Virus record (IMG/VR): IMGVR_UViG_3300027849_000034
Span: 1 to 33,223 of that record
Source of the DNA: a virus
Direction: 5' to 3' (one strand)
DNA: 33,223 nt
In this document: in pieces, positions 1 to 33,223 of the stretch
How the letters are laid out: each line of letters starts with the position of its first letter
How positions within the stretch are numbered: the stretch's first letter is position 1
The notes under the pieces: model-generated
Databases searched by the model: none
What the model was told of the DNA's origin: nothing
The model's input: only the letters and a program-made list of their open reading frames with translations
Translations under genes and position numbers: made by a program

Positions 1-64
1 GTTCCTTCGGTATCGCTATCGGTGAGGTGCCTCCCCACATTACTTCTTTAAATCGTTCCCACAT
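1..64 (-). CDS. Partial hypothetical protein downstream of queE
   Basis: An open frame starts with ATG at 64, two bases after the queE stop, and runs off the left edge of the window, so only about 21 residues are visible (MWERFKEVMWGG followed by TSPIAIPKE). A G-rich ribosome binding site (GGGGGA) lies just upstream of the ATG. The tight spacing suggests it is translated from the queE transcript. Too little is visible to name it. Other deazaguanine-pathway genes often sit beside phage queE, but nothing in these residues identifies one. Confidence 0.55.
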   Translation of the reverse strand, partial: MWERFKEVMWGGTSPIAIPKE

Positions 65-65
65 T

Positions 66-953
66 TTATGTCCCCCATGCGTTGCCGAAGAGATCTATAT
101 GTAATCGAGGACTAAATTTATATCCAGTCTTCATACATGCCTCTGCTACGTCTTTTGCTGTTAGTGCTTGTTGTTCCATTGTTGCGCCTTCTGGCATACA
201 ATATACCGAATGTATCTGTACCCCACTTTTCTGATACTGTAGAACAAAATAGTCTACCTCAGTAAAGTCTTCTATATCACGAACAACAAATTTGTTATAT
301 AGAAAGCTGTTATATACCTGATTCATTGTAACCAGTGCGTCTGGAATACATGCCTCGTCTTGCTTTTCACCACTAAGGCTTAGCTTAGGAGATGTACTCC
401 ATGTTACATGTACTTTATCGTGGTTCGCATTAAAAAACTCTACTAGTGCTGGTGTAACCTTTTGTGTGCCATTAGTTTCAAACGTTACATTCTTTAATCC
501 TATGTTCATACACATTTGTATGAGCTCAGGCCATACTCTCTGCCAGCCTAACAAAGGTTCACCACCTGTAATAACTAAATGTATGTCTTCCTTCTCATCA
601 AACTTCCCATTAGGTAGTAGGCTGACGATATGTTCAAATACCTCATCAGAAGTCTTTGTCATTTGTAGATGCTTATATTTCATAGCCCATGAAGCAGAAC
701 TATCACATCCAACAGGTGTAACTGGAAGTTCTGATATGTCTTTGTAAGCGTCTGGATGATTTTTATCGCCCTTAGGATCTAACATGTAGGGCATCTGATC
801 TGTAGCAAGGTAGTTGCCACGTTCCTGTCCAAAGCCTGCACACTCAAAGTTGCAACCGAAAGTTCTCAAGAATACACTAGGGACTCCTACGAATCTGCCT
901 TCGCCTTGGATGCTATAAAAAGCTTCGCTGTATCTAAGTTTTGATTGTTTCAT
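66..953 (-). CDS. queE: QueE-like 7-carboxy-7-deazaguanine synthase (radical SAM), variant cysteine spacing
   Basis: 295 residues. QueE converts 6-carboxy-tetrahydropterin to 7-carboxy-7-deazaguanine, a step toward preQ0/queuosine. In phages this can feed tRNA modification or 7-deazaguanine DNA modification that blocks restriction enzymes. The N-terminus has the QueE signature FYSIQGEG (12-19) and VFLRTFGCNFEC (27-38), then an ITGGEPLL motif for SAM binding and an ETNGT motif. The cluster cysteines are unusual: C34 and C38 have the normal CX3C spacing, but residue 41 is Phe, and the expected third cysteine with its CDS-type context appears at C83 (GCDSSASW). This reads as a roughly 42-residue insertion between the second and third cluster cysteines. 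It lies downstream of gp55 with its own sigma70-type promoter. Function by family is likely; the exact product is inferred. Confidence 0.85.
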   Translation of the reverse strand: MKQSKLRYSEAFYSIQGEGRFVGVPSVFLRTFGCNFECAGFGQERGNYLATDQMPYMLDPKGDKNHPDAYKDISELPVTPVGCDSSASWAMKYKHLQMTKTSDEVFEHIVSLLPNGKFDEKEDIHLVITGGEPLLGWQRVWPELIQMCMNIGLKNVTFETNGTQKVTPALVEFFNANHDKVHVTWSTSPKLSLSGEKQDEACIPDALVTMNQVYNSFLYNKFVVRDIEDFTEVDYFVLQYQKSGVQIHSVYCMPEGATMEQQALTAKDVAEACMKTGYKFSPRLHIDLFGNAWGT

Positions 954-961
954 AATATGGT

Positions 962-990
962 ATTATATATAAGTCCTAGGTAGAAGTCAA
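962..990 (-). promoter_or_regulatory. Sigma70 early promoter for queE
   Basis: Read on the minus strand, TTGACT (990-985) and TATAAT (967-962) are separated by exactly 17 bases. The -35 box overlaps the gp55 stop codon at 987-989. The predicted transcription start (about 955) lies only a couple of bases before the queE ATG at 953, so the mRNA would be nearly leaderless, and no Shine-Dalgarno sequence is visible in that gap. Confidence 0.75.
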
Positions 991-1652
991 GACATAAATT
1001 CGTCGTTTGGTTGACCGTTTTCTTCAATTACTTTCTCGGTGGGGTTAAGTGCCTCTGCTTCTGCCTCTGCTGCTGCCAAAGCCTCTGCTGCTTTAATTTT
1101 TTCGTCTAAGTATTTAGGTCTACGTTTAGGCATCTTCTTGCCTTCGTTCTGTTTGTCTGCTTTAATATTATCTGCTTCAGCTTGTTCAATAATATTTCTC
1201 ATATAACCTAAGTAGTCGTTAGTGTGTTCAGTACCGTCTGCACTATTCTCTAGAATCTGTTCAATGTCTAACGATTTAATGTACTTGAACTTTGTTTCCA
1301 TCTGACGCTTCTCTTTCTGAATACGTCTAATGAATGCGTAGTATGTTATTTGTGTGAAGTAAGCAAAGGGATTAGATGATTTTGCTGGATCAAAGTTGTG
1401 CATATATGTAAGACAGTTTTCAATGCCGTCTAGGATCATTTCATCTCTGAATGTATAGTTTACAAAGTTTGCCTTGTAAGCTAAATGGTTTGCAATCTTA
1501 ACAAAACATTCTCCGATGTAGTTTGTTACACGTGGTTTTTCTTCACCACTCTCTTCTGCTTCCAACCTGGAAGTACGGTACTCAGATATCCTTGCTAAGA
1601 ATTCTTTGTTGTCAATGTAATGTGCCGAGTTTGGGTCACGTCTTTTAGCCAT
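987..1652 (-). CDS. gp55: Late-transcription sigma factor gp55
   Basis: 221 residues. T4 gp55 is a minimal sigma factor that replaces host sigma70 on RNA polymerase and recognises the TATAAATA late promoter, with the sliding clamp as activator. The sigma region-2-like core is visible at about 68-118 (FRDEMILDGIENCLTYMHNF, then the aromatic/basic helix YYAFIRRIQKEKRQ). N- and C-termini are charged and low in complexity, with an Ala/Glu-rich stretch near 190-205. The start is supported by AAGGAG upstream of the ATG. It is last in the uvsY-uvsW-Sm-like-gp55 operon, so it would be made early. Many exact TATAAATA sites in this window are its expected targets. Family assignment is confident; clamp contacts cannot be read directly. 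Confidence 0.9.
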   Translation of the reverse strand: MAKRRDPNSAHYIDNKEFLARISEYRTSRLEAEESGEEKPRVTNYIGECFVKIANHLAYKANFVNYTFRDEMILDGIENCLTYMHNFDPAKSSNPFAYFTQITYYAFIRRIQKEKRQMETKFKYIKSLDIEQILENSADGTEHTNDYLGYMRNIIEQAEADNIKADKQNEGKKMPKRRPKYLDEKIKAAEALAAAEAEAEALNPTEKVIEENGQPNDEFMS

Positions 1653-1664
1653 AATATATACTCC

Positions 1665-2072
1665 TTAATGTATTTGTTTTTTATCTATTGCTTCTGCATA
1701 ATCTAGTAATTCTTCTAGCTCCTCAAAACTATTTTCTTCTTGGGGAGCCTCTTCTTCTTCACCGATAAAACTACCGGTCCAGTTTGTTGATTCAAGATAA
1801 ATCTGATCAACCATTCTATGATAACCTTCATGGAAACTTAGTTGTAATTCTGCTGTTGTAATAACATGCTGAGAATCTATTGTAAATGTTTGTCCTTCGG
1901 CAATTGCTATCCAAGGCCTAAGATTAATCTGTTCACCTATTAGTCCAGGGATATTAGATACCTGGCTTACTAATTCTATTGGGTGTGTTATCTCTATAGA
2001 ATCAGGGCCGAGCTCTACCTTACCTACTAGTGTGGTACCGTTTGCTAATTTAACTATGATAGGTTCAGACAT
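1665..2072 (-). CDS. Small Sm-like beta-barrel protein with acidic tail
   Basis: 135 residues. The N-terminal part (IIVKLANGTTLVGKVE, then SIEITHPIELV) has the strand-turn-strand pattern of an Sm/LSm-type barrel. The C-terminal 30 residues are very acidic (GEEEEAPQEE followed by FEELEELLDYAEAI), like a flexible peptide that docks on a partner. Its ATG overlaps the uvsW stop by 8 bases and gp55 starts 12 bases after its end, so it is translated within the recombination/late-transcription operon. Similar small proteins occur in marine T4-like phages without a known function. A role as RNA-binding factor or transcription accessory protein is possible but only inferred from fold-like pattern and neighbours. 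Confidence 0.6.
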   Translation of the reverse strand: MSEPIIVKLANGTTLVGKVELGPDSIEITHPIELVSQVSNIPGLIGEQINLRPWIAIAEGQTFTIDSQHVITTAELQLSFHEGYHRMVDQIYLESTNWTGSFIGEEEEAPQEENSFEELEELLDYAEAIDKKQIH

Positions 2073-3531
2073 CTAATTTTACCAGTTTATAATCGAAACC
2101 TTCTTCGTTATAAATCTTGATCCTCTCAATTAAGTGATACAAAGTATAATTCTTTTTGGACTTCCATGATAAATCATCACCAATATCAAACAAATTACAT
2201 CTAGTCTTCTGTCCACCTCGTCTGAGTCCTCTACCTATACTCTGTAAATTTCTTATCCTGCTCTTACTAGGTGAAGCGAAAACAATATTATGTAAGTTCC
2301 TTATATTTATACCTGTAGAAAACGTTCCGTATGATGCAACTATTATAGCATCTTTTTCCTTCTCTGTCAATGCCCGAATTCCTTCTCTGGTTTCCGTGTC
2401 AGTACCACCATAGACAAAGAACACTTTCCTATCACCTTTAGCAGATTGTTTAATCATATCGTATATAACCTTTCCATGTTTTTCTACATACTGGAATAAC
2501 ACTAGAGTATTACCGTCTTGTGCCAAAGTAAGGTTCTTAATTATATTGTTCCTTGCCTCACATTTAACGATCCAATCTATCTCTTCCTGGTATGTTGACT
2601 TAGAGAGTATTTTCTTATCCTCATCCTTATGGTTTATTGTACAACATATAATCTTTAGCTCTGCTAGTTGTTTGTCGTCCATTAACTTTTTAGTTGTTGT
2701 AACTTTATGTGTCTGTCCAAACACACCTTCTAATACTAGTTTATGAGTCTTTGTGCCATCTAGAGTACCCGTAGTTCCTATTCTATAAGGTGTATTAACA
2801 CACTTGTTCATAAGAGTTGTTAGGGATTTAGCCTTAAATAAATGTGCCTCGTCTCCATACATAACATCAAATTCTGCAAACCAACTCTTAGGATACTTGT
2901 AGATAGATTGCCATGTACTTATTGTAACAGGGAAGTCATTAGTCTTTTCTTTACCGCCATATATTTTATGGCAGTTGTCTTGTACCTTCCAGCCATTTGC
3001 TGTAGAATAGTCTGCAAAGTCACCGTACATTTGTTCTACCAGTGATGTAGTAGGTACAATAATTAATTGTTTCCTACCCTTTATCTGATGATAACGAATG
3101 AGGCTGTAAATGATAAGAGACTTACCACTAGCAGTAGGAGATAGTAGTAGAGTCCTTCCAGTTTTAATAGAGTGGGTGACTGCTTCTTTTTGATAGTCCC
3201 GAATCTCGATATCTTTTTCATCGCTTTGTAATTTAAGCTCCTTAGTAAATTTTTCTATGTCAAGTGTTTCGCCTATTTCAGGCATGTTAACTTCTATTGG
3301 GTACTCTAATGTTTGAGCAAACTCTTTCAAGTAAGGTAGTAATCCAATGTACAATTCTTTGGTGTACATACTATATAATCTAGCCTTGCCGTCCCACATT
3401 CTGTTTCTATACATGGGCATAAACTTGGCACCCGGTACATCGAATGTAAAGAAGTCGTTTATCTCAGAGTCGGTACTTAAATCAGTATCAACATGTAGAT
3501 AAACCTCATCTTTCTTGGTAACTGTTATCAT
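2065..3531 (-). CDS. uvsW: UvsW RNA-DNA/DNA helicase
   Basis: 488 residues, the usual size for UvsW. UvsW is a superfamily 2 helicase that unwinds branched DNA and R-loops, shutting down origin-dependent replication and driving recombination-dependent replication. Visible motifs: Walker A SPTASGKS at 131-138, Walker B DEAH at 227-230, and a C-terminal motif VI-like segment ending in QSIGRGLRRGG. The N-terminal 100 residues match the UvsW substrate-binding region (MYRNRMWDGKARLY). The start overlaps the uvsY stop by four bases (ATGA), indicating translational coupling with the mediator protein it works with. Confidence 0.93.
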   Translation of the reverse strand: MITVTKKDEVYLHVDTDLSTDSEINDFFTFDVPGAKFMPMYRNRMWDGKARLYSMYTKELYIGLLPYLKEFAQTLEYPIEVNMPEIGETLDIEKFTKELKLQSDEKDIEIRDYQKEAVTHSIKTGRTLLLSPTASGKSLIIYSLIRYHQIKGRKQLIIVPTTSLVEQMYGDFADYSTANGWKVQDNCHKIYGGKEKTNDFPVTISTWQSIYKYPKSWFAEFDVMYGDEAHLFKAKSLTTLMNKCVNTPYRIGTTGTLDGTKTHKLVLEGVFGQTHKVTTTKKLMDDKQLAELKIICCTINHKDEDKKILSKSTYQEEIDWIVKCEARNNIIKNLTLAQDGNTLVLFQYVEKHGKVIYDMIKQSAKGDRKVFFVYGGTDTETREGIRALTEKEKDAIIVASYGTFSTGINIRNLHNIVFASPSKSRIRNLQSIGRGLRRGGQKTRCNLFDIGDDLSWKSKKNYTLYHLIERIKIYNEEGFDYKLVKLDV

Positions 3532-3971
3532 ATAATTCCGTTAGTAAACTTGGTCCATTCAATGGCGTTTTTAATATCGAATGATCTACTATTAATAGAC
3601 TTCATTATATAATCGCATTGTGTAAGACATGTATTAATGTACTCAACTTTATCTGTTAGTCTAATTACATCTGCATCTGTATCTAGGTACTCATTCATCT
3701 GATTATTCAAAGGAGCGTTTCCTAAGTACTGATCCCAGCCTAAATTGTTAAGTTCTTTTTGGTCCAACTCACCGCGAAAGTACTTCCACTTCACACGCCT
3801 GAGACTTAATAGATCTGATTGAGACTTTCTAAGTTGTAATTTAAATGTTGTTAATTGGTTCAGGTATTTTGAGTGTAGTTCTGGTATTCGTGTAGATTCC
3901 TGTCCTAGGTTAAGTTCATTAACCTTACAGTCTATACTCCATTCATCTTGTATTTCGTTAAGCGTTTTCAC
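3528..3971 (-). CDS. uvsY: UvsY recombination mediator
   Basis: 147 residues, close to T4 UvsY. UvsY loads the UvsX recombinase onto ssDNA coated with gp32. Visible are the helical charged N-terminal half, the segment LRRVKWKYFRGEL that resembles the ssDNA-binding region, and the C-terminal IEWTKFTNGI common in the family. It is first in the early operon and has a consensus sigma70 promoter immediately upstream. A purine-rich GAAGGTG precedes the ATG. Confidence 0.88.
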   Translation of the reverse strand: MKTLNEIQDEWSIDCKVNELNLGQESTRIPELHSKYLNQLTTFKLQLRKSQSDLLSLRRVKWKYFRGELDQKELNNLGWDQYLGNAPLNNQMNEYLDTDADVIRLTDKVEYINTCLTQCDYIMKSINSRSFDIKNAIEWTKFTNGII

Positions 3972-3996
3972 ACATCACCTTCTTTATAATATATAC

Positions 3997-4025
3997 ATTA
4001 TACGACTATTGACTGCTTATGTCAA
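3997..4025 (-). promoter_or_regulatory. Consensus sigma70 promoter for uvsY-uvsW-Sm-like-gp55
   Basis: On the minus strand TTGACA (4025-4020) and TATAAT (4002-3997) are both perfect consensus hexamers with a 17-base spacer. This predicts strong early transcription by unmodified host polymerase. A short hairpin (GTACC...GGTAC, 4035-4048) overlapping the end of the upstream tail-like gene may weakly separate the late operon above from this early unit, although no long T-run follows it. Confidence 0.85.
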
Positions 4026-4047
4026 CGTTTAATTGTACCGTTTGGTA

Positions 4048-4620
4048 CTAAGGAGTTTCAAGTGTGAAAGAGGTATATCTAAACATAGCCACTCCCACCA
4101 TATACTCCGTGGAACCAGTTGATATCTCAAAATCTAGTCCCTGAATACTTACAGGAAACGCGTCCTTAAAGTTTATCTTTTGTATTGGGTTGTTGTTTGA
4201 ATCTAAGATCATTAGTGTAGCATCACTATATGATGTAGAGCCTCCATCCGAGTCTGGGAATCTATATCCCTGTGATAGTCCGTAAGCTGCGTGTTGTTTA
4301 GAATCTTCTGGAAACCCCAACCCAACCATCCAATTGTATAGCTCTTTATAGTTAATCATGTCCTCTTGTATAAGGAATCTAATCATTAACTGTCCAAATT
4401 CTATCTTCTCGCCTGGGTGAGGTATGTCTACTAGTGGTGTTGATTGTACGGCAGGCATCATATTCATCTCTGGAATGTTAGCTGCTTGGCAAAAATATGA
4501 AACGTTTGGAATATTGTGGACTTGGAACTTAAAACCATTAGGTCGTAAGTAATCTAGCTCGTTAGGATTGTTTGAGGACCACGATGCTTCTGTTACATTT
4601 GTTATGTTGGTTGTTGTCAT
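4048..4620 (-). CDS. Second tail-tube-like (gp19-fold) virion protein
   Basis: 190 residues. The layout matches tail-tube proteins of the gp19 type: an N-terminal FKFQVHNIP strand, a central segment with IRFLIQEDMINYKELYNWM like the gp19 segment before its conserved FEKWM, a late FKDAFPVSIQGLDFE that parallels HDAFPINMSEIALQYAQ in gp19 of this window, and a final FRYTSFTLETP strand. It is therefore a paralogue or a baseplate-tube initiator (T4 gp54 and gp48 share the tube fold) rather than the main tube. It lies 9 bases after iscA and probably shares the late transcript of iscU-iscA. It has a single cysteine (in SYFCQAAN), so it is not an obvious Fe-S protein itself. Confidence 0.65.
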   Translation of the reverse strand: MTTTNITNVTEASWSSNNPNELDYLRPNGFKFQVHNIPNVSYFCQAANIPEMNMMPAVQSTPLVDIPHPGEKIEFGQLMIRFLIQEDMINYKELYNWMVGLGFPEDSKQHAAYGLSQGYRFPDSDGGSTSYSDATLMILDSNNNPIQKINFKDAFPVSIQGLDFEISTGSTEYMVGVAMFRYTSFTLETP

Positions 4621-4629
4621 TTCTTATTC

Positions 4630-5004
4630 CTAGTTGAACCCTACACTAATACCACAACCACATGAGGATGACTGTTGAGGATTCCTATATTCAAATCCCT
4701 CATTAAGTCCTTCAACCTTCCAAGCAATAGTAGTGCCTTCTAAATACATTTCTGACATAGGATCAAGCCAAAGAGTAAAATCACCAAAGTCTATTGGTAT
4801 ATCTGCATCTTCACCTTTTTCTGCATAATTAAATTCGTATGCAAAACCAGCACAACCTCCACCTGTTAAACCAAATCTAACTCCTGCAACTCCTTTGTCC
4901 TTAATCTTCTTTACGACTTCTACTAATGCGTCTTCTGTAAAGTCAACAATAGGACCACGTGAAGTGGCTATCATCATTGGGTCAAACGTTTTCGGTTGTG
5001 TCAA
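4630..5004 (-). CDS. iscA: IscA/HesB-type Fe-S cluster carrier
   Basis: 124 residues. A-type carriers accept a cluster from a scaffold and pass it to apo-proteins. The three ligand cysteines are present: C51 in GGGCAGFAYEF and C115/C117 in SSSCGCGISVGF near the C-terminus, matching the C-X63-C-X-C pattern of the family. The likely start is TTG at 5004 because GGAGGA lies seven bases upstream; an internal ATG at 4977 has no ribosome binding site. The gene overlaps iscU by 23 bases, so the two are translationally coupled. Expression is expected from the late promoter before iscU. Family is certain; whether it serves host or virion proteins is unknown. Confidence 0.92.
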   Translation of the reverse strand: MTQPKTFDPMMIATSRGPIVDFTEDALVEVVKKIKDKGVAGVRFGLTGGGCAGFAYEFNYAEKGEDADIPIDFGDFTLWLDPMSEMYLEGTTIAWKVEGLNEGFEYRNPQQSSSCGCGISVGFN

Positions 5005-5431
5005 GGTCCGGTCCTCCGTTGTGTAATCTATGGGCTTTCTTTTCGTCCCAATGTGTTAGTGCTTTTTTAATACTATCTTCTGCTAATACAGAACAATGTA
5101 ACTTAATAGGCGGTAACTCTAATGCGTCTGCTATATCTTTATCTTTAATTAATAGAGCCTCAGTCATTGTTAAGCCTTTAAGCATTTCAACAAACATTGT
5201 AGAACTAGCTATTGCTGAACCACAACCGTAAGTTTTAAATTTAACATCCTCTATGATGTCTGTATCAGGATTTACTTTTAAATCTAGTTTCATAACGTCA
5301 CCGCATGCTGGTGCTCCAGCCATGCCTGTAGCTACATTTGGGTCTTTAGGATCGAACCTACCTACGCCATGTGCCGCTGGATTATCTAAAACATCTTGAA
5401 ATCTCTGTACTACCTTATCTGAATATGCCAT
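4982..5431 (-). CDS. iscU: IscU-type Fe-S cluster scaffold
   Basis: 149 residues, about 20 longer than E. coli IscU because of a C-terminal tail (AHRLHNGGPD to the end). IscU assembles [2Fe-2S]/[4Fe-4S] clusters using sulfur from IscS. All active residues are present: C43 in GAPACGDVMKL, the conserved D45, C70 in FKTYGCGSAIASS, and H112/C113 in LHCSVLAED. LPPIK at 107-111 corresponds to the LPPVK motif bound by the HscA chaperone, so the viral protein appears built to plug into a host Isc machinery. No iscS, hscA, hscB or fdx is seen nearby. An exact late promoter lies about 20 bases upstream, followed by GAGGAAG. Confidence 0.94.
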   Translation of the reverse strand: MAYSDKVVQRFQDVLDNPAAHGVGRFDPKDPNVATGMAGAPACGDVMKLDLKVNPDTDIIEDVKFKTYGCGSAIASSTMFVEMLKGLTMTEALLIKDKDIADALELPPIKLHCSVLAEDSIKKALTHWDEKKAHRLHNGGPDLDTTENV

Positions 5432-5451
5432 TTTTACTTCCTCTTATACTG

Positions 5452-5459
5452 TATTTATA
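5452..5459 (-). promoter_or_regulatory. T4-type late promoter for iscU-iscA-tail-like gene
   Basis: An exact TATAAATA on the minus strand 21 bases upstream of the iscU ATG. Spacing leaves a short leader with a good ribosome binding site. Confidence 0.8.
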
Positions 5460-5504
5460 ATACTTTATATGTAACCAGATGTCAATAGGGATAAATACCT
5501 TTTG

Positions 5505-5512
5505 TATAAATA
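5505..5512 (+). promoter_or_regulatory. T4-type late promoter for the 73-codon plus-strand gene
   Basis: Exact TATAAATA on the plus strand, 48 bases before the ATG at 5561. A near-match GATAAATA lies at 5490-5497. Together with the minus-strand site at 5452-5459 this makes a divergent late promoter region of about 130 bases. Confidence 0.75.
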
Positions 5513-5515
5513 ATA

Positions 5516-5534
5516 ACGTACCATTAAGGTACGT
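5516..5534 (+). promoter_or_regulatory. 5'-terminal mRNA hairpin
   Basis: ACGTACC and GGTACGT form a perfect 7-bp stem with an ATTAA loop. Given the late promoter at 5505-5512, the hairpin sits at or within a few bases of the expected 5' end of the transcript. Such 5' hairpins can protect phage mRNAs from decay. It is followed by a CA dinucleotide run (5538-5550) and the ribosome binding site AGGAGA. Confidence 0.55.
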
Positions 5535-5560
5535 CATACACACACACACAGGAGAACAAT

Positions 5561-5782
5561 ATGACAAACACAACCAATAAATCAGGCTTTGAGATCAGAG
5601 CAGAATTACTTAATCAAGCACATCGCATGTTAAGTGAGAACAATCAAAGAGAAGCTGATGAAATATATGCTCACAACGACAGTTATCCAAATGATAAAAA
5701 AGGGCTTAAAGTTAGCCCAATTTTAGCTAGAGATATAGTAGTTGTTGCTAAAGAGCTTAACGAGTTTGTTACCCAACAATAA
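5561..5782 (+). CDS. Small conserved phage protein, monocistronic late gene
   Basis: 73 residues (begins MTNTTNKSGFEIRAELL). It is soluble, helical and charged, with no cysteine, signal or membrane segment. Similar short proteins with a KSGFEIRA-like start are recalled from marine T4-like phages, without known function. It stands alone on the plus strand with a complete set of expression signals: exact late promoter, 5' hairpin, AGGAGA ribosome binding site 7 bases before the ATG, and a strong terminator 18 bases after the stop. This suggests an abundant late product such as a virion-associated or DNA-associated protein, but no function can be assigned from sequence. Confidence 0.85.
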   Translation: MTNTTNKSGFEIRAELLNQAHRMLSENNQREADEIYAHNDSYPNDKKGLKVSPILARDIVVVAKELNEFVTQQ

Positions 5783-5800
5783 ACTCTGATAGTCAAAGAA

Positions 5801-5827
5801 AAGGGCTACTTTCGTAGCCCTTTTTTT
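5801..5827 (+). terminator. Rho-independent terminator (plus strand, possibly bidirectional)
   Basis: AAGGGCTAC and GTAGCCCTT form a 9-bp stem with a TTTC loop, followed by seven T on the plus strand. On the minus strand a run of A/G complements gives a weaker U-tract, so it may also end the lipoprotein transcript, whose stop codon is at 5830. Confidence 0.9.
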
Positions 5828-5829
5828 AT

Positions 5830-6105
5830 TCAGTCCTGTTTAGGATCTTGAAGTTCGTCGGTTTGTTCATCAATCTCCGTGACTACTGTATCGACAACAC
5901 CTTCAGCTGCGTCCGCTGCTGTAGATACAATGTCTGAAGCATCTCTAAGAACAGCACTACCAATGTTACCTGCTGTTTTGACAGATGTGTCTATAATGCT
6001 AGTAGTTACTTCCTTCCCACCTTCTATAACGGCTCCAATTGAAGCACATGATGGTAAGAATCCTACAAAACCGAGGACTGCAATAATAGTGAATAACTTA
6101 TTCAT
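5830..6105 (-). CDS. Small phage lipoprotein
   Basis: 91 residues. It begins with a lipoprotein signal peptide (MNKLFTIIAVLGFVGF) ending in the lipobox LPSC, so cleavage before C20 and lipidation are expected. The rest is a small-residue-rich amphipathic helix (many Ala/Thr/Val/Asp) with an acidic C-terminus (DELQDPKQD). It has its own late promoter (6151-6158), is separated from gp23 by a terminator, and is followed by the terminator at 5801-5827. A late-made phage lipoprotein could act in superinfection exclusion or lysis, but no spanin or Imm signature is visible and no function is claimed. Confidence 0.8.
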   Translation of the reverse strand: MNKLFTIIAVLGFVGFLPSCASIGAVIEGGKEVTTSIIDTSVKTAGNIGSAVLRDASDIVSTAADAAEGVVDTVVTEIDEQTDELQDPKQD

Positions 6106-6150
6106 ATATTATACCTCGTTAATGTCTAAACGTTGTTGTAAAGACGCTAC

Positions 6151-6158
6151 TATTTATA
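6151..6158 (-). promoter_or_regulatory. T4-type late promoter for the lipoprotein
   Basis: Exact TATAAATA on the minus strand, 46 bases upstream of the lipoprotein ATG and just beyond the gp23 terminator. Confidence 0.75.
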
Positions 6159-6163
6159 AAAGT

Positions 6164-6191
6164 CAAAAAAACGGGCTACTTAGTAGCCCGT
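6164..6191 (-). terminator. Rho-independent terminator after gp23
   Basis: Read on the minus strand, ACGGGCTAC and GTAGCCCGT form a 9-bp stem with a 3-base loop, followed by a run of T (6171-6165). It sits 27 bases after the gp23 stop. The core GGGCTAC/GTAGCCC stem is identical to that of the terminator at 5801-5827. Confidence 0.9.
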
Positions 6192-6217
6192 TCTAATTCT
6201 ATTCCTAGAAACCTAAA

Positions 6218-7483
6218 TTACATTAAGTTTGTAACTTTAACACTTCTGTAATACTGGTTACGGTCTGCGGTGAATGTATCACCATCAGTTGTTCCGTCAG
6301 CCTGCATTACGAATGGGTTAGCTATCATACCATATCGAGTTTTAAATCCGATTTTTGGTTGGAATGTAGCAGGATCGATTGCTCTTACCATCTGTAATGG
6401 AACGTAAGGGCAGTAGAAAAGACCTGCGTCATAAGGGCTTGTGCCTTTATAACCAGCTACATAGAACTGCGATGCAGAACCACTGTTAGCTGAGTAAGGG
6501 TCAATATATACTTTATATCTACCGTTAAGTACACCAGCGAAAGTGTTGCCTGTGTCGTCAACATTTAGGTTAGTGTTCAAAGCTGGAGCGTAATCTAAAA
6601 CACCGGCCATAGCCAAAGCACTAGCAACATCTGATGAACAGATGATGAAGTTACCTTTGCCACGTCTTGTGTCTTGAGCGATCACGTTAGCGTCACGTTC
6701 GATATTGAATAAAAGACCTTTAAATCTTTCTACAGACCATCTTCCGTTACTGTCGACATCTAAGTCGAATGTTCCGGCAGTTGCTGTGCTGGCAGAACCA
6801 GTTTTAGCTACTTTATAGATTGTTCTGATTACTTCTCTGTTGATTTCCGCTAGGATTTCTTGAGAGAGGATGTTTGAAAGTTCTGACTCTGCGTCTAGAC
6901 CATGAACAGCTTTCAAATCTTGAGCTAGCTCTACGGTGTACTGAGCTTTTAACGCTCTGGACTTAGCCGTAACTGTAGTCTTCTCGATTGAGAATGCCAT
7001 TTCTTGTAGTGTAGTCGAATCGCCAAATCCTTCTGCTGTTGCCGTTGATACGCCATTTCCCGTGGTGTAAGTACCGTCAACTGGATTAGATCCAGCGTGT
7101 GTACCTGCGCCTGAGAAGTCAGTGTCTGCTTCGTTGAATAAAGCTTCAGTTCCAGCTTGTGTGCTGTAATGAGACTTCATTGCAAAAATAAGTCCTGTAG
7201 GACCAGACATTGGTTGTACGCCGCATACGTCATATGCCATCAAATTAGGTAGTGCACGTCTTACGAGCGATATTAATATCGGATCGTAGTTGTCGACGCC
7301 TGAACCAGTTTGGTTAGCGTGTGTAGCCTCGAAAAGAGCTGCTTTTTCCTCGCGGAGTGCTTTCTCTTGGTTTTCTAGGACTACTGTGGTTACAGCTCTC
7401 TTATAAGGATCTGAAATTTCTTGTAATTCCGGATGCTCGAGTACTGGTTGCCACTTCTTTTGTAGTTCTTCTGAAAGATACAT
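6218..7483 (-). CDS. gp23: Major capsid protein gp23
   Basis: 421 residues, shorter than T4 gp23 (521) and nearer to marine T4-like homologues. It forms the hexameric capsid lattice. Recognisable features are the N-terminal helical region, a probable gp21 protease site at LFE/A (after E52, context AALFEATHANQTG) that fits the L/I-X-E rule of T4 prohead maturation, VRRALPNLMAYDVCGVQPM, and a C-terminal IGFKTRYGMIANPF. It is last in the head gene series and has its own exact late promoter, AAGGAG ribosome binding site and terminator, consistent with the need for high expression. Confidence 0.96.
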   Translation of the reverse strand: MYLSEELQKKWQPVLEHPELQEISDPYKRAVTTVVLENQEKALREEKAALFEATHANQTGSGVDNYDPILISLVRRALPNLMAYDVCGVQPMSGPTGLIFAMKSHYSTQAGTEALFNEADTDFSGAGTHAGSNPVDGTYTTGNGVSTATAEGFGDSTTLQEMAFSIEKTTVTAKSRALKAQYTVELAQDLKAVHGLDAESELSNILSQEILAEINREVIRTIYKVAKTGSASTATAGTFDLDVDSNGRWSVERFKGLLFNIERDANVIAQDTRRGKGNFIICSSDVASALAMAGVLDYAPALNTNLNVDDTGNTFAGVLNGRYKVYIDPYSANSGSASQFYVAGYKGTSPYDAGLFYCPYVPLQMVRAIDPATFQPKIGFKTRYGMIANPFVMQADGTTDGDTFTADRNQYYRSVKVTNLM

Positions 7484-7532
7484 CAGTTTCTCCTTGTTTA
7501 TACGTTTGTATTATGTTTTATAATAACTCTAT

Positions 7533-7540
7533 TATTTATA
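7533..7540 (-). promoter_or_regulatory. T4-type late promoter for gp23
   Basis: Exact TATAAATA on the minus strand, 50 bases upstream of the gp23 ATG, in an AT-rich spacer between gp22 and gp23. Confidence 0.85.
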
Positions 7541-7559
7541 AAATTGTTAATTTATAACC

Positions 7560-8813
7560 TTAACTTCCGAACTTTTTGCTTTGAGTAATGCCTTGTACAT
7601 ATCTACTCATTACAGTGTTCTCAGTTAATGTTCCCTGATCAACGCTATCTTCTAGCTTTTCACTATCATCTGCTTTCGCTTTAGGAAAGTAATTTTCCTT
7701 GATAACATTTAGTTTCCTTGTATACATTTCCTTACTGTCAAACGTAATGTCTTCAATAAGTGATGCAAACTTTTCCACCTCTGTTTCAGCTAGATCGTCA
7801 ACCACAGAACTAAAAATAGTTTGTTTAAGTAGTTGTTCTCTGTCTTCGCTGATTGCGACTGATTTATTAATCTCTTCATCTAATTTAGATTTTAACTCTT
7901 CAATCTCTTGCTGTTGATTAGTCAACACATCGAGTTTGTCTTCAGGTACATCAATATAATGTTCCGTGAATACTTGCTGAAGGCCTTGTATAAAGCTCTC
8001 AGTAATTTCGTTGCGTAGTCCGTTCTCAATAGCTAGCTCGTTTTCAGCCATCCACTGCTCAGTTACATAACTGAGGTATTTGTCGATGTTTTCAACAAGT
8101 TTTTCTTTTGCCTCGTCGAAAGCTTTATTAGCTTCCTCTACCAACTCTGCTTCAATTCCTGAAACTTGTTGGTTTACTCTGGCCACAACTGTAGCTTCAA
8201 ATAATGATGCTGCTTGTGTTTTAAATTCTTCTGAAAGATGTTCTTCGTCTGCAAATAAGTTAGCAATGTCTTCCTCGAACAAAGTATCTACTTCTAACTC
8301 TTCGTCTGATTCGTCTGTAATAACATCTTCTGCTACTACTTCTTCATCGGACTCTTCGTCTTCTGTAATTACTTCGTCTTCACTCTCTTCACCGTCAACG
8401 ATTTCTTCGCCATCTACATAAGTATCTTCTTCTAAAGCTTCATCTTCCGACTCTACTTCTTCTTGAGCTACATTACCTTTAGACGATGCTTGTGCAACAA
8501 CAGATTGTGTTGGTGTACTATCGTTATAGTTAGGTGCCTTACCGGCGCCTGAGTTTGAAGGACGAGGGGCACTACCAGCTTTTGCTGATGCTTCTTTTCC
8601 TACCGCGCTAGTCAATCCGCCTTCAGGGTTCGCTGAACCGCTAAGGTCTTGCTGATCTGGATTTGGATTGGAGTTGCCTTGTAGGGGATTTGTAGCATCA
8701 CCATTACTAGAATTATCTAGAGGACGATTTGCCGCTCCTTCTTCTAGTACTTCAACAGACTCGGATTTAACCTTGCCTTCTAGAAGTTCTCTGATTTTGG
8801 ATTCTACTCCCAT
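7560..8813 (-). CDS. gp22: Prohead core scaffold gp22
   Basis: 417 residues, between the protease gp21 and capsid gp23 as in T4. The N-terminal third is low-complexity Gly/Asn/Ser/Pro-rich, followed by very acidic Glu/Asp runs and then a long predicted coiled coil (about 200-345) with repeats such as LVEEANKAFDEAKEKLVENI. This is typical of a scaffold that fills the prohead and is degraded by gp21. Sites fitting the L/I-X-E protease rule occur (for example SLFEATVV). The longer, disordered N-terminus compared with T4 gp22 (269 residues) fits marine relatives. Confidence 0.85.
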   Translation of the reverse strand: MGVESKIRELLEGKVKSESVEVLEEGAANRPLDNSSNGDATNPLQGNSNPNPDQQDLSGSANPEGGLTSAVGKEASAKAGSAPRPSNSGAGKAPNYNDSTPTQSVVAQASSKGNVAQEEVESEDEALEEDTYVDGEEIVDGEESEDEVITEDEESDEEVVAEDVITDESDEELEVDTLFEEDIANLFADEEHLSEEFKTQAASLFEATVVARVNQQVSGIEAELVEEANKAFDEAKEKLVENIDKYLSYVTEQWMAENELAIENGLRNEITESFIQGLQQVFTEHYIDVPEDKLDVLTNQQQEIEELKSKLDEEINKSVAISEDREQLLKQTIFSSVVDDLAETEVEKFASLIEDITFDSKEMYTRKLNVIKENYFPKAKADDSEKLEDSVDQGTLTENTVMSRYVQGITQSKKFGS

Positions 8814-8861
8814 TTTACTTCTCCTTTTAGGATTATGTTTAATTAATATAATCTAATAAAC

Positions 8862-8875
8862 TATTTATATTTATA
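8862..8875 (-). promoter_or_regulatory. Overlapping tandem late promoters for gp22
   Basis: Two exact TATAAATA sites on the minus strand (8869-8862 and 8875-8868) overlap by two bases, giving TATAAATATAAATA. They lie about 50 bases upstream of the gp22 ATG. Confidence 0.8.
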
Positions 8876-8885
8876 CAGATTTCTA

Positions 8886-9545
8886 TTAGAATTTAGACAG
8901 TTTATCTAAAAAATTGCTAAATACTTGTAACTTAGCTTCCTCTAGATTAGCACTAGACGTTCTCTGAATCAACCCTTTCGATTCTTCGATGTCTTGTTCT
9001 GTCCACTTATTATTAATGAAGATCCATTCCCTTCCTTCCATTATACCGGAAACAAAAGCGTCTGGAGCGCTAGGATCCGCAACAATATCTGCTGCTGTGG
9101 CAAGCATAAAGTCGTTCTGTACTTCATTAATGCCATTCCTCTCTTTCAAAGAGCCCAATCCTCTGGAGCTAACTCCAAGCTGAGCGCCTTCGCTAATAAG
9201 TTCTTTTACAATACGACCCATAGGCGTGTCCATCACTTTTGCCTTACCGATCCAATTGTTGCCGTCTTCCCGAAGGGAGACAATCATGTGTGATACACGA
9301 TCTAAATTAACTGTAGGTCCTTCTGGGTGTCCCAGTTCTCCATAAGCTCTTTTAGTATCTACGTTTTCTCTAACGTAACGATTGACTTCAGTTCGCATAA
9401 TATCCTTGGGATACATACGGCCGTTTTTGTTTGTTAAATCTGATTGTAAAAACACACCTTCTATAAAGACATTAGGTTTCTTAGGATCCTTAGTCTCTTC
9501 TGTGAGGTAGTTAATACTTTCGTTAAATTCTTTGATTAGTCTCAT
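8886..9545 (-). CDS. gp21: Prohead core protease gp21
   Basis: 219 residues, the normal size. gp21 is a serine protease with a herpesvirus-assemblin-like fold that matures the prohead. Visible are the N-terminal FIEGVFLQSDLTNKNGRMYP, catalytic His in GELGHPEGP (H73), the nucleophile region GVSSRGLGSL (S126/S127), and the DIVADPSAPDAFVSGIME segment of the family. The ATG follows CGGAGAG. It belongs to the gp19-gp20-core-gp21 transcript. Confidence 0.95.
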   Translation of the reverse strand: MRLIKEFNESINYLTEETKDPKKPNVFIEGVFLQSDLTNKNGRMYPKDIMRTEVNRYVRENVDTKRAYGELGHPEGPTVNLDRVSHMIVSLREDGNNWIGKAKVMDTPMGRIVKELISEGAQLGVSSRGLGSLKERNGINEVQNDFMLATAADIVADPSAPDAFVSGIMEGREWIFINNKWTEQDIEESKGLIQRTSSANLEEAKLQVFSNFLDKLSKF

Positions 9546-9557
9546 TGTGACTCTCCG

Positions 9558-9983
9558 TTAACCTAGACTTCCACCGTTATAAACACTACCTGAATCGTTG
9601 GTGTCTAATGGTGCGTCTTGGTGTTGTTGTGAACCATATCCAGAAACTTTAGCACAATCAACTATAACAGTACCGCCAGCTCCGCCGGCTATAACTACTT
9701 CTATATCTGATGTTGCTTCTGAGTTGTCTGAAAATCCGTACATATCTATGTTACCGGACTCCGTAAGTTCGTATAGTACGACGGAGTTACGTTGCACCTT
9801 AGCGGATGCCCCGGATGATAGTGTCCATTTAAGGCCTTTAATGTTAACTGCAGGGGAGTTCTGTGACTCTGATGATTTCTTTAGTGTTGTTGCTAAAGCA
9901 ATGGTACCGGTAGCTGCAGTCCCCCTTACAGATACTACACCCTGTACTTGGGTTAGTTTTAAATTATTTACTGTGACTGCCAT
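9558..9983 (-). CDS. Beta-rich hypothetical protein in the head gene cluster
   Basis: 141 residues of alternating small, polar and beta-branched residues (MAVTVNNLKLTQVQGVVSV, later VVIAGGAGGTVIVDCAKVSG), with a glycine-rich tail ending in YNGGSLG. No enzymatic motif, signal or membrane segment is present. It lies between the gp68-position gene and gp21 with 12-22 base gaps and good ribosome binding sites, so it is co-expressed with head genes. The composition suggests a virion surface or decoration protein with an immunoglobulin-like or jelly-roll fold; this is inference from composition and location. No T4 equivalent is present at this locus. Confidence 0.75.
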   Translation of the reverse strand: MAVTVNNLKLTQVQGVVSVRGTAATGTIALATTLKKSSESQNSPAVNIKGLKWTLSSGASAKVQRNSVVLYELTESGNIDMYGFSDNSEATSDIEVVIAGGAGGTVIVDCAKVSGYGSQQHQDAPLDTNDSGSVYNGGSLG

Positions 9984-10005
9984 GATTGTTTCCTATGTTA
10001 GTTGT

Positions 10006-10296
10006 TTAATATTTTTTCTTGTGGTTCATGTGTGGGCCTTCTTCTAAGATCTCCACATTGGAATCATTCACATCAACTGTTTCTATACCGTGTTCAAACA
10101 TTACTGAATAACTCGATACTCTACCAAATTCATCTGGTGCAGAATGTTCACCATGTATTGGTGTACCTTCTTTCCATTCTTTGTGCATTATTTTTGAAGC
10201 ACAAAGATGTTTGTCTCCTTCTAAAGAGCCTGCTGCTACTCCATCTACTGGAGTCTCTACAATAACTCTTTCTCTATATTCTTTAAGTGTTTTCAT
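10006..10296 (-). CDS. Probable prohead core protein at the gp68 position
   Basis: 96 residues from ATG 10296 (MKTLKEYRERVIVETPVDG). This start is chosen over a longer frame because it overlaps the preceding gene by only 14 bases and GGGAG lies upstream. The central part (GEHSAPDEFGRVSSYSVMFEHGIE) is polar and not membrane-spanning; the C-terminus is basic (MNHKKKY). In T4 the order is 20-67-68-21, and this gene occupies the slot of 68. Sequence alone does not prove homology to gp68, so the role is by position. Confidence 0.65.
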   Translation of the reverse strand: MKTLKEYRERVIVETPVDGVAAGSLEGDKHLCASKIMHKEWKEGTPIHGEHSAPDEFGRVSSYSVMFEHGIETVDVNDSNVEILEEGPHMNHKKKY

Positions 10297-10561
10297 CTTC
10301 GACTGGTCTCCCTGTAGTTGTATCAATATCCACAAGCGCATCATCCAATGAGACTCCAGTAGGTTCCATATTAGGATCTACACTCTTGGAGAAAACAGCC
10401 TGTGCTTTCTCTTGTCTCAAAGTATCTAACGCATCAGTAGTTCTAGAGTGCATTAAATCAGCGAACTGACTCTGTGCATCTGCTGAATTACCTGAGATTA
10501 TGTTGTTTAACATATCTGTTGTAGTTACCTCAACCTCTTGTTCTGTTGTTTCTTCTGTCAT
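10283..10561 (-). CDS. Probable prohead core/scaffold protein at the gp67 position
   Basis: 92 residues from ATG 10561, which has GGAG seven bases upstream; a longer frame reaches into gp20 and is less likely. The N-terminus is acidic (MTEETTEQEVEV), followed by a helical segment FADLMHSRTTDALDTLRQEKAQAVFSK of the type found in small prohead core proteins, and a negatively charged end. It begins two bases before the gp20 stop, the position of gp67 in T4. Function by synteny and composition. Confidence 0.7.
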   Translation of the reverse strand: MTEETTEQEVEVTTTDMLNNIISGNSADAQSQFADLMHSRTTDALDTLRQEKAQAVFSKSVDPNMEPTGVSLDDALVDIDTTTGRPVEDENT

Positions 10562-10562
10562 T

Positions 10563-12161
10563 TTATTCTCCATTATCTGGGCCTGGTGGAGGAGTATCTC
10601 CGCCTGGTACATCATTACTTATATCACCTTCAGGTGCCGGTTGATCCGTCGGCACTTGTTGTAAGGGACTCCATTGATACTGCCTACTGTACTGTGGCTC
10701 TGCCATAATCTCAGTTTCTATTGTATCAATCTCTTCATCTGTTAAGTTAAGCACATTCTTTTGAATGTAACGCTTACTAAAAAATGTTCCTATATAAGCA
10801 GCTAGTCCGTTTAATACTTCTACTCTGCTTCTCAAAATCTCTTGTTCTTTAGACTCTGTGTAATAAGCATCTGTGGCAAACTCAAATTCTATATCATCTT
10901 TGATGTCTGTCCAATCTTCTTCTGTAATAACACCTTTTAGTAAGAGCTGTGTATGCAAAAGATCGCTTAACAATACTGAGAACTTTCTCCTTAACTTGAT
11001 GATGAATTTTGTAAACTTCATCTCGTCTCGGTTTATCTCAGCAGCTCTACCAAAATTAAGTCCTGCTTGTTGTTCTAAACGTGATACAGGAATGTTTAAT
11101 GACTGATACAATTTACGTTGAAAATATACTACGTCTTCAATCTGCCCTAGGTTTTGTCCTGCTGGCAATGTATCAATACTTGTTCCTGTTCCACCTTCTC
11201 TTCTGGGTAACCAAAAGTCTTCAAGCATGGACATAAACTTCTTATCATCTCGGATCTCGCCTGTGTTAGCATCGTATACTAACTTGTTTCTATACCGATC
11301 CATGATGTCTTTCATGTACTGTTCAGCCTTCATCTTAGGAAGGTTACCAACATCTACATAAAATATTCTTCTTTCAGGAGCTCTTGTAATCCTATAAATT
11401 ACAACTGCGTTCTCCATCATTCTTAACTGGTTTGCTGGCCTAATTGCCTTATGCAAATATGATAACGCTATATTCTTATCGTGATCTACTAAACCACTTG
11501 GTGCGTATGCTATAGCGTCCTTCGTAATCTTCAGCCCTTGCTGATTTTCCGGTGCAACATATGCGCCTGGTTTTGAGGTAACCCCTTTATCATTATAGAT
11601 AAAGAACTCCTCAATCTCTTTAATAAACAATATGCCTGAAGGATTCTTTTCCTTCTTAACTTCTCGTACCTTTCTAATCTTTCTAGGGTCAATGTATCTT
11701 ACATCTTTAATCCCTGCCTTGGGATTCTCTAGATCGATTACTTTATGAAAGAATAACTTACCGTCTATATACCAACGTCTAAAATAATCTTGAGCTTTAT
11801 CTTTAAAGTCCAACATCATTTTGATGTCATCAAATTCCTTCATAATAGACTTACGAACTGACGAAGACAACTTGACGTTGTCTAGGTTAAGTTCCACTGG
11901 AGACTCGTTCTCCAACTGAGCAATGCTCTCATTAATAATATCTTCAATAGCTGTATCAACGTCTGCCATCCCGGCTATGTCACGATACCTCTTAATTAAT
12001 TCAGACTCGGTTTGGGCAACGCCCTCCAAATCCATGTAGGTACCGTAGTAACCGCCTGCGCGTATACTCTCAATAGCACCGTCTTCGGAAGGGGCAACAA
12101 ACGATTTCTCGTTTGAAGCCTTATCCTCTTTCCGCTTAATCTCAAATCCAAATAAATCCAT
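10563..12161 (-). CDS. gp20: Portal vertex protein gp20
   Basis: 532 residues, matching T4 gp20 (524). It forms the dodecameric portal through which DNA is packaged and to which the neck attaches. Recognisable are the N-terminal MDLFGFEIKRKED, the segment ADVDTAIEDIINESIA, the portal core VRYIDPRKIRKVREVKKE, and LPRREGGTGTSIDTLPAGQN, a highly conserved gp20 stretch used as a marine myovirus marker. The Pro/Gly/Asp-rich C-terminus (about the last 45 residues) is disordered. Cotranscribed with gp19 upstream. Confidence 0.96.
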   Translation of the reverse strand: MDLFGFEIKRKEDKASNEKSFVAPSEDGAIESIRAGGYYGTYMDLEGVAQTESELIKRYRDIAGMADVDTAIEDIINESIAQLENESPVELNLDNVKLSSSVRKSIMKEFDDIKMMLDFKDKAQDYFRRWYIDGKLFFHKVIDLENPKAGIKDVRYIDPRKIRKVREVKKEKNPSGILFIKEIEEFFIYNDKGVTSKPGAYVAPENQQGLKITKDAIAYAPSGLVDHDKNIALSYLHKAIRPANQLRMMENAVVIYRITRAPERRIFYVDVGNLPKMKAEQYMKDIMDRYRNKLVYDANTGEIRDDKKFMSMLEDFWLPRREGGTGTSIDTLPAGQNLGQIEDVVYFQRKLYQSLNIPVSRLEQQAGLNFGRAAEINRDEMKFTKFIIKLRRKFSVLLSDLLHTQLLLKGVITEEDWTDIKDDIEFEFATDAYYTESKEQEILRSRVEVLNGLAAYIGTFFSKRYIQKNVLNLTDEEIDTIETEIMAEPQYSRQYQWSPLQQVPTDQPAPEGDISNDVPGGDTPPPGPDNGE

Positions 12162-12196
12162 AATTTTATATCCTGTTTCCCATTACTGGGGCCAAC

Positions 12197-12718
12197 CTAT
12201 GTGTTTGTATAATGCTGGTACTGGAAAGTAACAGTAAATTCTTCAATTACATCGTTTTGTGCATATTGTAATGCAATCTCAGACATGTTAATCGGAAATG
12301 CATCATGTAAAAGATACGTTCCTAATGGTAATGGTTTATCATTTCTGTCTAAATGTTCGACTGTTAAGTCCACTTGATATTCAGCTGGTGTCAATGCTTC
12401 AGCACCGTTGTCTACCTTGTCATTCATTATTTCCATCCATTTTTCAAAGGGCCCTCTCAAAGACTGATTAGTATCATTAATGATAGTAATTGTCCATGGA
12501 TCAAAAATCCTTTCGCCTGCTAATTTAACTTCCCTACCTCGGTATTGTACAATAGCTGGGTTTACTGTAGAAGCTGGTATCGCTGCTCCAGAAACCAATA
12601 CAGAGTAGTCGTTTTTAAGGCCCGCTGCTGCTAATGTAGGGAATACCAAAAGTACACGAAACTGATTGGGACGTGCGCCGCCCTGTCCTAGTTTCGATTT
12701 AAAATCTGCTATGTTCAT
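12197..12718 (-). CDS. gp19: Tail tube protein gp19
   Basis: 173 residues, near T4 gp19 (163). It polymerises into the inner tail tube inside the sheath. The start MNIADFKSKLGQGGARPNQF, FEKWMEIMN in the middle, and the late LLHDAFPINMSEIALQYAQND followed by a FTVTFQYQHY strand are typical of the family. AAAGGAG precedes the ATG and an exact late promoter lies 25 bases upstream. It shares the fold pattern of the gene at 4048-4620. Confidence 0.95.
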   Translation of the reverse strand: MNIADFKSKLGQGGARPNQFRVLLVFPTLAAAGLKNDYSVLVSGAAIPASTVNPAIVQYRGREVKLAGERIFDPWTITIINDTNQSLRGPFEKWMEIMNDKVDNGAEALTPAEYQVDLTVEHLDRNDKPLPLGTYLLHDAFPINMSEIALQYAQNDVIEEFTVTFQYQHYTNT

Positions 12719-12742
12719 CTTTATCTCCTTTACTTATATGTA

Positions 12743-12750
12743 TATTTATA
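12743..12750 (-). promoter_or_regulatory. T4-type late promoter for gp19-gp20-core-gp21
   Basis: Exact TATAAATA on the minus strand, 25 bases before the gp19 ATG. It begins directly after the second stop codon (12753-12755) that ends the extended gp18 frame. Confidence 0.8.
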
Positions 12751-12752
12751 CG

Positions 12753-12836
12753 TTAGCCGCCGATCTCTTCGAAAGCTACGCCTGTTCTGGTTGCTATAAA
12801 ATTCAAAGTGATAAAGTTAACTGACTTGGCAGGTTA
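12753..12836 (-). other. In-frame extension of gp18 behind a TAA stop
   Basis: After the gp18 stop TAA (12836-12834) the same frame stays open for 26 more codons to a second TAA at 12755-12753. The peptide starts PAKSVNFITL and ends TGVAFEEIGG, which resembles the C-terminal end of T4-like sheath proteins, where an Asp-Ile region is followed by a Lys-Pro-Ala segment, a Asn-Phe-Ile strand and a Thr-Gly-Val-x-Phe-Glu-Glu-Ile end. A six-base in-frame loss that turned a codon group like Ile-Tyr-Ile-Lys-Pro into Ile-stop-Pro would explain the arrangement. Alternatives are stop-codon readthrough or a sequence error. Confidence 0.75.
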
Positions 12837-14660
12837 AATATCAGCTATAAAATTATTGCTGTCGATAACTTCAGCAGTATTATTAGATGTATTACATATT
12901 ACCTTAAAGTCGTATATTCCTCTACGTCCTTGAACGTCCCTTAAGAATGGTGTTATAATAGATGTAAACTGTGCTCTTGTAAATGCATCATTGAATTCAA
13001 ACAACTGATATTTAGCTGCTGTTGCAATGGCTTTTTCAAGTACAATAAACAATCTTCTGACATTAATTCTATCAAAAGCACTAGGTGCTCCTAATAGTGT
13101 TTTGTCGCCGAACAATACAATCCCGTTTCCAGGGCTGTTAATTATTGGGTTAACTCCAATCTTATACAAATTGTCTCTATTAGTCTTGTTGGGGTTCCAG
13201 GCTAGCTTTACTGCATTCCTGATCTGTCCACGATTAAAACCTGCTGGTGAATACCATGGATCACGTTCTTGGTCTGTTGTTACACATAGTCCTGCAACGT
13301 CTCCGTTTAATGGTACCCATCTATACGCATCGTTGTAGCGATCATACATGTATTTCCAGTTACTATCCATTACACTATAACTAGTGGATGCTAATGCACC
13401 TTTGTCACCTGTTATAGATGTCTCTTCATTATTACTGTTATTAACAACAGAAGCTTGTAGAGGTGAATGGAATGAGATACAGTCTTTTCTGACTTTAGAA
13501 ATATTGTCTTGTACATACTTTTGGTCTACTAAAGAGTGGCCTGCTGTAAGTACTAAAGCAATATCTGTTTGTTCTTTATCATTAAATAAAGCGTATCCAG
13601 TTTGGATATCACCTGAAGATGCTGCTGCTGTAATACCACCAGTTAAACTTACTGTAGCTTCTGCTGCTGTAAATTTACTAGTGAATGTTGTTCCAGATGC
13701 TGTTGATCCGAATGTTGCGTCGCCTGCTGGATGATCTGTCCAATAAATAAAGTCTGACTGTCTATTAACGACATCTTTATAGTAAATTGAACCACCGTCT
13801 AATGCTTTAGCATCTGATGCTTTTGAAACGCCTTCAAATCTTTCTAGAACAGTATTAACTGTGCCTGAAAACAAGCCGTCTTCGTCAATAACAACAATGT
13901 GGAATGCGTCATTTGAGCCGCCTTCTGTTGTTACTCTTTGGCTACTATAAGGTGCGCCGTCAAATTCATTTGCATAAGTCCAGCCTGCTGATAAGACTGC
14001 TGTAGCTGTTGCTCCAGACCCACCGCCACCACTAAAGGATATTGTAGGTGCTGATGTGTAGCCGTTGCCGTTATTAGTAACAACAATAGCTGTTACCGCT
14101 CCACCTGAAACAGTTGCTGTACCAGTAGCTGTAACTCCACCAGCCGGAGCTGCTGAAAATGTTACTGTTGGTGAACTAGTATAAGCAGATCCGCCTGCTG
14201 TTACTGTGCCGGATGCTATTGAGTTGGTATCGAAATTACTAGAATCTGCGAATGCAACTTTTAAGCTGTTTCCTATAGCGCCTGGGTACTTAGCGGCAAA
14301 CATTCCGTTTGTGCCAGATCCTGTGCTATGATTATTTGTGTAGTCGTCTGCATTAGCAATAAGGACCGCTGATCCTGATGCTACTGCGTTACGGGCTGCT
14401 GTTCCTACAGCTCTAACTACTTTAAGGTTGTTACCATATGCCAAGAACGATGCTGCAGTAAAAAAGTCTACTGCTGTAGCGTTATCGGGACGGTAAAAAC
14501 GTTGTACGAGATTATTCTCTGAACTAATTGTTGTGATCTCTTGAGTTGGACCCCACTGGAAGTTACCTACCATAGCACCTGTTGTGGTTGCTACGGCTGG
14601 GACTACACTAGTAAGATCTGTTTCTTTAACAAGAACACCTGGTGATAGCTGAAATGCCAT
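12834..14660 (-). CDS. gp18: Tail sheath protein gp18 (C-terminus cut by an in-frame stop)
   Basis: 608 residues to the first stop. It builds the contractile sheath. The N-terminus [17 protein letters not shown] and the domain around [24 protein letters not shown] and [24 protein letters not shown] are classic phage sheath features. Residues about 151-226 form a Gly/Ser/Thr-rich beta-repeat insertion. The reading frame ends at NNFIADI followed by TAA, but 26 further in-frame codons encode what looks like the missing sheath C-terminal strand. In T4 this region links neighbouring subunits. The start is supported by GAGGAG and the late promoter at 14726-14733. Confidence 0.93.
13983..14210 (-). 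repeat. Gly/Thr-rich beta-repeat insertion coded within gp18
   Basis: Codes gp18 residues about 151-226. Two imperfect units are visible: [20 protein letters not shown] and [20 protein letters not shown], each followed by a GATATA-like segment. Such GxxYTSxPTVTFSG repeats are found in several phage structural proteins and probably form an exposed beta domain on the sheath surface. Confidence 0.6.
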
Positions 14661-14725
14661 GTTTTTTCTCCTCGGTTTATATTATCTTATGAATGATACA
14701 CAAGTTTTTTTTAATATCATCCAAC

Positions 14726-14733
14726 TATTTATA
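14726..14733 (-). promoter_or_regulatory. T4-type late promoter for gp18
   Basis: Exact TATAAATA on the minus strand, 66 bases upstream of the gp18 ATG in the 131-base gap after gp17. Confidence 0.8.
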
Positions 14734-14759
14734 AGATTTTTGTTTTATACTTCTCGGTA

Positions 14760-14793
14760 AGTGTAGACACATAATTAGCATTGTGTACACACT
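14760..14793 (-). other. Imperfect hairpin overlapping the gp17 stop
   Basis: AGTGT pairs with ACACT, then a 2x2 mismatch, then ACACA with TGTGT, leaving a 10-base loop. No long T-run follows on the minus strand, so a normal terminator is doubtful; it may be an mRNA 3'-end or processing structure. Weak evidence. Confidence 0.3.
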
Positions 14794-16444
14794 ACCTATT
14801 GATAAGATCCTTAAGTTTTTTCTGCAATGCTACTGGATTATATTCGTCTTCCAGTAACCATACATCGCCACCTAATACCTCAAACTCTGGTTCTCCGCCA
14901 TCATATCTTATGAAAGGAGTTAGATTAGATTCTATCTCTCCAATCTGTGTTCCATATAAACCTTCTCTTGTGTTGACATCTACCATGTCTTTAAAGAACG
15001 ATTGTCCACTTAGCCACCCAAAAAGAACCATACACATAACTAAATCATCGTGATAACCTTCGTCTGCTTGATACGATTGACTCTTCTCAACAAAGGTTGA
15101 TATCTCTGATATTATATGCTCATCAAAGATCAATAATTTTTGTTCCTCAAGTAAAGATTTGAATGTAAAACACCCCTGTCTTTTAACTTGTTTAGATGTA
15201 TTGACACCTAATTTAGTACTCTTTCCGAAACCTGGACTAACATACTGCCTTTGATTCTCGGTTACAGTACTAAGTATGTTATCGTATTCTACTTCTCCAT
15301 GTAGAATCTCTACTACCTGTTGGCCAATGTCATTAGTTTCAACTAAGACAAACGCATCGTTGTAGTCTCTACCCAACTTTCCTATTATATCTGGAAACAA
15401 CATAGGGGCTATTTTATTATCTCTAAACTTAGCCACTACCTCATAAGGCATTGCTGTAATATCTACAACAACACACGCTGAATAGTCTCCACCTATACCT
15501 CTAGCAGTATCTGCTACAATAGTATAGTAATGTTTTTCTTTTGGTTCTACATATATATCTAAACCATTCTTTTGATATATTGGTTCTTTTGAACTCAATC
15601 TACCAATTGTTGTAGCATTTATTAAAGTATTTGTAGACCCTAGAAACTCACATAAAACTTCTTGATTGAATTTAACCTCACCCAAGAGGCCTTTCTGCTC
15701 TTCCAACCACTTCTCATCTCTTCCAGGAATCTCATAGTAAGGTATGAACATGTTTTTAAACCCGTTCGTACCCTTCTCAGATTCGTTCCAAAATTTCCAA
15801 AAGTGATTATACCCTAGTGGTGTGGACGTTAATAGTATTTTTGTTGTCTCACCCGCTGAAATTGTAGGGTATACAGATGTAAAGAACTCATCCGCTATGT
15901 TGTTAGGTATGATTGCTGCCTCATCAATGTACAACCAGTTAACTGATTTACCTCGAATTGCTGATGCTGTTGTAGCTGCTGATAATACTTTACTATTATT
16001 CTCTAACTCAACGTCACCCTTGTTCCATACCCTAACACCTTGTTGCATCCAAAGTGGTAGATTTTCGTACATTATCTGGTACCTGTTAAGTACCTCTCTA
16101 GCAGCTGATGCTTTGTTAGCCATGATGGCTACTGTTTTGTCTTCTTGAAATATTGTGTAATGTAATATACACGCAGCTGCTGTTACAGTTTTCCCTTGCT
16201 GTCTCCCTTCCATTAAAATTACTTTTCTCTCATCCATAATGAGATCCACTTTGCCTTTTTGGCACGGGAATAATTTAAATGGTTGTAATCCTTTGTCTAG
16301 TGTAACGATCTTTACATAGTTTTCTATAAAGTATTTTGTATCGTTCTGACATTTAATATATTCTTCGATTTCATGTTGTGTGAAATCATGTTTGTAAGCT
16401 AATGGTTTAAGATTAGGATTGCCGTGATACGATGATGCTTCCAT
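14792..16444 (-). CDS. gp17: Terminase large subunit gp17
   Basis: 550 residues. It is the packaging motor: an N-terminal ATPase and a C-terminal RNase H-like nuclease that cuts concatemers. Visible are Walker A EGRQQGKT (79-86), Walker B LYIDEA (171-176), the coupling segment LLTSTPLGYNHFW, and nuclease Asp residues in TIVADTARGIGGDYS (D312, D320). The start codon shares a base with the gp16 stop (TAATG), giving coupled translation with its partner. Confidence 0.96.
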   Translation of the reverse strand: MEASSYHGNPNLKPLAYKHDFTQHEIEEYIKCQNDTKYFIENYVKIVTLDKGLQPFKLFPCQKGKVDLIMDERKVILMEGRQQGKTVTAAACILHYTIFQEDKTVAIMANKASAAREVLNRYQIMYENLPLWMQQGVRVWNKGDVELENNSKVLSAATTASAIRGKSVNWLYIDEAAIIPNNIADEFFTSVYPTISAGETTKILLTSTPLGYNHFWKFWNESEKGTNGFKNMFIPYYEIPGRDEKWLEEQKGLLGEVKFNQEVLCEFLGSTNTLINATTIGRLSSKEPIYQKNGLDIYVEPKEKHYYTIVADTARGIGGDYSACVVVDITAMPYEVVAKFRDNKIAPMLFPDIIGKLGRDYNDAFVLVETNDIGQQVVEILHGEVEYDNILSTVTENQRQYVSPGFGKSTKLGVNTSKQVKRQGCFTFKSLLEEQKLLIFDEHIISEISTFVEKSQSYQADEGYHDDLVMCMVLFGWLSGQSFFKDMVDVNTREGLYGTQIGEIESNLTPFIRYDGGEPEFEVLGGDVWLLEDEYNPVALQKKLKDLINR

Positions 16445-16941
16445 TATTCAACTTCACCTTCTATTGTCTTAAGGTTTTCATCCTTAAGAGCTCTTAGTAA
16501 CTCCTTAGTACTGCCTACGAATAAATTGTTTGTGGTGCCTGTAGCGCCTAATTGTTTGGCCCTAGGATCTGATGCTGAGATACGTTTACTTTTCTCTTGT
16601 ATCTCTAACATGTCCTTAGCTGTGTCCTGTAAGTTTTTAATTAACCCACCTGCTACTTCAAATGCACGTGGTTGATCTGAGTTTCTGGCAATGTGTAGTA
16701 TGCCTTCAATAGCCTCAGCGTTATATGCCTCTGCCTGTTTTAAAATAGACCTAGCATATTGCAAATCTTCTTCTTGTTGTTGTTGGTGTAACGCTGCCTT
16801 ATCCTCTTCTGTCATTACAACAGCAGGAACAGGGCGTTCTGTTTGTATTTTTCTTAGGTTCTCTTCTAAAGCTTTGGTTACTTTCTTAGTGTCAAAAGTT
16901 TCATCCAAGTCTTTAAACGTATTAGGTTTCGAAGGTTTCAT
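16444..16941 (-). CDS. gp16: Terminase small subunit gp16
   Basis: 165 residues from ATG 16941; GGAGA lies six bases upstream, so this start is preferred over a TTG three bases earlier. gp16 recognises DNA and regulates gp17. The protein is helical and charged with a central coiled-coil-like part (EEDLQYARSILKQAEAYNAEA, then IQEKSKRI), the normal size and place before gp17. It overlaps the gp15 frame by 20 bases. Confidence 0.88.
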   Translation of the reverse strand: MKPSKPNTFKDLDETFDTKKVTKALEENLRKIQTERPVPAVVMTEEDKAALHQQQQEEDLQYARSILKQAEAYNAEAIEGILHIARNSDQPRAFEVAGGLIKNLQDTAKDMLEIQEKSKRISASDPRAKQLGATGTTNNLFVGSTKELLRALKDENLKTIEGEVE

Positions 16942-17710
16942 CAAAAGTCTCCATAAATGTATAGTCGTCCAAAGGCGTAGCAGTTAAAGGATTAACGGAA
17001 GTTGTAAGTGTTCCTTTATCGTTTAATGTAGTGCTAAATAGTCCTTGTGGATCATTATAAACACGGGCAATGGCAGTTTTAATAACTTCATCACTACCAA
17101 CGTGGCTGTAAAAATTCAATCTCATTGTAAAATTCAATGTCCATACTACACTTAGTCTGTTTTCAAAGGCTCCCTCATACTCGTCCTCATATCCAACATT
17201 GTCTAGTGTAATTTTAATATCTCGTTTGATTCCCATTTCAGGTAAATCGTTTATTGTAACGTTAAAGTCTGGGTTGAAGTATGGAAGTACTTGTTCCAAT
17301 GCTTGTAACCCATCATCTTGGTTCTTCGCAAATATATATAAAGATAAATTCATGTTAAACGGAGTGGAATTAAATGCTACTCTTACAGTATTAACATCGT
17401 CTCCTACACCAACTGATTTGTTCTTTTGTATTACTGCTGTCTTTCTTGCTGGATCGTATTGTAATCCTTGTATTTCAAACCCCATACGAGGTAATGTAAT
17501 AGCCACTTCGCCTGCTGTACTTGTATCTGTTACCCTTGCTATCCTTGTCATAAACTTTTGTTTAGTAGAATATGCTAATGGTATGCGTAATGTCTGAGCT
17601 ACTTCGCCAGCTGCGTTCTTTCTTTCAATATTTATATTATTAAATATAGTACCAAAAGCAATGATAGCCTTTCTTATGTGACTATGGTAAAATTGTTGTC
17701 CCTTAAACAT
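16922..17710 (-). CDS. gp15: Tail sheath stabiliser/terminator gp15
   Basis: 262 residues, close to T4 gp15 (272). It forms the hexamer that caps the tail tube and sheath and joins the tail to the neck. The start MFKGQQFYHSHIRKAIIAFGTIFNNI and the core VWTLNFTMRLNFYSH match the family. The ATG directly follows the stop of a 24-codon ORF and is served by GGAG nine bases upstream. A TATAAATA match inside the coding region (17636-17629) is probably chance. Confidence 0.93.
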   Translation of the reverse strand: MFKGQQFYHSHIRKAIIAFGTIFNNINIERKNAAGEVAQTLRIPLAYSTKQKFMTRIARVTDTSTAGEVAITLPRMGFEIQGLQYDPARKTAVIQKNKSVGVGDDVNTVRVAFNSTPFNMNLSLYIFAKNQDDGLQALEQVLPYFNPDFNVTINDLPEMGIKRDIKITLDNVGYEDEYEGAFENRLSVVWTLNFTMRLNFYSHVGSDEVIKTAIARVYNDPQGLFSTTLNDKGTLTTSVNPLTATPLDDYTFMETFDETFET

Positions 17711-17785
17711 CTAAAAAGCTCCGTAGGTCTTATAAATTACTGTGTAATGGATATTAAGGCATACTGTATTAGCACTATTACTCAT
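17711..17785 (-). CDS. 24-codon micro-ORF between gp14 and gp15
   Basis: ATG at 17785 shares its A with the gp14 stop (TAATG), and its TAG stop (17713-17711) is immediately followed by the gp15 ATG. The 24-residue product begins MSNSANTVCL and ends YKTYGAF. GGAGAG lies ten bases before its start. The exact fit between two structural genes suggests real, coupled translation; alternatively it only relays ribosomes from gp14 to gp15. It matches no known family. Confidence 0.5.
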   Translation of the reverse strand: MSNSANTVCLNIHYTVIYKTYGAF

Positions 17786-18528
17786 TAGTTAATCTCTCCA
17801 AACGGGTTCTTCTCACTAAAGTCTAATATACCTTCAAGTGTTAATAGCCTATCAAAGTCTGCGTTGTCTATAGGTTCAGACGTTGATGCTGAGAATGCTT
17901 CATTAAGTAATGATCCACTATCTTCCAAAGTAAATAACCCACCATCTTCTAAAAATATCTGATACTCTAACATGTCCTGAGAGTACTTCGTTTCTATAGC
18001 ATCTATTGCTGCTATACCAGTATCTAAATCTTCTGAGCTGTACTCGAATAGTTCAACTGTTATTTTAAATACATAAATGTTACCTGCCTGGTAAAAGGGA
18101 TTTTGGAATTCAACATGCTTAATCTCAAAAAGGGATTTTGTTTTGTCAAAGTATATTAAATCGCCTTCAGAAGGTCTGGCTGTTTGTGTAAATGCGCCGC
18201 CAGTAACTTGGACCATGTCTTCCCATCGTCTCTTAGCTAGTATAAAGGTAGCTTGATCTCGGACTTCCATTCCGAAACGTGTAAATATGTCGCCCTGTCC
18301 CTCGTACCCATTTACGTTGTCGAGATACATTTCCAAAGGATAGGCTGATGTGAATCTAGATAAGGTATCCTCATCAAAGATTGTGTTTTTGTTTACTATA
18401 GTTCTTGGTAGGTAGAATGTATCGTGGCCGTATATTTTAAGGCTCTCGATAATAAGATCTTCAATAAGACGCTGTTCGCCTGTATTGCCTATCCCACCAC
18501 CATTTTGAAAAAAGAAATTTGTAGGCAT
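17785..18528 (-). CDS. gp14: Neck protein gp14
   Basis: 247 residues, near T4 gp14 (256). With gp13 it forms the neck that closes the filled head and binds the tail. Typical segments are MPTNFFFQNGGGIGNTGEQRL at the start, LKIYGHDTFYLPR, and the region MEVRDQATFILAKRRWEDM. It starts four bases after the gp13 stop. Confidence 0.94.
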   Translation of the reverse strand: MPTNFFFQNGGGIGNTGEQRLIEDLIIESLKIYGHDTFYLPRTIVNKNTIFDEDTLSRFTSAYPLEMYLDNVNGYEGQGDIFTRFGMEVRDQATFILAKRRWEDMVQVTGGAFTQTARPSEGDLIYFDKTKSLFEIKHVEFQNPFYQAGNIYVFKITVELFEYSSEDLDTGIAAIDAIETKYSQDMLEYQIFLEDGGLFTLEDSGSLLNEAFSASTSEPIDNADFDRLLTLEGILDFSEKNPFGEIN

Positions 18529-18532
18529 GTTT

Positions 18533-19510
18533 TTACCCTATCATAAACGAAGGAGGTAGCTCGTACTTTTTCTGCATCTCTAACTCTATCTGCTCTATCT
18601 CTCTAATAGCTTCGTTATAAATTGTCTCACCGTTTAATGTAACTCCGCCAGGCATTTGTACGCCAGCGAACTTCTTGAGGTTCTCACCCCATTGTCTTTT
18701 AATTAGTGCTGTTGAATATTTCTTAAGAAACATATCATCATACACTTCATTGTATGTCGCAGGATCTACAATAGCATATGCTTCTGCTACAATAAAGTCC
18801 CCGATGTTATATGTTTTATCCCAATCGGTATCTACATATAGTCTGTTGGTTTTTCTGTTCCAACGTATTTGTCTTTGACTTACTAGTAACTGCTCTAATG
18901 TTGACAGATGAGATCTTACCATTGTATAGTAGATCATGTCCGCGCCCATTAAGTTATATAAGTCATTCATTCTAAACTGATACATAAGATCAAACAGTTG
19001 TCCGTCTTTAGTAGCATTTGTAGCTGCTCCACCGAAATTAAATACTTTTGTTATTCCGATAATACCGTTACCTATAGGTAGATATCCGTTTTCAATATCC
19101 CCTTTCTGATAAAAGTCATTAGCTGCTATAGTAGCAGTGGCACCTGATAGATGCCCTGTTACCGTCTCACTTGCAACATAGGTGCCAGTCTGGGCGTTCT
19201 CAAAGTAAAGGAATTGTCCAGTAACATCAGTAGAATCAAACTTGGACAATGCCCCGCTTGTTCCACCTGTTAGTATGTCTCCCCTTACGAAGTTCCCGCC
19301 CAGATTAGCTGATAATTTAAGACTCGATCCAGTGACTTGATGTTTAACGTATGTTCTTTCCACACCATCGAAATGATACTCTTGGAAGAACTGAAGGGCA
19401 TCATCAACTCTATCTGATACTTGGCCCTCTTCTACGTTAATCTCAATAACAGGATGCCCTAGTCTCCTAAGGCAATACTCTGTTAATTCTGTCCTACTTG
19501 ATAAAGCCAT
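18533..19510 (-). CDS. gp13: Neck protein gp13 with a beta insertion
   Basis: 325 residues. Start MALSSRTELTEYCLRRLGHP and the segments DALQFFQEYHFDGVERTY and LEQLLVSQRQIRWNRKTNRLY are characteristic of gp13. Residues about 61-133 contain a Gly/Thr-rich insertion with two similar parts (ILTGGTSGALSKF and TVTGHLSGATATIAA) that interrupts the usual link between the N-terminal helix region and the IIGITKVFN segment. The insertion probably forms an exposed beta module on the neck. It is followed closely by gp14. Confidence 0.93.
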   Translation of the reverse strand: MALSSRTELTEYCLRRLGHPVIEINVEEGQVSDRVDDALQFFQEYHFDGVERTYVKHQVTGSSLKLSANLGGNFVRGDILTGGTSGALSKFDSTDVTGQFLYFENAQTGTYVASETVTGHLSGATATIAANDFYQKGDIENGYLPIGNGIIGITKVFNFGGAATNATKDGQLFDLMYQFRMNDLYNLMGADMIYYTMVRSHLSTLEQLLVSQRQIRWNRKTNRLYVDTDWDKTYNIGDFIVAEAYAIVDPATYNEVYDDMFLKKYSTALIKRQWGENLKKFAGVQMPGGVTLNGETIYNEAIREIEQIELEMQKKYELPPSFMIG

Positions 19511-19519
19511 TGCTTATTC

Positions 19520-21451
19520 CTAGTTTAATAATGTTCCAGCTGCATTGTATATCGAAGTACCTGTAAGTGTGGCTGTTGAGCCTTCACCTGGTGTATGTGA
19601 AACAGTAATACCGTTTCCACCTGATACTTGCGTCATAAAGTTACCTGTTGTATCCGTACCTAATGCAACACTATTGGCTGCTATAGTTGTACTTATACTT
19701 ATATTACCTGTACCATCAAAGTTTGCAGTACCTGTTACATCGCCGCTTACTGCTATTGCTCTAGCTGTTGCCAGTGCCGTAGCTGTTGCTGCTAATCCAG
19801 ATGTTGACTGGTTACCGGCTGCGTTAACACCTGGCAAGTTGATCGCTGCAGTACCATCAAATGATACCCCACCAATTGTTCTTGCTGTTGCTAATGCCGT
19901 AGCACCTGCTGCTAATGTTGAAGTTGCTGCGTTACCACTTGTTGCTTGGTTACCGGTTGCGTTAACACCTGGCAAGTTAATATTTGCAGAACCATTAAAT
20001 GATACCCCGCCTATTGTTCTTGCTGTTGCTAGTGTTGTTGCTGTGCCTGCGTTACCAGTAGCTGTCCCAGCTGAACCACTTACATTACCTGTAACATCAC
20101 CTGTTACGTCACCAACTAAGGTAGCGTTAAGGGTTTTGTTAAAGTTCCATCTATCGTCGGCTGAGGTATAAGTTAATGTTGCTGCTGCTCCATCGACTGT
20201 TAGTCCTCCACCGTTAGCTGCTGCTGCGTTTGCCGCACCTTGAGCTACTGTGATGTTTAGATCTGCAACTGTTAAAGTTGAAGAGCTAACTGTTGTTGTA
20301 GTTCCGGAAACTGTAAAGTCTCCTGTTACTGTTAAGTTATCTGATACTTGTACATTACCACTTCCATTACCCGCTAATACTAAATTAGTATCTGTAGATT
20401 TTGATGTAAGTGAATCTGCCGCTAAGCCTGAACCAAATGTAATTGCATTACCTGCTGAGTTTGTGATATTGCTACCGTCCTCAATTTGTAATGTGCTTTT
20501 AACAGAAACAAGCCCTGAACCAGTAGCGTCTAATTCGACATTACCTGATCCTGATGTTTGTACTGATACGTTTTGGTTAGCATCAGCTGAGATACTAATT
20601 GTACCTGAGTTATCTTCAATAACCTTTTGTCCATTAACATACAATGAACCAGGACCTACGAATACGTCCTTCCATTGAAGTGATGAACTACCAAGACTAA
20701 ATGTATCATCAGTGCTTGGGAATAGGCCTGTTGAAGTCATACTCATAACTTCTGTTCCGGCTGCGTCGAATCTAATAGTATCTTCGTCTGCTGACTCTTC
20801 TACCTGTATTTTCGTATCGCCGTCTGCATCTTTTAAACCCTTCGCTATGATTGTGTCAAAGGTTGGTGTTGCAGTTGTTACTAAACTTTGATCTATTGCC
20901 TTCACCGCTGCTAAATCAGATAACTCGCTATCCATAAGAGCGCCTGCTGCTGTAACATTTGTTGTATCTGTTACGTCTGCTGCTGCTTCAATGGCATCTA
21001 GTTTGCTATGATCTGCTGCTGTAAAGTCATTAGTTGTTAATCCCCCATCACCTACGGTGTATGTGGTGTTAGTATCTGTTGCGTTAAGTGTTGTCCCAGT
21101 TATAGACAGGTTACTGCCTAAATCTAAGAACGCTGTAGCGCCAGCGCTATCGTCCCAGAAGACAATTTGATCGTCGTCTGGATCTGATAAGGATTCTAAT
21201 CCTAAGTGGGATAGGTTAACCGTAACTGCTCCGCCTGTTCCTCCACCTGAAAGTCCTGTGCCTGCAGTAACACCCGTAATATCTCCAGCTTGTATCTCTG
21301 AAAATTTTGCGAGTCTATGTCCGCCTGCTGTTGAACCGTCATGTACGAGGACTGTATCTAGCGTAGTATCTACGGAAAGCTCACCCACGGCACCTGTAAA
21401 CGAACCGTTTTGACTCGTTGTGCCTCTTCTAAATTGTACCTGTGTTGGCAT
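19520..21451 (-). CDS. Long tail-fibre/adhesin-like structural protein
   Basis: 643 residues. It begins with the fibre attachment module VQFRRGTTSQNGSFTGAVGEL...VHDGSTAGGHRL (1-48). The body is Gly/Thr/Asn/Ala-rich beta-structured sequence, including DFTVSGTTTTVSSSTLTVADL, a module also found in the 469-residue fibre, and a VTG-rich linker. Near the C-terminus a 46-residue repeat occurs (ATARTIGGVSF...INLPGVNA). Such sequences build trimeric fibres that bind the host surface. It lies just before gp13, so it is probably a whisker, short-fibre or distal fibre element; exact T4 equivalence cannot be assigned. Confidence 0.8.
   Translation of the reverse strand: MPTQVQFRRGTTSQNGSFTGAVGELSVDTTLDTVLVHDGSTAGGHRLAKFSEIQAGDITGVTAGTGLSGGGTGGAVTVNLSHLGLESLSDPDDDQIVFWDDSAGATAFLDLGSNLSITGTTLNATDTNTTYTVGDGGLTTNDFTAADHSKLDAIEAAADVTDTTNVTAAGALMDSELSDLAAVKAIDQSLVTTATPTFDTIIAKGLKDADGDTKIQVEESADEDTIRFDAAGTEVMSMTSTGLFPSTDDTFSLGSSSLQWKDVFVGPGSLYVNGQKVIEDNSGTISISADANQNVSVQTSGSGNVELDATGSGLVSVKSTLQIEDGSNITNSAGNAITFGSGLAADSLTSKSTDTNLVLAGNGSGNVQVSDNLTVTGDFTVSGTTTTVSSSTLTVADLNITVAQGAANAAAANGGGLTVDGAAATLTYTSADDRWNFNKTLNATLVGDVTGDVTGNVSGSAGTATGNAGTATTLATARTIGGVSFNGSANINLPGVNATGNQATSGNAATSTLAAGATALATARTIGGVSFDGTAAINLPGVNAAGNQSTSGLAATATALATARAIAVSGDVTGTANFDGTGNISISTTIAANSVALGTDTTGNFMTQVSGGNGITVSHTPGEGSTATLTGTSIYNAAGTLLN
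19811..20041 (-). repeat. Direct repeat within the long fibre gene
   Basis: Two 93-base copies, 19811-19903 and 19949-20041, are 138 bases apart (46 codons) and differ at only a few positions. They encode the segment running from ALATARTIGGVSF to INLPGVNA and on to GNQ. A third, more divergent ALATARAI unit follows toward the C-terminus. Recombination between copies could change fibre length. Confidence 0.8.
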
Positions 21452-21468
21452 GATTTTCTCCTAATATT

Positions 21469-21723
21469 TTAATATGTTCCGCCGTCTATGCTAGATCCAT
21501 CGTCTAACGCAGAAGCTGATATTGTACCTGAAATATTCCCTACTGGAATATCCCCTGAAATGTTACCAGCTGTTGCTAGCATGAGTTCTGTACCGCCTGC
21601 GGTACTTCCATCGTGGACCCTAATAGAATTGTTTGTAGTGTTAATAGAAAGTTCCCCAACTGCACCGGTGAACGAATTGTTCTGGGTGCTGGTTCCTCTT
21701 CTAAACTGTACCGTAACTGCCAT
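21469..21723 (-). CDS. Short fibre-module protein ending DGGTY
   Basis: 84 residues. The first 45 (VQFRRGTSTQNNSFTGAVGEL, then VHDGSTAGG) are closely similar to the N-terminus of the 643-residue fibre, but the protein then stops after a short Gly/Ile/Ser linker, ending SSIDGGTY. It therefore looks like an attachment module without a fibre shaft. It could form mixed trimers, cap an attachment site, or be a remnant of a fibre. The C-terminal DGGTY is shared with two other proteins here. Confidence 0.75.
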   Translation of the reverse strand: MAVTVQFRRGTSTQNNSFTGAVGELSINTTNNSIRVHDGSTAGGTELMLATAGNISGDIPVGNISGTISASALDDGSSIDGGTY

Positions 21724-21746
21724 AAGTTTCTCCTAGTAGTATGTTA

Positions 21747-22055
21747 TTATACGCTGCCAAGATCTTCAGTTGCCAGTCTAAACTTTATGTTCGTTGATAG
21801 ATCGTAAATTAAGTCTAGGTACTCGCCAAACGCATCAGTACTTAAAGCCGAAGCCACGCTTCCATAATCCCCTGTAGGGAATGTGAGAGCAAGATCTTGT
21901 TCGCCGAAGTTAGCAACTTTGATTATTGCATCATTGCTGTCTCTTGCATAAAGTGTTTTATCTACGGTGTTGATCGCTACTTCACCTACGACTAGATCAC
22001 TAGTTGTTGGTACTGAACCGCTCGTTTCCGATCTTTTTAATTTAATTACTGCCAT
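21747..22055 (-). CDS. Short fibre-module protein (LKRSE type)
   Basis: 102 residues. The start AVIKLKRSETSGSVPTTSDL and VVGEVAINTVDKTLYARD form the second N-terminal fibre module, related to ATTIQIKRSTGSTAPATSDL of the 469-residue protein. The C-terminal half (DYGSVASALSTDAFGEYLDL) is not fibre-like repeat. No catalytic motif is visible. Likely a tail-associated structural protein, co-translated in the fibre operon. Confidence 0.75.
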   Translation of the reverse strand: MAVIKLKRSETSGSVPTTSDLVVGEVAINTVDKTLYARDSNDAIIKVANFGEQDLALTFPTGDYGSVASALSTDAFGEYLDLIYDLSTNIKFRLATEDLGSV

Positions 22056-22080
22056 TTGTCTTTTCCTATTTACTTAATGT

Positions 22081-22440
22081 TTACTTTGTGTCTTTAAGTT
22101 TAGGATTAGGAATCATCGGTAACGGTCCGTCTACTTTAGGGTTGTAACCATTGGGCCTTGGAGCCCTTACCGTTTCCGGTATTCTTGGTTTCTCTACAAC
22201 CTTTGCCTTCTCATCATATGAGAAGTTAGTTTCCTTTACGCTAGCCTCCGGAGCTTTTGGCTCCGGGACTTCCCTCAATTCCTGTAGTTCCTTTGTCTGT
22301 ATCTGTATTGATTCAGTTAAAGCAACTACTTCCTGCTCTTTTAGACTTAATCTAGTTTTGAATAATAAGTTTTCTTGGGTCAACTCGTTAATCTTGTTCG
22401 CTAAGTTATTAATATATTCATTGACTAATTTTTCATCCAT
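22081..22440 (-). CDS. Coiled-coil protein with a proline-rich tail
   Basis: 119 residues. Residues about 1-58 form a strong coiled coil (LVNEYINNLANKINELTQEN and on to TKELQELREV). The rest is Pro/Lys-rich and extended (PEPKAPEASVKE, RIPETVRAPRPNGYNPK). There is no membrane or signal sequence. Its position among fibre genes suggests a trimeric connector or fibre-assembly chaperone; this is inferred. Confidence 0.75.
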   Translation of the reverse strand: MDEKLVNEYINNLANKINELTQENLLFKTRLSLKEQEVVALTESIQIQTKELQELREVPEPKAPEASVKETNFSYDEKAKVVEKPRIPETVRAPRPNGYNPKVDGPLPMIPNPKLKDTK

Positions 22441-22476
22441 TTCAATTACCTTAGTATTGTTTGTTAATAATAATTA

Positions 22477-23886
22477 CTAGTAAGTACCGCCGTCAAGAGC
22501 ACCAAATGCTGGTGTTCCGTCTGCGCCAGCTATCATTACTTGACCTGCTGAACCTGCTGCTGTTACTTGTAAAGCTCCTGAACCATTACCATACATAACA
22601 CCTTTAGATGTAAATGTACTAGCTCCAGTACCACCGTCTGCTACTAACAAGTCTGTAATTCCTGTAATAGTACCACCTGTGATAGTAGTGTTACTATCCT
22701 CAAGGTGAGCTACAAGTGTTGCCACTGCATAGCCTGTACCACTAGTGTTAACAGTAGTTGTTGGTGCTTCTTGTAGGTCTTTAAATATTTTCCATTTACC
22801 ACTATCGTTAGCATCTCTGAATAAACCACCGTGTATATCTTGCGATCCACTAGTGTCCATCAAACCATACAAACCAATGTCGACGACATCGCTTGCACCG
22901 TTACCTGTAGCAAGAGAGATCAATGGATCTGCTACTGCTAAAGTTGTAGAGTTTACTGTTGTAGTTGTACCTGAAACTGTTAGGTTACCTGAAACAGTAG
23001 CGTTTCCGCCAATTGTTACATCGTCTGGTAATCCAATAGTGATTGTGTTGTTTGAAACTGTTGTTTCAATTTCGTTTGCTGTACCCACGAAGTTAAGTGT
23101 GTCAGTACCTACTGTTACAACATCATCTGAACCAGTGTCGCCACCGATTGTTAATGATGAACTTGTAGATGCTGTCGAAACACTTGTAATACGTCCTTGT
23201 GCGTCAACTGCGATAACAGGAATAAGTGAAGCTGAACCATATGATCCTGCTGACACTGCTGTGTTATCCAAGCTGTGTGTTACTGCGTTTCCGGAAACTA
23301 CTGATGTAATACCAGTTCCACCTGAAAGGGTGAATGTTTCTGAGTCTGTAATTGCACCAGTTCCAGAATCACCGGCAATGCCGACGTCTGTCATGTGAGC
23401 TTGTGCGTCTACATAATCCTTAACAGCACCTGAGGTAGGGATAATTGTATCACTATCTGTAAGTGTTGTTTGGAATTCTGTAGCTGTAATCGTACCGTCT
23501 GAAAGTGATCCGAACGTGACTTGACCTGTCATGTTAGCTGTTGCGCCTGCAATGCTGCCAGTTACGTCGCCAGTTATGTCGCCAGTTACATTACCTGTTA
23601 AGGCTGCTGTTACTGTGCCAGCTGCTATGTTACCACTGCCGTCTCTTTTTACAAGAGTTGAAGCTGTGTTAGCATTTGTTGCTGCGTCTACGATGTCTGT
23701 GTAAAACTTACCACCGAGCTTTTGAATAACAGCGTTACCGCCACTATCAATCGACTCAGTATAAAGTATAGCACCTGCACCGGAGTTCGATCTATCTTCT
23801 GCGTAGGCCAATTCCCCTTCGAGTAGGTCTGAAGTAGCTGGAGCTGTTGAACCAGTACTTCTCTTAATCTGAATTGTTGTTGCCAT
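22477..23886 (-). CDS. Second long tail-fibre-like protein ending DGGTY
   Basis: 469 residues. It starts with ATTIQIKRSTGSTAPATSDL and EGELAYAEDRSNSGAG, an N-terminal fibre module; then the VTG-rich linker LTGNVTGDITGDVTGSIAG; a conserved GTTTTVNSTTLAVADPLI module (also in the 643-residue fibre); and a glycine-rich C-terminal part (VADGGTGASTFTSKGVMYG) typical of adhesin heads, ending GALDGGTY. Likely a trimeric receptor-binding fibre or its proximal part. Confidence 0.8.
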   Translation of the reverse strand: MATTIQIKRSTGSTAPATSDLLEGELAYAEDRSNSGAGAILYTESIDSGGNAVIQKLGGKFYTDIVDAATNANTASTLVKRDGSGNIAAGTVTAALTGNVTGDITGDVTGSIAGATANMTGQVTFGSLSDGTITATEFQTTLTDSDTIIPTSGAVKDYVDAQAHMTDVGIAGDSGTGAITDSETFTLSGGTGITSVVSGNAVTHSLDNTAVSAGSYGSASLIPVIAVDAQGRITSVSTASTSSSLTIGGDTGSDDVVTVGTDTLNFVGTANEIETTVSNNTITIGLPDDVTIGGNATVSGNLTVSGTTTTVNSTTLAVADPLISLATGNGASDVVDIGLYGLMDTSGSQDIHGGLFRDANDSGKWKIFKDLQEAPTTTVNTSGTGYAVATLVAHLEDSNTTITGGTITGITDLLVADGGTGASTFTSKGVMYGNGSGALQVTAAGSAGQVMIAGADGTPAFGALDGGTY

Positions 23887-23960
23887 TTGTCTATTCTCCT
23901 AGTTAAATGTCTAATTAATTTTGCATGTTATAATATAAAGCTTTATAATATATACGTTAA

Positions 23961-24218
23961 TTAAAACGTTCCACCATCAATAGCTGCAATGGATGCTGCA
24001 ACAGCGCTTGCTGGTGATGCCTCCCAATTACCGCTTGTTGAATCGTATACCAAAGTATAACCATTCTGTACGTCCGTCGTGTCTACTCCCTGCAAGTTAT
24101 CAATCTTTTGTGCCGTAGCAACTTGAGATTGGCTTGTAGATGTAGTTATAACTCTGGTAGATCCAGTACCTACTGAAACTTTTACATTGTTACTTCCTAC
24201 GCTTACATTAACTGCCAT
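23961..24218 (-). CDS. Short structural protein ending DGGTF
   Basis: 85 residues, beta-rich at the N-terminus (MAVNVSVGSNNVKVSVGTG) and ending with WEASPASAVAASIAAIDGGTF. The segment VDTTDVQNGYTLVYDSTSGNWEA resembles linker sequences of fibre proteins that present a value followed by a short C-terminal tag. It probably attaches to a tail fibre or baseplate through this tag; function unproven. Confidence 0.7.
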   Translation of the reverse strand: MAVNVSVGSNNVKVSVGTGSTRVITTSTSQSQVATAQKIDNLQGVDTTDVQNGYTLVYDSTSGNWEASPASAVAASIAAIDGGTF

Positions 24219-24230
24219 TTGTATTCTCCT

Positions 24231-24560
24231 TTAAGCTCTGGTAACATTTGGTGTTACTGTAACCAGGCCTTCCAAAACTCTTAAAGTCTCTGTCGAACTT
24301 GCTATCTCGACATCGTAAACGTATCGGCCTGCTTTAACTGCTGCCGTTTCCGTCGCCGTGAGTGATAAAGTAACTACGCCAGTCGCATCTACTTTTGCTG
24401 TAGTAAAACTAGTAGCAGTTGTAGCATCGTATGACTTTCTCATTTGACTTGTTACTGTGTAGTAAGTCAGGTCTTTGGCTGATAAATCGTCGTTAGTAAG
24501 GTTAACAGTCATATTGAATGTTGTACCTTGGTCTAAAACAATGTTTGTCATTACTGCCAT
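24231..24560 (-). CDS. Ig-like beta-sandwich structural protein
   Basis: 109 residues. The pattern LDQGTTFNMTVNLTNDDLS, YYTVTSQMRKSYDATTATSF and LTATETAAVKAGRYVYDVEI is that of a small beta-sandwich protein common near phage fibre and baseplate upper-protein genes. It is first in the fibre operon, 33 bases downstream of the late promoter in the shared palindrome at 24593-24604. Likely an adaptor for fibres, by context. Confidence 0.75.
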   Translation of the reverse strand: MAVMTNIVLDQGTTFNMTVNLTNDDLSAKDLTYYTVTSQMRKSYDATTATSFTTAKVDATGVVTLSLTATETAAVKAGRYVYDVEIASSTETLRVLEGLVTVTPNVTRA

Positions 24561-24592
24561 TGGTGAGTTCTCTTTAAATTACTTGTTCTTCT

Positions 24593-24604
24593 TATTTATA
24601 AATA
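24593..24604. promoter_or_regulatory. Palindromic divergent late promoter
   Basis: TATTTATAAATA is a perfect 12-bp palindrome that holds one exact TATAAATA on each strand (minus: 24600-24593; plus: 24597-24604), overlapping by four bases. Minus strand transcripts would serve the fibre operon; plus strand transcripts the glycosyltransferase cluster. On the plus side the expected start lies at about 24610, next to the ATG codons at 24608 and 24617, so the mRNA would have almost no leader. Confidence 0.8.
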
Positions 24605-24607
24605 ATA

Positions 24608-25285
24608 ATGATTACAATGAAAACTATTTTAACTTTAAAATATGGCACCAAATATAGTGCTGAAGACGTGAATTCGATATACGAACATACCGATGGTGTG
24701 TACGATTACATCTGTGTAACCGATGATCCCTCAGGGCTTAACCCTAACATTAAAGTTATTTATATAGAACACGAACCCGAAGGTAATATGGAGAAGCTTA
24801 AACTTTTTCAGATTAAGGCTGATGAGGGTGAGACTATATTATATTTAGATCTTGATGTACGAATACAAAAGAATATAGATCATCTATTCGACTACTGCCA
24901 GCACTATCCAGTAATCGCATACACTTGGTGGAAGGATAAGGGTATTGATGAAATGCCAATAGATGAGTTTCCATACCACGCCAGCGAACCTTTAAGCAAT
25001 TTTAACTCTAGTATTATGTTGTGGAAAGATGCAACGCATATTTGGAATCATTATTGTGAGAAACAAGACGAATATATAGTTAAGTATCCTCACGGAGATG
25101 ATACATTTTTATACCATGAGGGATTTACCTTTGAACACTTACCCGATAAAGAGGTGTATTCATACATGTTCTCAGGTAGAAAATACAGACCTGAATATAC
25201 AATATGTCTACTAAATGGGCAAGACAGATACCCGGAGATTGAGAAAGAATATGATGAACTTTGTTTGCATAAAATGGGGCGATAA
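24608..25285 (+). CDS. Glycosyltransferase-like protein 1 (GT-A, DLD motif)
   Basis: 225 residues. The pattern LKYGTKYSAEDVNSIY, ICVTDDPSGLNPNI, and ILYLDLDVRIQKNIDHLF (DLD at 81-83) matches bacterial and phage GT-A glycosyltransferases where the DxD binds a metal and sugar nucleotide. Near the end VYSYMFSGRKYRPEYTICLLNG parallels YSYNHG motifs of its neighbours. The second ATG at 24617 may be the true start because of the promoter position. It overlaps the next gene. Sugar donor and acceptor are unknown. Confidence 0.8.
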   Translation: MITMKTILTLKYGTKYSAEDVNSIYEHTDGVYDYICVTDDPSGLNPNIKVIYIEHEPEGNMEKLKLFQIKADEGETILYLDLDVRIQKNIDHLFDYCQHYPVIAYTWWKDKGIDEMPIDEFPYHASEPLSNFNSSIMLWKDATHIWNHYCEKQDEYIVKYPHGDDTFLYHEGFTFEHLPDKEVYSYMFSGRKYRPEYTICLLNGQDRYPEIEKEYDELCLHKMGR

Positions 25286-26012
25286 ATACGAGCCTGCATA
25301 TGTAAATAACCTGTATCGTATGGTACAGAACAATTACAAGCATGACTTTACATTTACCTGCTTCACCGACGATCCCGTTGGATTGGATTGCGACACAAAA
25401 CCTATACCCGATATAGATCCTCTTCACCCTAAGTACTGGTTTGGAATAGAGAACTACTGCTGGGATAGATCCAAGTTCCTTGTATTCAACTCGCATAACT
25501 GGTTGGGGTATAATGGAAAGTGGTGTTATATGGATCTTGATATAATAATTCATAATGATATATCAGATCTAAACGAACTAGCATTGAAACCTAGAATAGC
25601 ACACTCCAATTGGCAGGATCCTAAACAGTTACATGATAGGAAATTCATAGACATCAGAGGGACTTATCATAATTCTAGTCTCATGTGCTGGAACAGAGAT
25701 CAATGTGAACACATATTCTGGGACGTAATTCAAGAAGAGCAACAAATATTCAGAACGTTCTTTAAGGGTACAGACAATTATCATTTCTGGAGACAGAGAG
25801 AGTTTTGGAATAACATACCTCACGATTGGTTGTACAGTTATAACCATGGTCTTAAATATCCAGATGATTTAGAGCGTTATAAATATAGAGAAGACTGTAA
25901 GATATGTATCTTTAATGTAAATAAGATTAAAGGCCAGACTCCACAGTATGAGATAAATGAAATAGATGATGAACAACTTTTGAGACATTGGCATGGTAAC
26001 ACTAATAGCTAA
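25251..26012 (+). CDS. Glycosyltransferase-like protein 2 (GT-A, DLD motif)
   Basis: 253 residues from ATG 25251 (MMNFVCIKWGDKYEPAYVNN); a longer frame is less likely as it begins within the preceding gene, well beyond any ribosome binding site. Typical parts: FTFTCFTDDPVGLDCD, CYMDLDIIIHNDI (DLD about 95-97), and DWLYSYNHGLKYPDD before the C-terminal CKICIFN. It overlaps its upstream neighbour by 35 bases and the next by 20, indicating coupled translation of the cluster. Confidence 0.82.
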   Translation: MMNFVCIKWGDKYEPAYVNNLYRMVQNNYKHDFTFTCFTDDPVGLDCDTKPIPDIDPLHPKYWFGIENYCWDRSKFLVFNSHNWLGYNGKWCYMDLDIIIHNDISDLNELALKPRIAHSNWQDPKQLHDRKFIDIRGTYHNSSLMCWNRDQCEHIFWDVIQEEQQIFRTFFKGTDNYHFWRQREFWNNIPHDWLYSYNHGLKYPDDLERYKYREDCKICIFNVNKIKGQTPQYEINEIDDEQLLRHWHGNTNS

Positions 26013-27504
26013 TCAGCTAGACGCTAAATATAGTCAATCACATATAAATGCTTTTTATACACAAGCAAAAAAACTGATTGCTGATCCTTTTGACTTTGTT
26101 GTCTTTGTAAACCAAACAGAAATGAGTCTGCTAAACACAACCAAAAAGAAAGACGGGTACCTACAAGGGATTACATTCCATGTACCTAAGTACGGTAAAG
26201 ACTGGATTGAAATTGATATTATCCAGCATACCAAACCAGGCGAGCGTAGTCTACTTGTAACACCAAACGTTATATTAAACAATCCTGAATCGTTCTTTAG
26301 TTATAAGTCAAAGGGTATTGACAAACTATATCTTGAAGACGGAAATCTGTGTTACTTCTGCCACCGTAATGAAAAGGTTGAAGGCATATTATCTAAGTGG
26401 AATGAGATGGAAGACTCAATGACGTTTGACAACCACTCCTTTGAAGATGCGTTCTTTAGTAACATTGTACCAGACTTTTCGTTTATACAAAATACAAATC
26501 ACAACTACCCAGAAAAGACTGAGGGCGACATAGTTGTATTGCCTTATTGGTATTCAGATTTCTCTAAAGAACAATTAGAATTAAATTACAACAGAGAGGC
26601 AGATCTATATCCTTGGCTACCCGAAAGAGTAGAGATTGAAGCAATAGGACCTACTGGACATTTAACTACTGATATTGTTGAAGATGCTTTTACTGTAGAC
26701 TTTTGTGAGAAGGCAAGACTAAAAAGAATTAAAATGGTAGGACTTACACAAGATCCTACTGATAACCCAGAGTTGTTTGACATAATACAATACCTAATGG
26801 GTAACTGGGGCGTTGCAGTTGACCTTGAAACTGATGGTATTAATAACGACATGGGATGGTGGCGTACATTGGGTATGTTATACTTTACAATAACAAATAA
26901 TATAGCTAACATTACATTTAATATTAATACCTCACACCCAGACGAAAAGATACTACGACATGCAGACGAGTTACTTAAGCAGGGTTGCAGAGTCTTTTGG
27001 AGTTACACACAAACATCGTTGACGCAAGAGAATGATGTTGTAAGAGCTAAAGAGTTATCTAAAAGACATCTTTTTACAGGTTTCATATATAATGATAAAA
27101 TCGAACCAGAGAAAGTGGTTATAGAACCGAAGGAAACCAGTGAAATGCCAGACTATAATCTCATTACACTTGACACTCTACAGACAGTTAAACAAGACGA
27201 CATATATAAAGAGAGAAAGATAAAATTTGCTCCACATGTTAAATGTGAAGGTAAGATTAATAATCAATTTTATTTAAGTGCTAAAGGAAATGTATTTCCG
27301 TGTAAGCATGTAGCAAACAATATTATCTCAGCAGACAGATCTCCAGAACATAGGACGGAGTTAATGTATAGTTGGGACAAGAACAATATTTGTAATTATA
27401 CATTAGAAGATATTTTTACTAATGATTTTTACAAAGGGTATTTTAATAATTTATTAAAGTTGAACCCGATAGTTATTCATAATGAACAGGAAGGCATATG
27501 TTAA
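25993..27504 (+). CDS. Fusion pseudoenzyme: GT-like N-half, radical-SAM-like/SPASM C-half
   Basis: 503 residues. Residues 1-190 follow the neighbouring glycosyltransferase layout (LIANQLDAKYSQSHINAFY at the start), but where the others have DLD this protein has TPN (SLLVTPNVILNNPESFF, 90-92). Residues 246-282 (KMVGLTQDPTDNPELFDIIQ...VAVDLETDGIN) match the core of radical SAM proteins between the GGEP and TNG strands, but no CX3CX2C cluster motif is seen upstream (only C238). Then C418 and C437 with G432 give the SPASM pattern C-X13-G-X4-C in VKCEGKINNQFYLSAKGNVF; C467 and the C-terminal C503 may add ligands. It may be a scaffold or regulator rather than an active enzyme. Read from pattern, so homology of each half needs testing. 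Confidence 0.65.
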   Translation: MVTLIANQLDAKYSQSHINAFYTQAKKLIADPFDFVVFVNQTEMSLLNTTKKKDGYLQGITFHVPKYGKDWIEIDIIQHTKPGERSLLVTPNVILNNPESFFSYKSKGIDKLYLEDGNLCYFCHRNEKVEGILSKWNEMEDSMTFDNHSFEDAFFSNIVPDFSFIQNTNHNYPEKTEGDIVVLPYWYSDFSKEQLELNYNREADLYPWLPERVEIEAIGPTGHLTTDIVEDAFTVDFCEKARLKRIKMVGLTQDPTDNPELFDIIQYLMGNWGVAVDLETDGINNDMGWWRTLGMLYFTITNNIANITFNINTSHPDEKILRHADELLKQGCRVFWSYTQTSLTQENDVVRAKELSKRHLFTGFIYNDKIEPEKVVIEPKETSEMPDYNLITLDTLQTVKQDDIYKERKIKFAPHVKCEGKINNQFYLSAKGNVFPCKHVANNIISADRSPEHRTELMYSWDKNNICNYTLEDIFTNDFYKGYFNNLLKLNPIVIHNEQEGIC

Positions 27505-27716
27505 AAGTTAAAGATGGTACGGTGATTGAAGGTAGTTTTAATGATGAGGAATTCATTCCTATTGTAGTCAACTCAGAATTCTCCACACTATTAGTTCAAA
27601 TAGATTTAGAAAATTTCGAACCAAAGTGTGTTGAAATTACAATGTTGCTTGCAGGTGAAGGCAAACAATACGGTACAGATTATGTTATTGTTAGGAGAGC
27701 AGTAAGTGAGAGTTAA
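27498..27716 (+). CDS. Small hypothetical protein in the GT cluster
   Basis: 72 residues, mostly beta-like and acidic (MLKVKDGTVIEGSFNDEEFIP...VIVRRAVSES). AGGAAGG lies just upstream of its ATG, and it overlaps the genes on both sides (7 and 11 bases). No motif is recognised. It may be a small partner of the fusion protein before it. Confidence 0.7.
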   Translation: MLKVKDGTVIEGSFNDEEFIPIVVNSEFSTLLVQIDLENFEPKCVEITMLLAGEGKQYGTDYVIVRRAVSES

Positions 27717-28518
27717 TATTGTATGTGCCAAGTGGGGGACAAAATATGGTCCTCACTTTGTAAACAAATTAAAGAATATGGCAAAAAGAAACTGTGATCC
27801 AAAACACGATTTCCATTTCTATTGTTATACTGATGACTCCGAAGGCTTTGATGATGACATTAAGGTTATAGACTTCCCAGATATTCCAAACATACACCCG
27901 AAGTATTGGTTCCAAAAAGACGAATTTAAATATGGCATGGCACGATGTTGGGATAGACCTAAAACATTTGTATTCAATACGCACAACTTTGCTGAAGATA
28001 AACCTACAGGACGTTTTGTTTTCTTTGACTTAGATGTAATCATACAGAATGACATAGAGCCTTTACTTACATACAACATGGAACGGCCTACTAAGTTAAG
28101 ATCTTGGTGGCAAGATCCTCGTCCAATGAAGACTCGTAGATTTAAATTGGCACATGGTGCATACACAAATGGCAGTTGTCAAGTATGGAGCGACGATCAG
28201 GCAGAATGTATATGGGACGATGTATTAAAACACCAGGAACAGATATGGTTTACATATACAGACGGTACAGATAATTATCACTCTTGGAGATGGGGAGACT
28301 GGGGTAAGAAACTATGGGATCACTTCCCGGCAGACTATGCTTACTCGTATAACCGAGGCCGTAGTTGGGACGATGACGATTTAGAAGTTGACATTTACAG
28401 AGAGACTCCAATTGTATGTGTATTTAATATTGATCTACTACCGTTTGAGGATGCTAGTAGAGGACACACAAAACAAGATGAGTTAGCAGACCCTGCGTTA
28501 TTGAGGCATTGGGTATAA
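27706..28518 (+). CDS. Glycosyltransferase-like protein 3 (GT-A, DLD motif)
   Basis: 270 residues, with a GTG start supported by AGGAG ten bases upstream. Motifs are CAKWGTKYGPHFVNKL, FYCYTDDSEGFDDDIK, FVFFDLDVIIQNDI (DLD 108-110), and YAYSYNRGRSWDDDD near the end, all conserved with its paralogues. HPKYWFQKDE parallels HPKYWFGIEN of protein 2, its closest relative here. Its stop shares a base with the next start (TAATG). Confidence 0.82.
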   Translation: MRVNIVCAKWGTKYGPHFVNKLKNMAKRNCDPKHDFHFYCYTDDSEGFDDDIKVIDFPDIPNIHPKYWFQKDEFKYGMARCWDRPKTFVFNTHNFAEDKPTGRFVFFDLDVIIQNDIEPLLTYNMERPTKLRSWWQDPRPMKTRRFKLAHGAYTNGSCQVWSDDQAECIWDDVLKHQEQIWFTYTDGTDNYHSWRWGDWGKKLWDHFPADYAYSYNRGRSWDDDDLEVDIYRETPIVCVFNIDLLPFEDASRGHTKQDELADPALLRHWV

Positions 28519-29207
28519 TGCACATAGAGTATTTAAATATCTATACGGTTAAACATGGTACCAAATACGGCTCCGCGCATGTTAACAAGATATTAGAATC
28601 CTGTAAACAGAATTTGTCTTACAAGTTTACGTTTCATTGTTTAACTGAAAGCCCTAAAGGATTAGATGAAGACATAGTAGTCATTCCTCTTCCTAAAGAT
28701 AACAAGTTAGAAAAATGGTGGAATAAGATGTACTTGTTTGATAGCAACGTTGTAAGACAGAAGGGTGAGAATCTTTTCTTTGACTTAGATGTTATCATAC
28801 AAAAAGACATAGATGATATAGCTAATTTCGATCCTGAGGATTGCTTAGCTTTTGGCCAAACACATTGGCATGATTTAGAAACTATGGCAAAGAACACAGA
28901 GCATGTTCCTCATAGATTCACAGATTTAAATAGTAGTGTATTAAGATGGAACGATAACCTGGATACAGAAAATATATCGTTATATTTTAAAGCACATTTG
29001 GAAAAGGTCCTATGGTACTATAGGGGGATAGATAACTTCTTCATGCACAAGGGTGTAGCAAGAATTAAATATTTTCCAATAGGGTGGTTTTATAGTTACA
29101 ATCACGGGTACATATATCCGCATGATGTAGAAAAACAAGTGTACAGACAGATACCATATGTTTGTTTATTTGATTCAATGGGAAGAAAAGAAGATGTTAA
29201 ATTTTAA
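28518..29207 (+). CDS. Glycosyltransferase-like protein 4 (GT-A, DLD motif)
   Basis: 229 residues from ATG 28518, which overlaps the preceding stop (TAATG); an upstream TTG is less likely. Visible: VKHGTKYGSAHVNKIL, FTFHCLTESPKGLDEDI, LFFDLDVIIQKDIDDI (DLD about 89-91) and WFYSYNHGYIYPHDVE near the end. It overlaps the next start by 14 bases. Same proposed role as the other three; acceptor unknown. Confidence 0.82.
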   Translation: MHIEYLNIYTVKHGTKYGSAHVNKILESCKQNLSYKFTFHCLTESPKGLDEDIVVIPLPKDNKLEKWWNKMYLFDSNVVRQKGENLFFDLDVIIQKDIDDIANFDPEDCLAFGQTHWHDLETMAKNTEHVPHRFTDLNSSVLRWNDNLDTENISLYFKAHLEKVLWYYRGIDNFFMHKGVARIKYFPIGWFYSYNHGYIYPHDVEKQVYRQIPYVCLFDSMGRKEDVKF

Positions 29208-29862
29208 TTTTTTAAACAGTATGCAATATTGGGGAGAGGGTTTAGCCAAAGTCGAGCATGAAATGAAACACAAGCACGATGACTTTAGGCAGGCGCTTAA
29301 TCCGAATACTATGGAAGGGGCTATTTGGTTAGTTGAAGAGCTAAAGAAAAGCCTAGACAATTACATGAAAGACGAGCAGTTTAATATTCTTATATTAAAT
29401 AGCTGGTTAGGAGTTCCTTTAGTTCCACTGCTGTGTGAGAACTTGTCCGTAGGAGAAATGCACCTAGTTGACATCGATAAAGAAGCTTTAGAGCTCTCTA
29501 AGGTCTTTAACAAGCATTATAGCACTGAAGAATACATAAAATTAAATCATTGGAACTTAGATGTTCCCTTCGCTTTTGATGAACTTAATCAATTGAATGT
29601 TGATATTGTAATTACAATGGGAGCAGAACAGATGTTTCCATTACAGGATTTAAAAACAGCAAACAAACATGCAGTATTTGCTTGTCAATCATCTAATGTT
29701 ATTGAAGAGATGTATGGTATCAACTGTGTGGATAGTGAGAAGGCTCTTATTGAGAACGTGGGTCTTAAAGATACCATGTACTCAGGTAAAACAAAACAAT
29801 TTTACTATGATTGGAATGGTAAAGTATACTTCGATAGGTTTATGGCAATTGGCACAAAATAA
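29194..29862 (+). CDS. Class I methyltransferase-like protein
   Basis: 222 residues from ATG 29194 (MLNFNFLNSMQYWGEGLAKV); a purine-rich GGAAGAAAAGAAG precedes it. The segment FNILILNSWLGVPLVPLL (64-81) followed by MHLVDIDKEALELSKVF resembles the first two strands of a SAM-dependent Rossmann fold, with D93/D95 as the acidic strand-2 end. The usual GxGxG is degenerate (NSWLGVP), and no DPPY-type catalytic motif is visible. Substrate unknown; its place in the sugar cluster suggests a glycan or peptide target. Confidence 0.6.
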   Translation: MLNFNFLNSMQYWGEGLAKVEHEMKHKHDDFRQALNPNTMEGAIWLVEELKKSLDNYMKDEQFNILILNSWLGVPLVPLLCENLSVGEMHLVDIDKEALELSKVFNKHYSTEEYIKLNHWNLDVPFAFDELNQLNVDIVITMGAEQMFPLQDLKTANKHAVFACQSSNVIEEMYGINCVDSEKALIENVGLKDTMYSGKTKQFYYDWNGKVYFDRFMAIGTK

Positions 29863-30082
29863 AAAACTGAACGCAGCTTTAAAAGAAGCATCCTTCGATA
29901 CTTTTATAGGAGCAATAATAATGTTCCCTTTAAGTGTATTCATAATAAAAGTTTGTATAGAGTACGCTGAAACCACAGCATTTATGGCTGCGTTAATTAA
30001 CTTTATATCTTTAACTGGAGTAGCCATCGTGAGGAAAACCCTAGTGAGGCTAAGGTTCTCCAAGTACGATGTGTTTGATTAG
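29816..30082 (+). CDS. Small two-helix membrane protein
   Basis: 88 residues if started at ATG 29816, which overlaps the previous gene by 47 bases; a later start nearer 29850 is possible. Two hydrophobic segments are predicted, about residues 28-47 and 52-72, followed by a basic end (RKTLVRLRFSKYDVFD). It ends convergently with the minus-strand gene at 30079, overlapping by four bases. A longer frame of 137 codons is visible, but its first part is a shadow of the methyltransferase gene. Function unknown. Confidence 0.6.
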   Translation: MVKYTSIGLWQLAQNKKLNAALKEASFDTFIGAIIMFPLSVFIIKVCIEYAETTAFMAALINFISLTGVAIVRKTLVRLRFSKYDVFD

Positions 30083-30258
30083 TCTCGTTCGCCGATCTTT
30101 TTAAACTTACGTCTAGATTTACTAAACTGTTTTAAAGGACTCTTAAAGACTTTGTCATTGTATTGAACCAAGTGTCCAGTCTTTTTGTTAACGTGATATA
30201 TTCCATTTGTTATATTCACGCCATCCCAGTCAGTTACTTCTTGTAATATCTCAATCAT
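30079..30258 (-). CDS. 59-residue basic protein after the ligase
   Basis: ATG at 30258 overlaps the ligase stop by 8 bases and is preceded by GGAG, giving a 59-residue product (MIEILQEVTDWDGVNITNGI...KKIGERD). The C-terminal third is strongly basic (KQFSKSRRKFKK), compatible with nucleic acid binding. No family recognised. Its stop overlaps the convergent plus-strand stop by four bases. Confidence 0.7.
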   Translation of the reverse strand: MIEILQEVTDWDGVNITNGIYHVNKKTGHLVQYNDKVFKSPLKQFSKSRRKFKKIGERD

Positions 30259-31363
30259 TTCTATCTCCTATACCCCAGTCAATTACTACTGGGAAACGTG
30301 GAACACCATCTGGTGTCTTCTCAAAATATCTAACAGTAACCCAAGTAGGTTTTACTTCCTGTTCAAGTAATGCTTTTAATACAGCCTGTTGTCCTCTAAC
30401 TCCACTACCGAAAGTTCTACCATCGCCTAACTCTAGTTCAAAGTGTTTGGCATATCCCGCCCAGTTACCTGAACCCTCTAGTACTTTAACAACATTAAAC
30501 TCTTCGGTAACAAACTCTTTTCGTTTAAGTAGATTCTTACTTCTTTTATTCTCATAAGGTGTGTCGTTACGAACCATTTGTCCTTCGTATCCTTGCTCTG
30601 TGTATTCTGAATATAAAGTATCTAGTTCGTCTTGGCTATCACACCATGTTGTTGTAACTAATTTAATACAATCACTGCTACGCCAAGCCATAAAGTCTTC
30701 ATTAAGAAAGGCATCTCTATCTGAAAATGATTCGTTGTCTAAATCTACCATATCATATACATGATACTGAACAAGTTTTTCTGCCATTTCTTGTTCTTCC
30801 TGTGAAGGTTTTATTTTACGAACTAGACTTGTAATCTTGTTGAAGTCTGATTTTAGTGCGTGATTATAAAGTTCACCATCTAATATAACATCAGGCCACT
30901 CTTCAAAGAAAGCTTTTAGATCATTGTATATGTGATTACAAGTTGTAATCTCTTTTCCTGCTCTTGTATAAAGGCCGTCTTTTCTTGCAATACATCTAAT
31001 ACCATCTAACTTAGGTTGACTGAAACCATTAGACTGAGGTCTTTTAGTGTAGTCATGTGCTAGTTGGGGTTTAAACTTATCGTAAGAATCAACAAGTGAG
31101 ATGTCTTCAAAGTATTCTTTTTCTACTTTCTTATCCCACATTGCTTGAGCTTCTTTTTGTGCTTGTTCAGCATCTGTAGTAGCATTTGCTTTACCTTCGT
31201 TCTTGCCGTAAGCATCTTTCCAACCACTAGTAACTAGTTTGCCGTCTTTAATGCCTGCAATAGTTCTAGTAGCATTCATCACACCATTAGAATATTCGAC
31301 TGTTAGTTCACGAATGTTTCCGTTCGTGTCTCTTTTGTATAGTTTGTTTAAAGGAAATATCAT
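30251..31363 (-). CDS. ATP-dependent DNA ligase with N-terminal WGR-like domain
   Basis: 370 residues from ATG 31363, chosen because it overlaps the stop of the upstream membrane ORF (ATGA) and has GGAG upstream; a longer frame begins 12 codons earlier inside that ORF. It seals nicks with ATP. Motif I KLDGIR contains the adenylated lysine (K118), motif III is ILDGELY (about 161-166), motif IV EGQMVR (260-265) and motif V LLKRKE (about 278-283). The N-terminal about 75 residues (YKRDTNGNIRELTVEY...GKANATTDAEQA) look like a WGR-type domain. This differs from T4 gp30 ligase and resembles smaller phage/viral ligases. Confidence 0.9.
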   Translation of the reverse strand: MIFPLNKLYKRDTNGNIRELTVEYSNGVMNATRTIAGIKDGKLVTSGWKDAYGKNEGKANATTDAEQAQKEAQAMWDKKVEKEYFEDISLVDSYDKFKPQLAHDYTKRPQSNGFSQPKLDGIRCIARKDGLYTRAGKEITTCNHIYNDLKAFFEEWPDVILDGELYNHALKSDFNKITSLVRKIKPSQEEQEMAEKLVQYHVYDMVDLDNESFSDRDAFLNEDFMAWRSSDCIKLVTTTWCDSQDELDTLYSEYTEQGYEGQMVRNDTPYENKRSKNLLKRKEFVTEEFNVVKVLEGSGNWAGYAKHFELELGDGRTFGSGVRGQQAVLKALLEQEVKPTWVTVRYFEKTPDGVPRFPVVIDWGIGDRND

Positions 31364-31521
31364 AGTATGTAGACTCCATTTGAAAATACTGTCTGCCAAA
31401 CAGCTAGGGCTAGTAGTACTAGGATTCCTGCTGCAAGTAATTTAACTAAAAACATTAACATTCCTGGTAAAAATTTAAATGCCAAAAAGCCTATTGCTAA
31501 CAATCCGATTAGTTCTAACAT
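31360..31521 (-). CDS. 53-residue membrane protein coupled to the ligase
   Basis: Its ATG (31521-31519) shares a base with the stop of the preceding gene (TAATG), and its TGA (31362-31360) overlaps the ligase ATG by four bases. GAGGTGG is the ribosome binding site. The product is almost entirely hydrophobic (MLELIGLLAIGFLAFKFLPG, then LVKLLAAGILVLLALAVW), i.e. one long or two short membrane helices. No family recognised. Its hydrophobic pattern and perfect joints on both sides support a true gene. Confidence 0.75.
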   Translation of the reverse strand: MLELIGLLAIGFLAFKFLPGMLMFLVKLLAAGILVLLALAVWQTVFSNGVYIL

Positions 31522-31799
31522 TAAGCCACCTCTAACATTGAGTAAGGAACATTGACTTTTGAAAGTCCTCTTCCTTGCCAGTTCATTTCAACAACACATT
31601 TCTTAGGGTTCATCTTAACAATCACCGCAGAAGTAGATTTAGTCTTTTGAACTACATTTACTTTCTGTCCAACTGAAAATTGATGACACTTGTTCCATGT
31701 CGTTGAGCCGCTTTTCAACTGATTTGCAAAGTTCACAATCTGAGTCAATTCATCTTGATTCATTGTTGACATTTCTATTTTTAAAGTTTGAATATTCAT
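31521..31799 (-). CDS. Small beta-barrel-like early protein
   Basis: 92 residues. The C-terminal part (FSVGQKVNVVQKTKSTSAVI, then VNVPYSMLEVA) has the KOW/SH3-like pattern seen in small T4-like phage proteins with a GQKV...VPYSML frame. The N-terminal half is helical. It is first in the transcript that also reads the 53-residue membrane protein and the ligase. Its start codon shares a base with the stop of an 11-codon leader ORF. Function unknown; nucleic-acid binding is possible. Confidence 0.75.
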   Translation of the reverse strand: MNIQTLKIEMSTMNQDELTQIVNFANQLKSGSTTWNKCHQFSVGQKVNVVQKTKSTSAVIVKMNPKKCVVEMNWQGRGLSKVNVPYSMLEVA

Positions 31800-31834
31800 T
31801 ATTTAGTCCTCACTATTTTTGTTTGTTTCTTCAT
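31799..31834 (-). CDS. 11-codon leader ORF (MKKQT type)
   Basis: ATG at 31834 to TAA at 31799, encoding MKKQTKIVRTK. The TAA shares a base with the following start codon (TAATG). It begins about five bases after the predicted transcription start, so it would be translated without a normal leader. The same MKKQT start occurs in the sister cassette at 32161. It may couple translation or regulate the next gene, or be a chance feature of a conserved leader. Confidence 0.4.
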   Translation of the reverse strand: MKKQTKIVRTK

Positions 31835-31845
31835 TTTATACCGTT

Positions 31846-31874
31846 ATTATAGCACCCTAGGGACCATAAGTCAA
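31846..31874 (-). promoter_or_regulatory. Sigma70 promoter for the ligase operon
   Basis: On the minus strand TTGACT (31874-31869) and TATAAT (31851-31846) with a 17-base spacer. Flanking sequence closely matches the promoter cassette at 32171-32199. Confidence 0.8.
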
Positions 31875-31882
31875 GCATTATT

Positions 31883-32131
31883 TTAAAAGAGTTCCAATTG
31901 AGTTGAAGTAACTTCTACCTTTAATTGGTTCATTGCGTTACTGTTTAGGTAAGCAGTTTTCCATCCACCTGACGGCCATTTAGCATAACCAATCAAGTAG
32001 TAATCTGCCTTAATAGTAGGGTGAGCGGTTGCTTTCCCAGCATCTATTTGTAACACTTCACCTGTTAAAACACCAGCTCCTGATGTCCATGTTATAGTTT
32101 GCCCTACATTCGCCCAATTACTTACTCTCAT
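31883..32131 (-). CDS. Small beta-rich hypothetical early protein
   Basis: 82 residues from ATG 32131 (MRVSNWANVGQTITWTSGAG), which has AAGGTGAG seven bases upstream. Longer frames exist but their first part lies across the promoter. The protein is small, beta-rich and soluble (VLTGEVLQIDAGKATA...WKTAYLNSN); an SH3-like barrel is possible. An in-frame upstream ATG (32161, MKKQTIKGEN) could also be used and would add ten residues. Function unknown. Confidence 0.7.
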   Translation of the reverse strand: MRVSNWANVGQTITWTSGAGVLTGEVLQIDAGKATAHPTIKADYYLIGYAKWPSGGWKTAYLNSNAMNQLKVEVTSTQLELF

Positions 32132-32170
32132 ATTCTCACCTTTTATTGTTTGTTTCTTCATTATACCGTT

Positions 32171-32199
32171 AGTATAGCAAGCATAGGACCAAAAGTCAA
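32171..32199 (-). promoter_or_regulatory. Sigma70 promoter of the sister cassette
   Basis: On the minus strand TTGACT (32199-32194) and TATACT (32176-32171) with a 17-base spacer. It shares GCTTGACTT and the downstream AACGGTATAA leader with the promoter at 31846-31874. Confidence 0.75.
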
Positions 32200-32247
32200 G
32201 CACTTTATGAAAAGATTTCAACTCTTTTTAGGTGTTAAATCAGTAAC

Positions 32248-32907
32248 TTAGGAGAGATGATCTGCGGATTCGCCCGAGATATCCTCAATCATGTTGCGCC
32301 ACATGTCGATTTGAGGGATAACATAGGCTAATGTGATGCGTGGTTCGTGTGTTCCAGCACAATGATAGTACACTTTCTCGGGTTCTCTGCCCTTGCCGTA
32401 GTATCCTACCTTACAAGACCAACCACCAGGATCATCCATAGTGACTATCTCATGTGTTTTGGCGTCCCTGTACTTAAAGAAGCCGCCTCCCTTCTCTGTA
32501 TATGATAGAAGGATATTATAACCAGAGGCGTTCCAGTTATTGTGCCACCCCATATAACCATCAACTGGATAGTATACATGAACTGCCTCATTTCTAGCTC
32601 CTAGAAACTCCAATAGTGTAGATGACATTTGTTCGTGTTTAACTCTAAAGTTGTCAGGGCATAGGTGTTTTAGTCCCATTAGATCAAAGCTTCTAGAGAT
32701 TTCGGGATAGCCTACATGTGCGCCATCCTTTTGTAATATCTTAGCTAAATACTCAGGTCCACAACAATACTCCATATCAACTTTAGTGTCGTTCTTTTCG
32801 TTTTCGTCTGATAACTTATTCAATGGTTCCAAGTCTTGACTAAAAAACCAATCGCTGTAGGGCGTAAGAATATCTAAGAGTTCATCACTTATATCGGTAA
32901 ATATCAT
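32248..32907 (-). CDS. 2OG-Fe(II) oxygenase-like protein (HxN...H variant)
   Basis: 219 residues. The core VYYPVDGYMGWHNNWNASGY, FFKYRD, and YYHCAGTHEPRITLAYVIP fits the double-stranded beta-helix oxygenases common in T4-like marine phages. The metal triad reads H122, N124 and H182, with Asn in place of the usual Asp of HxD; R190, eight residues after H182, would bind 2-oxoglutarate. It starts by overlapping the upstream gene by four bases (ATGA). Target unknown; nucleic acid, protein or peptide hydroxylation are all possible. Confidence 0.75.
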   Translation of the reverse strand: MIFTDISDELLDILTPYSDWFFSQDLEPLNKLSDENEKNDTKVDMEYCCGPEYLAKILQKDGAHVGYPEISRSFDLMGLKHLCPDNFRVKHEQMSSTLLEFLGARNEAVHVYYPVDGYMGWHNNWNASGYNILLSYTEKGGGFFKYRDAKTHEIVTMDDPGGWSCKVGYYGKGREPEKVYYHCAGTHEPRITLAYVIPQIDMWRNMIEDISGESADHLS

Positions 32908-33212
32908 AGTGGTGCACTCCTTGAATTGTGATCTTTACTAAACATTAATTTTTCTGCCGTATATTGTTCTTGCCATGTGTAATCATATCGTGTAGATTTG
33001 TTCTCTATTATATTAAGATCGCTATCAACAAAGCCTACTGCTGTTATGTTATCACACTCTTTAATTATTATATCTAATGATTGCCAAGAGTCGTCTGGAA
33101 ACAATTCAAAAGCTGGCATACCCATGACTGCATCTCCTACACCTGTTTTAGGATCATTGTAATCATAACCTTTATCTTCTAGCCACTTAGCAAAACCTGA
33201 TTCTTCATCCAT
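32904..33212 (-). CDS. Hypothetical acidic protein before the oxygenase
   Basis: 102 residues (MDEESGFAKWLEDKGYDYND...RSAPL). Mostly acidic and soluble, with aromatic residues spread through it; no motif recognised. Its stop overlaps the oxygenase start by four bases (TGA within ATGA), so they are translated together. A weak TAGG lies before the ATG, and the window ends 11 bases upstream, so the promoter and any longer start cannot be judged. Confidence 0.7.
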   Translation of the reverse strand: MDEESGFAKWLEDKGYDYNDPKTGVGDAVMGMPAFELFPDDSWQSLDIIIKECDNITAVGFVDSDLNIIENKSTRYDYTWQEQYTAEKLMFSKDHNSRSAPL

Positions 33213-33223
33213 CCTATATAAAT

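Follow-up and report, generated by a model that had tools for sequence, protein, structure and literature searches.

A six-base deletion confined to one metagenomic contig truncates a T4-like tail sheath gene: a lone defect or a mistake of assembly rather than a novel type of sheath

The window analysed here, a whole stretch of 33,223 nucleotides taken from the IMG/VR virus record IMGVR_UViG_3300027849_000034, carries on its minus strand a gene for a contractile tail sheath protein, gp18, at 12834-14660. It is located between the gene for the large terminase subunit, gp17 (14792-16444, minus strand), next upstream, and that for the tail tube, gp19 (12197-12718, minus strand; PHROG 45, E=1.4e-50), next downstream, and this position is confirmed by the PHROG and Pfam matches of the neighbours and by the annotation of Pelagibacter phage Mosig EXVC030M, whose gene order is as in the window. 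The gp18 open reading frame matches the tail sheath family PHROG 23 (E=3e-115) and the Pfam families Phage_sheath_1, Gp18_domIII_N and Phage_sheath_1C, and both the subtilisin-like domain of the sheath (PF04984, E=9.5e-14) and Gp18 domain III (PF22671, E=1.7e-08) score above their curated cut-offs. It is the single sheath match in the window, where no second copy was found. The gp18 of T4 (PDB 3J2M and 9MKB), which has the same neighbours in the same order gp17, gp18, gp19, is homologous along the N-terminal part and along residues 336-637, the region of the C-terminal strand included. Judged by sequence and position, the gene is a T4-like gp18.

As it stands, the frame encodes only 608 amino acids and ends with a TAA at 12834-12836. 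The same frame remains open beyond this stop for 26 codons (12833-12756), which read PAKSVNFITLNFIATRTGVAFEEIGG, up to a second TAA at 12755-12753, so that the segment 12753-12833 is what is left of the sheath C-terminus, 26 stranded codons with the ancestral TAA, untranslated in this contig. The coordinates, the number of codons and the length of the interval between gp18 and gp19, which is 115 bases (12719-12833), had all been given correctly in an earlier note on this DNA, and its proposal that a lost C-terminus explains this otherwise empty interval holds as well, since the stranded codons account for most of it. Just beyond the second stop, at 12743-12750 on the minus strand, there is a box of the sequence TATAAATA, resembling a T4-type late promoter, for gp19; such boxes occur 14 times in the window while shuffled sequences give 4.0 by chance. 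Two of them stand back to back on opposite strands at 24593-24604, where the gene blocks switch between the minus and the plus strand, and possibly form a divergent late promoter.

Four other IMG/VR contigs, L001 to L004, belong to the same phage species, with 99.55-99.60% nucleotide identity to the window over 3.7-7.8 kb, and they differ from it in that all have an intact sheath gene of 637 codons. They encode the 608 residues of the window save at most a few substitutions, and in 4/4 of them six extra bases, TGATGA on the plus strand, are found between positions corresponding to 12835 and 12836 of the window. Their protein runs ...NNFIADI-FIK-PAKSVNFITLNFIATRTGVAFEEIGG, so that D-I-stop-P of the window is D-I-F-I-K-P there, and the 637-codon frame ends exactly on the second TAA of the window. 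Thus the suggestion that homologues have two extra residues where the stop lies is borne out, with F-I-K at the place of the stop and a net loss of six bases, and so is the suggestion that the stop arose by an in-frame deletion of six bases. Between the window and the four contigs the 26 stranded codons do not differ, and because gp18 ordinarily ends with these very residues in contigs 99.5% identical to the window, the resemblance to a sheath C-terminus is not due to chance. The deletion can be placed in a single way and is flanked by no microhomology; simple slippage, therefore, fails to explain it. Degenerate patterns of the junction searched against viral and genome contig collections, in which the record of the window and perhaps its closest kin were hidden, retrieved no sheath gene with the stop, and the two junction matches obtained (L169 and L170) were unrelated sequence. 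The deletion is private to one contig among the contigs found. Since near-identical relatives keep the gene intact, it is a private and recent change rather than a trait of the lineage.

Is the contig itself simply noisy? This could be ruled out by comparison with G003, the 44-kb record of L003, over 31.3 kb. The two differ by 67 substitutions and two indels, both of six bases and one of them the gp18 deletion; the substitutions within open reading frames are 37 synonymous and 24 nonsynonymous ones, none of which creates or destroys a stop. There is no other frame break, the second indel being in frame, so the contig is not error-ridden. This second indel, at 10550, coincides with a short GTT/TCT repeat between the open reading frames 10283-10615 and 10563-12161, near the 3' end of the portal gene. 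The closest contig by haplotype is L001, which has an intact gp18 and only 3 mismatches to the window in 3.66 kb; besides the deletion, it differs by one further six-base length difference in the spacer beside the TATAAATA box of gp19, where the six bases 12740-12745 are present in the window and in L002-L004 and missing from L001. Elsewhere, in a tail-fibre-like open reading frame at 19520-21451 on the minus strand, 12 substitutions relative to the relatives of the window, nearly all synonymous, are crowded into 250 bases (19991-20237), a cluster that suggests recombination in the fibre gene.

The part of the protein that lies beyond the stop is extremely conserved in relatives. The earlier note had called for an alignment with homologues, and in it the residues after the stop are conserved: the C-terminus is kept in 77/77 of the homologous viral-contig loci long enough to include the 3' end, at identities as low as about 45% (80 loci in total, of which three run off their contigs before that point). 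Among isolate phage records matching the last 80 residues, 2458 of 2499 cover at least 80% of them, i.e., extend beyond the position of the stop. In an alignment of 20 sequences, I608, P612, N617, F618, L621, F623 and F632 never vary, and conservation across columns 609-637 is on a par with that of the domain before them (majority fraction 0.81 vs 0.83). The lost 29 residues form the end of the Pfam domain Phage_sheath_1C, which is matched from profile position 3 to 102 of 104 in an intact relative and from 3 to 85 in the window. Because its C-terminal domain is incomplete, the window copy is best listed as a truncated allele rather than a sheath of a new form. The likeness of the extension to the usual T4-like C-terminus, also proposed before, is upheld by T4 gp18 (3j2m, 9mkb), which aligns straight through this extension; the window copy ends at about T4 residue 627 and lacks the residues aligned to about T4 628-656. 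Both in protein and in DNA, the Pelagibacter phages Mosig and HTVC008M count among the closest cultured relatives (about 52% protein identity in the sheath); each is too distant to belong to the same species, and the sheath gene of Mosig is full length at 1920 bp. By these sequence relationships, gp18 of the window is an ordinary T4-like sheath gene of a marine phage related to Mosig and HTVC008M.

What the lost strand does can be seen in other contractile tails. In phage P1, the N-terminus of a sheath subunit pairs with the C-terminus of a neighbour in a so-called handshake, joined by a hairpin of the next ring, and the resulting four-stranded sheet is kept in both states of the tail (PMC10304247). 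In E217, N- and C-terminal strands likewise build an intersubunit sheet, which is the sole joint between subunits in the extended tail (PMC10329688), and domain IV of T4 gp18 (residues 1-24 and 510-659) maintains the connectivity of subunits (PMC3004832). An AlphaFold2 model of the intact relative strongly matches the fold of T4-type sheaths (Z 36.4 and rmsd 2.8 over 476 residues against 9f4a; Z 33.6 against 3j2m). As the predicted C-terminal domain has low confidence, with pLDDT mostly 43-67, the assignment of the strand relies on homologues and not on the model. By analogy with those phages, the lost 29 residues would lie in the region forming the intersubunit beta-sheet.

Then, what does the truncation represent? 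The earlier note had supposed that the phage either tolerates a truncated sheath or reads through the TAA. Both presume a fixed trait, while the deletion is absent from the four near-identical contigs that cover the site and from every homologue checked, and this part of the note is not supported. Programmed or leaky read-through giving a minority of full-length sheath is very improbable. The only point for it is that the downstream frame is open and unchanged, which a recent loss explains by itself; at 0.4% divergence, 26 unchanged codons are expected whether used or not and are uninformative on this matter. The mark of a read-through gene is a stop conserved among relatives with coding sequence downstream, but no relative has a stop at that position and the junction searches were negative. 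Of the bacterial stop codons TAA leaks least, and a sheath requires well over a hundred copies of its subunit. Recoding by a suppressor tRNA finds no candidate, as no tRNA, suppressor included, is encoded in the 33-kb window, which was the part of the genome searched. A real and viable deletion, with a sheath lacking the C-terminal strand made and tolerated, deserves somewhat more credit and is still unlikely. Gp053 of phage FV3 forms polysheaths even when as many as 100 residues are removed from its C-terminus, C-terminal truncations of T4 gp18 are reported to harm polymerisation less than N-terminal ones (both in PMC6357053), and RaK2 041 lacking 200 residues still assembles into tubes (PMC8618960). 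However, these cases concern recombinant polysheaths, which resemble the contracted state and are no proof that an extended, working tail can be built, whereas subunits of an extended tail are joined through this beta-sheet alone, as in E217, and the segment is lost in none of the relatives counted above. Compensation by the tube gene was also considered. Gp19 is the most diverged stretch between the window and L001 on one side and L002-L004 on the other, with some 13 substitutions in its 522 bases (9 nonsynonymous) compared with 67 over the whole 31.3 kb, as though the tube allele had been exchanged or were changing fast; it does not look compensatory, since L001 has the same allele, bar one synonymous site, together with an intact sheath, and this explanation was ruled out.

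It is harder to choose between an error in the contig and a defect in the sampled DNA, which appear about equally likely. The six bases may well be present in the phage and have been lost locally, for example at a bubble between strain variants or through a chimeric read, as the deletion is unique to this contig with degenerate junction searches negative, sits between the strain-polymorphic sites 12740-12745 and 12860, has no microhomology and strikes a part conserved in all homologues. A published parallel for sequence errors in structural genes of phages comes from phage A-1(L), in which resequencing corrected insertions and deletions that disrupted coding regions (PMC10966104). On the other side, the remainder of the contig is clean over 31.3 kb, and no true internal break was found in 634 copies of eight structural genes on related IMG/VR contigs, a count in which some contigs enter twice and in which the eight calls in the portal gene proved to be its natural terminal stops; such artefacts must thus be rare. 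Errors of short reads are mostly single-base ones, and k-mer assemblers need the junction to be present in reads. With the rest of the contig clean, the relatives intact and the lost part conserved, the explanation slightly preferred here, with a probability of roughly 40%, is that the deletion is real in the sampled DNA and marks a defective or dead-end genome copy, not an adaptation. That the rest of the contig is clean and that breaks have a base rate of zero argues against frequent artefacts; that the deletion is private, lacks microhomology and falls in an extremely conserved part argues against a successful allele.

For such a defective copy, the course of events might be as follows. The private and recent in-frame deletion removes parts of the codons for F609, I610 and K611 and fuses the rest into TAA; the identity of the stranded codons to those of the relatives is what a recent change predicts. 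Translation then stops after residue 608 out of 637, which costs the protein its final 29 residues and with them the end of its C-terminal domain. Elsewhere among contractile tails, the C-terminal strand is paired both with a neighbour's N-terminal arm and with the beta-hairpin of a second neighbour, and a subunit without it should fail to hold the extended sheath properly. We infer in this way both that the deletion was present in real template DNA and that the truncation costs the sheath its function, the latter with less than certainty because published C-terminal truncations still polymerise. It is to be added that of two alleles a consensus contig normally shows the more frequent, and this fits poorly with a lethal allele; a defective copy could, for example, have been multiplied within a cell or maintained through complementation.

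Whichever of these two accounts applies, the truncated gp18 does not amount to a new kind of sheath but to an isolated defect or a fault of assembly. The case serves mainly as a caution, as an essential phage gene that looks strikingly truncated in a single metagenomic contig turns out intact once near-identical contigs are compared. There is a small chance that a viable T4-like strain makes working contractile tails from a sheath without the handshake strand, either alone or mixed with full-length subunits that come from rare read-through or from a co-infecting phage. If the deletion turned out to be common in the population, the indispensability of the C-terminal handshake strand in the T4-like tail would come into question.
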